Source: Betaproteobacteria bacterium Ga0077527 | GTDB taxonomy: Bacteria > Pseudomonadota > Gammaproteobacteria > Burkholderiales > SG8-41 | Reading direction: 5' to 3' | NCBI GenBank assembly: GCA_001464815.1 | Contig: LNDW01000018.1 | Span: forward strand, 124,001 to 188,000 | Length of the DNA stretch: 64,000 nucleotides | Part shown: piece by piece, positions 1 through 64,000 of the stretch | How the letters are laid out: each line of letters begins with the position of its first letter | Numbering within the stretch: the first letter of the stretch is position 1 | The notes under the pieces: model-generated | Told to the model about the DNA's origin: nothing | Database searches by the model: none | Seen by the model: only the letters and a program-made list of their open reading frames with translations | Position numbers and translations under genes: made by a program

Positions 1-8
1 TCAGTGGC

Positions 9-84
9 TGGCGTCCCCACGGGGATTCGAACCCCGGTTACCGCCGTGAAAGGGCGATGTCCTAGGCCTCTAGACGATAGGGAC
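9..84 (-). tRNA. tRNA-Glu (anticodon TTC)
   Basis: The minus strand reads as a complete 76-nt tRNA with a GTCCC acceptor start, anticodon loop CTTTCAC inside a CGCCC stem region, a GGTTCGAATCC T-arm and an encoded CCA end. The TTC anticodon gives glutamate. It lies 38 bases from a tRNA-Ala in the same direction, so the two are probably co-transcribed. Confidence 0.95.
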
Positions 85-122
85 TACGTCTTGGTGTCAG
101 CAGTTACAGCGAATCGAACTGC

Positions 123-198
<76 letters not shown>

Positions 199-383
199 AC
201 GAGAGCGGCGCATTATACCGACGGGCATATCCCGTGTAAACCGCTACAGCCGGCTGTGTTTTGCTCCGGATCCTGCGTTGCGGGGGTATCGGTCATGCGC
301 TAGAGTCGCCTCGCGCCGTGCCTCGATGGTTCTCGACAAAGCAGGACATCTGGCGGCGCTTCAACCCGATGCAGGAGTACACG

Positions 384-926
384 ATGAGTTCGAAAGTCCG
401 TTTGGTGGTCCCCGAAGCGCCATCCCCGCAAACCGTAGCTGCGACCGAAACCCGCGCGGTGGCCATAGGCGCGGGCATCCGTCTCGGCATACTCGACAAC
501 AGCAAGGGCAATGCCGATCATCTGCTGAAGTTCATTGTCGAGGGGGTCAAGGCGGTGCTGCCGGTGGCGTCCGTGGTATCGCTGCGCAAGGACAGTGTCA
601 GCCTGCCGGCGCCGGCCGACATTCTTGATCGTCTCGTTGCGGAATCGGATTACGTCATTACCGCAATGGCCGATTGAGGGTCGTGCACGTCGTGGAGTGT
701 CCACGACATGTCGAATCTCAGCAAACGCGGTCTGACCACAGCGGTGATCTGTTCCGGTCCCTTCCTCAAGCTGGGCCAGGCCCAGGCGCGCGTGTTCGGC
801 GTGCCCGACCTGCCGTTGCTGGAAATCCAGCATCCGCTGGGTGGCCAGTCGATCGAGGGGGTCAAGGCGCGGGCTGACCACGCGGTGACGCAATTCGTGA
901 AACTGCTGAAGGAGAAGGCGCAATGA
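384..926 (+). CDS. UGSC-family selenoprotein (in-frame TGA at 675-677)
   Basis: The frame from ATG 384 (AGGAG 7 bases upstream) runs 97 codons to a TGA at 675-677 and continues in the same frame to a stop at 926. Reading the TGA as selenocysteine gives a 180-residue protein with Sec98-Gly-Ser-Cys101, the hallmark of the UGSC family. Residues on both sides align with the second copy at 26264: a GI-L-D beta strand near the start, an ESDYVI-type segment before the Sec, and GSCTS-S-HD after it. A 7-bp hairpin at 689-707 is placed like a bacterial SECIS element. The stop overlaps the next gene by ATGA. The exact reaction is unknown; a Sec/Cys redox centre is inferred. A standard gene caller would split or truncate it. 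Confidence 0.9.
689..707 (+). promoter_or_regulatory. Candidate bacterial SECIS hairpin of the first UGSC gene
   Basis: GTCGTGG-AGTGT-CCACGAC forms a perfect 7-bp stem with a 5-nt loop starting 11 nt after the TGA at 675-677. Bacterial SECIS elements lie inside the coding region just after the UGA and recruit SelB. The second UGSC gene has the same hairpin at the same distance with a swapped loop-closing pair. Confidence 0.8.
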
Positions 927-2035
927 GCGCGCTCGCACAGCTGCTGCAGGCTCCGGGTGCCAGCATCGACGCCGACGGTGATTTTGATGCGGTGAATGCG
1001 CTGGTGATGGAAAAAGGCTGGGGCGACGGCCTGCCGGTGGTGCCGCCGACCGAGGCCCGTGTCGCGGCGATGCTCGAATACTGCGACCGGCCCTGGGATC
1101 AGCCGGTGGCGAAAATTCCGCCGCGCTGGGGCGAGGCGACACCGCTGCGGCTGGCCGCCAACGCAGTGATGGCAGGTTGCGAGCCGCGATATTTCCCGCT
1201 CTACCTGCTCGCGATCGAGGCGATGTGCGAGGAACCGCTGAACCTCTATGGCGTGCAGGCGACCACCCATCTCTGCGCGCCGCTGGTCATCGTCAACGGC
1301 CCGGTGGCGAGGGAACTCAACGTCAATGCGGGGCATAACGCCTTTGGTCCCGGCCACAAGGCCAATGCGAGCATAGGCCGCGCGATCCGGCTGGCGTTGC
1401 TCAACATCGGTGGTGCGATTCCGGCGCTGGGTGACATGTCGACCTTTGGTTCGCCGGCCAAGTATTCATATCTCGTCGCTGAGAATGAGGCCGAAAGTCC
1501 GTGGGAACCATTACACGTCGAGCGCGGTTTGCCGCGCGAAGCCAGCGCGGTGACGGTGATCGGCGCCGAATGCCTGCACAACGTCAATGACCATGAAAGC
1601 CTTGATGGCGAAGGTGTGCTGACCACCATCGCCGGCACCATGGCGACCGCGGGCTCCAACGACATCTATTACAAGGCGCAGCCGCTGGTGATCATGGGAC
1701 CCGAGCACGCCAGGGCGGTGGCCGCGCATTTTTCCAAAGCGGAAGCGAAGCGTTTCCTGCAGCAGCACGCAACGCTGCCGGTGGGGCGGCTGTCGAGGGA
1801 CAACATCGAGCGCCGGGTGAAGGTGACGTTCAAGGATCGCTTGTCGAACCCGAAGCCTGATGATGTGCTCTACGCAGTGCAGCGCGCCGAAGACCTGCTG
1901 ATCGCTGTGATCGGCGGCGCCGGCAAACATTCCGCCTTTGTGCCGACTTTTGGCGCGACGCTGCCGGTGACCCGGGCGTTGAAGACCGCCGACGGCAGGC
2001 TGGCGCAATCGGTGGAGGACTTCCGGCGCCGCTGA
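923..2035 (+). CDS. Conserved partner protein of UGSC selenoprotein, copy 1
   Basis: A 370-residue soluble protein whose ATG overlaps the selenoprotein stop (ATGA), so translation is probably coupled. No classical enzyme signature is recognised. It is clearly homologous to the protein at 25185-26267, next to the other UGSC gene. Shared blocks are GWxDGLPVxPPT (residues 32-43), ANAVMAGC, IVNGP, an NxGxNAxGxG stretch, NAxIGRA and a KY near the middle. A conserved Cys follows ANAVMAG. No signal peptide or membrane segment is visible. The pairing at two loci argues that it works with the selenoprotein, perhaps as a subunit or redox partner; that is inference. Confidence 0.8.
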   Translation: MSALAQLLQAPGASIDADGDFDAVNALVMEKGWGDGLPVVPPTEARVAAMLEYCDRPWDQPVAKIPPRWGEATPLRLAANAVMAGCEPRYFPLYLLAIEAMCEEPLNLYGVQATTHLCAPLVIVNGPVARELNVNAGHNAFGPGHKANASIGRAIRLALLNIGGAIPALGDMSTFGSPAKYSYLVAENEAESPWEPLHVERGLPREASAVTVIGAECLHNVNDHESLDGEGVLTTIAGTMATAGSNDIYYKAQPLVIMGPEHARAVAAHFSKAEAKRFLQQHATLPVGRLSRDNIERRVKVTFKDRLSNPKPDDVLYAVQRAEDLLIAVIGGAGKHSAFVPTFGATLPVTRALKTADGRLAQSVEDFRRR

Positions 2036-2593
2036 CGCTCCCCATCCACGGCGACGACCGCGCAGGACATCAGCCGGCTCGGCTTTCGCTGCTGGTATGA
2101 GCGGTAACTGATTGAATGCCATGCCTGGCCGGTCTCCGGCTTCATGTCCGGCGTGCTGATTGTGGCGTTGATCGAAGAATTGGGGCCGTGCAAACCCGGG
2201 CCTTTTTCATGGACGGCGCTGTTTCTGATCGAGGCTAGGTACCGCTGACCGTGATTGCATCGCGTCGTTGTATTTTTTTGCTGCAGCGTGCAGTGTCGAT
2301 TGCAGGGTAGTACATCTGCCCGGCCTGCGCAGTGTATGGCCCGGTGCGGGTGATCGACGCGGCGCAAACGCGGCCTGCCGCCGAGACTGCGGCGTTCCAG
2401 GCCGCCTGCCGAAAATGTGGTCAGGGCTGGTGGTTGTGCAGATAAAAATAATAAATAAAATCAATTGGTTAAATAATTTTCCTGCGTCCAGCTTGCGGCG
2501 TGTCGGCAGTCCAGCCTTGACAGCGTGGTGGCTTCGGCGTTCTTATCGCTCTCCCTGGTTCAAGCGGCCAGTCCCGGCCGACACTCTCGCATC
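2036..2593. other. Long gap without a supported gene
   Basis: About 560 bases separate the UGSC partner from the next gene. The right part is AT-rich (about 2440-2480) and holds one copy of the dispersed AT-rich motif. Short open frames here lack family features and ribosome sites. Promoter elements for the downstream gene may lie here but none is clear. Confidence 0.5.
2451..2474 (+). repeat. Dispersed AT-rich motif, copy a
   Basis: Contains AAAATCAATTGGTTA, matching the window-wide consensus TWAAAAWCAATKRYTTA. It sits in a non-coding gap about 120 bases upstream of the secreted protein at 2594. Confidence 0.5.
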
Positions 2594-3181
2594 ATGCTGA
2601 TCCTGCAGCGCCACTGGCGAGCGGTCCTCTTCACCATCATTGCAGCGGCAATGTCGTCACCTGCGCGCGCCGCCGAGCCGTTGACCCTGTTCATCCTGAA
2701 AATGCTGCGCGACCAGGTTGCGACCGCGGCGATTGAGTCCGCGGCGAATGCCGCTGCCGCGCCGGTTAAGCCCAGGCCGCAACTGCCGGCGCTGGAGGGG
2801 GTGCACGGCATCAGCGAGGAGCAGTTGCGCGGGTTGATCGATGTCGGCTTTGTGCATCTGTCATCAGCACAGCGCGCGGACGTCTATGCCAGTCTGGTGC
2901 GCATGCTCGCCGACCCGCGCAACGCACCGGCACGGCCGCTGATCATCGAGGAGCTGGCGCGCCAGGCCTCGATGGTGCGTGGCGCGCATGAGCGGCTCTC
3001 CGCCCTCAGCGCGGCGGAAAAACGCGCGATAGCCATCGACACCCGCTCGGAGTTCGAACGCCTGCCGCAGGATGACCGCGACAAGCTGCTGCAACTGCTG
3101 CGCTCCGGCGTGGCGCCGATGCCTCGTGACCTGAATGAGCTGATTCTTGCTGAACTGAGTACGGTGACGCTCAGTCGCTAG
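2594..3181 (+). CDS. Secreted hypothetical protein
   Basis: From ATG 2594 the product has 195 residues and begins with a basic start, a hydrophobic run (AVLFTIIAAAM) and an A-R-A-A cleavage-like site, so it is probably exported. The mature part is helical and charged, with no family recognised. An earlier in-frame start at 2525 would place the signal sequence internally and is less likely. Its last 11 bases overlap the end of the convergent bactofilin gene. Function unknown. Confidence 0.6.
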   Translation: MLILQRHWRAVLFTIIAAAMSSPARAAEPLTLFILKMLRDQVATAAIESAANAAAAPVKPRPQLPALEGVHGISEEQLRGLIDVGFVHLSSAQRADVYASLVRMLADPRNAPARPLIIEELARQASMVRGAHERLSALSAAEKRAIAIDTRSEFERLPQDDRDKLLQLLRSGVAPMPRDLNELILAELSTVTLSR

Positions 3182-3746
3182 TAGCCCAGTCGCCGGTTGC
3201 CGCCGGCTTGAGCGGCGTGGCGCCGCTTCTCTGCGGTTTGGTGCTGTCGGTGCGCGCGACATCACCGCACAGTTCGCCGCCTTCCTCGATCTTGATCCGG
3301 CCGTAGCGGATTTTTCCGGAGAGTTTGCCGCTGGCATGCACGATCAGTTGCTCGCGCGCGGTGAGTTCACCGTCGAAACGGCCGTGGATCTCGGCGATGT
3401 CGATGCTGACGGTGCCCTTGAACACGCCGCGCTCTGCGATCTGGATCACCCGGCTGTCCATCGCGGCCTCGACCGTGCCCTCGACCACCAGGGTGTCGCA
3501 GTCGGTTATTTCGACGCCCTTGAGCTTGATGTCCGGGCCGACGATCAGGCGGCTGCCCTGAGTCGGCTCGCTGCGGCTGCGTTCGGCTGTGCCGCTTGTC
3601 GCGGCAGCGGGGCTGCGCGAGCTGGCTGCTGCCACGATGTCACGCGATGTGACTTCGGCGGCGGTTTCCGCCAGTGCCGGGGTGACGTTGACGCTGCGGC
3701 GCGGAGGTTCTTCGCGTTTTTTGAAAAAAGCATCTCGATTCAACAT
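3171..3746 (-). CDS. Bactofilin family protein
   Basis: A 191-residue protein with a low-complexity N-terminus (about 1-70) and a C-terminal bactofilin beta-helix. Periodic hydrophobic/Gly repeats are seen, such as LVVEGTVEA, GVFKGTV, IHGRFDGELTA and ASGKLSGKIRYGRIKIEEGGELCGDV. Bactofilins polymerise into membrane-linked cytoskeletal filaments involved in cell shape, stalks or polarity. Start 3746 is chosen because it has an AGGAG-type site just upstream; the frame extends to 3845 but that extension runs through AT-rich non-coding DNA. It converges with the gene at 2594. Confidence 0.85.
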   Translation of the reverse strand: MLNRDAFFKKREEPPRRSVNVTPALAETAAEVTSRDIVAAASSRSPAAATSGTAERSRSEPTQGSRLIVGPDIKLKGVEITDCDTLVVEGTVEAAMDSRVIQIAERGVFKGTVSIDIAEIHGRFDGELTAREQLIVHASGKLSGKIRYGRIKIEEGGELCGDVARTDSTKPQRSGATPLKPAATGDWATSD

Positions 3747-3831
3747 GTCTGCTCCTGAATGGAATGCCCTGGTCCGGAGGGTGGGGTCATCCGGACGATA
3801 CGGTAAGCAGGATCGAGGCCAGATTAAAAAA

Positions 3832-3855
3832 GTTATTAAAATCAATTGCTTATGG
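3832..3855 (+). repeat. Dispersed AT-rich motif, copy b
   Basis: Contains TTAAAATCAATTGCTTATG, a close match to the consensus, about 85 bases upstream of the bactofilin start and in the opposite orientation to that gene. Confidence 0.55.
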
Positions 3856-3911
3856 ATTATGGCTGACGGATTGGCTTGGTCATTCGTCGTGTATTGGCGA
3901 CGCCAATCCAG

Positions 3912-3950
3912 AAAAAATAACCAAATAATTGTTTTTATTGGTTATTTTTT
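3912..3950 (-). repeat. AT-rich 13-bp inverted repeat with motif copy
   Basis: AAAAAATAACCAA at 3912-3924 pairs perfectly with 3938-3950 around a 13-nt loop. The minus strand of the loop and right arm contains AATAAAAACAATTATTTGG, a variant of the dispersed motif. It could be a protein-binding palindrome or a remnant of a small mobile repeat. Confidence 0.45.
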
Positions 3951-3969
3951 ACCTGCCTGAGCGACAGGC

Positions 3970-4001
3970 AAAAAAAGGGCGCAGCGCCAGGCGCTGCGCC
4001 C
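3970..4001 (-). terminator. Rho-independent terminator
   Basis: GGGCGCAGCGC (3977-3987), a CAG loop and GCGCTGCGCCC (3991-4001) form an 11-bp GC stem. On the minus strand it is followed by seven T. It terminates leftward transcripts from the small gene at 4188-4388. Confidence 0.85.
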
Positions 4002-4187
4002 ACGAGCAATACCATGCAGTACTGCCCGTGCGCCGGGCGGAGGAGGAGGGATTCGCCCGACACTGACCACCCCGGCCCGTCAGGGCCGGTCATGCGGAAG
4101 GCAAGGCCTGTCCGCGGGAATTCGCCAGCCTTCAGCGAATTCCCATTGAAAATCAGGCGCTTGGCACTGAGCCTCGCGCCAGCCTGC

Positions 4188-4388
4188 TTAGTGCTTGATG
4201 CTCGGTTTCAGGAACAGCGCGCAGCCCAATTGCTCGATTTTGCGCACCACCCAGAACAGTCCGTCGACGATCGCATCGGCATCGCGCATCGCATTGATCG
4301 CCACCTGGCGCTCAATATCACTCATGCGCACGGTGTTGATCTTGTCATAAATGACTGAGCCAAATTTGATTTCGAGTTCGTTTTTCAT
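4188..4388 (-). CDS. Small conserved-looking hypothetical protein
   Basis: A 66-residue protein from ATG 4388, preceded by an AGGAAAA ribosome site. It is mixed charged and hydrophobic (MKNELEIKFGSVIYDKIN start), with no export signal. The longer frame to 4508 lacks a ribosome site. It has its own terminator about 190 bases downstream. It is divergent from the LysR gene, so the two may share a control region at 4389-4552. Family not recognised. Confidence 0.6.
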   Translation of the reverse strand: MKNELEIKFGSVIYDKINTVRMSDIERQVAINAMRDADAIVDGLFWVVRKIEQLGCALFLKPSIKH

Positions 4389-4552
4389 GTTAATTTTCCT
4401 AACCTTTCCTGTAGTTCGCCGTCCCGGCGTTTTGGACTCACAGCTTTTAAAGTCAATGAGTTCGGACGTAAGTATAGACTGGGTTCGACACCGTTTGTTG
4501 CAACGCAACAGCTGATTTATTGTATGTATTCAGGTTACTTCTGGTAAGCTGA

Positions 4553-5530
4553 ATGCCAACTATGTCACAACGTCTGCCACCACTGAACGCACTGAAGGCC
4601 TTCGAGGCGGCTGCGCGCCATCTGAGCGTCAAAAAGGCCGCCGTCGAACTCAACGTCACGCCGGCCGCGGTCAGCCATCAGATCCGCACGCTTGAGGAGT
4701 ATCTCGACGTGCAGTTGTTTCATCGCTACAACCGTGCGCTCGAATTGACCGATGCCGCACGCGCCTGCCTGCCCAAGCTGCGTGAAGGATTCGACTGCCT
4801 GGGCCAGGCGGTGGAGCGCCTGCGCACCCATACCAGCGGCGGCATGCTCACCGTCAGCGCGGCGCCGTCGTTCGCGGCTCGCTGGCTGATGCCGCGGCTG
4901 CACCGTTTTATTGCCGCCCACCACGAAATCGATGTACGCGTGTCGGCGCGGATGCGCCGGGTCAGTGTCGATGGCAAGGTGGATGTCGCTGAACGCGCGA
5001 CGATCGAAACCTGGCTTGATGACTCCGACGTCGCCATTCTCTACGGTCACGGCCATTACCCCGAACTGGACGTACACAAGCTGCTGTCGCTGACGATCAC
5101 GCCGATCTGCAGCCCGCAGTTGCTGTCCGGTGAGCATGCCCTGCGCACACCCGAGGATCTCCGCCATCACATGCTGCTGCATGACGACACCGGCGACATG
5201 TATGACGGCGAGTCGTTCTGGGATGTCTGGCTGGAGGCCGCGGGTGTGAAGGGCATCGACGCCAAGCGCGGTGCGCATTTCAGCCATGCCGTGCTGGCCT
5301 TCGAGGCGGCGATGGATGCGGTGGGTGTGGTCGCTTCGATGCCGGCACTGGCAGCCGAGGATCTGGCCGCGGGCAAGCTGGTGATGCCCTTCAACCTGAA
5401 AGTGCCGCTGCCTTCGGCCTATTACCTGGTCTGCGAGCCGCATGCGCGCACACGGCCCGCGGTCGCGGCCTTCCGTGACTGGCTGATCGCCGAAGCGGCG
5501 AAGGATCCCTCGAACCTGCCCGTCGTTTAG
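4553..5530 (+). CDS. LysR-family regulator, GcvA-like
   Basis: A 325-residue LysR transcription factor. The N-terminal winged helix (LPPLNALKAFEAAARHLSV, then TPAAVSHQIRTLEEYL) is followed by the LysR substrate-binding domain starting near GGMLTVSAAPSFAARWLMPRL, a pattern typical of the GcvA subgroup. Its target is unknown. The divergent small gene (4188) and the convergent MFS gene (5540) are candidates. ATG 4553 and ATG 4562 are both possible starts and neither has a strong ribosome site. Confidence 0.9.
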   Translation: MPTMSQRLPPLNALKAFEAAARHLSVKKAAVELNVTPAAVSHQIRTLEEYLDVQLFHRYNRALELTDAARACLPKLREGFDCLGQAVERLRTHTSGGMLTVSAAPSFAARWLMPRLHRFIAAHHEIDVRVSARMRRVSVDGKVDVAERATIETWLDDSDVAILYGHGHYPELDVHKLLSLTITPICSPQLLSGEHALRTPEDLRHHMLLHDDTGDMYDGESFWDVWLEAAGVKGIDAKRGAHFSHAVLAFEAAMDAVGVVASMPALAAEDLAAGKLVMPFNLKVPLPSAYYLVCEPHARTRPAVAAFRDWLIAEAAKDPSNLPVV

Positions 5531-5539
5531 GCCGGTGTT

Positions 5540-6751
5540 TCAGGCGGCACGTGCCGCCGGACGCACGATCTGGCGGTCATCAATCGGCAGGTTGAGCAGT
5601 GCCGCAACAATGCCCATGCCGATGGTCAGCGACCACATGATCGTGTACGAGCCGGTCGCATCAAACACATAACCACCGATCCACACCCCGGCAAAGCTGC
5701 CGATCTGGTGGAACAGGAAGGCAAACCCGGTCAGCGTCGACAGGTACTTGACGCCGAAGACCTGCGCGATCAGGCCGCTGGTCAGCGGCACCGTGCCCAG
5801 CCACAGAAAGCCGATCGCGGTGGCGAACAGATACACCGTCAGCGGCGACACCGGCAGCAGCACAAACAGCGTGATCACCACCGAGCGGATGAAGTAGAGC
5901 AATGACAGCAGGTATTTCTTGGTGTGGCGTCCGCCCAGCCAGCCCCAGATGAAACTGCCGATCATGTTGAAAAAACCGATCAGCGCCAGCGCCATCATGC
6001 CGGTCTCCGGCGTCATCCTCTGGTCAACCAGATAGGCCGGAAAGTGCACCGCGATGAACAGCAACTGGAAGCCGCAGACGCTGTAGCCCAGGCACAGCAG
6101 CACATAGCCGCGGTGGCCCGCGGCTTCGCGCAGGGCCTCGCCGATGGATTGTTTGTGCAGCGAGGCCGCCTGTGCCTGCTTGTTCTCGACCAGCGCGCCG
6201 GCCAGCGGCAGGATCACCAGCACGGTCAGCGCGAGGACCGCCAGCGCCTGCTGCCAGCCGACCTGGTTGATCAGCCATTGCCCGTAGGGAATGATCGCGA
6301 ACTGGCCGAAGGAACCCGCGGCGCCGGCGATACCCAGCGCGACACTGCGTTTTTCCGCGGGCACCGCGCGGCCGATCACGCCGAAGACAATCGAGAATCC
6401 GCTGCAGCCCAGTGCCGCGCCGATCAGCAGCCCCGCACTCAGCGTGAGTTCAAGTCCGGTGGAAGACAGCGACATCAGATACAGGCCCAGCGCGTAGGCG
6501 ACGGCGCCGCCGATCAGCACGCGTGCGGTGCCGTAGCGGTCGGCAATCATGCCGGTCAAGGGCTGCGAGATGCCGTACATCAGATTCTGTATCGCAATCG
6601 CGAAGGCGAAGGCTTCTCGGCCGATGCCGAGATCGGCGGTCATCGGCTGCAGATAGAGGCCGAAGTTGTGGCGCACGCCAAGCGCGATGGTGAGTATCAG
6701 GCCGCCGCAGATCAGGATCACGGTGGGGCTGCGCCAGTTGGTTGTGCTCAT
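5540..6751 (-). CDS. MFS transporter
   Basis: A 403-residue major facilitator with 12 predicted membrane spans. The first helix is GLILTIALGVRHNFGLYLQPM. An MFS loop 2/3-like D-R-Y-G-T-A-R-V signature follows helix 2. The family imports or exports small organic anions; the substrate cannot be read from sequence. It ends 9 bases after the LysR stop on the opposite strand. Confidence 0.85.
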   Translation of the reverse strand: MSTTNWRSPTVILICGGLILTIALGVRHNFGLYLQPMTADLGIGREAFAFAIAIQNLMYGISQPLTGMIADRYGTARVLIGGAVAYALGLYLMSLSSTGLELTLSAGLLIGAALGCSGFSIVFGVIGRAVPAEKRSVALGIAGAAGSFGQFAIIPYGQWLINQVGWQQALAVLALTVLVILPLAGALVENKQAQAASLHKQSIGEALREAAGHRGYVLLCLGYSVCGFQLLFIAVHFPAYLVDQRMTPETGMMALALIGFFNMIGSFIWGWLGGRHTKKYLLSLLYFIRSVVITLFVLLPVSPLTVYLFATAIGFLWLGTVPLTSGLIAQVFGVKYLSTLTGFAFLFHQIGSFAGVWIGGYVFDATGSYTIMWSLTIGMGIVAALLNLPIDDRQIVRPAARAA

Positions 6752-6857
6752 GGGGTTCCGCGTCTGATCAAAACAGAAGCCGATTCTAGCGGATGCCCGT
6801 CGGGTGACCGACGCTGCCCGGCGGCCCGCTGTTCCGGTAGAATGCCGCCTGCGAAAT

Positions 6858-6934
6858 CAGGGTGTAGCGCAGCCCGGTAGCGCGCCTGCCTTGGGCGCAG
6901 GAGGTCGTGGGTTCGAATCCCACCTCCCTGACCA
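6858..6934 (+). tRNA. tRNA-Pro (anticodon TGG)
   Basis: A 77-nt cloverleaf with D-arm GCGCAGCCCGGTAGCGC, anticodon arm CCTGC-CTTGGGC-GCAGG, T-arm GTGGGTTCGAATCCCAC and an encoded CCA. The TGG anticodon gives proline. The acceptor stem has one apparent T-T mismatch at the sixth pair. Confidence 0.93.
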
Positions 6935-6996
6935 GCAAATTCCCCGATGCGGGCCGCTTAGTTCATGGCAACCCGCATGTTCAAAGAGCCGCAACG

Positions 6997-7290
6997 ATGA
7001 TTTTTGCCCTGTTTCTGGGTGCCATACTCGGTTTTACCGCGCTGCCCCTGACGCTGGCTTTCGTTGTGCTCGCCGTTTCGCTGGGGCTTAAGGTGATCGC
7101 CGACATCCGCTTCGAGAAGCTGCCTTTCTTCAACGCGCCATCGCCGTTCCTGATCTATTGCCACAATCTGGCGGAACGCGGCGAACCCACCGGTCATGCC
7201 TGGTTCAGCTACGCCGTGCAGCTGATCGGCTTTGGTCTGATTTTCGGCGGCGCTCTGCTGGTCTTCGCCCGTTACCTTCAAGGGTGGTGA
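6997..7290 (+). CDS. Small membrane protein
   Basis: A 97-residue protein with two N-terminal hydrophobic helices (about residues 1-34), a short polar stretch (RFEKLPFFNAPSPF) and a C-terminal helix (VQLIGFGLIFGGALLVFARYL). Start 6997 is used because the longer frame runs back into the tRNA-Pro gene. Family not recognised; probably an inner-membrane protein of unknown role. Confidence 0.65.
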   Translation: MIFALFLGAILGFTALPLTLAFVVLAVSLGLKVIADIRFEKLPFFNAPSPFLIYCHNLAERGEPTGHAWFSYAVQLIGFGLIFGGALLVFARYLQGW

Positions 7291-7331
7291 TAGGGGGGGG
7301 CTGTTGATGCAGCTGCAACTGAGGCCGGGAT

Positions 7332-8036
7332 TCAGGTGCGCAGCGTGAAAGGGGTGAAGCGGGTATCGCGGTCGTAGTAATCCTCCTGCTCGGCTTTTTT
7401 CAGGAAGCCCACCACCTTGTAGGTCACCGGCGTCAGTGCGACCTCGACGCCGACCTTGGCGACAAACTGCGCCAGCATCACCGCAGGCAGCTTGTCATCG
7501 GGGATGATGCCCGCGCCATAAAAGGCGAGCGGGTAGAACAGCGCTGAATCCACCGCTTCACCGCAGATCGTCGAGCCGATGGTGCGCGACCACAACCAGC
7601 GTCCCTGGGTGGCGATTTTCATCTTGGCGAGCACGAAGGAATTGACAAACTCGCCGCAGAAGTAGGCCACCATCGATGCCGCCACCACGCGCGGCGCGTT
7701 GCCGAATGCGACTTCGTAAGCGGATTGGTGTGTCCAGAACGGTGCCGGCGGCAGCGCCACCACCACCGCCGCCATGAACGAGGCGAAGGCGAGCCCGGCA
7801 AAGCCGGCCCAGATCACCCGTCGCGCCCGGGCATAACCGTAGACCTCGGTCAGAATGTCGCCGAAGACATAGGAGATCGGAAAAAACAGCACCCCGGCGC
7901 CGAAGGTCAGCACCCCGACCAACGGCAGGTCCACCTGCGCGATCTTCGCCGGGCCGATCAGGTTCGAGCACACCAGTACGGTGACAAAGGCCGCCATTAC
8001 CAGTTCGTAATAGCGGAAATTGCGCGGGGTTGTCAT
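7332..8036 (-). CDS. yhhQ: Queuosine precursor transporter (YhhQ/VUT family)
   Basis: A 234-residue membrane protein with about six spans, matching the YhhQ family in length and signature segments (VCSNLIGPAK near the N-terminus, PISYVFGDILTEVYGYARARRVIW, GEFVNSFVLAKMK, GEAVDSALFYPLAFYG). In E. coli, YhhQ imports queuosine precursors (preQ0/preQ1) for tRNA modification. No queuosine synthesis gene is adjacent. A CACAGAGG-type inverted repeat lies just upstream. Confidence 0.9.
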   Translation of the reverse strand: MTTPRNFRYYELVMAAFVTVLVCSNLIGPAKIAQVDLPLVGVLTFGAGVLFFPISYVFGDILTEVYGYARARRVIWAGFAGLAFASFMAAVVVALPPAPFWTHQSAYEVAFGNAPRVVAASMVAYFCGEFVNSFVLAKMKIATQGRWLWSRTIGSTICGEAVDSALFYPLAFYGAGIIPDDKLPAVMLAQFVAKVGVEVALTPVTYKVVGFLKKAEQEDYYDRDTRFTPFTLRT

Positions 8037-8060
8037 TGGCTGAAAACCTTAAAACCTTTA

Positions 8061-8137
8061 GCCACAGAGGTCACAGAGAAGGGCAGAAAAACAAACCGGT
8101 TTTGGTTTTTATCTGTGATCTCTGTGCCCTCTGTGGC
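8061..8137. repeat. CACAGAGG-type inverted repeat, copy 1
   Basis: GCCACAGAGG-TCACAGAG on the left is mirrored by CTCTGTGCCCTCTGTGGC on the right, with about 40 bases between. A second copy is at 49970-50067. Both lie between two same-direction genes. It resembles the short dispersed palindromic repeats common in proteobacteria. Confidence 0.7.
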
Positions 8138-8153
8138 CATGTTTTTGACTTTT

Positions 8154-8774
8154 TTACGTCAATGGCGCCGCGCAGTGTTTCTGGAAACCCGGCCTGGCAG
8201 AAACGGTCTTGAACCAGCGTTCGTAGTTCGGCAGCGCGGGGCGTTCGATCGGCACATTGAACCAGCGGTGGGCGAGAACCGCATGCGGAATGTCGGCCAT
8301 CGTGAAGTCCTTGCCGTTGAAATGGTCGCGGCTGGCGAGGTGGGTCTCTGCCATCGCCAGATAACCCGCCAGTTTTGCGCGGTTGTCCTCGACCTCGGCC
8401 ATATTGCGTTTTTCCGGCGGCGTACGGATCAGTATCCAGAACACCGGCTTCATGTGGTTCCACAGCGTGGTGCTGTACCACTCCATCCAGCGGTCGGCGT
8501 CCGCGGCCTGCCGCGGGTCGGCCGGGCACAACGTGCCGAGTCCGTGTTTGCGCGCGAGGTAGCGCACGATGGCATGGGATTCCCAGAGTCTGAAGCCGTC
8601 GTCATCGATCAGCGGCACCAGGCCGTTCGGATTCATTGCCCGGAATTCGGGCGTGTTGTTGACGCCGAACTGCATGCCGGCATCGATACGTTCGAAGGGC
8701 AGGCCGAGTTCGGCGCAGGTCCACAGCACCTTCTGCACGTTGATCGAATTGCCGCGTCCCCAGATTTTCAGCAT
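8154..8774 (-). CDS. Glutathione S-transferase family protein
   Basis: A 206-residue GST. The N-terminal thioredoxin-fold domain (1-80) has GRGNSINVQKVLW at the active site, the cis-Pro element NPNGLVPLIDDD and the ESHAIVRYLA glutathione-binding segment. The C-terminal helical domain has the DFTMADIPHA N-capping motif. GSTs conjugate or reduce electrophiles with glutathione in the cytoplasm. The active-site Ser is the one in GNSINV. Substrate unknown. Confidence 0.9.
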   Translation of the reverse strand: MLKIWGRGNSINVQKVLWTCAELGLPFERIDAGMQFGVNNTPEFRAMNPNGLVPLIDDDGFRLWESHAIVRYLARKHGLGTLCPADPRQAADADRWMEWYSTTLWNHMKPVFWILIRTPPEKRNMAEVEDNRAKLAGYLAMAETHLASRDHFNGKDFTMADIPHAVLAHRWFNVPIERPALPNYERWFKTVSARPGFQKHCAAPLT

Positions 8775-8891
8775 GGCAGGCCCACTCCATATCGAAACAA
8801 GAGCCGCAGTCTACAGTACGGCCGGGACCGCCCCGGCTGCCCCGCGTTGACTATAATCAAGGCCATTCATTTACGGGACGGAGGAATACAC

Positions 8892-9560
8892 ATGGGCAGC
8901 ATGATCGAACTGACCGCGGCTGACGGCCATAAATTTTCGGCCTACAAGGCGGAGCCCGCGGGCAAGCCGCGCGGCGGGCTGGTGGTGGTGATGGAAATTT
9001 TTGGCGTCAACAGCCACATCCGTTCGGTGGCTGACGGTTATGCCGCCGACGGTTACCTGGTCATCGCGCCTGCGATGTTCGACCGCGTGCAGCGCGGCTA
9101 CGAATGCGGCTACACCCCGCCCGAGATCGAAGCCAGCCGCGCGCTGATGCAAAAAGCCAGCCTCGACGACGCGATCAAGGATGTGACCGTGGCTGTGCAT
9201 GCGCTGCAGGGTGCCGGCAAGACCGGCATCGTCGGTTACTGCTGGGGTGGCACCGTGGCGTGGAAGGCGGCGGCCGAAGTGGCCGGGCTCTCCTGCTCTT
9301 CACCACATTACGGCGGCGGCATTCCCGCCCATGCCGGGCTGCAGGCGAAATGCCCGGTGCTGTTCCACTGGGGCGAAAAGGACCAGGGCATCCCGATGGA
9401 TGCAGTGGCCAAGGTCAAGGCCGCGCACCCGCAGTGGGAACACCATGTCTACCCTGCGGGCCACGGCTTCAACTGCGACCAGCGTGGCTCTTATGATGCG
9501 GCCAGCGCGAAACTCGCGCGCGAACGCACGCTGGCCTTCCTGCGCAAACACGTCGGCTGA
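8892..9560 (+). CDS. Dienelactone hydrolase family protein
   Basis: A 222-residue alpha/beta hydrolase starting at ATG 8892 after a GGAGG site. The nucleophile motif is GYCWGG (Cys instead of Ser, as in true dienelactone hydrolases). The acid lies in the GEKDQGIP region and the His in PAGHGFNCD. The family hydrolyses dienelactones from chlorocatechol breakdown and other cyclic esters. It stands alone and converges with coxG. A role in aromatic breakdown is likely but the substrate is open. Confidence 0.9.
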   Translation: MGSMIELTAADGHKFSAYKAEPAGKPRGGLVVVMEIFGVNSHIRSVADGYAADGYLVIAPAMFDRVQRGYECGYTPPEIEASRALMQKASLDDAIKDVTVAVHALQGAGKTGIVGYCWGGTVAWKAAAEVAGLSCSSPHYGGGIPAHAGLQAKCPVLFHWGEKDQGIPMDAVAKVKAAHPQWEHHVYPAGHGFNCDQRGSYDAASAKLARERTLAFLRKHVG

Positions 9561-9588
9561 AACAGGTCGGGGTGGCAACCGCCCGGCA

Positions 9589-10038
9589 TCAGGCCTCGGG
9601 CGGACTGACCCGTTTGGTGAACGCGCTGAAAAACTGTTCCGCCATTTTTTTGGCGACACCGTCGATCAGCCGTGCGCCCACTTGGGCGAGTTTGCCGCCG
9701 ATATTGGCCTTGACGCCGTAGCCGAGTTTTGTGGCCGCGCCCTCCGGCGTGAGTATGACCCGGGCCTCGCCCTTGGCGAATCCGGCGACACCACCCTGGC
9801 CCTCGAAACTCAGGGTGTAGGCGTTTGGAGCATCGACTTCGGCCAGCAGCATGCGGCCCTTGAACTTGGCGCTGACCGGGCCGACCTTCGCGGTCATCGT
9901 CAGCAGGAATTCGGTGTCCGACTGTTTGTCGATCGAATCGCAGCCGGGGATGCAGTCCTTCAGCACCGCGGTGTCGTTCAGTGCATCCCAGGTCGCCTGC
10001 TGCGACAGGGGGATCAGTTGTTCGCCGTTCATTTCCAT
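9589..10038 (-). CDS. coxG: CoxG/SRPBCC-type carbon monoxide dehydrogenase subunit G family
   Basis: A 149-residue protein of the CoxG (START/SRPBCC-like) family. It has the opening ALNDTAVLKDCIPGC and the closing GARLIDGVAKKMAEQFF typical of the group. CoxG-like proteins take part in maturation or membrane attachment of molybdenum hydroxylases. It is divergent from an XdhC-family gene, another molybdenum hydroxylase accessory, but no hydroxylase subunit gene is in view. Confidence 0.88.
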   Translation of the reverse strand: MEMNGEQLIPLSQQATWDALNDTAVLKDCIPGCDSIDKQSDTEFLLTMTAKVGPVSAKFKGRMLLAEVDAPNAYTLSFEGQGGVAGFAKGEARVILTPEGAATKLGYGVKANIGGKLAQVGARLIDGVAKKMAEQFFSAFTKRVSPPEA

Positions 10039-10149
10039 GGGGCATCACTCCGTTTTGGCGGTGCCGATGTTAACCCATGCCTTGCCCCGCAAGTTGCCGC
10101 ATGACGCGGGATACAATAGAACTATCAATCTTCAGCCGGGGAATTCGTG

Positions 10150-11145
10150 ATGGATAGTGTCGATCTTCAGGTGATACGCGGTGCCCGTGACTGGGTGGCG
10201 GCAGGGCATCGTGTGGTGCTCGCCACGGTGATCCGCACCTGGGGCTCTGCACCGCGTCCGATAGGCGCGATGTCGGCGATTCGCGGCGACGGCATGGTGA
10301 TAGGTTCGGTGTCCGGCGGCTGTGTCGAGGACGACATGATCCTTCGCGTGAAAGAGGGCCGGTTGGCCCAGGACAAGCCGGCGACCACCAAATACGGAAT
10401 CTCGGCCGAGGAAGCGCAGCGTTTTGGCCTGCCCTGCGGCGGCACGCTGGAACTGGTGCTGGAGCCGCTCGGCGCGGCGAGTGACCTTGACGAACTGCTC
10501 TCGCGCATCGAACGCCACGAGCTGGTGCTGCGCCGCCTCGACATGGCCAGCGGCCGCGCGACCACCGGCCAGGCGAAGTGGCAGGACCAGCTTTCCTTCG
10601 ATGGCACCACGCTGCAGACGGTGTACGGCCCGCACTGGCGGCTGCTGATCATTGGCGCCGGCCAGCTCTCGACTTATCTGGCGCAGATGGCGCAGGCACT
10701 CGACTACCAGGTGTCGATCTGTGACCCGCGCGAGGAATACACCACCACCTTCAATGTGCCCGGCGTGGAACTGAAGCGCGGCATGCCCGACGATGTGGTT
10801 ACCGCGATGAACCTCGACGGCCATTGCGCGGTGGTGACGCTGACCCATGATCCCAAGCTCGATGATATGGCGCTGCTTGAGGCGCTGAAGTCGCCGGCCT
10901 TCTACATCGGCGCCATTGGCTCGAAAAATAACAACGATGCACGGCGCGAGCGCCTTGCCGGGTTCGACTTGTCGCAGGCTGAAATTGCCCGTCTGCACGG
11001 CCCGGTGGGGTTGAAGATCGGCAGCAAGACACCACCGGAAATTGCCGTGGCGATCCTCGCCGAGATGACGGCCATCCGTAATGGTGTGGATCCGCAGACC
11101 TTCAAGGAGCCGCCAAAGGCAACCACTGCGGGCTGCGCCGTATAG
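10150..11145 (+). CDS. XdhC/CoxI family molybdenum hydroxylase accessory protein
   Basis: A 331-residue protein with the N-terminal XdhC_CoxI domain (TWGSAPRPIGAMSAI, GSVSGGCVEDD; about residues 20-70), GLPCGGTLEL in the middle and a C-terminal Rossmann domain (LLIIGAGQLSTYLAQMA, about 160 on; YIGAIGSKNNN; KIGSKTPPEIAVAILAEM). XdhC proteins bind the molybdenum cofactor and help sulfurate and insert it into xanthine-dehydrogenase-type enzymes. ATG 10150 is preferred to the adjacent GTG 10147. It is divergent from coxG. Confidence 0.9.
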   Translation: MDSVDLQVIRGARDWVAAGHRVVLATVIRTWGSAPRPIGAMSAIRGDGMVIGSVSGGCVEDDMILRVKEGRLAQDKPATTKYGISAEEAQRFGLPCGGTLELVLEPLGAASDLDELLSRIERHELVLRRLDMASGRATTGQAKWQDQLSFDGTTLQTVYGPHWRLLIIGAGQLSTYLAQMAQALDYQVSICDPREEYTTTFNVPGVELKRGMPDDVVTAMNLDGHCAVVTLTHDPKLDDMALLEALKSPAFYIGAIGSKNNNDARRERLAGFDLSQAEIARLHGPVGLKIGSKTPPEIAVAILAEMTAIRNGVDPQTFKEPPKATTAGCAV

Positions 11146-11570
11146 AAAAAACATTTAAAAACAATTAGTTATTTCTTGTAATGCGGCTGGTCTTTATATA
11201 AATAATGATCATGTCATTGATTGGAAATCATTCACCTCATTTTGCTCCATGGCTGGCCACCCGCTGCATATCTGTGTCGGCAACGGCGTAAACGAGCGCG
11301 ACATCCGCAATGCCGTCCCCCCCGGCGCAAAACTTCGGTGTCCCGCAGCGTGATCCGGGCGTGGCCGGCGGTTGCGGCCGGTGCGAGCAGCCATTTCACA
11401 CCAGGCTTGATCCCGTCCCCGGTTTCCGGCGACAGCGGTGTCGCACTGAGCAGGTAGGGGACGGCGATACGGCGATCGGGCTGAGTTAATCGCTCAAGCC
11501 GAGGTTGTATGCTTGGCTGCAGGCGGTGAAACGACAACACGCTGCGGTAGCGTATGACGCCGTGGCCCGG
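11146..11570. other. Gap after XdhC gene with no supported gene
   Basis: About 425 bases between convergent genes. It begins with the AT-rich dispersed motif, then returns to high GC. Minus-strand open frames (for example 11232-11540) are arginine-rich toward the end and match no family I recognise, so they may be decayed coding sequence or chance. No terminator hairpin with a T-run was found. Confidence 0.4.
11152..11173 (+). repeat. Dispersed AT-rich motif, copy c
   Basis: Contains TTTAAAAACAATTAGTTAT, starting 7 bases after the XdhC-family stop and in the same orientation as that gene. Confidence 0.55.
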
Positions 11571-11993
11571 CTATTTCCGGTCGCTCGGGTCGGTGACAAA
11601 GCCGATTCTGGTCAGGCCGTGTTTCGCGGCATCGGCCATCACGCGGGCCACGTTGCGGTAGGCGACTTCGCCGTCGGCGCGCAGGTGCAGCTCCGGCGCC
11701 GGGTTTTGTCCCGCAACCGCGCGCATGCGCGAGCGCAGCGCGGATTCGTCGACGATCTCGCCGTTCCAGAACACCACGCCGTTGCGGTCGATGCCGATCT
11801 GGATGTTGTCGGGCCTGGTCTGGTTGACCTGGCTGGAGGCCTTGGGCAGGTCGACCTTGACCGCGTGAGTGAGCAGCGGCGCGGTGATGATGAAAATCAC
11901 CAGCAGTACCAGCATCACGTCGATCAGCGGAACCATGTTGATTTCGGGCAGTGGCGCGCCGTCGCTGCCAGTGCCTGGGTCGGAGAATGTCAT
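11571..11993 (-). CDS. exbD: ExbD/TolR biopolymer transport protein
   Basis: A 140-residue protein with one N-terminal membrane span (NMVPLIDVMLVLLVIFIIT) carrying the conserved Asp of the ExbD/TolR proton path, then a periplasmic domain (VDLPKA; LHLRADGEVAYRNVARVM; GLTRIGFVTDP). ATG 11993 gives the normal family length; the open frame extends further but into the exbB gene. It is the last gene of a tonB-exbB-exbD set and energises outer-membrane receptors with the proton gradient. Confidence 0.92.
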   Translation of the reverse strand: MTFSDPGTGSDGAPLPEINMVPLIDVMLVLLVIFIITAPLLTHAVKVDLPKASSQVNQTRPDNIQIGIDRNGVVFWNGEIVDESALRSRMRAVAGQNPAPELHLRADGEVAYRNVARVMADAAKHGLTRIGFVTDPSDRK

Positions 11994-12010
11994 GTGCGGG
12001 CTCCGTGGTA

Positions 12011-12715
12011 TCAGGCGACGGCGCGCAGGCTGCGGCCGGTGAGGATCATCAGCTGCAGGTCGTGGGCGTGGCTGTCGAGTGACGCGAGCTGGGTGCGGTT
12101 GCGGCGTATCAGGTAGTTGTAGCCGAGCACCGCGGGAATCGCCACCGCCAGCCCGAGCGCGGTCATGATCAGCGCCTCGCCCACCGGGCCGGCCACCTTG
12201 TCCAGCGTGCCCTGGCCGCTGAGTCCGATGTTGATCAGCGCGTGATACACCCCCCACACCGTGCCGAAGAGGCCGATGAAGGGAGCCGTGCTGCCGATCG
12301 AGGCGAGTACGGTCAGGCCGGATTCGCAGCGATGTGATTCCTCGGCAATCGCGCGGCGGATGCTGCGCGTGAGCAGCTCGTCACGCAGCGCCGGGCTTTG
12401 CGCGGCGGCGAGGCGCGCGGCGTCGAGCGTGCGCCGCGTCAGGCGCGAAAACGGCTCCCCGTTGTCGATGGCTGCGTTGACCTGATTCAGGTCTTCGCCG
12501 GCCTGTGCAAAAGCCGAAAGGAATCTGCGGCTGCGGCTGGCGGTGCGCCATTGCGCGATGACCTTGTTGATGAACAGCGCCCAGGTGATCACACTCATCA
12601 GCAACAGCACGGCGAGCAGGGTGCCGCCGACGGCGTCTGTTTGCGCCAGGAAATGCATCAGGCCCAGCGTCCGGGGTTCAGTGGCTTGTGCTGCCAGTGT
12701 TTGCGGAATGTCCAA
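12011..12715 (-). CDS. exbB: ExbB/MotA-TolQ-ExbB proton channel protein
   Basis: A 234-residue inner-membrane protein with three spans. The first is near residues 30-52 (GGTLLAVLLLMSVITWALFI). The last two flank the conserved GLFGTVWGVYHAL and GEALIMTALGLAVAIPAVLGYN segments of the TolQ/ExbB channel. It forms the proton-driven motor with ExbD and TonB. It starts 6 bases after tonB ends and stops 17 bases before exbD. Confidence 0.93.
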   Translation of the reverse strand: MDIPQTLAAQATEPRTLGLMHFLAQTDAVGGTLLAVLLLMSVITWALFINKVIAQWRTASRSRRFLSAFAQAGEDLNQVNAAIDNGEPFSRLTRRTLDAARLAAAQSPALRDELLTRSIRRAIAEESHRCESGLTVLASIGSTAPFIGLFGTVWGVYHALINIGLSGQGTLDKVAGPVGEALIMTALGLAVAIPAVLGYNYLIRRNRTQLASLDSHAHDLQLMILTGRSLRAVA

Positions 12716-12721
12716 GATGTT

Positions 12722-13375
12722 TCAGCTCCTGATTGAAAACGCGATCGGCACCAGCACCCAGGCGCTGACTGCGGTGTCACCCTGGCGGGCGGCGACAAAT
12801 TTCCATTGCTTCACGGTTTCGAGTGCCGCGGCATCAAGCCGCTCGAAGCCGCTGGAAGTGCGCAGCCGCACTTCCAGTGGCAGGCCGGCGGCGCTGACCA
12901 GCACATGCAGCATCACGCGGCCCTGTTCGCCAAGGCGGCGTGATACCGCGGGGTATTGCGGCGGAGGGTTGTTCAGATACTCGGCGTCGAAGCGCGGCGG
13001 GGCGACAGCCGCCGGTGCGGGTGGCGCCGCGGCGGCAAGCGGTTCGAGCGCGCGCGGTTCCGCCTGCGGCGCGACCCAGGTGGCCTGGGGCGCGGCTTGT
13101 GTTGCAGCTGCCAGCACCGGCTGTGGCTGGGTCGGCTGCGGCGTTTGTCTGGCGACGGGTTTCGGTTTCGGCAATTCGGTCGGTTTCACCGCGGGTGGCC
13201 CCGGCAGCAGGCTGACCATCAATGGCGTGGCCTCGCTGATGGCTTCGCGCACCGGGGCGTGACTCAGCAGCAGGGCAAGCACTGCCAGATGCAGCACTGC
13301 GGCAGTCCACAGTCCCGGATTCCAGCTGAATCGGGCCAACAGGCCGGACAGCATTGGTGGTGTCTCATCAACCAT
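12722..13375 (-). CDS. tonB: Energy transducer TonB
   Basis: A 217-residue TonB. An N-terminal anchor (LWTAAVLHLAVLALLLSH) is followed by a Pro/Lys/Gln/Ala-rich spacer (about 55-130: PKPKPVARQ, PTQPQPV) and the C-terminal domain (NPPPQYPAVSRRLGEQGRVMLHVLV; SSGFERLDAAALETVKQWKFVAA). It spans the periplasm and drives TonB-dependent receptors for siderophores or other ligands. No receptor gene is in the window. It leads the operon, with a possible Fur site upstream. Confidence 0.93.
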   Translation of the reverse strand: MVDETPPMLSGLLARFSWNPGLWTAAVLHLAVLALLLSHAPVREAISEATPLMVSLLPGPPAVKPTELPKPKPVARQTPQPTQPQPVLAAATQAAPQATWVAPQAEPRALEPLAAAAPPAPAAVAPPRFDAEYLNNPPPQYPAVSRRLGEQGRVMLHVLVSAAGLPLEVRLRTSSGFERLDAAALETVKQWKFVAARQGDTAVSAWVLVPIAFSIRS

Positions 13376-13423
13376 TAAAATGTTAAATAATTGAATTTAA
13401 ACAATAAAATTATAGTGAATAGC

Positions 13424-13444
13424 TATCAATAATAATGATTCTTG
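13424..13444 (-). promoter_or_regulatory. Possible Fur box upstream of tonB
   Basis: TATCAATAATAATGATTCTTG, read on either strand, has repeated NATWAT-type hexamers resembling the Fur consensus, in an AT-rich stretch 49 bases before the tonB start. tonB-exbBD operons are usually iron-repressed. The match is partial. Confidence 0.35.
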
Positions 13445-13567
13445 TTTCAAAATGCAACCATGTTGAATCAAGTGTCTGGAGTTATATCGCTGAATTACAG
13501 TCGCGGCGAAAGGTGACGGCTATAGTTGATGTTTTAGCAGCACCCATTTCTTGCACAGGAAGGCGTC

Positions 13568-14443
13568 ATGAACATTGCATTCATCGGAGTCGGCGTGATG
13601 GGCGGGCCGATGGCCGGACATCTGGCCAAGGCCGGGCACCACGTCACCGTTTACAACCGCAGTGCGGCAAAGGCGGAAGCCTGGGCCGCAAAACATGGCG
13701 GCCGTATCGCCGCGACACCGGCAGCGGCGGTGCAGGGCGCGCAGCTGGTGTGCTGCTGTGTCGGCAACGATGCCGATGTGCGCGAGGTGACCACCGGTGC
13801 GCAGGGCGCTTTTTCGGCGATGGCGAAAGACGCCATCTTTGTTGATCACACCACGGCCTCGGCGACACTCGCGGTCGAGCTGCACGCCGCCGCGCGCAAG
13901 GCGGGCCTGCATTTTCTTGATGCACCGGTGTCCGGCGGCCAGTCCGGTGCCGAGAATGGTGCGCTGACGGTGATGGCTGGTGGTGACGAGGCCGCCTTCA
14001 AGCGTGCCGAACCGCTGCTGCGCCACTACTCACGCGCGGTGACGCTGATGGGGCCCGCCGGTGCCGGCCAGAAAACAAAAATGGTCAACCAGATCTGTGT
14101 CGCCGGTGTGGTGCAGGGTCTTGCCGAAGGCCTGGCCTTCGCGCTGCATGCCGGCCTTGATGCCAAGCTGGTGGTGGATGTGATTTCGAAGGGCGCGGCG
14201 AATTCCTGGCAGATGGAGAATCGCGGCAAGACCATGGTCGATGACCGTTTTGATTTCGGCTTCGCGGTGGACCTGATGCGCAAGGATCTGCGCATCACCA
14301 TGGATGAGGCGCGCGGCAACGGCGCGCAACTGCCGGCAACCGCGCTGATTGACCAGTTCTACGCCCGCGTCCAGCAACTTGGCGGTGGTAAGCTCGATAC
14401 CAGCAGCTTGATCAAGCTGCTGGCCTCCCCCGCTAAAAAATGA
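13568..14443 (+). CDS. NAD(P)-dependent beta-hydroxyacid dehydrogenase (HIBADH/GarR family)
   Basis: A 291-residue enzyme with the N-terminal dinucleotide motif IGVGVMGGPMAGHL, the substrate-binding element DAPVSGGQSGAENG, the catalytic-lysine segment GAGQKTKMVNQI and the C-terminal helical domain. The family oxidises 3-hydroxyisobutyrate or reduces tartronate semialdehyde and similar acids. AGGA lies 7 bases before the ATG. It starts a four-gene run with the Nudix, MBL and GGDEF genes. Confidence 0.9.
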   Translation: MNIAFIGVGVMGGPMAGHLAKAGHHVTVYNRSAAKAEAWAAKHGGRIAATPAAAVQGAQLVCCCVGNDADVREVTTGAQGAFSAMAKDAIFVDHTTASATLAVELHAAARKAGLHFLDAPVSGGQSGAENGALTVMAGGDEAAFKRAEPLLRHYSRAVTLMGPAGAGQKTKMVNQICVAGVVQGLAEGLAFALHAGLDAKLVVDVISKGAANSWQMENRGKTMVDDRFDFGFAVDLMRKDLRITMDEARGNGAQLPATALIDQFYARVQQLGGGKLDTSSLIKLLASPAKK

Positions 14444-14455
14444 AAAAGACGACCA

Positions 14456-15316
14456 GTGAGTGATCAGCAACAGTCCCGGCATCCGGCGGCACCGCAAACG
14501 GTGGCGCCTGCACTGCCTGCGGCCACTGTGACCGTGGTGCGCGATGCCGGCGGCAGCATCGAAGTGCTTATGATGCGCCGCAATCTCAAATCGGGTTTTG
14601 TGCCGGGTATGTATGTGTTTCCCGGCGGCGGTCTGGATCTGGAGGATTTATCTTTTAAAAACAATGGCTTATGTAAATGTCTCGAGGATCATGCGGCCAG
14701 CGCGGCACTGGGTCTCGGCTGTGACGGCATCGGCTATTGGGCCGCGGCGATCCGCGAAGCCTTTGAAGAAGCTGGTCTGCTGATGGCGCGTGACGCCCGC
14801 GGCCAGCCACTGGCATTCAGCGAAGCCGCGACGCAACAGCGTTTTGATGAACACCGGCGGCGCCTGAATGCCGGTGAACTCGGGTTCGCCGACCTGCTGC
14901 GCGAGGAAGGTCTGCAACTGGCCGCAGACCAGTTGACCTATTTCGCGCACTGGATCACGCCGGTCACCGCGCCGCGCCGTTACGACACGCGCTTCTTCAT
15001 GGCCGAGGCACCGCCCGGACAGGAGCCGCTGCACGACGATCACGAAACCATCGCCGCGACCTGGATCAGTCCCGCTGAAGCATTGTCGCTGCATGCGCGC
15101 GGTTCATTCGAAATGCGTACGCCGACCGTTCGCACGCTGGAAACTTTCGCCACCTGCGACAGTGTGGCGACCCTGCGCCGCAGCCTGGCCACGGTGCAGG
15201 GCAATGTGCAGGCACTGATGCCGCGCATCGCCAGGGACGGGCGGCGCATCCTGCCCGGCGAAACGGGTTACGAAGAAGCGGGCACCGCCGAAGGTGCAGG
15301 GGCATGGCAGAACTGA
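14456..15316 (+). CDS. Nudix hydrolase
   Basis: A 286-residue Nudix protein from GTG 14456. The Nudix box appears as an AAIREAFEEAGLLM core (REUXEEXGU) about 100 residues in, after the YVFPGGGLDLED lead. Long Nudix proteins of this type act on nucleoside diphosphate-linked or CoA substrates. It overlaps the next gene by 13 bases and follows the dehydrogenase by 12 bases. Codons about 66-73 (LSFKNNGL) come from a copy of the dispersed AT-rich motif, in a loop between the PGG lead and the Nudix box. Confidence 0.85.
   Translation: MSDQQQSRHPAAPQTVAPALPAATVTVVRDAGGSIEVLMMRRNLKSGFVPGMYVFPGGGLDLEDLSFKNNGLCKCLEDHAASAALGLGCDGIGYWAAAIREAFEEAGLLMARDARGQPLAFSEAATQQRFDEHRRRLNAGELGFADLLREEGLQLAADQLTYFAHWITPVTAPRRYDTRFFMAEAPPGQEPLHDDHETIAATWISPAEALSLHARGSFEMRTPTVRTLETFATCDSVATLRRSLATVQGNVQALMPRIARDGRRILPGETGYEEAGTAEGAGAWQN
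14651..14673 (+). repeat. Dispersed AT-rich motif inside the Nudix gene, copy d
   Basis: Contains TTTTAAAAACAATGGCTTATG, nearly identical to copy f at 41068. It is translated in frame as part of a surface loop of the Nudix protein and is sharply AT-rich against its GC-rich surroundings. Confidence 0.55.
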
Positions 15317-16164
15317 ACGCGGACAAAATCGTTCCCGGTGAGGTCGACACCATCGCGCCGGGCGTACGCCGCATCACCGCGCCCAATCCCGGCGTGATGA
15401 CCGGCCCCGGCACCAATGCCTATCTGATCGGCGAGGCGGAAGGTGACGACGGACTCGCGCTGATCGATCCCGGTCCCGACCTCGACACCCATCGCGACGT
15501 GCTGCTCGCCGCCGCCGGCAAACGCCTGCGCTGGATATTCTGCACGCACACCCACCGCGACCATTCCCCGCTGGCGAGTACATTGAAGGCCGCCACCGGC
15601 GCGCAACTGCTGGGCCATGGTGTGACCCCCGGCGACGGCCGGCAGGATGAAACCTTCAGGCCGGACCGTGTTTTGCGTGATGGCGATGCGGTTGACTGCG
15701 GCAAGTTCCGGCTGCGCGCGGTGCACACGCCCGGCCATGCCTCGAACCATCTGTGTTACCTGCTCGAGGATCGCGGCCTGCTGTTCACCGGTGACCATGT
15801 GATGCAGGGCTCGACCGTGGTCATCTCTCCGCCCGACGGCGACATGCAGGCCTATCTCGATTCACTGCGGCGCCTGCTGGATCTGCCGGTGACCCATTTT
15901 GCGCCCGGCCACGGCCATGTCATCACGACACCGGGTGACGAAGTCCGTCGCCTGGTCGCGCACCGCATGAAACGCGAGGACAAGGTGCGCGCCGCGCTGC
16001 GCATTGCCGGTCCGGCGCCGCTGGATGTGCTGGTCACCCATGCCTATGACGATGTGCCGGCGCGCATCCATCCGGTGGCGATGCGCTCGCTGCATGCCTC
16101 GCTGATCCGCCTCGAACGCCTCGGCGCCGCGGTCTGCACCGATGGCCGCTGGCGGGAGGCCTGA
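15304..16164 (+). CDS. MBL-fold metallohydrolase (LACTB2-like)
   Basis: A 286-residue metallo-beta-lactamase fold protein. It has the metal motif CTHTHRDHSPLA, a second His in VHTPGHASNHLCY, the bridging Asp in FTGDHVMQGSTVVI and the His in FAPGHGHV. The C-terminal winged-helix-like tail (VLVTHAYDDVPARIHPVAMRSLHASLIRLE) is typical of LACTB2-type hydrolases. The start lies inside the Nudix gene. Substrate unknown; thioester hydrolysis or nucleic acid cleavage are both known in the family. Confidence 0.9.
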   Translation: MAELNADKIVPGEVDTIAPGVRRITAPNPGVMTGPGTNAYLIGEAEGDDGLALIDPGPDLDTHRDVLLAAAGKRLRWIFCTHTHRDHSPLASTLKAATGAQLLGHGVTPGDGRQDETFRPDRVLRDGDAVDCGKFRLRAVHTPGHASNHLCYLLEDRGLLFTGDHVMQGSTVVISPPDGDMQAYLDSLRRLLDLPVTHFAPGHGHVITTPGDEVRRLVAHRMKREDKVRAALRIAGPAPLDVLVTHAYDDVPARIHPVAMRSLHASLIRLERLGAAVCTDGRWREA

Positions 16165-16167
16165 GTG

Positions 16168-18066
16168 ATGGCATTCGCCGACCGCATGCGCAGAACCTTG
16201 ATGGGCATCGACGGCCGCGGTGTCGGCATGTCGATAGCAGTGGTGGCCTTCGGTCTGATCCTGATCGGCGTGTTGTGGAGCGTGGTGTGGACCGAGGAAC
16301 GTGCCGAGCGCGATGAGGCCGCCGCGGCGGCGGTGAAGCAGAACTCCAACCTCGCGGTGGCCTACGAGGAGCATGTCGTACGCACACTCGCAGGGCTTGA
16401 CAGTGCGCTGATGGTGGTGCGCCAGGAATACCGCCGCCTTGGCCGCGGGCTGGATATCAGCCGCTACATCGAGGACGGCATCATCGACGAACGGCTGTCG
16501 AGCTCGATCAGCATCACCGATGAGCGCGGCAACGTGGTGCTGAGCAACCGCAGAATGCCTGTGGCCAATTACGCCGAGCTAGAGTTTTTTCGCGTGCACC
16601 AGACGCGCCGCGACCGTGATGTGCTGCATGTCGGCGTACCGGTGGCGGGCCGCCTGTCCGATGCCTGGCAGATACCGCTGAGCCGGCCGCTGCTCAAGCC
16701 TGACGGCACCTTCGGCGGCGTGGTGGTGCTGTCGGTGGATCCCGGTTATTTCGCACGTTTTTACCGAAAGATCGACCTTGGTTCGCAGGGATTGGTGCTG
16801 CTCACCGGGCTTGATGGCGTGTCGCGCGCGCGCCGTGTCGGCAACCAGTTATCCTTTGGCGAGGACCTCGGCGACAGCACGCTGCTGCGTGAGCAGGCGC
16901 GCAGCGAGTTCGGCAGCTTTGTCAGCCAGGGCAGTGTGGACAACATCCCGCGCTATGTCAGCTACCGTACGCTCTCCGGCTATCCGCTGGTGGTGGCGGT
17001 CGGAGCCTCGCGCGCCGAGGTGCTGGCTGATGTCACCCGCAACCGCAACCGCGATTACTTCGTCGCCTCGCTGATCACCATGGTGATCTTCGGTTTCACC
17101 ACCGTGCTTGTGGTCGCGGTGCACCGCCAGGAACGCGCTGCGATCAAGCTCGCCACCAGCGAGGCGCGGTTTCGTGCCACCTTTGAGCAGGCTGCAATCG
17201 GCATCTGCCATTCTTCGCTCGAGCGGCGCTATATCGCCGTCAATCGCACGTTTTGCGAGATGCTCGGCTATACCCGCCAGGAACTGCTCGGCAAGCCGGT
17301 GTGGGAGGTGATACACCACGAGGATCGCGGCGATGAACCGCAGTTCCGCGACAAGCTGCTGTCGGGCGAAATCGACAGTCATGCCGCCGAGAAGCGCTAT
17401 GTGCGCAAGGACGGCCAGGTGATCTGGGTCAACCGCACCGTTTCACTGGTGCGCGACTACACCGGCGAGCCGCTGTACTTCCTGCGGCTGGTCGAGGACA
17501 TCACCGAGAGGAAACGTCTCGAGCAGGAGCTCCAGGCGCTGGCTGCCACCGATTCGCTGACCGGTCTGCCCAATCGCCGCACCTTCATGACGCGCCTCGA
17601 GGAGGAATATGCGCGCCTGCGCCGCTTTGACACCCAGCAGGTGGCAGTGCTGATGCTTGACCTTGATTACTTCAAGCGCATCAATGACACCAACGGCCAC
17701 GCCGCCGGCGACGAGGTGCTGCGTCAGGTGGCGACACTGATCCGCGAGGAGCCGCGCCGCGTCGACTTGTGCGCGCGGCTGGGCGGAGAGGAGTTCGCGG
17801 TGATTCTCGCCGGTGCTGCGGCGGAATCGGCGCGTGAATTTGCCGAACGCCTGCGCCGCAAGATCGCCGCCGCAGCGATCGTTTTCGAGGGCAAGGCGAT
17901 CGCGGTCACGGTGAGCATCGGCGTCGCCGCGATGCGGCCCACCGATGAATCGGCTGATGCCTCACTGCTGCGTGCCGACGCCGCCCTGTACAGGGCCAAG
18001 GAAGCCGGGCGAAACCAGGTCAGGCTGGTGGAAGAGGATGCAGGGTCGGCTGGTGCTGCGGCCTGA
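16168..18066 (+). CDS. Membrane PAS-GGDEF diguanylate cyclase
   Basis: A 632-residue sensor. Membrane span at about 20-40, extracytoplasmic Cache-like sensor to about 290, second span (FVASLITMVIFGFTTVLVVAV), PAS domain (about 325-445, ARFRATFEQAAIGICH onward) and a GGDEF domain from about 465. The active site is GGEEF at 539-543, so it should make cyclic di-GMP. The inhibitory I-site RRVD lies five residues upstream (530-533), so product feedback is expected. ATG 16168 is preferred over GTG 16165, which directly follows the MBL stop. Confidence 0.92.
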   Translation: MAFADRMRRTLMGIDGRGVGMSIAVVAFGLILIGVLWSVVWTEERAERDEAAAAAVKQNSNLAVAYEEHVVRTLAGLDSALMVVRQEYRRLGRGLDISRYIEDGIIDERLSSSISITDERGNVVLSNRRMPVANYAELEFFRVHQTRRDRDVLHVGVPVAGRLSDAWQIPLSRPLLKPDGTFGGVVVLSVDPGYFARFYRKIDLGSQGLVLLTGLDGVSRARRVGNQLSFGEDLGDSTLLREQARSEFGSFVSQGSVDNIPRYVSYRTLSGYPLVVAVGASRAEVLADVTRNRNRDYFVASLITMVIFGFTTVLVVAVHRQERAAIKLATSEARFRATFEQAAIGICHSSLERRYIAVNRTFCEMLGYTRQELLGKPVWEVIHHEDRGDEPQFRDKLLSGEIDSHAAEKRYVRKDGQVIWVNRTVSLVRDYTGEPLYFLRLVEDITERKRLEQELQALAATDSLTGLPNRRTFMTRLEEEYARLRRFDTQQVAVLMLDLDYFKRINDTNGHAAGDEVLRQVATLIREEPRRVDLCARLGGEEFAVILAGAAAESAREFAERLRRKIAAAAIVFEGKAIAVTVSIGVAAMRPTDESADASLLRADAALYRAKEAGRNQVRLVEEDAGSAGAAA

Positions 18067-18071
18067 GCTTG

Positions 18072-19034
18072 CTAGCGCGGGTTGTTGACCAGCTTGAGTG
18101 TCTGGCCTGCCGCAAACGCCGCGGCGTTGGCGAAAGCCTCGCCGAAATACAGTTCGTAGGTCTCGCGCTCCAGCCAGGCACTGTGATGGGTGCACAGGAC
18201 GTTTTCGAGTTCGAGCAGTGGATGTTTGCCACCGAGTACCGGCTCGTTTTCGTAGACATCAATGGCGGCGTAACCGGGTCGGCCGGCCTTCAGCGCGGCT
18301 TCGAGCACACCCGGCGCAATCAGTTCGGCACGCGCGGTGTTGACCAGCAGCGCGGTCGGTTTCATCCGCGCCAGATCCTGCGCGCTGACCAGGCCGCGGG
18401 TTTCCTTTGACAGCCGCACCATCAGTACCAGCACATCCGATTGCGCAAAAAAATCCTCACGGTTCGCGGCGGTTTCATAACCGCAGGCCCGCGCTTCGGC
18501 GAGTGACTTGTCGCGGCCCCAGACCAGCACGCGCATGCCGAAGCTGGCGCCGGTGGCGGCGACCAGGCTGCCGATGGTGCCCAGACCATAGACACCCAGC
18601 GTGCGGCCTTTCAGCCCGAAGCTGAAGCGGCTGCGCCACTGTCCGGCTTTCATCAGCGCGGTTTCAGCGGGAATCTCGCGCAGGCTGCCGAGGATCATTG
18701 CCCAGGTCTGTTCGGCTACGGTGTACGGCGAGGCATGGCTGCCGGCGGCCACCGCGATGCCGAGCTCATTGCAGGCATCGAGGTCGATGTGGTGGCAACT
18801 GCGTCCGGTCTGGCTGAACATTTTCAGCTTTGGCAGGGCTTCGATGATCTCGCGCGTGAAGCGTGTACGCTCGCGGATCGGCACGATGATCTCGGCATTA
18901 CGTAACTGTTCGATGAGCCGGGCGGTGGGCGGTGCGGCATCATTGAAAGTGTGTACTTCGTGGCCTTTGAGCAGGCCGATGCAGTCCAGTGTGCGGACCA
19001 GCTTGTGGTAGTCGTCGGGGATGGCGATATTCAT
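18072..19034 (-). CDS. D-isomer-specific 2-hydroxyacid dehydrogenase family protein
   Basis: A 320-residue NAD-dependent dehydrogenase. The Rossmann motif is GVYGLGTIGSLVA, the catalytic Arg lies in NTARAELI, the Glu in YENEPV and the His in THHSAWL. Members reduce 2-oxoacids to D-2-hydroxyacids (glyoxylate, hydroxypyruvate, phosphoglycerate). ATG 19034 gives the usual N-terminus. It converges with the GGDEF gene and is divergent from the SDR gene 86 bases away. Confidence 0.88.
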   Translation of the reverse strand: MNIAIPDDYHKLVRTLDCIGLLKGHEVHTFNDAAPPTARLIEQLRNAEIIVPIRERTRFTREIIEALPKLKMFSQTGRSCHHIDLDACNELGIAVAAGSHASPYTVAEQTWAMILGSLREIPAETALMKAGQWRSRFSFGLKGRTLGVYGLGTIGSLVAATGASFGMRVLVWGRDKSLAEARACGYETAANREDFFAQSDVLVLMVRLSKETRGLVSAQDLARMKPTALLVNTARAELIAPGVLEAALKAGRPGYAAIDVYENEPVLGGKHPLLELENVLCTHHSAWLERETYELYFGEAFANAAAFAAGQTLKLVNNPR

Positions 19035-19120
19035 GGCGGCGCAGTCTAACCCGGCTGCGGGGCTTGTGTCACAATCGCCACCTTTGCGAACTGCCAACGT
19101 CATTTGAAAGGGCTCACAAA

Positions 19121-19894
19121 ATGGAACTCGGACTCAAAGGCAAGGTTGCCGCGGTAACCGGTGGCACCGAGGGTATCGGCAAGGCCGCCGTTGAACGGCT
19201 GGTCGCCGAGGGTGCAAAAGTCGCGCTGTGCGCGCGCCGCGCCGAACTGATCGACGCCTTCGTTTCTGATTTAAAGAAACAGGGCGGCGATGTGATCGGC
19301 ATCGTGGCCGACGCCTCGAAAGAGGGTGAGCTGGAGAATTTCATTGATGCCGCCGCCAAACATTTCGGCCGCCTCGACATCGTCGTCAACAACGCCGGCG
19401 GCACCGGTCAGGATCCCTTCGACAAGGTGCTTGATCCGGCATGGAAGCTGGACCTCGAAATCAAGGTGATGGCGCATGTGCGCACCACCCGCGCCGCGCT
19501 GCCGCACATGAAGAAGGCCGGCGGCGGCCGCATCATCAACCTGAACATGGTCGGCGCCAAGCAGCCCGGTGCCGCGATGTTCCCGACCACGGTGAGCCGC
19601 GCTGCGGGCCTCGCGCTGGCCAAGGGTCTGTCGAAGGAACTTGCGCCGCACAACATCCTGGTCAACGTGGTCGCCGTGGGCAAGATCAAGTCCATGCAGC
19701 AGGAACGCCGCGCCGCCAAAAGCGGCAAACCGGTCGAGCAGCATTATCTCGACACCGGCAAGACCGTGCCGATGGGGCGCATGGGTGAGTCGGCCGAGGT
19801 GGCCAACGTCATCGCCTTCCTTGCCTCCGATGCCGCGAGTTATGTCACCGGCTGCTGCATCAACGTCGACGGCGGTCTGTCGGGCGTGCTGTAA
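19121..19894 (+). CDS. SDR-family protein with atypical active site
   Basis: A 257-residue short-chain dehydrogenase/reductase fold. The cofactor motif TGGTEGIG and the NNAG element are intact, and the C-terminus (SYVTGCCINVDGGLSG) is normal. The catalytic Ser-Tyr-Lys set is not: RIINLNMVGA replaces the Ser strand, and FPTTVSRAAG stands where YxxxK is expected, giving Thr and Arg. It may use a different mechanism or act as a binding protein. AAAGGG lies upstream of ATG 19121. A strong terminator follows. Confidence 0.85.
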   Translation: MELGLKGKVAAVTGGTEGIGKAAVERLVAEGAKVALCARRAELIDAFVSDLKKQGGDVIGIVADASKEGELENFIDAAAKHFGRLDIVVNNAGGTGQDPFDKVLDPAWKLDLEIKVMAHVRTTRAALPHMKKAGGGRIINLNMVGAKQPGAAMFPTTVSRAAGLALAKGLSKELAPHNILVNVVAVGKIKSMQQERRAAKSGKPVEQHYLDTGKTVPMGRMGESAEVANVIAFLASDAASYVTGCCINVDGGLSGVL

Positions 19895-19899
19895 TGTTT

Positions 19900-19935
19900 C
19901 CTGGGTGATTGTTGCTGATCACCCAGGTTTTCTTT
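19900..19935 (+). terminator. Rho-independent terminator after the SDR gene
   Basis: CCTGGGTGAT (19900-19909) pairs perfectly with ATCACCCAGG (19918-19927) around an 8-nt loop, followed by TTTTCTTT. It starts 6 bases after the SDR stop. Confidence 0.9.
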
Positions 19936-19993
19936 CCGTCACTTCGGATGCGCTGCGTGCGATCCGTAATTCAGGACCTTGCAGGGGTTTTTC

Positions 19994-20047
19994 CCTGGAT
20001 TCCGGCGCCCCCCAAGGGGACTTCCACCGGGGCGCGCCCGGAATGAC
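19994..20047. repeat. REP-like imperfect palindrome
   Basis: CTGGATTCCGGCGCCCC on the left is mirrored by GGGGCGCGCCCGGAATGA on the right. Repeats of the form CTGGATTCCGG...CCGGAATGAC are frequent dispersed palindromes in proteobacterial intergenic DNA. It lies just before the next gene. Confidence 0.5.
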
Positions 20048-20061
20048 TGCCTCCGGGTAAT

Positions 20062-21378
20062 TTGAAGTTGAACACCCTCGCTTCAATTCGCGATTCCGTC
20101 GCCGCCTGGCTCTATTTCTCCGTCGTCGTGCTGGTGATCGTCGCGGTCTGGCTGCCGGGCTATCCGGCGTGGATCACCGGTGTTATCGCCTGGTGCGCCT
20201 GCCTGCTGCTGCTGCCGCGGTTGCCGCGCCACCAGTTGCGGCTGGTGCTGATCCTTGCCGGGCTCGGCGTCGCGGGCATTGCCTGGAGCATGACGCAGGG
20301 CGTGCGCGGCCTGATCGAAATTGCGCTGACCCAGAACGTACCGCTGGCCGGCATGCTGATCGCGGTGTCCTTCCTGCAACTGATTGCCGTCGGGCGCCAG
20401 CAGTCGGCCGAGTCGCCGGAGCAGGGCCGTGGCGCGCTCGCCAAGACCATGCTCGGTGTGCACCTCTTCGGCGCGGTGATCAATTATTCGGCGGTGGCGA
20501 TTTTCGCAGACCGCCTCAGCGCACGCAGCAAACTGAGCCTGCCGCAGGCGATGGCGCTGTCGCAGGCCTTCATCGTTGGCGCCGCGTGGTCGCCGTTCTA
20601 CGGCGCCATGGCCGCGGCATTGACCGTGGCACCTGCGGCGAGCCTGACCCAGCTCATCCTGTGGGGCCTGCCGGTGGCCGCGGCCGGCATGACCGTCACC
20701 TGGCTGACACTGACCTCGGCGAAATACAGTGGCGCCCGCGATTTTGTCGGTTACCCGCTGCACCTCGAGGCGCTGTGGGTGCCGGCGGTGCTGGCGGTGA
20801 GCGTGCTCGCCATCCATGAATGGCAGCCGGCGTGGCCGGTGCTGGCGGTGATCGCGGCGATGGCGCTGCTGGTGACGCTGCTGACCCTGCTGCTACGCGA
20901 AGGCGATGCCACCGCCGTGATCCTGCAGCGCCACGGCCGCGCGCGGCTGCCGGCGATGAACGGCGAGCTGACGCTGTTCCTCGCCGCGGGCTTTCTGTCG
21001 GCGGGCATGAACGGCGCCATCGACGTGCTTGATCTCAAGCTGCCGTTCTCGAACTTCGGTGCTTTCGAGGCGAGCGTGGTGCTGGTGTTGATGAACGTCG
21101 CCGCCTGGCTGGGTCTGCACCCGATCATCCTGGTGTCGGTGCTCGGCCCGTGGATCCTTCCGCTGCAACCTGACCAGACCCTGCTGGCGATGACTTTCCT
21201 GATGAGCTGGGGTGTCGGCCTCACCGCCTGCCCGATGTCCAACACCATGCTCGGCATGGCGGGGCGTTACGGGCTGCCGTTCGGCGATTTGCTGCGGCGG
21301 AACCGGGTGTTCAGCATGAAGGTGACGGGGATTTGTATCGCCGTCATATATGTTTATGTCGGAATGACAGCAGGCTGA
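20062..21378 (+). CDS. Polytopic membrane protein, possible permease
   Basis: A 438-residue hydrophobic protein with about 10-12 spans. The start is TTG 20062, because no in-frame ATG or GTG lies near the first span; the real start is uncertain. Recurrent features are GAVINYSAVAIFADRLS, FIVGAAWSPFYGAM and a late SWGVGLTACPMSNTMLG with small-residue packing, reminiscent of ion-transporter-superfamily permeases. Family not firmly recognised. It is preceded by the terminator and REP-like palindrome and followed by the AT-rich motif. Confidence 0.7.
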   Translation: MKLNTLASIRDSVAAWLYFSVVVLVIVAVWLPGYPAWITGVIAWCACLLLLPRLPRHQLRLVLILAGLGVAGIAWSMTQGVRGLIEIALTQNVPLAGMLIAVSFLQLIAVGRQQSAESPEQGRGALAKTMLGVHLFGAVINYSAVAIFADRLSARSKLSLPQAMALSQAFIVGAAWSPFYGAMAAALTVAPAASLTQLILWGLPVAAAGMTVTWLTLTSAKYSGARDFVGYPLHLEALWVPAVLAVSVLAIHEWQPAWPVLAVIAAMALLVTLLTLLLREGDATAVILQRHGRARLPAMNGELTLFLAAGFLSAGMNGAIDVLDLKLPFSNFGAFEASVVLVLMNVAAWLGLHPIILVSVLGPWILPLQPDQTLLAMTFLMSWGVGLTACPMSNTMLGMAGRYGLPFGDLLRRNRVFSMKVTGICIAVIYVYVGMTAG

Positions 21379-21384
21379 TAGATC

Positions 21385-21410
21385 ATTAAATTGTTGTTTT
21401 TATTGATTTT
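21385..21410 (-). repeat. Dispersed AT-rich motif variant, copy h
   Basis: The minus strand holds CAATAAAAACAACAATTTAAT, a weaker match to the consensus. It fills the gap between the stops of two convergent genes. Confidence 0.35.
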
Positions 21411-21413
21411 TAT

Positions 21414-22571
21414 TCAAAGTTGGCTGAGTATATCCGCCCCCTTCGCCAGCGTCGCCTCCGACTTGGCAAAGCAGAAGCGCAGTACGCGATGCACCGGCGG
21501 CTGGCGGTAGAACACCGACACCGGAATCGAGGCGATGCCTTTCTCCTTCGTCAGCCGCACCGCAAGGTCGGTATCTTTCTCGTCGCTGATCGCGTCATAG
21601 GCGAGGTTCTGGAAGAAGGTGCCGCGCGAGGGCAGAGGTTTGAAGCGCGAGCCTTTTAATCCGTCCAGAAAGAAATCCCGTTTCTTCTGATAGAAGGCCG
21701 ACAGTTCGAGGTAGGCGTCCCTGTTCTTCATGTAATCGGCAAAGGCATATTGCAGCGGGCCGTTGGCGACGAAGGCGTTGAACTGGTGGACCTTGCGGAA
21801 TTCGGCCATCAGTTCCTTGGGTGCGGCGACGTAGCCGGTTTTCCAGCCGGTGACGTGGTAGGTCTTGCCGAAAGACGATACGACAAAGCTGCGCTCGGCC
21901 AGGCCCGGGAAACGCGCGACGCTCTGGTGCTGGTGGCCGTCAAAGACGATGTGTTCATAGACCTCGTCGCTGATGACAACGATGTTGGTGTTGCTCAGCG
22001 TGCCTTCGAGCATGCGCAGGTCTTCTGCCGATAGCACGGTGGCGGTCGGATTGTTGGGGGTGTTGATGATCAGGAGTTTCGTCTTCGGCGTGATCGCCGC
22101 CTGCACCGCCTGCCAGTCGATGCTGTAGTCGGGGTAGCGCAACTGCAGATACACCGGCACGCCGCCATGCACTTCCACCGCCGGCGCGTAGCTGTCATAG
22201 GCCGGCTCGAACAGGATGACTTCGTCACCGGGGCGGATCAGCGCGGCGCAGGCGGTGTAGATGGCATAGGTGGCGCCGGGCACGACGGTGATTTCCTGCT
22301 CGACGTCGTAGCTTGTGCCGTAGAGCGTGGCGATCTTGTCGGCGATGGCTTCGCGCAGCGCGGGGATGCCGGCCATCGGCGGATACTGGTTGCGGCCGGC
22401 GTTGATGTGCTGGGCCAGCAGCGCCTTGAGTTCCGGCGCGCAGTCGAAGTCGGGAAAGCCCTGCGACAGGTTTATCGCGTTGTGCTCGGCGGCGAGCCGC
22501 GACATCACGGTGAAGATGGTGGTGCCGACCTTCGGCAGTTTGGAGGCTAGCGGGTGCGGGTGGCTGGGCAT
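21414..22571 (-). CDS. PLP-dependent aminotransferase, methionine aminotransferase-like (YbdL type)
   Basis: A 385-residue fold-type I aminotransferase. The cofactor elements are PGATYAIYTA, the NTPNNPTATV segment, ISDEVYEHIVFDG with the PLP Asp, and the Schiff-base lysine in SSFGKTYHVTGWKTGY. Closest in style to YbdL-type methionine (aromatic) transaminases. A TTG at 22610 could extend it by 13 residues; ATG 22571 is preferred. It is the last gene of a minus-strand run beginning at 24755. Confidence 0.88.
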   Translation of the reverse strand: MPSHPHPLASKLPKVGTTIFTVMSRLAAEHNAINLSQGFPDFDCAPELKALLAQHINAGRNQYPPMAGIPALREAIADKIATLYGTSYDVEQEITVVPGATYAIYTACAALIRPGDEVILFEPAYDSYAPAVEVHGGVPVYLQLRYPDYSIDWQAVQAAITPKTKLLIINTPNNPTATVLSAEDLRMLEGTLSNTNIVVISDEVYEHIVFDGHQHQSVARFPGLAERSFVVSSFGKTYHVTGWKTGYVAAPKELMAEFRKVHQFNAFVANGPLQYAFADYMKNRDAYLELSAFYQKKRDFFLDGLKGSRFKPLPSRGTFFQNLAYDAISDEKDTDLAVRLTKEKGIASIPVSVFYRQPPVHRVLRFCFAKSEATLAKGADILSQL

Positions 22572-22606
22572 GATGTTGATCGCGGAATCGGTGTGGGCCG
22601 ATTCTA

Positions 22607-23497
22607 TCAACCGCCGCTGTTGTTATTACTCCCGCCGCCACGTGTGGCCAGCTCGCGGAAATCCTCGATGTAGTCCTGCAGGCGGCCGGTGAAGTGGCTG
22701 CGCTGCTCCGGGGTGAGCAGCTTGTCCACCGCAGCGTAGAAATCGGCGCGTTTGCGCCAGCCTTCGTCCATGCCGCGCGCAAGTTCGGGACTGCGGCCGT
22801 TTTCCCAGTTGATCAGCCAGTCGCGCAGCCGCGGCGCGAATACCGCGCGGTTGCCGCGCTGTTCGAGCAGCGTGAAGAATTCCTTCTGCCGGCGCAGTCG
22901 GTCTTCGTGACGCAGGCTTTCGGTCAGCGGCAGTGGCTGGATCAGCGCGATGACGCGTGTTTCCTGTTCCGCGGACAACGGGCCGACCCAGTCCTTGATT
23001 TGCGACAGCAGGCGGCGCTGCTGGGCCTGCTTGCGCGCGGCCGGAGGCTGGTCGAGACGGTGTTCGCGGATGAACTTGCGGTTGTTGGCATCGAGACGCT
23101 TGCGCAATGCCTCGATCTGCGCCGGCGTGAGGTCGGCGAGCAGTTCCGTGGCATCGGGCGCTGCACGCGCGGCGATGATGGCAAAACGCGCCTTGATGCC
23201 GTCGACCAGCCACTGCACGTCCTCGCTGCGCATGCCTTTTTGCGCGCGGTCGCGCACTTCGCCGAAAAACCGCGCGTATTCAGGCAGTTGTTCGCGGCGA
23301 TGCCACTGGTGCAGGCGCTGGAAGCGGTTGTTGAAGACATCGCGCTGCGCAGGTTCGAGCTCGAAATAATCCTGCACCATCCAGCCCGCGACGGTGTCGA
23401 TCTGGCCGTAACCGACCCGGATCATGCTGCAGCTGCCTAGCAGCATTGACAGTGCGCAGAGCAGCAGGGCGCGCTGCATCATGCTTGCAGCGGTCAT
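22607..23497 (-). CDS. DUF6279-type lipoprotein
   Basis: A 296-residue lipoprotein. The signal peptide ends in the lipobox LLGSC, so the mature Cys is near residue 26. The mature part is charged and helical with regular R/E/Q blocks (LEPAQRDVFNNRFQRLHQWHRREQLPEY; TPAQIEALRKRLDANNRKFIREH; LTPEQRSHFTGRLQDYIEDF), the pattern of DUF6279. ATG 23497 overlaps the preceding gene by ATGA, which fixes the start. Function unknown; likely an envelope protein. The C-terminus is GGGSNNNSGG. Confidence 0.8.
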   Translation of the reverse strand: MTAASMMQRALLLCALSMLLGSCSMIRVGYGQIDTVAGWMVQDYFELEPAQRDVFNNRFQRLHQWHRREQLPEYARFFGEVRDRAQKGMRSEDVQWLVDGIKARFAIIAARAAPDATELLADLTPAQIEALRKRLDANNRKFIREHRLDQPPAARKQAQQRRLLSQIKDWVGPLSAEQETRVIALIQPLPLTESLRHEDRLRRQKEFFTLLEQRGNRAVFAPRLRDWLINWENGRSPELARGMDEGWRKRADFYAAVDKLLTPEQRSHFTGRLQDYIEDFRELATRGGGSNNNSGG

Positions 23498-24417
23498 AGA
23501 GCGTTGAACCAGGTGCCCATCTTTTTGCGCGTTGCGGCGTCGGGCAGCCGGCCGGTGGCGGCGGCGAGGTTGTCCTCGATGTGCGCGACGCGGCCGGTGC
23601 CGGGTATCGCGCAGGTCACCGCGGGATGGCTGACGATCCACTTCAGGAAAAACTGCGCCCAGCTGTTGCAGTCGATCTCGGCGCACCACGGTGGCAGCGG
23701 TTTGCCGCGCACGCGGCCGAACAGCCCCGCCTGCGAGAAGGGGCGGTTGATCAGCGTCGCCACGCCGGCATCGGCGCAGGCCGGCAGCAGCCGCGCCTCA
23801 GCCTCGGGTTCATCGAGCGAATAGTTGAACTGCACAAAATCGAAGTCACCACTTTTCACCAGCCGTTCAAGCTCGGCATGGGTGCCGGCGTGGTAGTGGG
23901 TGATGCCGAGGTAGCGGATGCGCCCGGATTTTTTCCAGTCACGCAGTACCGGCAGATGGGTTTTGAGGTCGAGCAGGTTGTGCACCTGCATCAGGTCGAT
24001 GGTCTTGGTCTGCATCAGCCGGAAGGACTCTTCCATCTGGCGGATGCCCGCGTCGCGGCCGCTGGTCCAGACCTTGGTGGCGTAAAACAGTTTTGGCCGC
24101 AGCTTCAGTGCGGTGGCGAGGGTGCCGGTGGCGGCCTCGGCATGGCCATACATCGGCGAGGAGTCGATGACCTTGCCGCCGAGTTCACCGAAGCGGCGCA
24201 GCACCGCCTGCAGCTCGGTGGCGGCGAGCCGTGACTCGGGCACATCGAACACCTGATAGGTACCGAGCCCGATCACCGGCAGGCGTTCGCCGCTGGAGGG
24301 AATCGGACGGGTGATCAGTGGCGTGGTTGCGGCGATTGCGGGATTCATGGTCAGGCTGATGGTGCCGGCGGCAGCGGCCTGCAGCAGCCGGCGGCGTCCG
24401 ATGGATACCGGTTTCAT
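23494..24417 (-). CDS. Exported aldo/keto reductase, copy 1
   Basis: A 307-residue aldo/keto reductase with an N-terminal Tat-like signal (GRRRLLQAAAAG, then hydrophobic A-rich run to about residue 30). The AKR tetrad is present: Asp and Tyr in VIDSSPMYGHAEAA, Lys in FYATKVW, His in DLMQVHNLL. The Tat signal would carry it folded to the periplasm. It overlaps genes on both sides by ATGA. A related exported AKR lies at 27879 on the other side of the UGSC/thioredoxin locus. Confidence 0.85.
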   Translation of the reverse strand: MKPVSIGRRRLLQAAAAGTISLTMNPAIAATTPLITRPIPSSGERLPVIGLGTYQVFDVPESRLAATELQAVLRRFGELGGKVIDSSPMYGHAEAATGTLATALKLRPKLFYATKVWTSGRDAGIRQMEESFRLMQTKTIDLMQVHNLLDLKTHLPVLRDWKKSGRIRYLGITHYHAGTHAELERLVKSGDFDFVQFNYSLDEPEAEARLLPACADAGVATLINRPFSQAGLFGRVRGKPLPPWCAEIDCNSWAQFFLKWIVSHPAVTCAIPGTGRVAHIEDNLAAATGRLPDAATRKKMGTWFNAL

Positions 24418-24755
24418 GGCGGGCTTGCGTCGCTGCGGCGCAGGGTGTGGCCGTTGGCGGTCATGCAGCGGCGCGTCATGTTTTGTTCGAGCAGCAGGCG
24501 TTCGCTGTCGTTGCGCTGGGGCTGGGTGGCGATGACGCGGCCCTGGCCATCAACGGTGAGATTGGGGACCGCCGCAGCGGCTGATGGATGACGTGCGGCC
24601 TCTGCACGAGCCTGGGCACTGCACTGAGCCAGCAGCTGCTGTGTTTCGGCGGCGCTGGTGCCGTCCTTGTGCCACTCGTAGGAGGCACAGCCGCCTGCGA
24701 ACAGCAGTGCCAGCGGGGCGATCAGGCCGTGGAGGGTGGTTTTGTGGTTGAGCAT
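24414..24755 (-). CDS. Small lipoprotein
   Basis: A 113-residue predicted lipoprotein. The signal peptide runs to the lipobox LFAGGCAS (Cys near residue 23), followed by a short Gln/Ala-rich mature domain with two more Cys (LAQCSAQ, MTRRCMTANG). ATG 24755 is preferred over the upstream 24803. It leads the minus-strand operon and overlaps the AKR gene by ATGA. Family not recognised. Confidence 0.7.
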   Translation of the reverse strand: MLNHKTTLHGLIAPLALLFAGGCASYEWHKDGTSAAETQQLLAQCSAQARAEAARHPSAAAAVPNLTVDGQGRVIATQPQRNDSERLLLEQNMTRRCMTANGHTLRRSDASPP

Positions 24756-24815
24756 GGAGCGTGAGCGTAGCAGAATGGAGCTTCCGCTTTTTGACTGACA
24801 CATGGAGTCCCCGCC

Positions 24816-25160
24816 TTGTCCAGAACGTCATTGCCCGAGGGCCTCGTGGTGTTTGTGAAGCGCAGTTGCCCGACCTGCGAGCTGATCGAGGCGGAAATCC
24901 GCGAGGTCGCGCAGCGGGTGCCGGATTTTCATGTGGTGTCACAGGACGATCCTGCGTTCCCGCGCGGTGTGGCGACCGTGATCGATGACCGTGAACTCGA
25001 CCTGTCCTGGCTCAGCAACATCGAGGCGATGCCGACGCTGCTGCGCATCGAGAACGGCCGCGAGACCGAGCGGGTGATGGGCTGGGATCGCGCCGCCTGG
25101 CAGCGGCTGACGGGGCTGCAGGGGCTGGGTGCGCATCTGCCGGCCATGCGGCCGGGATGA
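24816..25160 (+). CDS. Thioredoxin-like protein with CPTC motif
   Basis: A 114-residue thioredoxin-fold protein from TTG 24816 (GGAG 8 bases upstream). The redox motif is SCPTC at residues 17-21, after the strand LVVFVKR; a cis-Pro element (AMPTLLRIENG) and a C-terminal helix follow. It could reduce the Sec/Cys site of the UGSC protein two genes on. The stop TGA at 25158-25160 is in the same frame as the next gene, with no other stop between, and a hairpin follows. The two genes may therefore be one selenoprotein of 483 residues (24816-26267). Confidence 0.8.
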   Translation: MSRTSLPEGLVVFVKRSCPTCELIEAEIREVAQRVPDFHVVSQDDPAFPRGVATVIDDRELDLSWLSNIEAMPTLLRIENGRETERVMGWDRAAWQRLTGLQGLGAHLPAMRPG

Positions 25161-25172
25161 GGCTCCCGCTCA

Positions 25173-25193
25173 CTCGAGCCCGGGGTGGCCGAG
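25173..25193 (+). promoter_or_regulatory. SECIS-like hairpin after the thioredoxin TGA
   Basis: CTCG-A-GCC, loop CGGGGT, GGC-CGAG forms 7 pairs with one bulged A, beginning 12 nt after the TGA at 25158-25160. Spacing and size match the two UGSC hairpins, but the stem is interrupted. It also covers the GTG proposed as start of the next gene. Confidence 0.35.
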
Positions 25194-26267
25194 AAGCTGG
25201 AAGCGCGGCACCTGGGCAAGACCTGGCTTGCCTCGCGCAAGATCGAATACGGCGAAGGCACGGACCCGATCGAGGTCTGCTTCGAGCGCGGCTGGAGCGA
25301 CGGCCTGCCGGTGACGCCGCCCACCGACGAGCGGGTGATCGCGATGTTGAAGGGCGCAGCGCGCCGGCCCGATGAACTCGTCGGCAACATCCCGCCCAAC
25401 CTCGCGCCGTGCACCATCGAGAAGGTCGCGATCAATGCGGTGATGGCCGGCTGCCGACCGGAATACATGCCGGTGCTGCTGGCGGCGATCGAGGCCGCGC
25501 TGGAGCCGGTGTTCACGCTGCACGGCGTGCTCGCCACCACCTATTTCTCATCGCCGGTGATCATCGTCAACGGCCCGATCACGAAAAAGATCGGCATGAA
25601 CAGCGGCATCAATGCGCTGGGCCAGGGCAACCGCGCCAATGCCACCATCGGACGTGCGCTGAACCTGATCGTGCGCAATGTCGGCGGCGGACGGCCCGGC
25701 GAGATCGACCGTTCGACGCTGGGCGCGCCGAGCAAATACACGCTGTGTTTTGCCGAGGATGAATCCGATCCGGCCTGGCAGCCGCTGGCGCAGGCGCGCG
25801 GCATCGCCCCCGGCAAATCCGCGGTGACGCTGTTCCAGGGCCACGGCCCCGAGGCCTTTGTCGATCAGCGTTCGCGCACGCCCGAGGCGCTGACCCAGTC
25901 CTTTGCCATGTCGCTGGTGAAGATCGGTCATCCCAAGCTGGTGCAGTCGGCGCGTGTCATTGTCGTGCTGTCGCCCGAGCATTACGGCATCTATCGTGAT
26001 GCGGGCTGGGACCGTACGCACATCGAAGCTGCGCTGTATGAAGCGACGATCCGTCCCGGCGCTGAACTGGTGGCCGGCGCCGATGGTGTGGGTGAGGGCA
26101 TCCCCGCGAGCCGCGCCGGCGAGCAGGTGCCGAAATTCCATGAAGATGGCTTGATGGTGGTGCGCGCCGGCGGCGCGGCCGGCCTGTTCTCGGCGATCCT
26201 GCCGGGCTGGCTGGCCGGGCGCAGCCGTACCGAACTGCAACCGGTGACCAAGGAGATCCGAGAATGA
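25185..26267 (+). CDS. Conserved partner protein of UGSC selenoprotein, copy 2
   Basis: A 360-residue homologue of the protein at 923-2035, with GWSDGLPVTPPT (residues 36-47), INAVMAGC, IIVNGP, MNSGINALGQGN and NATIGRALN. GTG 25185 is the only start codon soon after the in-frame TGA at 25158 and has no clear ribosome site, so this domain may be the C-terminal part of a thioredoxin-Sec fusion. It ends in an ATGA overlap with the second UGSC gene, where copy 1 instead follows its UGSC gene. No membrane segment. Function unknown. Confidence 0.8.
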   Translation: MAEKLEARHLGKTWLASRKIEYGEGTDPIEVCFERGWSDGLPVTPPTDERVIAMLKGAARRPDELVGNIPPNLAPCTIEKVAINAVMAGCRPEYMPVLLAAIEAALEPVFTLHGVLATTYFSSPVIIVNGPITKKIGMNSGINALGQGNRANATIGRALNLIVRNVGGGRPGEIDRSTLGAPSKYTLCFAEDESDPAWQPLAQARGIAPGKSAVTLFQGHGPEAFVDQRSRTPEALTQSFAMSLVKIGHPKLVQSARVIVVLSPEHYGIYRDAGWDRTHIEAALYEATIRPGAELVAGADGVGEGIPASRAGEQVPKFHEDGLMVVRAGGAAGLFSAILPGWLAGRSRTELQPVTKEIRE

Positions 26268-26788
26268 CGCTGCCTTACCTGCGGGACCCCACGGCCGAGA
26301 CATCGGCGGTGAAACGCGCGCGCCGTGCGCCGCCGGCCAGCCTCGATGGCCTGACCGTCGGCCTGTTCGATATCGGCAAGACACGCAGCGACGAATTCCT
26401 CAACCGCATCGAGCAACGCCTCACCGAACGCGGCATCCGCAGCAAACGCTTCGGCAAGCCGACCAATGCCAAGGTGGCCTCGGCGGACATCGTCGAGCGC
26501 GTGGTCGCCGAAGCCGACGTGGTGCTGATCGGGCTTTCCGACTGAGGTTCGTGCACGTCGTGCAGTCTGCACGACCTGATGACCTTCGATGCGAAGGGAT
26601 TGCCCGGTGTGTCGATCGTGACTGCCGAGTTCCGTGACGCGGTTGCGGTGCAGAGCCGCGCACTCGGCTTCGAGCCCGCGGTGGTGTATGTTCCGCATCC
26701 GGTGCAGAACCGCAGCGCGGATGAACTGGCGGCAGTGGCCGATGCCGCTCTGCCGCGGGCGCTGGAGCATCTGGTGTCAAAAAAATAG
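26264..26788 (+). CDS. UGSC-family selenoprotein (in-frame TGA at 26543-26545)
   Basis: From ATG 26264 the frame runs 93 codons to TGA 26543-26545, then on in frame to a TAG at 26788, giving 174 residues with Sec94-Gly-Ser-Cys97-Thr-Ser-Cys. It aligns with the first UGSC protein on both sides of the TGA (VGLFDIGKTRSDEFL against LGILDNSKGNADHLL; GSCTSCSLHD against GSCTSWSVHD). It has one more Cys than copy 1, two residues after CTS begins. A hairpin at 26557-26575 fits a SECIS element. Role unknown; a thiol/selenol redox function with the neighbouring thioredoxin is inferred. Confidence 0.9.
26557..26575 (+). promoter_or_regulatory. Candidate bacterial SECIS hairpin of the second UGSC gene
   Basis: GTCGTGC-AGTCT-GCACGAC is a perfect 7-bp stem with a 5-nt loop, 11 nt after the TGA. 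Compared with 689-707, the loop-closing pair changes from G-C to C-G and the loop from AGTGT to AGTCT, so pairing is kept despite change. Confidence 0.8.
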
Positions 26789-26810
26789 TTAATAAAAACA
26801 AATACTTACA
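26786..26810 (+). repeat. Dispersed AT-rich motif, copy e
   Basis: Contains TTAATAAAAACAAATACTTA and overlaps the TAG stop of the second UGSC gene. Confidence 0.5.
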
Positions 26811-26857
26811 ATCAAATTCGTAGTGGCGTCCATGCCCTGCGCCTCTTCGGGAATCCC

Positions 26858-27874
26858 ATGAAAATTCTGGTCTATGGCGCCGGCGCGATCGGCGGATTTT
26901 TTGGCGGCCGGCTGACGCTGGCCGGTGAGGATGTGACGCTGGTCGCGCGCGGCGCGCAGTATGAAGCACTCGCCAGCCGCGGACTGATCCTCGAAGGCCC
27001 GAAGAGCGGCGTGCCCGATCCGGTGAAGGTGCGTGTGTGCAGGCCCGGCGAGGAGCAGGGCCCGTACGACCTGATCTTTGTCACGCTGAAGTCGCAGCAG
27101 ATCGCGCCGGTGGCGCAGCACCTGCGCAGCCTGGTGGCGAAGGATGGCGTGCTGGTGTTTCCGCAGAACGGCCTGCCGTGGTGGTACTTCCAGGGCATCG
27201 AATCGAAATGGCGCGACGCGCCGATCAAGGTGCTCGACCCCGATGGCGTGCTCGCGCGCAGTTTCCCGCCGCAGATGATCATCGGCGGCACCGCGCTGAA
27301 ACCGGCCGACCTCGTGGCACCGGGCCATGTGCGCCTGCCCGACGGCGACACCGACGCACTGGTCATCGGCGAAATCGACAACCGCATCACGCCGCGGCTC
27401 GAAGCGATTGCCGCGATCGCCACCCGCGCCGGCTGGCCGGGCAAGGTGTCGGACGACATCCGCAAGGTGAAGTGGACCAAGCTGCTGTCGAACGCGGTGT
27501 GGAACACGCTGGGTGCGATCACCCAGTCCACCGCGCGCGAGGCCGCCGCTTATCCGGGCACGCGGCCGCTGGCGGTGGCGCTGATGCGCGAAGTGGTCGC
27601 CGTGGCGGGTGCTGCGGGCACCCACCTCGACATCGATGCCGAGGCGCGGGTGGCCGATGCCGCCAAGCGCGCCTCGCTGCCGACCTCAACGCTGCAGGAT
27701 GTGCGTGCCGGCCGTCCGCTGGAAATGGATGCCATCGTCAATGCGGTGCTCGAACTGTCGCGGATGACCGGCACTGCGACGCCGACGCTGGATGTCGTGG
27801 CTGCCTGCGTCAACCTGCTGAATCAGCGCATCAGCGAAGACCGCGTCGCGGTGCGGCCGGTGAAGCTGGCCTAG
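26858..27874 (+). CDS. Ketopantoate reductase family protein (2-dehydropantoate 2-reductase-like)
   Basis: A 338-residue protein with the NADP motif VYGAGAIGGFFGGRL, the NGLPWW segment and the family core VKWTKLLSNAVWNTLGA with the catalytic Lys, then RPLEMDAIVNAV with the conserved Glu. PanE reduces ketopantoate for CoA synthesis; paralogues act on other 2-oxoacids. No other pantothenate gene is present, so a catabolic paralogue is possible. It lies downstream of the UGSC2 gene after 69 bases. Confidence 0.85.
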   Translation: MKILVYGAGAIGGFFGGRLTLAGEDVTLVARGAQYEALASRGLILEGPKSGVPDPVKVRVCRPGEEQGPYDLIFVTLKSQQIAPVAQHLRSLVAKDGVLVFPQNGLPWWYFQGIESKWRDAPIKVLDPDGVLARSFPPQMIIGGTALKPADLVAPGHVRLPDGDTDALVIGEIDNRITPRLEAIAAIATRAGWPGKVSDDIRKVKWTKLLSNAVWNTLGAITQSTAREAAAYPGTRPLAVALMREVVAVAGAAGTHLDIDAEARVADAAKRASLPTSTLQDVRAGRPLEMDAIVNAVLELSRMTGTATPTLDVVAACVNLLNQRISEDRVAVRPVKLA

Positions 27875-27878
27875 CGGA

Positions 27879-28847
27879 TCACAGTATCGCGTCGATGTGC
27901 GCCACCATGCGCTTGCGCATCGCCGCATCCGGTAGCCGGCCGCGGCCGGCGTTCAGGTTGTCGAGCATGTATTCAACCTTGTCGGTGCCGGGGATCACGG
28001 CGTTGACCGCGGGATTGGCGAGCAGGTATTTCAGGAAGAACTGGCCCCAGGTCGTGGCGTCGAATTCGGCGGCCCAGTCCGGCACCGTCCTGCCCTTCAC
28101 CGCACGGAACAGCTGTGCCCGCCCGAAGGGCAGGTTGCACATCAGCGCGGTGCCGGTGTCGGCTGCGGCCGACAGCAGCCGGTCCTCGACGCTGCGCTCG
28201 GCCATCGAATAGTTGACCTGGATGAAGTCGATCTTGTCCTGCCGCATGATTTCGATCAGCCGCTCGTTGGCGCGCGGCTGGTCCTGCGAGTGGGTGACAC
28301 CGATGTAGCGGAACAGGCCCTGCTGTTTCCATTCGCGCACGATGGCGAGCTGTGAGGCGACCATGCCGCGGTCGAGGAAGCCGACGTTGTGCATCAGCAT
28401 CAGGTCGATTTTTGGCGAGTGCAGGCGTTGCTGCGATTGTTTCATCTGCGCGGCAAAGGCCTCGTTGTCGTTGGAGCGCACCTTGGTCGCCAAAAAAACC
28501 CGGTCGCGCAGTTTTGCCGCGGCGAGCAGGTCCCCGACCACTGATTCAGCCGTACCGTAGGACGGCGCGGTGTCGATCATCCGCGCGCCGCCGTCGAGCA
28601 GGGTGCGGATGACTTCGGTGCGTTCGGTGCGTTTTTCGAGGTCGTTGCCGATGTCGAAAATGATCGCGGTGCCCAGCCCGATCACCGGCAGCAGTTCCCC
28701 GCTTTTCGGGATTTTGCGGCTGAGCAGCGGTGCGGGTTTGGCCTGGGCGGCGAGTTGCGGCGCGATGGCGAGTGCGCCAAGGCCGGCGCCGAGTTTGGCG
28801 CCCAGCTTCAGCAGGTCGCGGCGGGTTTTGAAGTGCGGGGATTTCAT
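27879..28847 (-). CDS. Exported aldo/keto reductase, copy 2
   Basis: A 322-residue aldo/keto reductase with a Tat signal (KTRRDLLKLGAKLGAGLGALAIAPQLAAQA). The tetrad is complete: Asp and Tyr in MIDTAPSYGTAES, Lys in FLATKVRS, His in LMLMHNVG. It is related to the AKR at 23494 (shared ending with N-L and RGRLPDAAMRKRM, DAATRKKM). ATG 28847 has an AGGAG site and overlaps the upstream gene by ATGA. Confidence 0.85.
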   Translation of the reverse strand: MKSPHFKTRRDLLKLGAKLGAGLGALAIAPQLAAQAKPAPLLSRKIPKSGELLPVIGLGTAIIFDIGNDLEKRTERTEVIRTLLDGGARMIDTAPSYGTAESVVGDLLAAAKLRDRVFLATKVRSNDNEAFAAQMKQSQQRLHSPKIDLMLMHNVGFLDRGMVASQLAIVREWKQQGLFRYIGVTHSQDQPRANERLIEIMRQDKIDFIQVNYSMAERSVEDRLLSAAADTGTALMCNLPFGRAQLFRAVKGRTVPDWAAEFDATTWGQFFLKYLLANPAVNAVIPGTDKVEYMLDNLNAGRGRLPDAAMRKRMVAHIDAIL

Positions 28848-30160
28848 GGCCTCTCCTTGGTGGATGTCGGATTTGGCGCAGCGCGGTGTTCCTGCTCGCG
28901 CCCCAGCCACAGCGCAAGGCCGAGCCAGGTCGCGGTGACCGGCACCGTGGCCAGCGAGATCGCGCCGAGTTCGAGGCCGAGGCCGCGCAGGCTGTGGAAA
29001 AGCCAGCCGCTGACGGCATCACCGCCACGGAATACAACCAGATCAATCACGCTCTTCGCCTTGTATTTTTCTTCGCGTCCGGCGACGGTGAACAGCACCT
29101 CACGCGCCGGATTCGACAGCGCGAAGTTGGTGGTGCGCTGCAGGGCCTGGAAGGCGATCACCAGCCACAACATCGGTGACAGCCACAGCGTGATGAAACC
29201 GAGCATGAACACCAGTGGCAGCGCCGCCGCCGCGGGACCGGCGCCGAAGCGGCTGATCAGCCGGCCGGTGGCGACAAACTGCACCAGCAGCGTCAGCAGT
29301 CCTGCAGCAAGGTCGATGCTGGCGAAGATGCGGGTGCGCACCGCCGGATCATCGGAGGCGGCCCTGACGATTTCGATCTGCTGGAAATAGAGGAAGGTGC
29401 CGGCCAGCGACAGCAGCGCCACCCAGCCGGCGATGCCGGCGAGGTAGGGCGAGCGCAGCACCAGCTTCAGGCCGTCGAGCCAGCCGCCGCCGATGGGTGC
29501 CGGCGGTGCGGCCGTGGTTTCGGTGGCGGCAAGGCGCGCGGCGCGCAGCGGTCCGGCGGCCTTTTCCAGTCCGGCGGCGCACAGTACGGCGAGTTCGAGC
29601 AGCACCACCGCAACCAGCAACAGATTCGCGGGGCCCACCGTTTGAACCAGCGCGATGGCGATGCTGGGGCCGAGCAACGCGCCGGCCGAACCACCGGCGG
29701 CGATGAAGCCGTAGAGACGTTTGCTTTGTTCAGCGGCATAGAGGTCGGCCATGAACGACCAGAACACCGAGATCGTGAACAGGTTGAATACGCTGATCCA
29801 GACAAAGAACACCCGCGCCACCAGCGCCTTTTCGATGTCGAGCGCGAGCAGCAGCCAGAACAGCAGCAGGTTGACGGTGAAAAAGCGGTAGACCAGCGGA
29901 ATGAAACGCTGCCGAGGCAGCTTGGCGACCACGGCGCCGAACAGCGGCACCGCGGCGAGCATCGCAAAAAAGGTGGCGGTGAACAGCCAGGGCAGGTTGC
30001 GCACGCCGCCGGCGATGCCCATTTCGTCGCGCAGCGGACGCAGCAGGTAGTAGGCGGCGAGCAGGCAGAAAAAATAGGCGAAGGACCAGAGCAGGGCGCG
30101 GGTTTCGCCGGGGCGCAGTGCGACCAGGCGGGACAGCAATCCATTTGCACCGGTGTTCAT
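28844..30160 (-). CDS. ATP/ADP translocase-like NTP/NDP carrier (AAA/MFS superfamily)
   Basis: A 438-residue, 12-span carrier. The opening LWSFAYFFCLLAAYYLLRPLRDEMG and the later FNLFTISVFWSFMADLYAAEQSKRLYGFIAAGGSAGALLGP are hallmarks of the ATP:ADP antiporter family and its free-living relatives. The family exchanges nucleotides in obligate intracellular bacteria; in free-living bacteria the substrate is unknown. It ends in an ATGA overlap with the Tat AKR gene. Confidence 0.8.
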   Translation of the reverse strand: MNTGANGLLSRLVALRPGETRALLWSFAYFFCLLAAYYLLRPLRDEMGIAGGVRNLPWLFTATFFAMLAAVPLFGAVVAKLPRQRFIPLVYRFFTVNLLLFWLLLALDIEKALVARVFFVWISVFNLFTISVFWSFMADLYAAEQSKRLYGFIAAGGSAGALLGPSIAIALVQTVGPANLLLVAVVLLELAVLCAAGLEKAAGPLRAARLAATETTAAPPAPIGGGWLDGLKLVLRSPYLAGIAGWVALLSLAGTFLYFQQIEIVRAASDDPAVRTRIFASIDLAAGLLTLLVQFVATGRLISRFGAGPAAAALPLVFMLGFITLWLSPMLWLVIAFQALQRTTNFALSNPAREVLFTVAGREEKYKAKSVIDLVVFRGGDAVSGWLFHSLRGLGLELGAISLATVPVTATWLGLALWLGREQEHRAAPNPTSTKERP

Positions 30161-30375
30161 CGGCGTTGCTGGCGGGTGGTTGCAGGCATGATTTGAGTCT
30201 AGCAGAGGGGTATGGATAAGAGCGGGTCAAGCGGGGTGCCATCCTTGCCCGCGGGCGGCGGTGCCGGGGTACAATATGCGGAATAATTCTGTGCCACCGG
30301 CAGCCGTTCTAGATTCGCTTTCAATATTGCCGCTGAGTGCACATTCGTGACCACAAAAATCCGGAGGGGCTGCTG

Positions 30376-31350
30376 ATGCGTATACGTCAATGGGCGTGTT
30401 TGGGTGTCGCGACCATGGGTATTGCGCTGGTGGTGACTGACGCCCAGGCGCAGGCCTATCCGGCGAAGCCGCTGCGCATCGTGGTGCCTTTTGGCGCGGG
30501 TGGCCCGGCAGACGTTTATGCGCGATTTCTGGCGCAGCAACTGCAGCAGCCGCTGGGCCAGAACGTCATTGTCGAGAACCGGCCCGGTGCCGGCTCGATC
30601 ATCGGCACCGATGTGGTGGCGAAATCGCCGCCCGACGGCTACACGCTGCTGCTGATGTCGAACACCCATACCGTCAACGAATCGCTGATCCCGAAAAAGC
30701 CCTTCACGCTGATGAAGGATTTTGCGCCGGTGGCGCCGATCAATTATTCGGACCTGATCCTGGTGGTGCATCCCTCGCTGCCGGTGCGCAGCGTCGCTGA
30801 ACTGGTCAGGCTGGCGAAGGCCAAGGACAAGGGTTTGAACTACGCTTCATCAGGCAACGGCACGCCGTACCACATGGCCGGTGAATATTTCAAGGCACTG
30901 ATCAAGGCCGACATCGTGCATGTGCCGCACAAGGGCAGCGGCGAGGCGCGCACCAGCGTGCTGAGCGGCCAGGTCGAGATGATGTTCGACGCGGTAACAA
31001 CGATGACCACGCACGCCAAGGCGGGCAAGGTGCGCGCGCTGGCCACCACCGGCATGACGCGCTCGAAAGTCACGCCGGAACTGCCCACCGTGATCGAGGC
31101 CGGCGTCAAGGGCTACGAGGCGACAATCTGGCTGGGCGTGATGGCGCCGGCAGCGACGCCGCGGCCGGTGCTCGACCGACTCAATGCAGAAATCACCAAG
31201 GTCACCACCCGCAGCGATACCGCGGCCAACTGGCAGAAGCAGGGCGCAGAGGCGCTGGTGATGAGCGTCGGCGAATTCGAGAAATACCTGAGCCAGGACA
31301 TCGCCAAATGGGCGCATGTCGTGAAAGTCTCCGGTGCGAAGCCGGATTGA
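30376..31350 (+). CDS. TctC/Bug-family extracytoplasmic solute receptor
   Basis: A 324-residue periplasmic binding protein with a signal peptide (to about residue 25, DAQAQA) and the TctC signatures YPAKPLRIVVPFGAGGPADVYAR, VENRPGAGSIIGTDVVAKSPPDGYTLL and YKG-type HKGSGEAR. ATG 30376 has a GGAGG site; the frame starts earlier. The family binds carboxylates. It precedes two FAH-fold enzyme genes, which suggests delivery of their substrate, but no TctAB lies directly next to it. Confidence 0.9.
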   Translation: MRIRQWACLGVATMGIALVVTDAQAQAYPAKPLRIVVPFGAGGPADVYARFLAQQLQQPLGQNVIVENRPGAGSIIGTDVVAKSPPDGYTLLLMSNTHTVNESLIPKKPFTLMKDFAPVAPINYSDLILVVHPSLPVRSVAELVRLAKAKDKGLNYASSGNGTPYHMAGEYFKALIKADIVHVPHKGSGEARTSVLSGQVEMMFDAVTTMTTHAKAGKVRALATTGMTRSKVTPELPTVIEAGVKGYEATIWLGVMAPAATPRPVLDRLNAEITKVTTRSDTAANWQKQGAEALVMSVGEFEKYLSQDIAKWAHVVKVSGAKPD

Positions 31351-31389
31351 AGCTTTTCCTTATCCCTTCATGAACGAGGAGTTTTTGTC

Positions 31390-32277
31390 ATGCGTCTGGT
31401 GACCTTTTCCGATGCCAAGGGTGCGCGTATCGGCGTGCACGATCCTGAAACCAAAACCATTGTCGACCTGTCGGCATCGACCCGGCTGCCCAAGGAAATG
31501 ACGGCCTTTGTCGCGCTGGGCAAGAAGGGGCTGTCGCGCGCACGCAAGGCGGTCAAGAGCGGTGAGGGACGCATCCCGGCTGACAGCGTGAAACTGCTGG
31601 CGCCTTTTCCGCGGCCGGCGAAGAACATCCTCTGCGTCGGCAAGAACTATCATGACCACGCCAAGGAATTCCACAACAGCGGCTTTGATGCCAGCGCCGG
31701 TGCAAATGCGATTCCCGATGTGCCGATCATGTTCACAAAATGGCCGAACTCGGTAATCGCGCCGGGCGCGGCAATTCCCAGCGCCAACGACTACACCAAT
31801 TCGGTGGATTACGAGGGCGAGCTGACGGTGGTGATCGGCGAGGGCGGGCGCAACATTTCGCAGAAAAACGCCTACAAGCATGTTTACGGCTACACCATCA
31901 TCAACGATGTGACCGCGCGCACGCTGCAGAACCGCCACAAGCAGTGGTTCCTCGGCAAGAGCCTCGACGGTTTCTGCCCGATGGGGCCGTGCATCGTCAC
32001 CTCCGACGAGATCAAGGACGTGACCCAACTGCAGCTGATCACCAAGGTCAACGGCGAGGTACGCCAGAATGCCTTCGTCAGCCAGCTGATTTTCGACATC
32101 CCGCGCCTGATCGAGGATCTGTCGAAGGTGATGACACTGGAGCCGGGCGACCTGATCGCAACCGGCACCTGCGCCGGCGTCGGCATCGGCTTCAATCCGC
32201 CCAAGTATCTGAAGCCGGGTGATCATGTCGCGATCACCATCGAGCCGATCGGCACCCTCGAGAACCCGGTGTCCTGA
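31390..32277 (+). CDS. Fumarylacetoacetate hydrolase-fold protein, first of tandem pair
   Basis: A 295-residue FAH-fold enzyme with ILCVGKNYHDHAKEF, VDYEGELTVVIG (metal-binding acidic residues), GYTIINDVTARTLQ and LEPGDLIATGTCAGVGIG. Members hydrolyse C-C bonds of fumarylpyruvate, acylpyruvates or 2-hydroxymuconate-type intermediates. A good match to 2-keto-4-pentenoate hydratase/acylpyruvase types. It overlaps the next FAH gene by one base (TGATG). Confidence 0.88.
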   Translation: MRLVTFSDAKGARIGVHDPETKTIVDLSASTRLPKEMTAFVALGKKGLSRARKAVKSGEGRIPADSVKLLAPFPRPAKNILCVGKNYHDHAKEFHNSGFDASAGANAIPDVPIMFTKWPNSVIAPGAAIPSANDYTNSVDYEGELTVVIGEGGRNISQKNAYKHVYGYTIINDVTARTLQNRHKQWFLGKSLDGFCPMGPCIVTSDEIKDVTQLQLITKVNGEVRQNAFVSQLIFDIPRLIEDLSKVMTLEPGDLIATGTCAGVGIGFNPPKYLKPGDHVAITIEPIGTLENPVS

Positions 32278-33227
32278 TGCGCCTGGTTCGTTACACGCGC
32301 GGCGGCGCGCTGCGTCTCGGCGCACTCAACGGTGAGTCGGTCATAGACCTGCTCGACGCGGCGCCGCTGGGTACGGCACCGGCGCTGCTTGCCGCGCTGT
32401 CCGACATGACGCGGCTGATTGCCGCGGGTGATGCGGGTTTGAAGGCCGCCCGTGCGGCCGTCGCCAAAGCACCGGACGCGGCACGTACGCCGCTAGCCAA
32501 AGTCAGGCTGCTCTCGCCCATCGTGCCGTCGCTGATCCTGTGCAGCGGCGAAAATTACTGGGACCACCGCGAGGAGAAGCCCGAAGTCACGCGCAAGGAT
32601 CCGGAGTTTTTCCTGAAGACCGGGCTGGGTGTGACCGGGACGGGTGACGATATCGTGCTCGATACCGCGGTGACCAGGAAACTCGATTACGAAACCGAGC
32701 TGCTGATCGTCATCGGCAAACCGGGACGCCACATTCCGGCGGCGAAGGCGCATGAGCACATCTGGGGTTACACCGTGATGAACGACGTCACCGCGCGCGA
32801 CCGCCAGGTCACGCTGCGGCCCGACGGTTCCTCGGTCTATAACCTCGGCCCGGGCAAGAACTTCGACACCTGCGCGCCGATGGGCCCGGCCATCGTCACC
32901 GCGGACGAGATAGACGATGCGCAGAAACTGCAATTGCGCACCACGGTCAACGGCCAGTTACGTCAGAACAACAGCACCGCCAAGATGATCTGGACCTGCG
33001 CGCAGCTGGTCGAGTTTTTCTCGACCTTTGTCACGCTGCAGCCCGGGGTGGTGATTTCCACCGGCACACCCGGTGGCACCGCCTGGGGTTCGGATGCCGA
33101 ACTCGGCGGCAAGAAGCCGATGCGCAAGGATGTGGTCACCGCCAGCGGTTACCTGCAGCCAGGTGACGAGGTGGTCTGCGAGATCGAAGGTGTGGGACGG
33201 CTGGTCAATCGTGTGGTGGCGGGGTGA
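32277..33227 (+). CDS. Fumarylacetoacetate hydrolase-fold protein, second of tandem pair
   Basis: A 316-residue FAH-fold protein paralogous to the preceding one, with LILCSGENYWDHREE, LDYETELLIVIG, GYTVMNDVTARDRQ and VISTGTPGGTAWGS. The metal-binding Glu residues of DYExEL are kept. The pair may form a heteromer or catalyse successive steps of one ring-fission pathway. An AGGAT-type repeat and a TctC gene follow. Confidence 0.87.
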   Translation: MRLVRYTRGGALRLGALNGESVIDLLDAAPLGTAPALLAALSDMTRLIAAGDAGLKAARAAVAKAPDAARTPLAKVRLLSPIVPSLILCSGENYWDHREEKPEVTRKDPEFFLKTGLGVTGTGDDIVLDTAVTRKLDYETELLIVIGKPGRHIPAAKAHEHIWGYTVMNDVTARDRQVTLRPDGSSVYNLGPGKNFDTCAPMGPAIVTADEIDDAQKLQLRTTVNGQLRQNNSTAKMIWTCAQLVEFFSTFVTLQPGVVISTGTPGGTAWGSDAELGGKKPMRKDVVTASGYLQPGDEVVCEIEGVGRLVNRVVAG

Positions 33228-33246
33228 AAGGCAGGAAGCGCAATTA

Positions 33247-33336
33247 ACAGGATTGGCAGGATGTTCAGGATAAAAACCGTTGGAGACGGGGCCCGCATCT
33301 GCTTGCGGGTTATCCTGAATATCCTGTGCATCCTGA
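33247..33336. repeat. AGGAT-type inverted repeat, copy 1
   Basis: ACAGGATTGGCAGGATGTTC, then GGATAA, is mirrored by TTATCCTGAATATCCT and CATCCTG on the right. Such CAGGAT/ATCCTG palindromes recur in betaproteobacterial intergenic DNA. A second copy is at 38260-38340. Confidence 0.6.
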
Positions 33337-33371
33337 AAATATCAGTAGTTAAAAATCCGGAGGGGAGTGTC

Positions 33372-34334
33372 ATGAACAAGCGTTATCTGATGGCTGCGTT
33401 GCTGCTGTTCTGCGGCGCTGCCCATGCGCAGGAAGTGTTTCCGAGCCGCCCGCTGTCCATGGTGGTGCCTTTCCCGCCGGGCGGGGTGGCGGATGTCACC
33501 GGCCGGCCGACGGCGGCGGCGCTGGAGAAGGTGCTGAAGCAGCCAGTGACGATAGCCAACCGGCCCGGAGCCGGTGGTGCGGTGGGCAACGCCGCGGTGG
33601 CCAATGCCAGGCCTGACGGCTATACGGTGCTGATGGCGTTGTCGAGCATCACGGTGATTCCCGAGGCCGACAAGCTGTTCAACCGCAAGCCCGCATACAC
33701 CCTCGATCAACTGGCGCCCATCGCGCTGGTATCCGCCGATCCGATGATCCTGGTGGTGCATCCCTCGCTGCCTGTGAAAACGGTCAAGGATGTGATCGCG
33801 CTGGCAAAAAAGCAGCCAGGTGAGTTGTCCTTCTCGTCCTCGGGCGTTTACGGCGCGCTGCACATGCCAATGGAAATGTTCCTGCACGCGGCGCAACTGA
33901 AGATGCGCCATGTGCCGACCACCGGTGGCGGCCCCGCAATCACCCAGCTGCTCGGCGGCCATGTGACGATGACCGCCGGTGGTCCGGCGGCGATCACTTC
34001 TCATGTCAAGGCCGGGAAGCTGCGCACCATCGTCACCTGGGGCGCCGAGCGCCATCCCAACTACAGGGAAGTGCCGACCTTCAAGGAGCAGGGCTACGAC
34101 ATCGTCTATTACATCTGGGCCGGCATGTTCGCGCCGGCCGGCACGCCGGAGCCGGTGATGAAGGTGCTGCGTGATGCGGTGCGCCAGGCGGTCAATGACG
34201 CGGAGTTCAAGGCGCAGATGGCTCGGGTTAACTCACCGGTGAATTATCTCGACGCGCCGGATTTCGCGAAATACGTCGATACCGACGCAAAACGTCTGGC
34301 GACTGTGGTCAAGGCCATCGGCCGGGTGCAATAG
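33372..34334 (+). CDS. tctC: TctC, tricarboxylate-type transporter binding protein
   Basis: A 320-residue periplasmic receptor with signal peptide ending GAAHAQ, then VFPSRPLSMVVPFPPGGVADVTGRPTA, ANRPGAGGAVGNAAVANARPDGYTVLMA and the closing NSPVNYLDAPDFAKYVD. It is followed after 3 bases by tctB and then tctA, forming a complete tripartite tricarboxylate transporter. ATG 33372 has a GGAGGGG site. Substrate: a di- or tricarboxylate or related acid. Confidence 0.92.
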   Translation: MNKRYLMAALLLFCGAAHAQEVFPSRPLSMVVPFPPGGVADVTGRPTAAALEKVLKQPVTIANRPGAGGAVGNAAVANARPDGYTVLMALSSITVIPEADKLFNRKPAYTLDQLAPIALVSADPMILVVHPSLPVKTVKDVIALAKKQPGELSFSSSGVYGALHMPMEMFLHAAQLKMRHVPTTGGGPAITQLLGGHVTMTAGGPAAITSHVKAGKLRTIVTWGAERHPNYREVPTFKEQGYDIVYYIWAGMFAPAGTPEPVMKVLRDAVRQAVNDAEFKAQMARVNSPVNYLDAPDFAKYVDTDAKRLATVVKAIGRVQ

Positions 34335-34337
34335 GCC

Positions 34338-34823
34338 ATGACTGAAACGACCTTGCAGGTGCAGGCAGCGGAGACCCGAGGCCTGCGCAGTGACCAGGCC
34401 TCGGGCCTGACGCTGCTCGCGCTGGCTGGTTTGGTCGGCTGGCTCAACCGGGAGTTCCCGGTGGGCACGCTGGCGGATCCCGGACCCGGCTATGTGCCCT
34501 TGCTGCTCGCGGTCGGGCTCGGTGTTATCGGTGTGCTGGTTGCCGCCTTCGGTGTGCGATCCATGCCGCTGCGGACGCTGGCCTGGCCCGAGGCCACCCG
34601 CGCGCTGGTGATCATGGCCGCCTGTGTCGTCGCGACCTTTGCACTGGAGCGTATCGGCTACCGCATCACCATTGCCGCTCTGCTGGTATTTTTTGTCGGC
34701 GTGGTCGAACGCAAGGCGTGGTGGGTGACGGCGCTGGTTGCCGGCGTGTTCAGCCTCGCCTCGTATCACGTGGTCGGCGTGATGCTCAAGGTGCCGCTGC
34801 CGCGCGGGCCCTGGGGCTTCTGA
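34338..34823 (+). CDS. tctB: TctB, small membrane subunit
   Basis: A 161-residue protein with four spans and the TctB opening DQASGLTLLALAGLVGWLNREFPVGTLADPGPGYVPLLLAVGLGVIG. It pairs with TctA in the inner membrane. Its stop overlaps the tctA start (TGATG). Confidence 0.9.
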   Translation: MTETTLQVQAAETRGLRSDQASGLTLLALAGLVGWLNREFPVGTLADPGPGYVPLLLAVGLGVIGVLVAAFGVRSMPLRTLAWPEATRALVIMAACVVATFALERIGYRITIAALLVFFVGVVERKAWWVTALVAGVFSLASYHVVGVMLKVPLPRGPWGF

Positions 34824-36349
34824 TGGTTGAAACCTTCAACAGCCTGATGATGGGTTTTTCGGTGGCTTTCCAGCCGCAGGTGCTGATGTACGCCTTTTTC
34901 GGCTGCATCATCGGCACGCTGGTCGGCATGATGCCGGGATTGGGACCGCTGGCCGGCATCAGCCTGCTGCTGCCGGCCACCTTCGGCCTGAATCCGATCA
35001 TCGCCATCGTGCTGCTTTCCGGTGTGTATTACGGCGCGATGTACGGCGGTTCGACGACCTCGATCCTGATGCGCATTCCGGGTGAAGCCGCCTCGGTGAT
35101 GACCTGTGTTGACGGCTATGCGATGACCCAGCAGGGTCGCGCCGGCCCGGCGCTGGCGATTGCCGCGATTGGTTCCTTTGTCGCCGGTACGCTGGGCGTG
35201 ATCGGCCTGATGCTGCTGGCGCCGACACTGGCCGATTTTGCCCTGCGCTTTGGTCCGCCGGAGTACACGGCGCTGCTGCTGATGGGCCTGTTCGTGCTCG
35301 CCTATATGAGTGGCGGCTCGATGCTGAAGACGCTGGCGATGGCGGTGTTCGGCCTGCTGCTGGGGATGATCGGCATCGATGTGATGAGCGGTTACACCCG
35401 CTTCAGCTTCGGTATCACCGAACTGGGAGACGGCGTGGGCATCGTGCCGGTGGCGGTGGGCCTGTTCGGCATTTCAGAAATCCTGATGACCGCGGGGCAG
35501 GCCGATCCGCCGAAAGTGCAGCAGCCCACGCTGCGCCAGCTGGTGCCCACCGCCAGCGACCTGCGCCAGTCGGTGGGGCCGATTGCACGCGGCAGCCTGC
35601 TTGGCTTCATGATCGGCATCATTCCCGGCTCGGCGCACATCATTTCTTCCTTTGTGTCGTACGGCATGGAGCGGCGTCTTTCGAAAACCCCCGAGCGTTT
35701 CGGCCAGGGCGCGATCGAGGGAGTGGCGGGGCCTGAGTCGGCGAACAATGCCGCGGCCACCGGTGCCTTTGTGCCGATGCTGGCGTTGGGCATTCCCACC
35801 GGCCCGGTCACCGCGGTGATGCTGGCGGCAATCATGGTTCACGGCATCCTGCCGGGGCCGATGCTGATTCAGCAGCAGCCCGACTTGTTCTGGGGATTTG
35901 TTGCCAGCATGTACGTCGGCAACGTGGTGCTGCTGGTGCTGAACCTGCCGATGGTCGGACTGTTCGTCAATCTGCTGCGTATCCCGTATGCTTATCTTTA
36001 TCCCTGCATCCTCGCGTTCTGCATCGTGGGCTGTTACTCGGTGAGCAACAGCACGATGGATGTGTGGATCATGCTGGTGATGGGGGTGGTCGGTTATGTG
36101 CTGCGCAAGTTTGGTTTTGATCTCGCGCCGGTGGCGCTGGGCCTTGTGCTGGGGCCGATGCTCGAGCTCTCGCTGCGCCAGTCGCTGGCGATGAGTGGTG
36201 GCGACTACGCCATCTTCCTGCAGCGGCCGATTGCGGTGACCATGCTGGTGCTGGCTGTGGTGTTGTTGTTTTTTGCCGTCAAGCCATTGATTTTCAAGGG
36301 GAAAGACTGGCGATCCAAGGTCGGTCTGGATGAACCCGCCGATTCCTGA
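34823..36349 (+). CDS. tctA: TctA, large membrane subunit
   Basis: A 508-residue, about 12-span permease. Signatures: GTLVGMMPGLGPLAGISLLLP near residue 33, YYGAMYGGSTTSILMRIPGEAASVMTC, and GIIPGSAHIISSF / GVAGPESANNAAATGAFVPMLALGIPTGPVTA later. It moves the substrate using a proton or sodium gradient with TctB and TctC. The C-terminal coding region contains AAAATCAATGGCTTGA on the minus strand, close to the dispersed AT motif, probably by chance. Confidence 0.93.
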   Translation: MVETFNSLMMGFSVAFQPQVLMYAFFGCIIGTLVGMMPGLGPLAGISLLLPATFGLNPIIAIVLLSGVYYGAMYGGSTTSILMRIPGEAASVMTCVDGYAMTQQGRAGPALAIAAIGSFVAGTLGVIGLMLLAPTLADFALRFGPPEYTALLLMGLFVLAYMSGGSMLKTLAMAVFGLLLGMIGIDVMSGYTRFSFGITELGDGVGIVPVAVGLFGISEILMTAGQADPPKVQQPTLRQLVPTASDLRQSVGPIARGSLLGFMIGIIPGSAHIISSFVSYGMERRLSKTPERFGQGAIEGVAGPESANNAAATGAFVPMLALGIPTGPVTAVMLAAIMVHGILPGPMLIQQQPDLFWGFVASMYVGNVVLLVLNLPMVGLFVNLLRIPYAYLYPCILAFCIVGCYSVSNSTMDVWIMLVMGVVGYVLRKFGFDLAPVALGLVLGPMLELSLRQSLAMSGGDYAIFLQRPIAVTMLVLAVVLLFFAVKPLIFKGKDWRSKVGLDEPADS

Positions 36350-36373
36350 TTTTTACCCGACGAGACTGCCATC

Positions 36374-36955
36374 GTGATGACCCTGAGCCGAACGCCGTTC
36401 CTTGCCGCCCTGTTGCTGCTGACCTGCCTGCCGCTGCGTGCCGCCGACCTGCCGCTGTCCGGCGGTCCCTATGTGCCAACACCGCAGCGTGTGGTGGACG
36501 AGATGCTGAAGATCGCCGGTGTCAACGCCAGGGACGTGGTGATCGACCTCGGCTCCGGTGACGGCCGCATCGTGCTCACCGCGGTGGAGAAACACGGTGC
36601 GCGCGGCCGCGGCTATGACATTGACTCCAAGCTGGTCGAGCGCAGCAACAACACCGCGAAAAAGCTGGGTGTCGAGGCCCGCGCGAGCTTCCATGAGCTG
36701 GATGTGCTGAAGGCGCCCATCGGTGACGCCACGGTGATCACGCTCTACCTGCTGCCGGAAATGATGAAGGCGCTGCGCAGCAAGTTTCTCAGCGAACTGA
36801 AACCCGGCACGCGCATCGTCTCGCACGACTTCGATTTCGGCGACTGGAAACCGGCGCGCAGTGTCAACCTGGAGCTCGAGGAAAAATACGATTCGCCGGG
36901 CCGCTTCTCCTCGAATATCTTCCTGTGGGTGGTGCCGGAGCGCTCCGCACAGTGA
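36374..36955 (+). CDS. SAM methyltransferase-fold protein with a signal peptide
   Basis: A class I methyltransferase of about 193 residues. The SAM site is VVIDLGSGDGRIVLT (about 57-71), then a DID-type acidic loop end, GYDIDSK. The N-terminus (SRTPFLAALLLLTCLPLRAADLP) is a clear Sec signal. SAM is not known outside the cytoplasm, so export of this fold is odd. GTG 36374 and ATG 36377 are both possible. A 13-base gap links it to the MFS gene. Confidence 0.8.
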   Translation: MMTLSRTPFLAALLLLTCLPLRAADLPLSGGPYVPTPQRVVDEMLKIAGVNARDVVIDLGSGDGRIVLTAVEKHGARGRGYDIDSKLVERSNNTAKKLGVEARASFHELDVLKAPIGDATVITLYLLPEMMKALRSKFLSELKPGTRIVSHDFDFGDWKPARSVNLELEEKYDSPGRFSSNIFLWVVPERSAQ

Positions 36956-36968
36956 CCGCGGCTGGCCA

Positions 36969-38189
36969 GTGACACCGGCGGCACCCGGCGGCGCGCGAGC
37001 GCCGTCATTCGTGTTCCTGATGACGGTGCTGCTCGTCGGGCAGAGTGTCGGCACCATGGGCACCACGATGATTCCGGCGGTGGCGCCCAAGGTCGCGCAG
37101 ACCTACGGCATCACCTCGGCGCTGATCGGCTACCAGATCAGCCTGCTCGCCTGCGCGATGATTGTCGCGCTGGCCTTCGGCGCGAAGTTCAACCGCCGCT
37201 GGGGTTCCACACGCATGCAGCAGCTCGGCCTGGGCATGATCGCCATCGGCGGCCTTATTGCAATCCTGCCGCATGTCGCGTTCTTTTTCCTTGCCTCGAT
37301 TGCACTGGGGCTGGGTTATGGCGTGCTCACGCCTTCGGCCTCCAACCTGCTGTTGCGCTTCACGCCGGCGGAACGGCGTAACCTGATTTTCTCGATCAAG
37401 CAGGCCGGTGTGCCGCTGGGCGGCATCGGCGCCGCGCTGATCGCGCCGGCGGTCGCCGTGCATTTCGGCTGGCAGTGGGCCATCGCCGGCAATTCAATGG
37501 TGCTGTTCGGCCTGGTTTGCGTGCTGGGCCGGGCGCGCCATCACTGGGACACCGACATCGACCCCAAGGCGCCGATCGGCGGCCATCCCTTCGCCAGCGT
37601 GATGGACAACTGGCGGCATCCGGTGCTGCGCCTGCTGGCGCTGTCCGGCGGCACCTTTGTCATCGTGCAGTTCGGCATCACGACCTTCACCGTGATCCTG
37701 TTCAACGAGGAGCTGGGCTGGGGGCTGATCGAAGCCGGGCTGGTGCTCACCGCTTCGCAGCTGGGTGGCGTGGCCGGGCGGATTTTCTGGGGCTGGATGG
37801 CCGACCGCATGGGCAGCGCCTTCCGCTCGCTGGTGATCCTCGGTGCGGTGATGGTGGTGGCGGCGCTGCTGTGCTTCACGCTGACACCAAACTGGCCGAT
37901 GCTCGCTGCCTGCGCACTGTTCTTTGTGTTCGGTTCCACCGCCAGCGGCTGGAACGGCGCCTTCCTCGCCGAAATCGCGCGCATCGTGCCGGCGGAGCAG
38001 ATCAGTCCGCTGACCGGCGGTGCGCTGATCTATGTCAACACCGGCAAGGCGCTGGGCCCCATCCTCTGCGCCAACGTCTTTCTGCTCACCGGCGACTACA
38101 CCATCACCTTCGCCATGCTCGCGCTGCCGGCCGGTTTCGGCCTGTGGTGTGTGTGGAAGGCCGACCGGATGTTGTCACACCCAGCCTGA
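36969..38189 (+). CDS. MFS transporter, relative of the 52600-56260 trio
   Basis: A 406-residue, 12-span major facilitator from GTG 36969. It shares signature blocks with the three tandem MFS proteins at 52600-56260: IGYQISLLAC after helix 1, RRNLIFSIKQAGVPLGG near the middle of the first half, and SGWNGAFLAEIARI late. The blocks define one subfamily. It follows the methyltransferase gene closely and may be co-transcribed. Substrate unknown. Confidence 0.85.
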   Translation: MTPAAPGGARAPSFVFLMTVLLVGQSVGTMGTTMIPAVAPKVAQTYGITSALIGYQISLLACAMIVALAFGAKFNRRWGSTRMQQLGLGMIAIGGLIAILPHVAFFFLASIALGLGYGVLTPSASNLLLRFTPAERRNLIFSIKQAGVPLGGIGAALIAPAVAVHFGWQWAIAGNSMVLFGLVCVLGRARHHWDTDIDPKAPIGGHPFASVMDNWRHPVLRLLALSGGTFVIVQFGITTFTVILFNEELGWGLIEAGLVLTASQLGGVAGRIFWGWMADRMGSAFRSLVILGAVMVVAALLCFTLTPNWPMLAACALFFVFGSTASGWNGAFLAEIARIVPAEQISPLTGGALIYVNTGKALGPILCANVFLLTGDYTITFAMLALPAGFGLWCVWKADRMLSHPA

Positions 38190-38259
38190 TTCCGCACCGG
38201 CATGGGGCATCGTGGTTTGCCGTGGTGCGTATGACGGCAGAAAAATCAAAGGTGTTCTT

Positions 38260-38340
38260 ACAGGATGTACAGGATATTCATGATAAAACTGCTCGTGCCG
38301 GTTCCCTGATGGTCCTCATCCTGCGCATTTACCATCCTGT
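38260..38340. repeat. AGGAT-type inverted repeat, copy 2
   Basis: ACAGGATGTACAGGATATTC followed by ATGATAAAA is mirrored by CTCATCCTGCG and ACCATCCTGT. It matches copy 1 at 33247-33336 and again lies between a gene end and a TctC-type gene. Confidence 0.55.
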
Positions 38341-38430
38341 AAATTTTTTGTTCTCAAACCCGGCTCCATAACGGGCATGATGTTTGCTCACACTGGTTGT
38401 GGAAAATACAGTCACGAGGTGAGGTGAATC

Positions 38431-39399
38431 ATGTTTATCGTGTTGCGCTTGATGGTGATCGCGGGACTGGTTGCGGCGTGGCCGGCAGCGGCGCAGCAGT
38501 TTCCGGTAAAACCGGTGCGTCTGATCGTGCCTTTTGCGCCCGGCGGCCCCAACGACATTCTCGGCCGCCTGGTGGCACAGAAACTTACCGAGCAATGGGG
38601 ACAGCAGGTCATCGTCGAGAACCGTGGCGGCGCCGGCGGCACCATCGGCCTTGAGGCGGCAGTGCGTTCGCCGAAGGACGGCTACACGCTGGCGATGGGT
38701 GGCACCAGCAACCTGACGGTGGCGCCCAGCCTCTACGAAAAACTCGCCTACGACCCGCTGAAGGATGTCACGCCGATCATCAACGTCGCGGCGGTGCCCT
38801 ATGCACTGGCGGTGAATCCGACAGTACCGGCGAAGACCGCGCGTGAACTGATCCCGATTGCCTTGCGCAAGACCGGTTATCTCAGCTACGGTTCCTCGGG
38901 CACCGGCAGCATGTCCAGCCTCGCCGCCGAGTTGTTCAAGTCGCTGTCCAAGACACAGATCGTGCATGTCCCGTACAAGGGCACCGCACCCGCACTGACC
39001 GACGTGGTCAGCGGCCAGATTGACCTGATGTTCGCCGACCTTGCCCTGATCAAGCCTCTCGCCGAGCGCGGACGGTTGCGCGCGATTGGCATCACCGGGG
39101 CTAAACGCTCGCCCTCGGCCCGGGAGCTGCCGACCATCGCCGAATCGGGGCTGCCGGGTTATGACATCGAACCGTGGTTCGGCGTGATCACCACCGAAGG
39201 GGTGCCGCGGCCAATTGTGATGCGGATCAACGCCGGGATTGCCGCCGCGTTAAAGTCACCGGATGTGCTGCAGCGCCTGGCTGCGCTGGGCTACGAGCCG
39301 CTGGGTGGTACGCCGGAGCAGTTCGCCGCCACCATCAAGGCCGACATCGCCAAATACGCGGCGGTGGTGAAGGCAGCCGGGATCAAGGCCGAACTGTAA
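38431..39399 (+). CDS. TctC/Bug-family solute receptor
   Basis: A 322-residue periplasmic binding protein. Signal peptide ends WPAAAQQ; the family core is VKPVRLIVPFAPGGPNDILGRLVA, VENRGGAGGTIGLEAAVRSPKDGYTLAMG and VHVPYKGTAPALTDVVSGQIDLMF. It is an orphan next to no membrane subunits and faces a minus-strand flavoprotein gene. Confidence 0.9.
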   Translation: MFIVLRLMVIAGLVAAWPAAAQQFPVKPVRLIVPFAPGGPNDILGRLVAQKLTEQWGQQVIVENRGGAGGTIGLEAAVRSPKDGYTLAMGGTSNLTVAPSLYEKLAYDPLKDVTPIINVAAVPYALAVNPTVPAKTARELIPIALRKTGYLSYGSSGTGSMSSLAAELFKSLSKTQIVHVPYKGTAPALTDVVSGQIDLMFADLALIKPLAERGRLRAIGITGAKRSPSARELPTIAESGLPGYDIEPWFGVITTEGVPRPIVMRINAGIAAALKSPDVLQRLAALGYEPLGGTPEQFAATIKADIAKYAAVVKAAGIKAEL

Positions 39400-39492
39400 A
39401 CGCAGTAGGGCGTTAAGTCGTCCCCCAGGAAGACTTGCTGCGGGCGCACTCTCCCAACACAGCTAACCGGCTGTGATGCCGGCACCAGCGAT

Positions 39493-41049
39493 TCAGGATG
39501 GCGCAGCAGCACCACGCCCTGCAATACGCCCCGTCACCACACACTCCGCAATATTGCCGCCCGACAGGTAGAGGTGGCCGAAGGCGCTGCCGCATTCGCC
39601 GGCGGAATAGAGGCGGGGGATGGGTTTGCCGTAGGCGTCGATGATGCGTGATTGCGCATCGTGCACCGGGCCGCCCTGGGTGTTGGAAATCACTGCCCAC
39701 ATCGTCGAGCCGTAGAACGGCGGTTTGATGATCGGCAGCATGCTGCCGGCGGGGCGATCGAAGTCGGTGTCACGGCCGGCGGCGCACAGCGCGTTCCATC
39801 GCGCGACGGAGACTTTGACTTCGGCCGGATTCAGGCCAAGCTGCTTGGCGAGGTCTTCGAGCGTGTCGGCGCGTTTGATGATGCCGTTGCCGACTTCCTT
39901 CAGGTTGTCGTCACTCCAGTCGTAGCGCAGGCCTTCGTCGTTCGAGGTGGCCTTGCCCAAGGGATACATCTGGCGGCCGATGTCGTCGCAGATCAGGTAG
40001 GCCGGGTTACGCGCGGCGCGCTGGGTCACCGGGTCGAAGTACGACAGCGGGCGTACGCCGGTGTCCTGGGTGTAGGGCTGGTATTCGGACATGAAACGTT
40101 TGCCCGAGGCGTCGAGCAGGATCCACGCCATTTTCAGGTTGACCTTGTCGTGGTCGCCGGGAAACCAGTCGGGGAAGCGCTTGACGCGGATGCCGTAGGG
40201 ATAGGCCGGGTCGGTGTGACGGAAGCCGTAGGCGCCATGCACATGCCACAGATGCCACAGCGCGGCACCGAGGTCCTGCGCCATGCGGATGCCGTCGCCG
40301 GTGTTGTTGCGCGCGGCGGCGTTCAATACCGGATAGGTCTCGAGGAACTGCGCCTTCATCTCGGCATTGCCCTCGAAGCCGCCGGTGGCGATGATCACGC
40401 CGCGGCTGGCGCCGATGTGCTGTTCCTGGCCATTGACGTGGACGGTGACACCGCGCACTTCGCGCGTGACCGGATCGGCGATCAGGCGTTGCGCGCCACA
40501 GCCGAGGCGGATATCGACGCCGGCGGCAATCACGTTGTCATGCACCACCTTGAACAGCTTGGGACCGTTCGGCGCGCCATTGGCCCAGGGATAACTTTCG
40601 CCGGCCTTGAAACCGGGCACATCGACCACCGACGTGTGATAGAAGGTGTCGGTGCCGGGAAGCGGATAGTTGCCGCGGATCTGCCGGCGGTAGGGGTCGC
40701 CGGCTTTGGCGCGCTCTTCGTTTTCTTCGACGGAAGTGATGACCCGCGCGCCGTTGATTTCGGCGAGTTCGCGCACATAACGTTCGAGGTCGCAGAAACC
40801 TTCGGCCAGTGTGCGCACCACATCATCCGGCGTGCGTCCGCCGTTGGTGGTTTTCAGGTACGCAAAAGCCAGTTCGGGATCGTGCGCGCTGCGCACCGCG
40901 CCATAGGAGCAGATCGACAGTCCGCCGGGCACCGTTGATTTTTCGATGAGCAGGGTTTTGGCGCCGGCCTGCGCGGCATTCAGTGCGGCGATGCCGCCAC
41001 CTAGGCCGAAGCCGATCACGATGACGTCGAACTGTTCTGTGAATTTCAT
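39493..41049 (-). CDS. FAD-dependent oxidoreductase, fumarate reductase/KstD-like flavoprotein
   Basis: A 518-residue flavoprotein. The FAD motif is VIVIGFGLGGGIAALNAAQAGAKTLLIEK at the N-terminus, GVIIATGGFEGNAEMK marks the second FAD contact, and LYSAGECGSAFGHLYLSGGNIAEC is the C-terminal signature. Family members reduce or dehydrogenate alpha,beta-unsaturated acids or ketosteroids. It is downstream of the VOC and hydroxyacid dehydrogenase genes, probably the end of the catabolic operon. Confidence 0.88.
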   Translation of the reverse strand: MKFTEQFDVIVIGFGLGGGIAALNAAQAGAKTLLIEKSTVPGGLSICSYGAVRSAHDPELAFAYLKTTNGGRTPDDVVRTLAEGFCDLERYVRELAEINGARVITSVEENEERAKAGDPYRRQIRGNYPLPGTDTFYHTSVVDVPGFKAGESYPWANGAPNGPKLFKVVHDNVIAAGVDIRLGCGAQRLIADPVTREVRGVTVHVNGQEQHIGASRGVIIATGGFEGNAEMKAQFLETYPVLNAAARNNTGDGIRMAQDLGAALWHLWHVHGAYGFRHTDPAYPYGIRVKRFPDWFPGDHDKVNLKMAWILLDASGKRFMSEYQPYTQDTGVRPLSYFDPVTQRAARNPAYLICDDIGRQMYPLGKATSNDEGLRYDWSDDNLKEVGNGIIKRADTLEDLAKQLGLNPAEVKVSVARWNALCAAGRDTDFDRPAGSMLPIIKPPFYGSTMWAVISNTQGGPVHDAQSRIIDAYGKPIPRLYSAGECGSAFGHLYLSGGNIAECVVTGRIAGRGAAAPS

Positions 41050-41067
41050 GGGCGGATCTTTAAAATA

Positions 41068-41090
41068 ATTAATAAAAACAATGGTTTATG
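41068..41090 (+). repeat. Dispersed AT-rich motif, copy f
   Basis: Contains TTAATAAAAACAATGGTTTATG, the best match to the consensus. It lies between two minus-strand genes and supplies the TAA stop codon of the VOC gene. Confidence 0.6.
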
Positions 41091-42027
41091 AAATTTTCTG
41101 TGATAAGAAGTCGGGCAGCATCGTGCCCGGCTGCTGGAACAGCACAAAGCCGCCCAGCGCCGCCGGCCATTCCAGCAGCAGGCGTTGTTCGCCGGCGTCG
41201 CGGATGGCGCAGCTGGCCGCGGCGAGCCGGGTGCGGGTGGCGCTGAGGCTGTCGCAGCTCAATACATAACCGGCGATCCACGGCAGTGCAGGTGCTTCAA
41301 GGCCGAGTGACGCGCGCAGCCGTTGTGGTGTGACAAAGAGCAGCGAGCCGCGCTGGCTGTCGATGCGCCAGCTGTCGTTGCCGACCTGGGCAAGCAGGCC
41401 GGTGAAATGTGAATAACGTTGTGCCGCCTCGCGCGGGTCTTCCACGCAGATGACCACCGCAGCAAGGCCGCGTGCGCCGTTGGCGTGGTGTATCCAGCGT
41501 TCCTGCCACAGCCACTGCGGGGTGTGCTGCTGGCAGTACTGGATGCGGCCCTCGGCCATGGTGCCGGGCGGCACGCGCACCACCGAAAAGCGCGCGGTTT
41601 CGTCGCCATGGTCGGTGGCGATCTCGCGCTGCAGGGCAACGGTGGGCAGCGGTTTGAAGCCGGCCTTGTCGAGGCGGGCATGGTCGGCCTCGGCCGCGGC
41701 GCTGCCGAAGGCGATCAGGTGTACGCCGGTGTAACGCCGGATCGCTTCGCGCAACTGTTGCGCAATCGGCGTGTCGGCGGTCGGTGTCAGGAATTCGAGA
41801 TAACCCTCGCGCAGCATCACGCAGCGGTTGCCGCTGCCCGCAGGCACCAGCGGGCCGCCGGGTTCGAGGCGGTGTGACTGCGCCGAGAACGGCGTCAGCG
41901 TGAAGCCGGCCTGTTCCAGTGCCGCGCTGGCATCATCGATGTGCGGCACGAAGTGCGCGACATGATCGATGTTGAGCTTGCCCGCGGAAGGCTGCTGCAC
42001 GGCGGCAAGCGGTGCGCTGCCGGTCAT
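41086..42027 (-). CDS. VOC/glyoxalase-like domain protein
   Basis: A 313-residue protein with two betaalphabetabetabeta modules. The opening NIDHVAHFVPHIDDASAALEQAGFTLTP and later VICVEDPREAAQRYSHFTGLL are glyoxalase-3 type (PF13468-like). Possible metal residues are the His in HVAHFVPHID and Glu in GYLEFLTPT. Such proteins are isomerases or dioxygenase-like. The start overlaps the upstream dehydrogenase stop (TGATG); the C-terminus is set by an AT-rich repeat. Confidence 0.8.
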   Translation of the reverse strand: MTGSAPLAAVQQPSAGKLNIDHVAHFVPHIDDASAALEQAGFTLTPFSAQSHRLEPGGPLVPAGSGNRCVMLREGYLEFLTPTADTPIAQQLREAIRRYTGVHLIAFGSAAAEADHARLDKAGFKPLPTVALQREIATDHGDETARFSVVRVPPGTMAEGRIQYCQQHTPQWLWQERWIHHANGARGLAAVVICVEDPREAAQRYSHFTGLLAQVGNDSWRIDSQRGSLLFVTPQRLRASLGLEAPALPWIAGYVLSCDSLSATRTRLAAASCAIRDAGEQRLLLEWPAALGGFVLFQQPGTMLPDFLSQKIS

Positions 42028-43025
42028 CAGTAGCCCAGCTTCGGATCGATGCGCCGCTTCAGCCGTTTGCCGGCGAGCAGCAGTTCAAGGTTCTCGAACC
42101 AGAGGTCGAGCGAAATGTCGATGTAGTGTTCGCCATCGTCGCACGACACATGTGGCGTGATCAGCAGATTGGGCGTGGTCCACAGCGAGGCGCTGGCGGG
42201 CAGCGGCTCGGGATCAACAACATCGAGCATCGCGCCAGCGAGCCGGCCTTTGCGCAGGCGTTGCTCAAGCGCCTTTTGGTCGAGCACCGGGCCGCGTGCA
42301 ATGTTGATGACGAAGGCCGAGGGTTTCAGCAGGTCGAGCCGCTTGCCGTTGAGAAGGCTGCGGGTCTCGCTGGTCAGCGGCACTGCGAGCACCACGAAGT
42401 CGGCCAGCGGCAGCACCTTGTCGAGCTGTTTGTAGCTGACCACGCGGTCGGCATGACGGTTCTTTTGCGCGCTGCGCCGTACGCCGATCACCTTGAGCCC
42501 GGTTTTTTTTGCGGCGCGTGCCGCGGCTTCGCCGAGGTCGCCGAGGCCGACCACCACCGCGGTCTTGCCGGTGATGCTGGGCGAGAACAGGGCTTCCCAG
42601 TGCCGGGCCTGCTGGTTGGCGACAATCGCCGGCAGGCGTGCATTGAGCAGGGCGTAGGCCATCATCATGTACTGCTCGGCCTTGTGGCCGTGGGCGCCGC
42701 TGTTGTTGGTGAAGGTGACACCCTTGGGCAGCCAGTCCAGCGGCAAGGCGCCGTCGATGCCCGCCGAGGTGGAGTGCAGCCAGCGCAGCCTGGGCGCGCG
42801 CTGCGCGAGCCTGTCACGCTGCGCCGGCACGCCGATCACCAGATCGGTCTGCGGCAGTACCGATTCAAGAATATCGCCATCCCAGCCGAAGCTGACCTTG
42901 CCAATTTGTTTCGCCAGCGCCTTGTGGCGCTTGCAGGCGGCCTGCCAGTGTTCCGGCAGGGTGTGGAAGATCGGATTCTTCTTGCGTGCGTTCTCGATGT
43001 GCAGATTGAGCTTGCGGATGGCCAT
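42027..43025 (-). CDS. D-2-hydroxyacid dehydrogenase family protein
   Basis: A 332-residue NAD-dependent dehydrogenase. The Rossmann motif is VVVGLGDLGEAAA, the catalytic Arg is in NIARGPVLD, the Glu in DPEPLPA and the His in ITPHVSCDD. It ends in an overlap with the VOC gene and starts 25 bases after the ABC binding-protein gene. It is a separate lineage from the dehydrogenase at 18072. Confidence 0.87.
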   Translation of the reverse strand: MAIRKLNLHIENARKKNPIFHTLPEHWQAACKRHKALAKQIGKVSFGWDGDILESVLPQTDLVIGVPAQRDRLAQRAPRLRWLHSTSAGIDGALPLDWLPKGVTFTNNSGAHGHKAEQYMMMAYALLNARLPAIVANQQARHWEALFSPSITGKTAVVVGLGDLGEAAARAAKKTGLKVIGVRRSAQKNRHADRVVSYKQLDKVLPLADFVVLAVPLTSETRSLLNGKRLDLLKPSAFVINIARGPVLDQKALEQRLRKGRLAGAMLDVVDPEPLPASASLWTTPNLLITPHVSCDDGEHYIDISLDLWFENLELLLAGKRLKRRIDPKLGY

Positions 43026-43050
43026 CGCAGCGTATCGTTATTTGATGACG

Positions 43051-44028
43051 TTATTTGATTGTTTTCGAGCGCTGGAAAGGCGCGGTCAGGAAGGCGGCTT
43101 CGGGCGGATCGAGCTTGGCGGTGCCGGCGGCCTTGACGATTTCCTGCATGCGCTTCAGCGAATTCACGTCGGCCGTTTCAAAGCTGACCATGTACGCGCC
43201 ATCCCATTGCGCGGCATAGGCCTTGGCATCGACCGGATTCATGTTCGCGGCCTTTTGCAGGATTTCGGCGACACGGTCCTTGTTCTTCGAGCCGTATTCA
43301 TTGGTCTTGCGCATCGCGGCGATGAACCTGGCGACGGCTTCGGGGTTCTTGCCGACGTAGTCGTTGTGCACGATGCTCACCGCGAGGATCGGCGCCGCCG
43401 TGCCCTTGGTCAGTTTTTTCCAGTCTTCAACCACGCTGCCGAGGTTGGTGAGCTTGATGTCGTCGCTCATCTGGCCAATGGTTACCGAGCGGATCACCGC
43501 GGCATCGACTTCCTTCTGGATCAGGAACTGGGCGAGCCGGCCTTCGTTGCCGGGGACCACGTTGTATTCACCCGGTTTGAGGCCGTAGATGTTCTGCAGG
43601 ATCGCGCTGGCGATGGCGTGGGTGGCGCTGCCGGGCGGCGACATGCCGATTTTCTTGCCCTTCAGGTCGGCGACCGATTTGATCGGTGAGCCCGCGGGCA
43701 CCACGATCTGCGCTTCGGCGATCTGCGAGGCGAGCACGATCTTCACCGGCACGCCATCGGCGGCAATGCTCATCGACGCGGTGGAGGGCGCGCCGAAGGC
43801 GAGGTCGATGGATTGCGAGGCGATGGCGCGCGTCGGTCCGTTGACCTCGGCGAACTTGATCCATTCGACATCGAGGCCTTCCTTCTCGGCGAATTTCATC
43901 TGCTCCATCACCGCACCGAAACCGAGGCTGAAGCCGCTGGTCCAGTAGCCGACACGGATTTTTTGCGCCTGCGCGGGCAAGGCGCCGAGCAGCAAGGCCA
44001 GCAACAACGATTTGATGACGGTATTCAT
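43051..44028 (-). CDS. ABC transporter substrate-binding protein (NMT1/SsuA type)
   Basis: A 325-residue periplasmic binding protein. The signal peptide ends PAQAQ; the fold begins KIRVGYWTSGFSLGFGAVMEQMKFAEKEG, with GAPSTASMSIAADGVPVKIV and LKGKKIGMSPPGSATHAIASAIL. The family carries sulfonates, taurine or aromatic acids. It belongs with the ATPase (44055) and permease (47103). Confidence 0.9.
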   Translation of the reverse strand: MNTVIKSLLLALLLGALPAQAQKIRVGYWTSGFSLGFGAVMEQMKFAEKEGLDVEWIKFAEVNGPTRAIASQSIDLAFGAPSTASMSIAADGVPVKIVLASQIAEAQIVVPAGSPIKSVADLKGKKIGMSPPGSATHAIASAILQNIYGLKPGEYNVVPGNEGRLAQFLIQKEVDAAVIRSVTIGQMSDDIKLTNLGSVVEDWKKLTKGTAAPILAVSIVHNDYVGKNPEAVARFIAAMRKTNEYGSKNKDRVAEILQKAANMNPVDAKAYAAQWDGAYMVSFETADVNSLKRMQEIVKAAGTAKLDPPEAAFLTAPFQRSKTIK

Positions 44029-44049
44029 GAGCAGCTCCTGATAAAAATA

Positions 44050-44071
44050 TTTAATTAAATCAATGACTTAA
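44050..44071 (+). repeat. Dispersed AT-rich motif, copy g
   Basis: Contains TTTAATTAAATCAATGACTTA. It overlaps the TAA stop of the ABC ATPase gene (44055-44057) and lies upstream of the binding-protein gene. Confidence 0.5.
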
Positions 44072-44822
44072 GTTGATGTGTTAGCTGTGCGGTGGCGGCT
44101 TCGGTGGTGTCTCGTGGCCGCGGCAGATCGATTGCAACCTGCTCGCGCACACGCCCAGGGCGCGGCGCCAGCACCACCACGTGGTCAGCCAGCACCACGG
44201 CTTCTTCGACGTCGTGGGTGACAAAGACGATGGTCATCTGCTTCAGCGCCTGGATGCGCAGCAGCTCTTCATGCATTTGCGCGCGGGTCAGCGCGTCGAG
44301 CCGAGAGAACGGTTCATCCATCAGCAGGATGCAGGGTTCCTGCACCAGGCTGCGCGCCAGCGCGACGCGGCTGCGCATGCCGCCGGAGAGCTGGTAGGGA
44401 AAGGCATCGGCAAAGCTGTCGAGCCCTACCAGCTTTAACGACTCGCGGGCGCGCGACTCGCGCTCACTGCGCGGCATGCTGCCGGCTTCGAGTGCGAATT
44501 CGACATTGCGCTGCGCCGTGCGCCAGGGCAGCAGGCGGTCTTCCTGGAACATGTAGCTGATGCTGCGCCAGTCATCGAAGTCGCGCGCCGCGACACCGTT
44601 GATGCGGATGTCGCCGCGCTCCGGCGTGACCAGCCCGGAGATGATGTTGAGCAGCGTTGATTTGCCGCAGCCCGAGGCGCCGAGTATGGCGACCACCGAC
44701 TGCGCGGCGACTTCGAGCTGGATGTTGTCGAGCACCTGCAGCGGCTGGCCGTCGTTGCCGGCGAACCACTTCGACACTCCGCGCACCTCGATGGCGCCGG
44801 CGATGGCGGTGGCGGCACTCAT
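44055..44822 (-). CDS. ABC transporter ATPase (SsuB/TauB-like)
   Basis: A 255-residue ATPase with Walker A GASGCGKSTLLN, Q-loop MFQEDRLLPWRT, signature LSGGMRSRVALARSL, Walker B CILLMDEPFSRLD and the switch His in FVTHDVEEAV. It powers the importer made with the binding protein and permease. It starts 1 base after the UbiD gene stop. A stop supplied by an AT-rich repeat ends it. Confidence 0.92.
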   Translation of the reverse strand: MSAATAIAGAIEVRGVSKWFAGNDGQPLQVLDNIQLEVAAQSVVAILGASGCGKSTLLNIISGLVTPERGDIRINGVAARDFDDWRSISYMFQEDRLLPWRTAQRNVEFALEAGSMPRSERESRARESLKLVGLDSFADAFPYQLSGGMRSRVALARSLVQEPCILLMDEPFSRLDALTRAQMHEELLRIQALKQMTIVFVTHDVEEAVVLADHVVVLAPRPGRVREQVAIDLPRPRDTTEAATAQLTHQLKSLI

Positions 44823-44823
44823 C

Positions 44824-46455
44824 TCAGTGGCCTTTCACCGGCGGCTTGGCGGCAAATTTCGAATCACGCAGGCACATCCGGCCGCGCGGGTCCTGCCACA
44901 GCTTGCCGTCCTCATGCAGCTTGCCCAGCGCGCGGGCGACCGTGCTGAAGTCATAATCGGCAAATTGTTCGGCGAGCTCGGAATAATATTTCGGCGTTTT
45001 TTCGATGACGGCGACGATTTTGCCGGCGAGTTCGGCCACGGCCTGATCGCCTGAGGAGGCCTGATGCACCGGATCGGCCTTGCCATCGTAGTAATCGGCG
45101 ATTTTGGCGCGGTCGGTGTAGGCGTAGGCGATGCGCTCGAAGCGTTCTTTCGGGATGCCTTCGGAAATGGTGGCGTCGATGCCGACCTTGGCGCCGGTGG
45201 GCACCACACCCGGAGGCATCACCGGCAGGCTGGGATCCAGCGGCTTGGCGCGGCTGCCCGGGATGATGACCACGTCCTTGTCACCCTGCACGCGGGTGGC
45301 GATCGCCCATTCGACGTCCATCGCGTTGAACACGTCGATGTCGTCGTCAACCACCACCACATGTTTCAGGTCCATCACCGAGAGCGCGGCGAGCAGCGCG
45401 TTCTTGCCTTCACCTGCCTGTTTCTTGATCGAGACCACGGCATGCCACATGCCGCAGCCGCCGAGCGTGACGTTAATGTCCTTGACCTGCACACCGGCGG
45501 TCTTCAGTGCGCGGCGGATCTGGGTGTAGCGCGTCGGCGCCATCAGCCAGGTGTTCTCCCAGGGCATGTGCAGGGCGTAGTAGATCGCGTCCTTGCGCAT
45601 GGTGATGGCATTGATGCGCACCACCGGGTTCCAGTGCAGGCCGCCCATCAGCCGGGTGAATTCGCCGAAGCGGCCTTCGGGCTGGGTCCAGCCGGTCGGC
45701 AGTATCTCTCCCTCAAGTACTATTTCGGAATCGGCGATGCAGGGCAGATCGATGGTTTCGCACTGCGCGAGTTCAATCGCCTTGCCGCGGATGCCGCCGG
45801 CGATGCCCATTTCGTCGGTGCCCAGCGGCGCGCGGAAGCCCGAGCCGAGGTTTTCAAACGGATGGTTGCCGATGGAGATGGAAATGGGTAACGCTTCACC
45901 GCGTTCAAAGGCGCGCTGCGCGAACAGGCGCATGTTGTTCGGCGTGACGATGTCGATGCCGGTCAGATTGCGTTCCTTGACCATGAAGCGGTAGATGCCC
46001 GAGTTCAGGCCGTATTCGGGATCGCGCGCGATGGTGATGCCGGCGGTGATCATCGGGCCGCCGTCGTAGATCGAGAACATGGGGATCGGCAGGCTGAACA
46101 GGTCGACATCCTTGCCGGTCTTGATCACCTGTTTGAGCGCCGCGTTTTCGACATAACGCGGCGCGAGGGGATTGGCGATGCCGCGCTCGAGCCGGAATTC
46201 AATTTCCGGGTAGGTTTCGCAGCCCATCGACATGATCGCGCGTTTCTGCGAGCGGATGATGCCGGAGACCACCGGCATGTCGTAGCCGATGACCTGGTGG
46301 AACAGCAGGGCCTTGTCGGACTGGTCGACCAGGGTGGCGATGTGGCGGCTGTCCACCGGCTGTTTGATGTCGACCAGTTCCTTCTCGGCGCGCAGGCGGT
46401 CGAGAAAGCCGCGGAAAGTTTCGTCAGCGTAGGGCAGGGGTTTCATGGTGTTCAT
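44824..46455 (-). CDS. UbiD-family (de)carboxylase
   Basis: A 543-residue prenylated-FMN-dependent decarboxylase. The family core is GITIARDPEYGLNSGIYRFMV, then the QPEGRFGEF segment carrying the two catalytic Glu residues (EGxFGE), and ALHMPWENTWLMAPT. It reversibly removes CO2 from alpha,beta-unsaturated or aromatic acids. The adjacent ubiX-type gene supplies the prenyl-FMN cofactor. The gene starts in an ATGA overlap with ubiX. Confidence 0.93.
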   Translation of the reverse strand: MNTMKPLPYADETFRGFLDRLRAEKELVDIKQPVDSRHIATLVDQSDKALLFHQVIGYDMPVVSGIIRSQKRAIMSMGCETYPEIEFRLERGIANPLAPRYVENAALKQVIKTGKDVDLFSLPIPMFSIYDGGPMITAGITIARDPEYGLNSGIYRFMVKERNLTGIDIVTPNNMRLFAQRAFERGEALPISISIGNHPFENLGSGFRAPLGTDEMGIAGGIRGKAIELAQCETIDLPCIADSEIVLEGEILPTGWTQPEGRFGEFTRLMGGLHWNPVVRINAITMRKDAIYYALHMPWENTWLMAPTRYTQIRRALKTAGVQVKDINVTLGGCGMWHAVVSIKKQAGEGKNALLAALSVMDLKHVVVVDDDIDVFNAMDVEWAIATRVQGDKDVVIIPGSRAKPLDPSLPVMPPGVVPTGAKVGIDATISEGIPKERFERIAYAYTDRAKIADYYDGKADPVHQASSGDQAVAELAGKIVAVIEKTPKYYSELAEQFADYDFSTVARALGKLHEDGKLWQDPRGRMCLRDSKFAAKPPVKGH

Positions 46456-47069
46456 TTTTCCTTGGTGCCGGCGGGGCCGGTGACGCCGGCCCAGCGCGGG
46501 ATGCTGTCGTGCTGCACGTCGAAGAGGTCGAGCACGCGGCCCACCGAGTGGTTGACCAGGGCGTCGATGTCCTTGCCGCCGCTGTAGAAGGCCGGCACCG
46601 GCGGGAAGATCACGCCGCCCATCAGTGTCACCGCCTCCATGTTGCGGATGTGGGCGAGGTTGAGCGGGGTCTCGCGCGTGATCAGCACCAGGCGGCGGCG
46701 TTCCTTCAGGATCACGTCGGCGGCGCGGGTGATCAGGTTGTCGGCGAATGCGTGGGCCACGCCGGCCAGCGTCTTCATTGAGCAGGGGGCGACCACCATC
46801 CCGGCGGTGATGAAGGAGCCGCTGGCGATGGTGGCGCCGATGTCGCGCACGTTGTGGGTGACATCGGCGAGCTGGTGCAATGCCTTGCGGTCCATGCCGT
46901 ATTCCTGGAAGGCGTTGAGCACGCCGGCTTCGGATACCACGAGGTGGGTTTCCCAGCCGCCAAGCTGGCGCAGGCGCTCAAGGATGCGTATGCCGTAAAT
47001 GGCGCCAGAGGCGCCGGTCATGGCGACAATCAGGCGGCGCGGCGTGTTGCTGGAGGCAGATGCACTCAT
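46452..47069 (-). CDS. ubiX: Flavin prenyltransferase UbiX/Pad1 family
   Basis: A 205-residue protein with the FMN site MTGASGAIYGIRILERL, PCSMKTLAGVAHAFADNLITRAADVILKERRRLVLITRETPL and the closing VNHSVGRVLDLFDV. UbiX attaches dimethylallyl phosphate to FMN to make the UbiD cofactor. It is coupled by ATGA to the UbiD-type gene. Since a whole importer surrounds it, it likely serves this local pathway. Confidence 0.93.
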   Translation of the reverse strand: MSASASSNTPRRLIVAMTGASGAIYGIRILERLRQLGGWETHLVVSEAGVLNAFQEYGMDRKALHQLADVTHNVRDIGATIASGSFITAGMVVAPCSMKTLAGVAHAFADNLITRAADVILKERRRLVLITRETPLNLAHIRNMEAVTLMGGVIFPPVPAFYSGGKDIDALVNHSVGRVLDLFDVQHDSIPRWAGVTGPAGTKEK

Positions 47070-47102
47070 GGGCTTTGCTTTCAGTTGCGGCTTGCGGTTG
47101 GG

Positions 47103-47909
47103 TTACTGCTGCTCCGCCTCTTTTTTCCAACGGAACAGGTGGTCTTCCAGCGGCCGCAGAATGCCCATTTCGAGCACGGCCATCATCACCACCAGGGTCA
47201 GGGTCCAGGCAAAAACCTGATCGGTCTGGATCAGGTCCGCAGCCTGACGCAAGCGGTATCCTACACCGCTCGAGGAGCCCAGCGTTTCCGCGACCAGCGA
47301 CACCCGCCAGCCGAAGCCGAAGGCGAGCCGAGCCCCGGAAAAGAAGTAGGGCAGGATGGTTGGCAGGTAGATCTTCACCATCACTTTCCATGACGGCATG
47401 CGCAGCACCCGCGCCAGCTCGATGAAGTCGGCGTTGACGGTACGTGTGCCCTGCCAGACATTGGTGATGATCAGCGGCATCGCGGTCATGAACACCACGA
47501 ATATCGTCGTGGCATTGGACACCCCGAACCAGATCAGAGCGAAGATCGCCCAGATTGCCGAGGACACCGTGTTCATCACCGGGATCACCGGTTCGAAGAA
47601 TTCGCCGATGCGGCGGTTGGCGCCGAACAGGATGCCCAACGGCAGGCCGATCAGCGTCGCCAGCACGAAGCCGACACCAACCCGGTAGAGCGTGATGCCG
47701 AGGTTGTGCCAGAGATCGCCGCTGGCGGAAATCTGCAACAGAGCGTTCCACACCCGCGCCGGTCCCGGCAGGATGTAGTGCGGCACGCCAAGCGAGCAGA
47801 TCCACCACACGCCGAGTATTCCGCCGACCAGGGCCAGGCGCTGGAGGATGATGCCGGCGCGAAAGCGGCTGGGTGTGCCGCGCAGCGGGATGGCGGGAGC
47901 TTCGGCCAT
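47103..47909 (-). CDS. ABC transporter permease
   Basis: A 268-residue permease with about six spans and the BPD_transp EAA-like loop in RTVNADFIELARVLRMPSWKVMVKIYLPTILPYFFSGARLAFGFGW. It matches SsuC/TauC permeases. Together with the ATPase and binding protein it forms a complete importer, unusually split by ubiX and ubiD genes. It starts 6 bases after the thioesterase gene. Confidence 0.91.
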   Translation of the reverse strand: MAEAPAIPLRGTPSRFRAGIILQRLALVGGILGVWWICSLGVPHYILPGPARVWNALLQISASGDLWHNLGITLYRVGVGFVLATLIGLPLGILFGANRRIGEFFEPVIPVMNTVSSAIWAIFALIWFGVSNATTIFVVFMTAMPLIITNVWQGTRTVNADFIELARVLRMPSWKVMVKIYLPTILPYFFSGARLAFGFGWRVSLVAETLGSSSGVGYRLRQAADLIQTDQVFAWTLTLVVMMAVLEMGILRPLEDHLFRWKKEAEQQ

Positions 47910-47915
47910 GGATGA

Positions 47916-48344
47916 TTACTTTGGCGGTGCGGTGAAGTAGGTGCCGCGGCCGCTGGCGACCAGGGCGCCGTCCTTGTCGTAGACATAGGCTTCTGCGGTC
48001 GAATACTGGCTGCCGCTGCGCACCACGCGGCCCTTGGCCGTCAGATCACCGGGCATCGCGGCCTTGTGGTAATCGACGCGGATGTCGATGGTCGGCACCG
48101 GGCGGCCGAGTTGCGCGGCGATGGCGTAGTCGGCGACGACATCGACGATCGCGGCAAGGATGCCGCCGTGGGTGTATTTCCGTTCCGGATTGACCACCCA
48201 TTCCTCGCGCCAGCCGGCCTTGACCTCGATGCCGGATTCATCGGCCTTGAGGAAGGTGAAGTTCAGCCACTGGTTGAAAGGGCCGCGGGTGATCAGTTTC
48301 TGCAGCTGTTCGAGTGTGGGAGGGGTGGGTTTTGCGTCTGTCAT
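47916..48344 (-). CDS. PaaI-type hotdog thioesterase
   Basis: A 142-residue hotdog thioesterase. The family segment is RKYTHGGILAAIVDVVADYAIAAQLG, with the catalytic Asp after the HGG helix. It would hydrolyse aryl- or acyl-CoA. ATG 48344 has a GGAG site; the frame extends to 48398. It is next to an acyl-CoA ligase-like gene, consistent with CoA-thioester metabolism. Confidence 0.87.
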   Translation of the reverse strand: MTDAKPTPPTLEQLQKLITRGPFNQWLNFTFLKADESGIEVKAGWREEWVVNPERKYTHGGILAAIVDVVADYAIAAQLGRPVPTIDIRVDYHKAAMPGDLTAKGRVVRSGSQYSTAEAYVYDKDGALVASGRGTYFTAPPK

Positions 48345-48406
48345 TGGATGCTCCGGTGGTTCAGGGATTGAAAACCGCGCGGCGGGGCCGCGCAACATAG
48401 AAATTG

Positions 48407-49936
48407 TCAGGCCGTCTGCGAGTTTTTCTCAGGGCTACCCGCGGCAATGGCGCGCAGCTTCGCCTGGTCAATCTTGTTGGTGCCGGCCAGCGGTAGCTGC
48501 TCCAGGAAAAACACCCGCCGCGGATGCTGATAGACGGGGCCGTTGGCCAGCGCATGCTGTTTCAGTTCATCCTCAGCGGCGGTCTTGCCCGAGCGCAGCA
48601 CGACAAAGGCATAGGGCACCTGTCCCTTCAGTTCGTGGGCGAAGGGCAGCACCGCGGCCTGGTGCACGGCCGGGTGTTTTTCGAGCAAGCGCTCGACTTC
48701 GATCGGAAAGATGTTCTCGCCCCCACAGACGAACATGTCATCGGTGCGGCCGACGAAGTAGTAGAAGCCATCGGCATCGCGGCGGCAGACATCGCCGGTG
48801 TGGTACCAGCCGTCGCGGATGCGTTTGGCGGTTTCTTCCGGCAGGTTGTGATAGCCGGCGAGGATGCCGGGGTTTTTCAGGATCAGTTCACCTTCATCAG
48901 GCGTCGGGCCGTTGATCAGCCGGGCTTCGGTGCCTTCATAGGGCGCGCCGATCGAGCCGGCAGGCCGCGGCCGGCCCTTGGGATCGGGACCCAGCGGCAC
49001 CGGTCCGCCTTCGGTCACACCGTAAACCACCAGCGGCTGTGCGTTGGGAAAGTGGCTGTGGATGTCGGCGAGCAGCTGGGGAGAGGAGGGCGCCGAGCCC
49101 ATCATCACCGTGCGCACGGAGGTGGTGTCGGTGGCGGCGAGCAGATCGCGGCGCGCCAGCAGCATCGAAATCATCGTCGGCACTCCGGAAATCACCGTGC
49201 AGCGGTAGCGTGCAATCGCGGCGAGATAACGCTCGACGTTGAACTGCGGCATCAGTACCAGCTTCGCGCCGGCGGTGAGGCCCTGCTTGATCGCGTTCAG
49301 TGCATTCTTGTGGTACAGCGGCGCGGCAATCAGGATCACGTCGTTTTCGGAAGTGCCGCGGGTGTGGGCAAGGATCAGCCGGCTCCAGTTCTGGCCCCAG
49401 TGGGTCAGCAGCACGCCTTTGGGTCTGCCGGTGGAGCCCGAGGTATAGGGCTGGATGGCTACGGCGTCCGCTGCCGGCTCGACCGGCGTGAATGTGCCGG
49501 GGTCGAGAAAATCCCTGAAGCCGCCATCGAAATCGATGCGCTCGGCTGTGGCTGGCAACAGATGTGCCCAGGCGTTTTCGCAGAAGGCAAGCTTCGCGCC
49601 GGCATCGTTGACGATATAACCCACGGTATCGGCGGCGAGCTTGATGTTGATCGGCACCGGCACCATGCCGGCGCGCATCGCGCCGAGCAGCACCGCGACG
49701 AATTCGCCGCGGTTCAGCGACAGGATCGCGACGCGGTCGCCTGGTTTCAGTCCGCGGCGGACAAGGCCGCGCGCCACTGCATTGATCAGCGCATCCAGTT
49801 CGCGGTAGCCATGCTCAAACGGCGTATTCGCGTCATGCAGATCGACGAGTGCGGTGCGCGACGAACCGGCATGCGCGATGAACGGCGCGCCGAGATTGCC
49901 CGGCTGGCCACGCGGCTCAGGGCAGGGGATGGTCAT
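48407..49936 (-). CDS. Class I adenylate-forming enzyme (acyl/aryl-CoA ligase family)
   Basis: A 509-residue AMP-binding enzyme. Motifs: PYTSGSTGRPKGVLLTH (phosphate loop), YGVTEGGP, DGWYHTGDVCRRDADGFYYFVGRTDDMF, and the C-terminal lysine region PLAGTNKIDQAKLR. It activates a carboxylic acid with ATP and probably CoA. It precedes the thioesterase and importer genes and likely activates the imported acid. It ends 62 bases before the thioesterase start. Confidence 0.92.
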   Translation of the reverse strand: MTIPCPEPRGQPGNLGAPFIAHAGSSRTALVDLHDANTPFEHGYRELDALINAVARGLVRRGLKPGDRVAILSLNRGEFVAVLLGAMRAGMVPVPINIKLAADTVGYIVNDAGAKLAFCENAWAHLLPATAERIDFDGGFRDFLDPGTFTPVEPAADAVAIQPYTSGSTGRPKGVLLTHWGQNWSRLILAHTRGTSENDVILIAAPLYHKNALNAIKQGLTAGAKLVLMPQFNVERYLAAIARYRCTVISGVPTMISMLLARRDLLAATDTTSVRTVMMGSAPSSPQLLADIHSHFPNAQPLVVYGVTEGGPVPLGPDPKGRPRPAGSIGAPYEGTEARLINGPTPDEGELILKNPGILAGYHNLPEETAKRIRDGWYHTGDVCRRDADGFYYFVGRTDDMFVCGGENIFPIEVERLLEKHPAVHQAAVLPFAHELKGQVPYAFVVLRSGKTAAEDELKQHALANGPVYQHPRRVFFLEQLPLAGTNKIDQAKLRAIAAGSPEKNSQTA

Positions 49937-49969
49937 GTGGCTTGGAAGAAGGTCAAAGTCAAAAACTTT

Positions 49970-50067
49970 GCCACAGAGGTCACAGAGGACACAGAGAAAA
50001 GCCCGGTAACGACAGATCGGTCGTATACGGGTTTTGGGTTTCCCTGTGCTCTCTGTGACCTCTGTGG
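49970..50067. repeat. CACAGAGG-type inverted repeat, copy 2
   Basis: GCCACAGAGGTCACAGAGG and GACACAGAG are mirrored by CTCTGTGACCTCTGTGGC. It corresponds to the repeat at 8061-8137 and sits between two same-direction genes. Confidence 0.7.
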
Positions 50068-50083
50068 CAAAAAGATTTTCGCT

Positions 50084-51088
50084 TTAAGGGGTAATCACAA
50101 CCTTGCCGAAAACCTCGCGGTTTTCGATCAGCTTCAGGCCTTCCCCGGCTTTTTCCAGGGGCAGCACTTCATCGACCACCGGCTTCATCTTGCCTTCCTG
50201 GATCAGGTCCATCAGCGCTTTCAGGTTTTCGTCATAAAAGCTGTTGGAACCGATGATCTGGATCTCGAAGCTCCAGACGTAACGCAGGTCTTCCTTGGGG
50301 TCGTAGCCGGCGGTGGCGCCGCAGACCAGAATCTTGCCGCCGCGCTTGACGCATTTCAGCGAAGGCGCCCAGGTGTCGCCGCCGGTGAAGTTGATCACCA
50401 CGTCGACACCGCCTTCGTAGTTGCGGCGCTGCGGCTTGCCGAATTTTTCGACAGCCCATTTCGAGAAATCAGTGGTCTTGTAGTTGATGACATGGTCCGC
50501 GCCGAGATCCTTGAGGCGCTGGATCTTGTCTTCGCTGGAGGCGCAGGCAATCACTTCCGCGCCGAGCATCTTGGCGAGCAGCACGCAGCCGGTGCCTACG
50601 CCGCCGCTGGCGCCAAGCACCAGAACCTTGTCGCCCTTCTTGATGGTGTTGTGGGTGATGATCATGCGGTGCGCGGTGCCGTAGGCCACCGGCAGCGAGG
50701 CCGCCTGCTCGAAGCTGACGTTGTCGGGCATCATGATCAGCTGGTCGGCGGCGACCAGGCATTTCTCGGCCAGCCCGCCGTGCATCATCTCGCCCATCAG
50801 GCCTTTTTTCTTGTTCAGCGGGTTGACCAGAACCCGGTCACCGGCCTTCCAGCCGGTCACGCCGGCGCCAACTTCGAGGATTTCACCGGCAAGGTCGAGG
50901 CCGATGATCATCGGGAATGGCACCTTGATGCCGGGCATGCCGCGCACCGTGAACACGTCGTGGTAGTTGAAGGAGGTTGCCCTGACGCGGATCACGACAT
51001 GGCCTTCGATGACCGCCGGATCGGGAAAATCGGCCACGTATTCCAGTGAGTCTATGCTGCCATGTGCCCGAAGTACGACTGCTTTCAT
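50084..51088 (-). CDS. Zinc-type alcohol dehydrogenase/quinone oxidoreductase (MDR family)
   Basis: A 334-residue medium-chain dehydrogenase/reductase. The N-terminal GroES-like domain is followed by KVLVLGASGGVGTGCVLLAKMLGAEVIAC, the NAD(P) site, and NYHDVFTVRGM, FPMIIGLDLAGEI, GGDTWAPSLKCVKRGGKILVCG. The four structural-zinc Cys are absent, closer to quinone oxidoreductases. It is in the same direction as the ligase gene. Confidence 0.88.
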   Translation of the reverse strand: MKAVVLRAHGSIDSLEYVADFPDPAVIEGHVVIRVRATSFNYHDVFTVRGMPGIKVPFPMIIGLDLAGEILEVGAGVTGWKAGDRVLVNPLNKKKGLMGEMMHGGLAEKCLVAADQLIMMPDNVSFEQAASLPVAYGTAHRMIITHNTIKKGDKVLVLGASGGVGTGCVLLAKMLGAEVIACASSEDKIQRLKDLGADHVINYKTTDFSKWAVEKFGKPQRRNYEGGVDVVINFTGGDTWAPSLKCVKRGGKILVCGATAGYDPKEDLRYVWSFEIQIIGSNSFYDENLKALMDLIQEGKMKPVVDEVLPLEKAGEGLKLIENREVFGKVVITP

Positions 51089-51212
51089 TGCGAATCTCCG
51101 TTGGTGATGATGGGTGAAACTGCCGCGCTGCCGCGGCCAAGCGGGTCGGCGCCGAGGCCGTGATTATGAACCTTGAAATACGTTTCGCGTGAGCATGGCG
51201 GGCTTTCTCCGT

Positions 51213-51707
51213 TCAACCCAGCACACGGTTGACCCCGGTCGCGACCCGGGCCGCGCCGACGCCATAGACATGGATCGAGACCGCGAGGTCTTTACCGGGG
51301 TTGCTGATGCGATGGATGCCGGCGCCGCCATTGTCGAAGCTGACCGAACCTTCGCCCCGGACGATGCTGCGCAGGGGCTGGAGGGCATCACGGTCCCCGG
51401 CATAGAAGGTTTCGCTGATGCTGCCGCTGTAGACGGCCACCCCGCACCAGGTGTGGTGGGCGTGGATGGGGCTGCCTTGATCGTGATCCCAGACCAGTGC
51501 CACCACGGTGTAGCGGTCCAGCGGGTCGGCATGGAGCAGATGCCGCTGATAACAGTCAGCACCGGGGCTGCGCTGTGAATCCTGCAGCCAGTCGCGACAT
51601 GCGACGGCGTCGCCGAGCGCCGTGGTGACGGCTGTCGCGAAATTCCCTCCGGCCATGCCGACCGCGGCATCCAGGCGCCGCACCAGCTCCTGCAGGGCTT
51701 GCGTCAT
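51213..51707 (-). CDS. Cysteine dioxygenase-family thiol dioxygenase
   Basis: A 164-residue cupin of the cysteine dioxygenase family. The iron ligands are visible: HAH in PIHAHHTWCG (two His) and GIHRISNP (third His), with the near Tyr in SIHVYGVGAA and the Cys of TWCG. Members oxidise cysteine, 3-mercaptopropionate or related thiols to sulfinates. Its start overlaps the GntR regulator stop by one base. The 30-kb region around it carries sulfonate-type exporters. Confidence 0.88.
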   Translation of the reverse strand: MTQALQELVRRLDAAVGMAGGNFATAVTTALGDAVACRDWLQDSQRSPGADCYQRHLLHADPLDRYTVVALVWDHDQGSPIHAHHTWCGVAVYSGSISETFYAGDRDALQPLRSIVRGEGSVSFDNGGAGIHRISNPGKDLAVSIHVYGVGAARVATGVNRVLG

Positions 51708-52432
51708 CAGCGGGCCTCCGCAGCGATGGCGACATTGAGCAGACTGTCGCTGTTGAGCATGGCTTTCATCACCATTTCCCGTGCCGCCTCGATCTGTTCA
51801 CGGCAGATGGTCTCGGCTTTGCCGCCCTCACCGCGCACCAGCGCCCGCATCAGCGCGCGATGTTCGTGCTGCATTTCCTGGCTGCGGTTGCGCATGCCCA
51901 GTCCGAGATGCAGCAGACGGGTCATTTCATCGAGCAACTGGGCCACCGCATGGGCGAGCCGGGCATTGCCCGAGGCCTGCGCGATGGAAACGTGAAACTC
52001 CTTGTTGGCTTCAAGGAAGCGTGCCGTGCTCCTGGCCTCGCCTGGCTGGTAGCCGGCGCGGCAGATTTCGTCCAGCAGGCGCAGGCGTTTGGCGTCGACG
52101 CGGCCGGCGGCAAGTCGCGCGGCCTGGGGTTCCAGCATCAGTCTGAGTTCGAACACGTCCTGGATGTCCTTCAGTGTTACCGGCGTCACCATGTAACCGC
52201 GGCGCGGGATGGCACGGACCAGTCCGTCGTGCCCAAGCCGGGTCAGGGCCATGCGTACCGGCGCCTTGCCCAGCTTGTACTGGACGCACAGCATGGCTTC
52301 AGAGATTTCTGCGCCGGGAGGGATCAGGCAGCAGATGATGTCGTGCTTGACCCGCTCGTAGGCGCGTTCACTCAGCAGCGGGATGGTCTTGGCGGCGACG
52401 CTCATGCCCTGAAATTTCGGGAAACGATTCAT
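51707..52432 (-). CDS. GntR-family regulator (FadR/FCD subfamily)
   Basis: A 241-residue regulator. The winged helix (AYERVKHDIICCLIPPGAEISEAML; KAPVRMALTRLGHDGLVRAIPRRGYMV) is followed by an all-helical FCD domain with the metal/ligand His/Asp pattern (LEANKEFHVSIAQASGN). A start at 52405 is also possible. It is divergent from the MFS cluster and co-transcribed with the dioxygenase gene. Likely controls both. Confidence 0.9.
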   Translation of the reverse strand: MNRFPKFQGMSVAAKTIPLLSERAYERVKHDIICCLIPPGAEISEAMLCVQYKLGKAPVRMALTRLGHDGLVRAIPRRGYMVTPVTLKDIQDVFELRLMLEPQAARLAAGRVDAKRLRLLDEICRAGYQPGEARSTARFLEANKEFHVSIAQASGNARLAHAVAQLLDEMTRLLHLGLGMRNRSQEMQHEHRALMRALVRGEGGKAETICREQIEAAREMVMKAMLNSDSLLNVAIAAEAR

Positions 52433-52463
52433 CCTAGGCTAGGAAAAAATCACTGACATGTCA
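52433..52463. promoter_or_regulatory. Possible GntR operator sites in the divergent promoter region
   Basis: Two short palindromes are present: CCTAG-G-CTAGG (52433-52443) at the regulator start and TGACATGTCA (52454-52463). Spacing and position fit autoregulation and control of the divergent MFS genes. No binding evidence. Confidence 0.35.
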
Positions 52464-52599
52464 AAGAGATTCTTCTGACATTCTTCACGCACCGCGGGTG
52501 TGCGCAGACCGCATCGTGGGCCGTAACTTGCACCATTGCGGCGCAATCCACACAATGTGCTGTGTTTTCACCGCAATTTTTCCGGGCCCTACCGTCACC

Positions 52600-53805
52600 A
52601 TGACCTCCACCGCAGCACTGCCCGGACCGTGGATGGTGGTCGCTGTCGCGACGTTCGCACAGTTGATCGTCGCGATGTCGAACATCCTGCTGCCGACCAT
52701 CGCACCCAAGCTCGCCGAGGCGCTTGATGTCGAGCCGGTGCTGATCGGCTACCAGGTCAGCCTGACCTTTGGCGTGGCGACGCTGGCGACGATGTGGGCG
52801 GGCACGGCGGTGCTGCGTTACGGCGCGGCGCGGACCACCCAGCTTTCGGCGCTGTTCTGCGGTCTGGGCATGTTGCTGTTCGCGCTGCCTTCGGTGACGG
52901 CGATCGCGCTGGGCTCGGCCGCGGTCGGCATCGGCATGGGCCTTCTCAATCCTGCGGCGGCGCACATGCTGGTGACCTACACACCGCCGCAGCGCCGCAA
53001 CATCATGTTCTCGATCAAGCAGACCGGGGTGCCGGTGGGCGGCGTGATCACCGCGCTGACCGCGCCGGCGATTGCGGTGCATTTTGGCTACCGCTGGTCG
53101 CTGGTGGTGGTCGGCGTGATGATCGTGCTGCTGCTCGCCTACAGCCAGCGTCACCGCGCGGTCTGGGACAGCGATGTGCGCGGTGACGGTGGTGGCGAAC
53201 GCAGCGCCTTCGGCGGTGTGCCACTGGTGTGGCGCGAGCCCGGCCTGCGCGGGCTGTCGCTGGTGGCAATGATCTTTTCCGCGATCCAGCGCATCGTGTT
53301 GAGCTTCACTGTGATCTATCTGGTCGCCGAGGGTGGCATCGGACTGGTCGAGGCCGGCGTGCTGCTGTCGGTAGTGCAGATTGGCGGTTCGCTGTCGCGG
53401 GTGTGCTGGGGCTGGGTGGCTGACCGCATGGGCAGCAGTTCGCGGGTGCTGATGATCATCTGCGTGATCACCATCGTGTCCACGCTGGCTCTGGTACTCT
53501 TCCGGGCTGACTGGAACAAGACACTGATTTATTTGCTGTTTTTTGTAATCGGCGCCACCGCGGTGGGCTGGAACGGAGTGTTTCATGCCGAGGCTGCGCG
53601 CCTCAGCCCGCCGGGCATGGCGAGTGTTGTTGCCGCCGGTACCACGTTTTTTGTGTTTGCCGGCGTGTTGATCGGTCCGGCGGCTTTCGCCGCGATCTAT
53701 GGCGGCATCGGCAGTTACAGCCATACCTTTGTCATGGTGCCACTGATCGCCGGCATCGCGCTTCTCCTGCTGTTTTCCGGCGGGCGGGCGCCCCGCGCCA
53801 GTTGA
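52600..53805 (+). CDS. MFS transporter, first of three tandem paralogues
   Basis: A 401-residue, 12-span carrier. It shares with the next two and with 36969 the blocks VLIGYQVSL, RRNIMFSIKQTGVPVGG and AVGWNGVFHAEAARLSPPG. ATG 52600 is preferred; an earlier in-frame start at 52498 lacks the domain. It is divergent from the GntR gene. Confidence 0.87.
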   Translation: MTSTAALPGPWMVVAVATFAQLIVAMSNILLPTIAPKLAEALDVEPVLIGYQVSLTFGVATLATMWAGTAVLRYGAARTTQLSALFCGLGMLLFALPSVTAIALGSAAVGIGMGLLNPAAAHMLVTYTPPQRRNIMFSIKQTGVPVGGVITALTAPAIAVHFGYRWSLVVVGVMIVLLLAYSQRHRAVWDSDVRGDGGGERSAFGGVPLVWREPGLRGLSLVAMIFSAIQRIVLSFTVIYLVAEGGIGLVEAGVLLSVVQIGGSLSRVCWGWVADRMGSSSRVLMIICVITIVSTLALVLFRADWNKTLIYLLFFVIGATAVGWNGVFHAEAARLSPPGMASVVAAGTTFFVFAGVLIGPAAFAAIYGGIGSYSHTFVMVPLIAGIALLLLFSGGRAPRAS

Positions 53806-53807
53806 CG

Positions 53808-55028
53808 ATGACGGCGGAACAGGCTGCGGACAACAGCGCGCCACCTTCCATCGTGGTGGTCGTCCTCGCGGCGACCGCGGCGCAGATTGCCGCAGCGATG
53901 GGCATCGCGATTTTTCCGGTGATCGCGCCGCAGCTTGCGCTGATGCTCGGTGTCGATGCGTCTTATGTCGGCTACCAGATCAGCCTGCTTTTTGGCGCGG
54001 CGATGCTCGCCTCGACGCTGGTCGGCACCGTGGTACTGCGTTGGGGCGCCTGCCGTGGCATGCAGTGGGCGTTGTGGCTGGCGGCGGCCGGCATGCTGAT
54101 TGCGCTGACCGGCAGTCTTTGGGCGATGCCGCTTGCCGCGCTGTGTATCGGCTCTAGCAACGCACTGGCGGCCGCGGCAGCCGCGCATCTGTTGTACCGC
54201 TTCGGCCCGCCGAAACACCGCAACCTGATTTTTTCGATCAAGCAGACCGGCGTACCCCTGGGCTGGGCGCTGATCGCGCTGGTCGCGCCGGTACTGACAC
54301 TCAACTGGGGCTGGCGCCTGCCGATGCTGGTGGTGCTGGTTTACGCGGTGGCGGCGGCGTTGATTTTTGAGCGCTGGCGGCGGTTCTGGGATGATGACCG
54401 TGACCCGCATGCGGCCGGCCGCACCCATCTCTTCACCGGTGTCACCGAATTGTGGCGGTATCCGACTCTGCGTTATCTGGGCACTGCCGCGTTTTTCTTT
54501 TCGCTGCTGCAGCTTTGTGTCGGCACCTTCACCGTCAACCTGCTGGTCAAGGATGTCGGTTACAGCCTGGTCACCGCCGGCGTGATGCTGTCACTGGTGC
54601 AGGTCGCGGGCATGGCGGGGCGCCTCGGTTTCGGCTGGCTTGCCGACCGCAGCGGCAAGGCGATTGCCGCGCTGGGCGTGACCAGCCTTTGCGCGGCCGC
54701 GGGTTGCCTGATCAGCGTGTTGGTCTCGGCGCAGTGGCCGGTCTGGGCGCTGGTGTTGTTCTATCTGCTGTTCGGCATCGTCGCCTACGGCTGGAACGGC
54801 GTGATGCACGCGCAGATCGCACGGCTGAGCCCGCCGGGCATGGTCAGCGTGGTCACCGGCGGAATGATGATCTGGATTTTCGCCGGCATCCTCGTCGGAC
54901 CTTCGCTGTTTGCGCTGGCCTATAACGGCATCGGCAGCTATACCACGACCTTCGGTTTTCTTGCCGCGGCGGGTGTGGCAAGTGCTGTGCTCGCCGTCCT
55001 CGCGGCACGCACGGAGCCGCGCACTTGA
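53808..55028 (+). CDS. MFS transporter, second of three tandem paralogues
   Basis: A 406-residue, 12-span carrier with YVGYQISLLFGAAM, HRNLIFSIKQTGVPLGWA and AYGWNGVMHAQIARLSPPG. ATG 53808 lies 3 bases after the previous stop. It ends with a TTGA overlap onto the third paralogue, so the set is one operon. Confidence 0.87.
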   Translation: MTAEQAADNSAPPSIVVVVLAATAAQIAAAMGIAIFPVIAPQLALMLGVDASYVGYQISLLFGAAMLASTLVGTVVLRWGACRGMQWALWLAAAGMLIALTGSLWAMPLAALCIGSSNALAAAAAAHLLYRFGPPKHRNLIFSIKQTGVPLGWALIALVAPVLTLNWGWRLPMLVVLVYAVAAALIFERWRRFWDDDRDPHAAGRTHLFTGVTELWRYPTLRYLGTAAFFFSLLQLCVGTFTVNLLVKDVGYSLVTAGVMLSLVQVAGMAGRLGFGWLADRSGKAIAALGVTSLCAAAGCLISVLVSAQWPVWALVLFYLLFGIVAYGWNGVMHAQIARLSPPGMVSVVTGGMMIWIFAGILVGPSLFALAYNGIGSYTTTFGFLAAAGVASAVLAVLAARTEPRT

Positions 55029-56260
55029 ACAATCAATCAGCCTCCGCTGCGGACGGTAAAACCCATGCGCTGCGCACCGTGACCGCGGTGGTCGCCGCAA
55101 CCACCACGGCGCAGATCGCCGGTGCGATGGGGGCTGCAGTGTTTCCGGTGATCGCGCCGGAACTGGCGCGAGAACTTGGAGTCGATGCCGCGCTGGTCGG
55201 CTACCAGATGAGCGTGATCTACGGCGCGGCGATGATCGGCTCGATGATCTTCACCTGGATGGTCGCCCGCTACGGCGGCTGCCGCACCACGCAGATCGGC
55301 ATGGCCTGCTGCGTGATCGCGATGGCGCTGGCTTTGCACGGCAGCGTGGTGATGCTGGCACTGGCTTCGGTGATCATCGGCCTGGCAATGAGCATGAATC
55401 TGCCGGCTGCGACACACCTGTTGTTCCGCTACACACCGCCGCGGCGGCGCAACCTGATTTTTTCGCTGAAGCAGACCGGCGTGCCGATGGCCTGGGCGCT
55501 GATGGCGCTGATCGCCCCAGTGCTGACGCTGAATTTCGGCTGGCGCTGGGCGGCCATGGTGGTGCTCGCCTCAGCAATGCTGACGCTGATTGCTATGCAG
55601 CCGTCGCGTGCGGCCTGGGATGATGACCGGCAGCCCGAGCTGTCTGTCAAGCTGCGGGTGTTTGATGGCTTCGTGCTGGTGTGGCGGATTGCCGCTCTGC
55701 GCTGGCTGGGTCTGGCCTCTTTTTGCCTGGCATTCATCCAGCTCTGTGTCAGCACTTTCACCGTGGTGATGTTGGTGCGGGAGGCGGGCTACAGCCTGGT
55801 CGCCGCCGGCGTGATGCTTTCTGTGGCGCAGATCGGCGGCGTGCTCGGTCGTATCGGCTGGGGCTGGCTGGCTGACCGCAGTGGTGACTGTCTGGCTGCG
55901 CTGCGCGCGCTGAGCCAGCTGACCATTGTCTGCAGCGCCGCGCTGCTGTTCATCGGGCCAGGCTGGCCGGTGACCACCGCGGCCGCGCTGTTCGCGCTGC
56001 TCGGCGCCACGGCCATCGGCTGGAACGGCCTTTATATCGCCGAGGTCGCGCGGCGCAGCCCGCCAGGGCAGGTCAGTGTCGCAACCGGCGGCGCAATGGT
56101 GTGGAATTTTGCCGGCATCCTGGTTGGGCCGGCGACATTCACGCTGGTTTATCAGCTGCTCGGCAGTTACGTGATGAGCTTCAGTCTGGTCATCGTGATG
56201 GCTCTGGTAACACTGTGGGCCCTGCGCGCGGCGCGGCTGGCGATGGCGCAGAAGACCTGA
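55025..56260 (+). CDS. MFS transporter, third of three tandem paralogues
   Basis: A 411-residue, 12-span carrier starting at TTG 55025, which overlaps the previous stop (TTGA) and has a GGAG site. Blocks: LVGYQMSVIYGAAM, RRNLIFSLKQTGVPMAWA and AIGWNGLYIAEVARRSPPG. Duplication within the cluster is the simplest origin. It is followed after 2 bases by the first TSUP gene. Confidence 0.86.
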   Translation: MNNQSASAADGKTHALRTVTAVVAATTTAQIAGAMGAAVFPVIAPELARELGVDAALVGYQMSVIYGAAMIGSMIFTWMVARYGGCRTTQIGMACCVIAMALALHGSVVMLALASVIIGLAMSMNLPAATHLLFRYTPPRRRNLIFSLKQTGVPMAWALMALIAPVLTLNFGWRWAAMVVLASAMLTLIAMQPSRAAWDDDRQPELSVKLRVFDGFVLVWRIAALRWLGLASFCLAFIQLCVSTFTVVMLVREAGYSLVAAGVMLSVAQIGGVLGRIGWGWLADRSGDCLAALRALSQLTIVCSAALLFIGPGWPVTTAAALFALLGATAIGWNGLYIAEVARRSPPGQVSVATGGAMVWNFAGILVGPATFTLVYQLLGSYVMSFSLVIVMALVTLWALRAARLAMAQKT

Positions 56261-56262
56261 AC

Positions 56263-57009
56263 ATGGAATCGCTGAGCCTTCTTCAGTTGCTGTTCTGCGT
56301 GGTCGTGGTCACCGTGGCCTTCGCGGTGCGCGGCGGCACCGGCTTTGGTGGCGGTGCGATCGCGGTGCCGCTGCTCGCGCTGGTGTTTCCGCTGCAGGTC
56401 ACGGTGCCGGTGGTGACGGTGCTGAACATGCTTTCTTCGGTGGGGCATGGCATCACCGGCTGGCGGCACATCGTCTGGCCGGCGATCTGGCGCATGGTGC
56501 CGGGCAGCCTTCTCGGTGTGCTGATCGGGCTGTATCTGCTGAACCTCGTTGATCCGCGGCCGTTGGGCAAGGCGCTGGGTGTGTTCGTGATGCTTTATGC
56601 GCTGTATGTGCTGCTTCTCGCCGGTCGCGAGGTGAGGGTGGCGCCGCGCCTGGTGGCCCTGATTGCCATCATCACCAGTTTTTCTGCGGGACTGATCGGT
56701 TCGCTGTTCGGCGGCGCCGCAGGACCGGTGTACGTGTTGTATCTGAACACTCTGCAACTGGCACGTGACGCCTTCCGCGTCACCATCACCACCATCATGC
56801 TGTTCCAGGGCGCGGCCCGTACGGCGGGTTACGCCATGCTCGGCTTCTATGATGGCCAGGCTTTGCTGTTGCTCGCCGCCGCGTTGCCGACGATGCTGCT
56901 CGGATCCTGGCTGGGTGCGCGGCTGATCCGCAGTTTTAATCCCTTGTGGTTCAACCGCGCCGTGGGCAGTGTGCTGCTGGTCAGCGGTGCGGCGCTGTTG
57001 GTTCGCTGA
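56263..57009 (+). CDS. TSUP/TauE-SafE family permease, first of pair
   Basis: A 248-residue, about 8-span protein of the sulfite/sulfonate exporter family. Signature: FAVRGGTGFGGGAIAVPLLALVFPLQVTVPVV near the start and SAGLIGSLFGGAAGPVYVLYL in the middle. Known members export sulfite, sulfoacetate or related anions. It lies directly after the MFS trio and before a paralogue. Confidence 0.88.
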   Translation: MESLSLLQLLFCVVVVTVAFAVRGGTGFGGGAIAVPLLALVFPLQVTVPVVTVLNMLSSVGHGITGWRHIVWPAIWRMVPGSLLGVLIGLYLLNLVDPRPLGKALGVFVMLYALYVLLLAGREVRVAPRLVALIAIITSFSAGLIGSLFGGAAGPVYVLYLNTLQLARDAFRVTITTIMLFQGAARTAGYAMLGFYDGQALLLLAAALPTMLLGSWLGARLIRSFNPLWFNRAVGSVLLVSGAALLVR

Positions 57010-57012
57010 GCC

Positions 57013-57756
57013 ATGACCGGATTGAGCCATCCCGAGCTGCTGTGGGTCGCGCTGTCGTTGTTCGCCGGGTTCACGGTGCGTGGCATGTCCGGTTTCGGCG
57101 CTGGCATGATCGCGGTGCCGCTGCTCGCCTTCGTGGTACCGCTGCAACTGGCGGTTCCGCTTAACAGTCTGCTGGTGTTTGTGCTGTTCATCGCGCTGAT
57201 GATCCGCGACCATCACCAGATTGATTGGACTGAACTGCGGCGCCTGATACCGCCGACGATGGTCGGCGCGGTGGCCGGTCTGTGGTTGTTTGCCACCCTC
57301 GACAACCGCCTGCTGGTGCAATTGTTGGGTGGTTTCCTGATCGTGTACTCGCTGTACATGCTGGTGGTCAGCGTGCTGGGCCTGCAGCAACTGCGCTGTT
57401 CGACGCGTTGGGCCTGGCCGGCTGGGGTGACCGGCGGCTTTTTTGACACCATTTTCGGCGGGGGCGGAGGTACGCTGGTGGTGATCTATGTCAATGCCCG
57501 GGGCATTGCGCGCGACTCGTTCCGCGCGACGCTTGCGGCGCTCTGGTTTTTCGAGATGCTGGCGCGGATCGCCGGTTACGCCTGGTCGGGTTACTACACC
57601 GGTCAGGTGCTGTGGCTGCTGTTGCTGATGCTGCCGGTGATGGGGGTGGCGACACTCGTCGGCGAGTGTCTGGGCAACCGGATCAAGGCGGAAAATTTCA
57701 GCCGGTTGCTGGCTCTGCTCCTGCTAGCGAGCGGCGTGAGCCTGCTGGTCAAGTAG
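57013..57756 (+). CDS. TSUP/TauE-SafE family permease, second of pair
   Basis: A 247-residue paralogue of the previous protein, with FTVRGMSGFGAGMIAVPLLAFVVPLQLAVPL and GVTGGFFDTIFGGGGGTLVVIYVNARGI. The 3-base gap shows co-transcription. With the dioxygenase it points to handling of sulfur-containing anions; the specific compound is unknown. Confidence 0.88.
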   Translation: MTGLSHPELLWVALSLFAGFTVRGMSGFGAGMIAVPLLAFVVPLQLAVPLNSLLVFVLFIALMIRDHHQIDWTELRRLIPPTMVGAVAGLWLFATLDNRLLVQLLGGFLIVYSLYMLVVSVLGLQQLRCSTRWAWPAGVTGGFFDTIFGGGGGTLVVIYVNARGIARDSFRATLAALWFFEMLARIAGYAWSGYYTGQVLWLLLLMLPVMGVATLVGECLGNRIKAENFSRLLALLLLASGVSLLVK

Positions 57757-57781
57757 TCTGTGTTGATTCGGGGCTGAGCGT

Positions 57782-57922
57782 TCAGCGCAGGAAGATCACC
57801 ACGGGGAATACCGAGACGGCCAGTGCCAGAACCAGCCATTCAAGGTTTTTGCGCTTGAGCCAACCGGTGAAGTGCAGAATCAATACGACAACCGCAATCA
57901 CGTAAAAAGCATAAAACGCCAT
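57782..57922 (-). CDS. Very small membrane protein
   Basis: A 46-residue protein with two hydrophobic helices (YAFYVIAVVVLILHFTGWL and LVLALAVSVFPVVIFL) joined by KRKNLEW. An AGGAG site lies upstream of ATG 57922. No family recognised. Confidence 0.5.
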   Translation of the reverse strand: MAFYAFYVIAVVVLILHFTGWLKRKNLEWLVLALAVSVFPVVIFLR

Positions 57923-58427
57923 TGCCCTGCTCCTTATTGATATTTTTTTGGAAGGATAACCGAATTTCGCTGGCCTCGCTAACAATTACCACATCTATTC
58001 AGCCGCTGAACCCGTGGTCGTGGCATCGGCAACGGCAGGATGTAATTGGGTCTGGCCAGCGCCCCATATCGTAATTGAAGCTGTTTTGTTTGGCGTGCCG
58101 CTGCCATTCATCGAGGGTGCGTTTCCATGACCAGAAACCGGGCAGGGTGCAGGTTTAGGTGGTCGGAATGGTATCGGCCGGGTCTTATTCAAGAGGGTTG
58201 ATCGTATTACGATGTTTTTAAGTAATTGTTTTTTAACAATATTTCTGATGTCTTGGTGATAATCCTGGTGCGTGATGGGTGCGGACTGCAGGGGGTGCAG
58301 GCAGTTGCGCGAGTTTGTTCAACGTCTGAATAAGCTTTGGTTGCCAAGGTCCTGATTGACAGGGCAGAATCACCTTCCCCAAGCAGTTCCATGCGGTGGT
58401 AGCGGTAATTTCTTATCCGGAGTCCTC
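57923..58427. other. Gap before the ParA gene, no supported gene
   Basis: About 500 bases with a weak AT-rich part at 58200-58250 that holds one reverse copy of the dispersed AT motif plus an ATTGTT/AACAAT hairpin (58225-58240). Short open frames on either strand lack ribosome sites. Confidence 0.45.
58217..58237 (-). repeat. Dispersed AT-rich motif, copy k
   Basis: The minus strand holds GTTAAAAAACAATTACTTAA. It lies in the gap upstream of the ParA gene and overlaps a small hairpin. Confidence 0.45.
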
Positions 58428-59327
58428 GTGGCGCGTATTGCCGTTTTCAATCAGAAGGGTGGTGTCGGCAAAACAACGACGACGCTGAACCTTGCCGGTC
58501 TGCTGGCGCGCCGCGCAGCCGATCCGCTGGTGATTGATCTGGATCCCCAGGCCCACCTGACAGGTGTCTGCGGCATCACCGTGCCGCGCGCGGAAATGAG
58601 TCTTTACGGCCTGTATGCCAACGGCGCGGCACTGTCTTCACTGCAATGTGCCACGGCCAACGGCTGGCAGCTGATTCCCTCGCATCTGGAGCTGTCCAAG
58701 GTCGATACCCAGTACGGCAGGGGACCGAGCGTGCTCTACCGGCTGGGTCAGGCCCTGGACCGCGAGGCGGCGGAGCGCCCTGTGCTGATGGATGCATGCC
58801 CGATGCTCGGCGTGTTGTCGCTGGGCAGTGTGTTTGCCGCGGACGGCGTGCTGATCCCGATCTCGGCCGATTATCTGGCGATGAAGGGGGCGCTGCAGAT
58901 GGAGCGCACGCTGAAGGCGCTGGAGCAGGTGCTGAAGCGGCGCATGCCGCGGCGTTACCTGATCACCCGTTACGATGCGCGGCGGCGGATGTCAGTCGAC
59001 ATTGAGAGGCAGTTGCGCGAACGTTATGGCGAAGAAGTCTGCGCCACGCGCATATCCGAGAATGTCAGCCTCGCCGAAAGCCCGGCGAGCCACCGCGATG
59101 TCTTTGAACATGCACCGGCAAGCCGTGGCGCGCGTGACTATGCGGATTTGCTGGAGGAACTGGTCAGCGCCGGCTTCCTGCGGGCGCATGTCAGAGAACC
59201 GCGGCCGCAACTGCGCAATGTGCCTGCAGGCGCGCGCACCGCGCTCAGCGCCGGGCGCGAAGCCGCCGCTCGGCATCAGGTTGCGGCGGGCCTGCACCTG
59301 GTGCAATCAGGCCGGTCCGGCCGCTGA
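58428..59327 (+). CDS. Orphan ParA/MinD-type ATPase
   Basis: A 299-residue P-loop ATPase from GTG 58428 (GGAG 5 bases upstream). The deviant Walker A is KGGVGKTTT near residue 10. The second motif is VIDLDPQAHLTG, and a VLMDACPMLGVL segment replaces the usual DxPP. PISADYLAMKGALQMERTL follows. No ParB or centromere-like repeats are adjacent. Such orphans position other cell structures. The C-terminal 50 residues are Arg/Ala-rich. Confidence 0.87.
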   Translation: MARIAVFNQKGGVGKTTTTLNLAGLLARRAADPLVIDLDPQAHLTGVCGITVPRAEMSLYGLYANGAALSSLQCATANGWQLIPSHLELSKVDTQYGRGPSVLYRLGQALDREAAERPVLMDACPMLGVLSLGSVFAADGVLIPISADYLAMKGALQMERTLKALEQVLKRRMPRRYLITRYDARRRMSVDIERQLRERYGEEVCATRISENVSLAESPASHRDVFEHAPASRGARDYADLLEELVSAGFLRAHVREPRPQLRNVPAGARTALSAGREAAARHQVAAGLHLVQSGRSGR

Positions 59328-59343
59328 GGCGGCCAGCGCAGCA

Positions 59344-59574
59344 TCAACGGGGTTCGTCCTGTCGGCTGATCAGCGAAATCATGCTTTCGAGATCGACACC
59401 TTCACCACGGCTGCTGGCGGCGATTTCGCTGCATTCCAGAATCTCGCAGTGCTGATAGATCTGGCGGATGCGTACCTCGGCATCTTCGCGCGTTTGCGCC
59501 TGCACGGCCAGGTTGTCAACAGTCATGCCGCCGCGGGTTCGGATGCGGAATCCGTATTTCGTCAGTTCTGACAT
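59344..59574 (-). CDS. Small conserved-looking cytoplasmic protein
   Basis: A 76-residue protein from ATG 59574, which has a GGAGG site. It has a beta-rich start (KYGFRIRTRGG) and a C-E-I-L-E-C-S-E-I pair of Cys. It converges with the ParA gene. Function unknown; a role linked to ParA is only a neighbourhood guess. Confidence 0.6.
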   Translation of the reverse strand: MSELTKYGFRIRTRGGMTVDNLAVQAQTREDAEVRIRQIYQHCEILECSEIAASSRGEGVDLESMISLISRQDEPR

Positions 59575-59875
59575 CGCGGCACCTCCAGCAAGGGGAGTCT
59601 CAGGATTCGTCGGGTTTGGAACGCCTAACAGCATGAAACGCGTGATGCGCTGACACGATTTTGGCTGGAGGCAAGGACCGCGACGCTGCCTCCGGCCAAA
59701 ATCGCGCCAGCCCAAAACGGACTATCAATGCTCAACGAAATCATCGGGTTAAAGCCACTCATCATAGAAAGATGCGGGCCCTGACTTTGTCGCGCGGCTC
59801 ATATTCGCGATATGAGCCGCGCCGCGCTTCGCGTGAGGGTCGATTCTAGCTGTAACGCACACGTGTTTCATGCTG
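59575..59875. other. Intergenic region with two strong hairpins
   Basis: Two perfect or nearly perfect inverted repeats occur in 300 bases: an 18-bp arm pair (59656-59673 with 59687-59704, one G-T) and a 13-bp pair (59792-59804 with 59810-59822, loop TCGCG). Neither has a T-run on either side, so they are not ordinary terminators. No gene is supported. Confidence 0.6.
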
Positions 59876-60394
59876 CTAGGTGTGCTTAAGTTCTTTGCGG
59901 TAACGCTGCCAGTTCTTCACATAGTGCTCTGAAATGCGGTTGATGCGGGTGATCTCCTCGGACGAGAGCTGGCGCACCACCTTGCCGGGCATGCCCAGCA
60001 CCATCGATCCATCCGGGATTTCCTTGCCTTCGCCGATGAAGGCGCGGGCGCCGATCAGGCAGTTTTTGCCGATTTTCGCGCCATTCAGGATCACCGCGCC
60101 GATACCGACCAGGCTGCCTTCGCCGATGGTGCAGCCGTGCAGCATCGCCATGTGGCCGACACTGACATTTTTTTCCAGGGTCAGCGGGAAGCCGGGGTCG
60201 GAGTGCAGCACCGAGCCGTCCTGCACCTGTGAATTCTCGCCGATGGTGATCAGCTCGTTGTCGCTGCGCAGCACGCAGTTCCACCAGATGCTGGCGTTGC
60301 GTTCGAGGGTGACGCTGCCGATGAGCACGGCATTGGGCGCGATCCAGTGCTCGCCCTTGCACACCACCTTGCGTTCGCCGAGGCTGTATTTCAT
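59876..60394 (-). CDS. Gamma-class carbonic anhydrase-like hexapeptide protein
   Basis: A 172-residue left-handed beta-helix protein of the gamma-carbonic anhydrase family. The hexapeptide repeats run through the middle, and metal-ligand His residues are seen in LHSDPGFP and [10 protein letters not shown]. It would bind zinc or iron; activity in bacterial homologues varies. ATG 60394 is preferred over TTG 60397. Confidence 0.9.
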
Positions 60395-60423
60395 CAATCA
60401 GGCTCCGTGTTTGGTGCGTGTTT

Positions 60424-61749
60424 TCAACGATTTCGCCTGGGCAGCAGCGGCGTGGTCACGCCGTCCATGCCGGCAAGTGCCACTGTAACCAGGAAAATAT
60501 TCTGCGCGCCAAGGTGATTGTTGACCGGCGAGTACCATTCGCCGGGTGAATGGCTGCCGCCGCCTGTGCCGCTGGAACTGAGCGTGATCGCAGGGATGCC
60601 CAGTGACATCGGCGTATTGGAGTCGGTGCTCGATGCGGTGATCGAGCGGACTTGCGCGCCGACCAGCGGAAAGGAGGCGCGGGCCACGGCGACGATCGGC
60701 GAATCCACCGGGGTCATGCCTGCAGGGCGGTTGCCGACCTGCTTGATCTCGACGTTGATCTGGTTCGCCGCGGAAGCCTTCCAGCGCATGTTTTCCTCGC
60801 GTGCCGCCTCATGCAGCGAGCCCAGCACTTTTTTCTCGAACTCGAGAAGTGCCGCATTGCTGTTGGAGCGGATGTCGATGCCGATGGTCGCGTTTGCGGC
60901 GATGGCGTTCACCGACGTGCCGCCGCCGACGGTGCCGACGGTGAAGGTGGTCTTCGGATTATCAGGCGGCACCAGATCGCCGATTTTCGCCACCGCGCGG
61001 CCCATCGCGTGGATCGCGCTGGGCAGGCCGAAAGCGGAGAAGCTGTGGCCGCCAGGGCCCTTGAAGGTGACCAGGTAGCGGTGGCTGCCGGTGGCCTGGT
61101 TGACGATGCGGCCGAGGCCGACACCATCCAGCGAGATGAAGCCGTCGATGTCCTTCATGTCGCGGAACAGCGCCTTCACCCCGCGCAGGTCTCCGAGTTC
61201 CTCCTCGCCGACGGTGCCGACGAAGATGATGTCACCGACGGTACGGATGTTGTGTTTGTTCAGCGTCTCGAGCAGGGTCAGCAGGTTGGTGAGTCCCAGC
61301 GCGTCGTCATAGATGCCCGGCGCGTAAAAACGCCCGTCCTTCTCGCGTACCTTGACGTCTGTACCTTCCGGAAACACGGTGTCGAGGTGGGCTGAAACCA
61401 CCAGCCTGGGGCCGTTGCCGCTGCCGGCGCGGATACCGATGACATTGCCTTCCTTGTCGATATAGGCCTTGGGCAGGCCCAGTTCACGCATGCGCTTCAG
61501 GTAGTACTCGGCGCGCTGCTGCTCCTTGAACGGCGGGGCCGGGATTTCGTTGATGCGAACCTGCTCCTCGAACATGCGAACGCCGGCCTCGCGCATGGTG
61601 ATCATCGCGGCGCTGACATCGTCATGGGCGGTGATCCTCTTGTAGGCCTCGTCGACCGCCGGCGGGATCGGCGGCAGGTTGCCTTGTGCTCCTGCGGTGG
61701 CGGCCGCTAACAGCGCGGCTGCCAGCAGCGGGCGGAAGTGATGGCGCAT
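60424..61749 (-). CDS. Secreted M20-family metallopeptidase
   Basis: A 441-residue M20 peptidase with signal peptide (to about residue 22, ATAGAQG). Metal-binding residues: SAHLDTVFPEG, YDDALGLTN and GTVGEEELGDLRG. The dimerisation domain contains FKGPGGHSFSAFG. It acts in the periplasm on peptides or N-acyl amino acids. It lies next to gamma-glutamyltransferase, suggesting peptide/glutathione breakdown. Confidence 0.88.
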   Translation of the reverse strand: MRHHFRPLLAAALLAAATAGAQGNLPPIPPAVDEAYKRITAHDDVSAAMITMREAGVRMFEEQVRINEIPAPPFKEQQRAEYYLKRMRELGLPKAYIDKEGNVIGIRAGSGNGPRLVVSAHLDTVFPEGTDVKVREKDGRFYAPGIYDDALGLTNLLTLLETLNKHNIRTVGDIIFVGTVGEEELGDLRGVKALFRDMKDIDGFISLDGVGLGRIVNQATGSHRYLVTFKGPGGHSFSAFGLPSAIHAMGRAVAKIGDLVPPDNPKTTFTVGTVGGGTSVNAIAANATIGIDIRSNSNAALLEFEKKVLGSLHEAAREENMRWKASAANQINVEIKQVGNRPAGMTPVDSPIVAVARASFPLVGAQVRSITASSTDSNTPMSLGIPAITLSSSGTGGGSHSPGEWYSPVNNHLGAQNIFLVTVALAGMDGVTTPLLPRRNR

Positions 61750-61779
61750 GGTGTTTCCCCCTTTTTTGCGGGCTGCCGG

Positions 61780-63369
61780 TCAGAACCCGACCGCCTGACC
61801 GTCGGTACGGCGCTCGGAAGCGGCAAAGTAGCCGTCTTCCATCTTGTAAATGAGCTGGGCGCGGCCGAAGTCTGTGGACCAGCGGTCGGCCTGCGGCATG
61901 TCATGGCCGCGCGCGCGCAGCGCGGCAACCGTCTCCGCGGCAACGCCGTGTTCGATGCCGACCTTGAGGCCGGTGTCGATGCGCCAGCGCGGCGCGTCGG
62001 CTGCGGCCTGCGGGTTCTGGCCGTAATCGACCATGCGCGAGGTCACCTGCATGTGGCCCTGCGCCTGCATCGATCCGCCCATCACGCCGAAGCTCATCAG
62101 CGGCTTGCCGTTTTGGGTAAGGAAGCCGGGGATGATGGTGTGGAAGGGGCGCTTGCGCGGCGCGACGATGTTGGCGTGGCCCGGTTTCAGGCTGAAGCCG
62201 TAGCCGCGGTTCTGCAGGCTGATGCCGGTGCCCGGCACCACCACGCCGGAACCAAAGCCGGCGAAGTTGGACTGGATGTACGACACCATCATGCCCGACT
62301 CGTCGGCGGCGGTCAGGTACACCGTGCCGCCCCTGGCCGGGTTGCCGTGTGCCGGTTCCTGCGCCTTGTTCATGTCGATCAGCTTCGCGCGTTCCTTCAG
62401 ATAGGCCTTGTCGAGCATTTCCGACGGTTTCACCCGCATCGCCGCCGGGTCGGAAACATATTCGTTGATGTCGGCGAAGGCGAGCTTCATCGCCTCGATC
62501 TGCAAATGCATGCTGTCCACGGAATCGACCGGCAGCTTGGCGACGTCGAAGTTTTCGAGGATGCCCAGCGCAATCAGCGCGGCGATGCCCTGGCCGTTGG
62601 GCGGAATCTCGTGCAGCGTGTAACCGCGGTAGTCGATGCCGATCGGTTCCACCCAGTCGTTCTTGTGGGCGGCGAGGTCTTCCAGGGTCATCGCGCCGCC
62701 GTGCTGCTTGGCCCAGGCGACGATCTTCTCGGCGAGGTCGCCCTTGTAAAAGGCCTCACCCCTGGTTTCGGCGATGCGTGCCAGCGTCTTCGCCTGAGCG
62801 GGGAAGGTGAATTTTTCGCCGGCCTGCGGCGCACGGCCGCGCGGCATGAAGGCTTCGGCATAACCGGGCTGGTTTTTCAGTTCCGGCGCCTGGTTGGCCC
62901 ACAGCCGCGAAATCGTCGGCGACACCATGAACCCGTCATTGGCATATTTGATCGCCGGCTCGAACAGGTCGGCGAAGGGCAGCTTGCCGAATTTTTGCGA
63001 CATTTCCAGCCAGGCCGACACGCAGCCGGGCACGGTGACCGAATCCCAGCCGCGGTTGGGCATCACCTGCGCGCCCTTGAACCGTTCCGGCGTCCACGCC
63101 GCCGGCGAGCGGCCCGAGGCATTCAGGCCGTGCAGCTTTTTGCCATCCCACAAAATGCAGAAGGCGTCGCTGCCGATGCCGTTGCTGGTAGGCTCGAGCA
63201 CGGTCAGTGAAATCGCGGTGGCGAGGATGGCGTCCACCGCATTGCCGCCCTTCAGCATCATGCGCAGGCCGGCTTGTGCGGCGAGCGGCTGTGAAGTGGC
63301 GACACAGTTGCGTGCCAGTACCGGCATGCGCTGGGAGGAGTAAGGGAACTGGAAATCAAAGGGAGTCAT
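61780..63369 (-). CDS. Gamma-glutamyltransferase family protein
   Basis: A 529-residue Ntn-hydrolase of the GGT family. It has GGNAVDAILATAISLTVLEPTSNGIGSDAF at the start, the processing/nucleophile segment GGTVYLTAADESGMMVS, and GGSMQAQGHMQV. The canonical TTHxSVVD is altered to GTVYLTAAD, so the Thr is retained but its environment differs from E. coli Ggt. No signal peptide is visible, so it may be cytoplasmic. It precedes the M20 peptidase. Confidence 0.88.
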   Translation of the reverse strand: MTPFDFQFPYSSQRMPVLARNCVATSQPLAAQAGLRMMLKGGNAVDAILATAISLTVLEPTSNGIGSDAFCILWDGKKLHGLNASGRSPAAWTPERFKGAQVMPNRGWDSVTVPGCVSAWLEMSQKFGKLPFADLFEPAIKYANDGFMVSPTISRLWANQAPELKNQPGYAEAFMPRGRAPQAGEKFTFPAQAKTLARIAETRGEAFYKGDLAEKIVAWAKQHGGAMTLEDLAAHKNDWVEPIGIDYRGYTLHEIPPNGQGIAALIALGILENFDVAKLPVDSVDSMHLQIEAMKLAFADINEYVSDPAAMRVKPSEMLDKAYLKERAKLIDMNKAQEPAHGNPARGGTVYLTAADESGMMVSYIQSNFAGFGSGVVVPGTGISLQNRGYGFSLKPGHANIVAPRKRPFHTIIPGFLTQNGKPLMSFGVMGGSMQAQGHMQVTSRMVDYGQNPQAAADAPRWRIDTGLKVGIEHGVAAETVAALRARGHDMPQADRWSTDFGRAQLIYKMEDGYFAASERRTDGQAVGF

Positions 63370-63419
63370 TGCGGTCTCGGTTTCGGGTTTGACGTGCCGG
63401 CGGCGGCTGCGGGAATTGT

Positions 63420-63447
63420 CAAAAAAAACGGGGCCACCCGGCCCCGT
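63420..63447 (-). terminator. Rho-independent terminator of the TctC gene at the window end
   Basis: ACGGGGCC and GGCCCCGT pair over 8 bp around an ACCC loop. On the minus strand it is followed by eight T. It ends the gene whose stop is at 63477, so the GGT gene has its own promoter. Confidence 0.85.
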
Positions 63448-63476
63448 ATCTTACTCCACGGCAATGCCGTGCCGCA

Positions 63477-64000
63477 TCAGGTCGGCGGGATGCCGGCGGC
63501 CTTCACCACCTTCATCCATTTCTGGATTTCGGCGCGGTTGAACTTGTCATGCGCCTCCGGCGAGTTGCCGTTGGGCTCGGCGCCCTGCTCAAGCAGGATC
63601 TTGCTGATTTTCGGATCCTTCAGCGCCTGCGCCATCGCGGCGTTGACGCGGTCGGCGATCGGTTTTGGCAGATTGGCCGGGCCGAACATCGCAAAGCCGC
63701 TGGACACGATGAAATCCTTGTAGCCCTGCTCGATCATGGTCGGGATGGTCGGCGCGGCTGGCGAGCGTTTCTCGCCGGTCTGGGCGATCATGCGCATGCG
63801 GTTGGCGGCGACATAGGGCACCGCAGCGGGCATGCTCGGGAACTGCATCTGCACATGTCCGCCGACGAGGTCGACCATCGACGGGCCGGTGCCCTTGTAG
63901 TGCACGGCGGTGAGCTTGATGCCGGTGGTCGAGATCAGCAGTTCGGATGCGAGGTGACCGACGGTGCCGATGCCTGAGGTGGAGTAAAAGATGTCGTTGG
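63477..64000 (-). CDS. TctC/Bug-family solute receptor, truncated by the window edge
   Basis: The last ~174 residues of a tricarboxylate-type periplasmic receptor. The frame is open to base 64000, so the start lies outside. Family blocks visible: NDIFYSTSGIGTVGHLASELL, then VHYKGTGPSMVDLVGGHVQMQF, and the closing WMKVVKAAGIPPT. It is the fourth TctC-type protein here and the only one on the minus strand. Confidence 0.88.
   Translation of the reverse strand, partial: NDIFYSTSGIGTVGHLASELLISTTGIKLTAVHYKGTGPSMVDLVGGHVQMQFPSMPAAVPYVAANRMRMIAQTGEKRSPAAPTIPTMIEQGYKDFIVSSGFAMFGPANLPKPIADRVNAAMAQALKDPKISKILLEQGAEPNGNSPEAHDKFNRAEIQKWMKVVKAAGIPPT

Follow-up and report, generated by a model that had tools for sequence, protein, structure and literature searches.

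Evidence for SECIS-aided decoding in two UGSC-family selenoprotein genes and for a probable second selenocysteine site in a thioredoxin-fused partner

GrdB and PrdB are known from amino-acid-fermenting anaerobes, where the pyruvoyl subunits GrdE and PrdA serve as their partners. According to the sections covered of a 2026 selenoprotein inventory, GrdB binds the substrate and has a UxxCxxC pattern, and thioredoxin takes part in glycine reductase (PMC13188914). The UGSC-containing selenoprotein family has been known since 2008 and is uncharacterised. The part covered of the report that introduced it has Sec encoded by TGA within UGSC, a bSECIS downstream, and a fusion of UGSC to another domain, UGSC/Unknown_1 (PMC2398784). 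UGSC proteins with UAG-encoded Sec have also been reported for Blastococcus and Geodermatophilus, in the part covered of that work (PMC5330540).

Here, we analyse a 64-kb window, meaning the whole stretch of DNA under study (contig 18, bases 124001-188000), from a 3.4-Mb genome that is 91% complete. The window contains two genes of the UGSC family. Copy 2 lies on the plus strand at 26264..26788 and has an open frame of 174 codons, ending in TAG, if the in-frame TGA at 26543..26545 (plus strand) encodes Sec94. This TGA falls within the UGSC of U94-G-S-C-T-S-C, in agreement with the [U/C]GSC of the family, and the protein matches Pfam UGSC (PF24696) at 3.5e-38 with 131.9 bits (cut-off 25). Against NCBIfam NF041046 it scores 121.4 bits, narrowly under the cut-off of 125, which copy 1 reaches with 125.1 bits. 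Copy 1 (384..926, plus strand, 180 aa) has its in-frame TGA at 675..677 (plus strand) and is 29% identical to copy 2 at the protein level. The initial annotation had called a second UGSC selenoprotein gene at 26264-26788 and regarded it as a diverged paralogue with the same TGA-GSC; coordinates, TGA, motif and family match all agree with this. Copy 2 is a new member of an already known, uncharacterised family, and since the part covered of the 2008 report already has TGA-encoded Sec in UGSC and a downstream bSECIS, nothing sets copy 2 apart and its finding is not in itself new (PF24696, NF041046; PMC2398784).

To place the copies, we used a quick tree of 131 rows with the motif masked, built without 11 near-identical genes among L023-L040 and without the second gene at each of L102, L143 and L152. 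Copy 2 and the rows from named loci together form a 79-row clade (SH-aLRT 100), and copy 1 groups with genes from its own genome and from G021, a same-family draft genome (support 98). An extra Cys in copy 2 (GSCTSC) had been pointed out as a feature of that gene. The residue is there, but it is no peculiarity of copy 2: UxxCxxC is conserved across the copy 2 clade and is the GrdB pattern, which rules the Cys out as a novelty of this copy.

A genome without selenocysteine machinery would speak against recoding of these TGAs. This one encodes SelA (534 bits), SelB (429.8 bits), SelD (426.8 bits) and a tRNA-Sec with anticodon tca (75.9 bits). The SelD gene (L214, G000:C7:99371-100300) has one in-frame TGA and is probably a selenoprotein gene itself, judging from its sequence. 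Seven UGSC genes are present in the genome, with one TGA each, two of them (L006, L007) as fusions in open frames of ~600 aa. A search with Rfam over the 64-kb window returned three tRNAs and nothing further.

Both copies have a hairpin that starts 11 nt past the TGA. In copy 2 it occupies 26557..26575 (plus strand; GTCGTGC-AGTCT-GCACGAC), with a stem of 7 bp and the loop 18 nt after the TGA; in copy 1 it occupies 689..707 (plus strand; GTCGTGG-AGTGT-CCACGAC), again with 7 bp. The initial annotation had noted the equal distance, a loop-closing pair switched from G-C in copy 1 to C-G in copy 2 with pairing kept, and loops that differ at one base, and the sequences bear out each of these points. 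It had further taken the compensatory change between two copies as strong evidence that the RNA structure matters. The structure holds up, but two copies alone are weak evidence for it. The argument was overstated because the switch coincides with residue changes (Cys-Leu versus Trp-Val) and because independent contrasts are few.

Folding of single genes gives a moderate signal. Copy 2 reaches -18.5 kcal/mol (z -3.15; 1/200 shuffles equal or better) and copy 1 -17.3 kcal/mol (z -2.28; 4/200), and synonymous recoding attains the observed energy in 2.1% and 0.2% of 1000 trials, respectively. Both copies (L001, L004) satisfy the bSECIS rules given in the sections covered of the 2026 inventory (PMC13188914), namely a loop of 3-9 nt with G in its first two bases, a stem of 4-16 bp, a loop 16-37 nt after the UGA and an MFE of at most -7.5. 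These rules are unspecific, as 388 of the 2043 TGA trinucleotides in the window (19%; both strands, any frame) pass them. This lends some weight to another reading, in which the hairpin is a by-product of the conserved residues U-G-S-C-T-S-C-S-L-H-D and the TGA marks a true stop or a fault in the assembly; several stem positions do fall on the first or second base of codons for conserved residues.

Codon usage across the family bears directly on this point. Named loci were fetched by the partner protein (the best 80 of at least 584). A UGSC gene was found in 79 of the 80, the sequence of L101 ending near the partner; L064, whose contig stops before the motif, was omitted. In 79 readable UGSC genes, the Sec position is TGA in 75, TAG in two (L089 and L130, from Blastococcus and Geodermatophilus) and Cys in two. 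TGA or TAG thus occupies this codon in 77/79 genes, in loci whose titles cover many phyla, and the sequence behind the TGA is conserved, which is not what a stop or an assembly error predicts. Among the titles are Pseudohongiella, Pseudonocardia and, with Cys in place of Sec, Elioraea. The loop codon is NGT in 77/77 Sec genes (AGT 63, TGT 13, GGT 1). Loop Ser is AGT in 63/63 and loop Cys is TGT in 13/13; in the adjoining partner genes, these two codons account for 6.1% of Ser and 27.6% of Cys codons, respectively. The stem Cys is TGC in 75/77, while the unpaired Cys is split between TGC (53) and TGT (24); the second and third codons after the TGA, for the unpaired Ser and Cys, are variable and serve as an internal control. 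The stem Ser is TCG in 70 genes and TCA in four, and a TCA or ACA stem codon is paired with CAT in 5/5. In L044, GGC-AGT-GTG is replaced by GGG-AGT-GTC, a synonymous swap. Conserved residues would leave such synonymous positions free, and a by-product is hardly credible; these family-wide codon data, together with the pairing data below, rule out a chance hairpin.

The two Cys homologues have TCG for the loop Ser, and neither satisfies the bSECIS model (0/2). On the tree, the two sit together as a single pair within the Sec genes (support 97), so that SECIS loss amounts to one event. The NGT loop and its loss in these homologues imply that a SECIS can dictate the codon, and even the residue, inside an active site.

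The initial annotation had proposed bSECIS prediction and covariance analysis on family members, and saw a lack of a conserved stem in other UGSC genes as a result that would count against it. The stem is conserved across the family. The bSECIS model fits 72/77 Sec genes of the named loci, 50/53 of G021 and 7/7 of the own genome. For the pair count, we took 143 Sec genes (from named loci, the seven of the own genome, and relatives), omitted five whose D/hairpin register differs, and reduced the remaining 138 to 67 distinct 24-mers. In these 67 hairpins, 95.3% of cells pair, compared with 86.4% after shuffling, and 33 cells have changes on both sides, compared with 7.8; the covariation score is 0.275 versus 0.122 for shuffled and at most 0.121 for slid versions. 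None of 500 shuffles reaches any of the three values. Double-change pairs (4) and further pair types (9) are not clearly above shuffles (88/500 and 90/500). The closing pair is C-G in 47, G-C in 18, U-A in one and U-G in one, and is broken in none; the outermost pair is broken in 14/67. The loop codon is AGT in 53, TGT in 11, and GGT, CTT and GCC in one each, so NGT is absent from two of the 67 (L166, L169).

With Cys rows included, the tree implies at least 8 changes of the closing pair. Two independent contrasts lie on well-supported branches, both compensated, and there are five when every branch of the best tree is counted; these are too few for a tree-based test to reach significance. Synonymous recoding is beaten at the 5% level by 34/60 genes from the own genome and G021; the 26 that fail include L002 and the own-genome fusions L006 and L007. 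In many G021 fusions the stem is shifted (GCCCGC-CGTGTT-GCGGGC), and loop positions 2-3 are G-U here too. It is the codon and pair statistics of the family, rather than single-gene folding or the bSECIS rules, that establish the SECIS. Taken as sequence evidence, they indicate that the UGSC UGA is almost certainly read as Sec.

Each of the two genes is joined to a partner gene by an ATGA overlap. The stop TGA of copy 1 shares bases with the ATG of the partner gene behind it (923..2035, plus strand, 370 aa), and the start of copy 2 overlaps the stop of the preceding partner gene, whose partner domain, taken as an ORF under table 11, spans 25185..26267 (plus strand; GTG start; 360 aa). In 75 of the 80 named loci, UGSC lies <=400 nt downstream of the partner, and UGSC-partner fusions also occur. 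In L103 and L113, UGSC was instead seen upstream of the partner domain and on the other strand. The closest named partner protein, among the best 80 of at least 584, is 83% identical and comes from a Betaproteobacteria bacterium MAG. It is a guess that the Unknown_1 domain of the earlier fusion is this partner.

Neither the copy 1 partner nor the 360-aa product of copy 2's partner gave a credible Pfam or NCBIfam match. Across 62 partner members, NCBIfam returned 0 families and Pfam four weak hits, each to one member; the best had an E of 0.0049, and a GrdE/PrdA-type family was not among them, although a distant kinship is conceivable. A high-confidence structure model of the copy 2 partner had no Foldseek match at E 0.001 or less; in the best 50 of 332 matches, the best TMq was 0.28-0.29, to fumarase-like structures. 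Searches of PDB sequences gave a best E of 5.5 for the partner profile and 0.11 for the UGSC profile. Beyond the thioredoxin-like domain described below, no neighbour is common to most of the 80 named loci. The largest neighbour clusters reach 9/80, in a count that is blind to the thioredoxin-like domain because this domain lies in the partner's frame. A selA, selB or tRNA-Sec gene is nearby in 10/80.

In front of the copy 2 partner ORF lies a second ORF, 24816-25160, in frame with it across the TGA at 25158-25160. This upstream ORF contains CPTC and scores 20.5 bits for thioredoxin, under the cut-off of 23.5. Read through, 24816..26267 (plus strand; start provisional) gives 483 aa: a thioredoxin-like domain with CPTC, a PG(Sec)GS linker and the partner domain. 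The candidate second Sec codon, the in-frame TGA at 25158..25160 (plus strand), aligns with the near-invariant Cys of PGCGS. A thioredoxin-like domain precedes the partner in 79/80 named loci, in one stop-free frame in 76. Among 77 rows with PG?G, the variable codon is TGC in 56, TGT in 17 and TGA in four (the window, L053, L054 and L127); of the four loci without PG?G, L059, L068 and L071 have Cys in variants of the motif and L069 is cut. From these homologues, 24816..26267 is probably one gene.

It is also conceivable that translation simply ends at the TGA at 25158 and that a thioredoxin-like protein and a partner starting at GTG 25185 are separate products of a gene fission. The GTG lies 24 nt behind the TGA, and distinct thioredoxin and partner proteins are plausible. 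The probable second SECIS (25173..25193, plus strand; CTCG-A-GCC, loop CGGGGT, GGC-CGAG; loop 20 nt after the TGA) is also unremarkable when compared with shuffles (z -0.96), and three of the four TGA rows (window, L053, L054) fail a strict bSECIS test that L127 passes, as do 11/73 Cys rows. Against this, the eight-residue stretch from TGA to GTG (GSxSLEPG) is conserved and similar to that of fused homologues. A TGA, not a TAA or TAG, takes the place of the Cys in the window, three named loci and seven further relatives. The hairpin codons CTC GAG CCC GGG GTG GCC GAG recur in nine related TGA genes, where identical codons at invariant residues make up 6/7 in the hairpin versus 25/188 elsewhere (p 6.5e-5; counted without L127 and L268, which are too distant). 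The same replacement also occurs in L127, a distant actinobacterial (Acidimicrobiaceae) MAG, with a hairpin of different sequence at the same distance, an 8-bp stem with loop CGGGC. In the synonymous test, the second hairpin reaches only 0.081 in L127 and 0.207 in L268, which counts against the site. On balance, we regard a plain stop with two separate genes as rather unlikely, and the second Sec site at 25158-25160, from sequence comparison, as quite probably real.

We also searched 399 genomes of the order for the joined protein, scoring at most 7 candidates per genome. At near-full length and with one TGA, it was found in the own genome, in five genomes of the same family and in L268, from another family; 11 further matches had no stop. 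L272, a partial match, has the TGA and two TAA, and was compared only up to the later stops. A thioredoxin selenoprotein with a PGUGS linker is not described in the open literature searched, and the table parts covered of the 2026 inventory have no PGUGS entry (PMC13188914). In those parts, the VPGUxxT thioredoxin-like selenoprotein family (NF041383) is likewise thioredoxin-related with a PGU stretch. It differs in that the PGUGS here lies in a linker behind the thioredoxin-like domain, and the read-through protein has no match to it at E up to 1. Routine gene calling would likely cut both genes of this operon at their TGA.

What kind of protein is UGSC? In 2008, it was supposed to be a thioredoxin-fold thiol oxidoreductase of general redox defence, a reading for which the UxxC motif speaks. 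An AlphaFold2 model from 63 sequences (pLDDT 93.8) predicts instead an alternating alpha/beta protein with Sec94 just before a helix at 95-110. Its Foldseek matches, in the best 50 of 1829, are generic flavodoxin/TIR-like and other structures at TM about 0.3-0.55 (shorter or query length), with no thioredoxin among them. If the model is right, it and these matches rule out a thioredoxin fold. UGSC also nearly always travels with one specific partner, and the profile kinship described next is to GrdB/PrdB. We judge a thioredoxin-fold role in redox defence to be very improbable.

With hhalign, a profile of 144 UGSC sequences (101 after filtering) was compared with 10 GrdB/PrdB-like fragments from the own genome and the same phylum. 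The alignment places Sec on Sec with probability 91.8 and score 46.7, against a template of only 10 rows. With the motif masked, the same columns align with a score of 33.7 (54.4%); 100 column-permuted controls reach at most 24.6, the reversed profile 13.5 and the partner profile 12.9. A 63-row UGSC profile gives 81.9%. Neither copy matches PF07355 (GrdB/PrdB) at E up to 10. These profile alignments, and the UxxCxxC centre shared with GrdB, indicate that UGSC is a distant relative of GrdB/PrdB. The arrangement of UGSC and partner can be likened to that of glycine reductase, in which a Sec subunit acts with other proteins and thioredoxin, as the sections covered of the inventory have it (PMC13188914). 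There are also differences: the UGSC partner has no Pfam kinship to a GrdE/PrdA-type pyruvoyl subunit, and UGSC records include actinobacterial and proteobacterial hosts. Whether UGSC shares GrdB-like chemistry is, to us, close to an even question, leaning slightly towards no.

How these proteins work together can be outlined as follows. UGA would be decoded as Sec by SelB and tRNA-Sec, aided by an in-gene bSECIS whose loop and stem are, by sequence comparison, under selection. The partner upstream of copy 2 is itself a probable selenoprotein, with its CPTC thioredoxin-like domain, PG(Sec)GS linker and partner domain, and we infer that it forms one reductase with the UGSC protein. In the UGSC subunit, Sec94, predicted just before the helix with Cys97 and Cys100 (UxxCxxC), may attack a bound substrate as the nucleophile, after which this centre may be re-reduced by the fused thioredoxin domain via the linker Sec/Cys. 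That the substrate is a carboxylate is a guess. Overall, we think it likely that the window encodes two UGSC selenoproteins, made with SECIS-aided Sec insertion and coupled to partners, the copy 2 partner being a probable selenoprotein, which would act as two-protein reductases. More tentatively, and with somewhat less than even confidence, thioredoxin-PG(U/C)GS-partner plus UGSC could constitute a new two-subunit selenoenzyme class, related to glycine and D-proline reductase but occurring beyond fermenting anaerobes. In this reading, some lineages would have Sec in each of the two subunits, a thioredoxin built into the enzyme would donate the electrons, and the more than 50 UGSC copies of one genome would serve different substrates. 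As far as we have seen, the near-constant partner gene, the thioredoxin-fused partner with its own probable Sec, the synonymous-site evidence for the SECIS, the GrdB/PrdB kinship and the large expansion are new. Partner, built-in thioredoxin, second probable Sec and GrdB/PrdB kinship turn an uncharacterised family into a testable enzyme.

Finally, UGSC occurs in 40/61 genomes (the own genome included), and one of these is greatly enriched. G021 is a 5.7-Mb draft in 330 contigs, 98% complete and 2% contaminated. It has 58 UGSC matches, 54 with an in-frame TGA, of which three have another stop; 53 UGSC genes have the TGA in the motif (loci L030, L141-L169 and L185-L211), and a partner domain is fused to UGSC in 38 of 61 profile rows. 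It is possible that strain co-assembly inflates the count in this draft assembly. If the draft is right, its UGSC genes by themselves come close in number to the largest complete selenoproteomes of bacteria given in the sections covered of the inventory, 57 and 63 (PMC13188914), and the whole selenoproteome of G021 may rival them. A TctC/Bug receptor gene lies near 44/57 UGSC loci of G021, compared with 15/40 hand-picked stretches of the same genome (p 1.2e-4). We give this association little weight because TctC is hugely abundant in G021 and rare at the named loci (2/80) and own-genome loci (2/7). At first look, TctC/Bug candidates numbered 995 in G021 and 219 in the own genome; the best 150 were scored in each. 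Two further genes of the own genome were noted in passing. A PrdB-like gene with an in-frame TGA reads SPVUPNCTC (L171, G000:C21 near 33143-33358), and an eighth partner-like gene (L212, G000:C21:125076-126032) brings the genome search to eight partners against seven UGSC genes.
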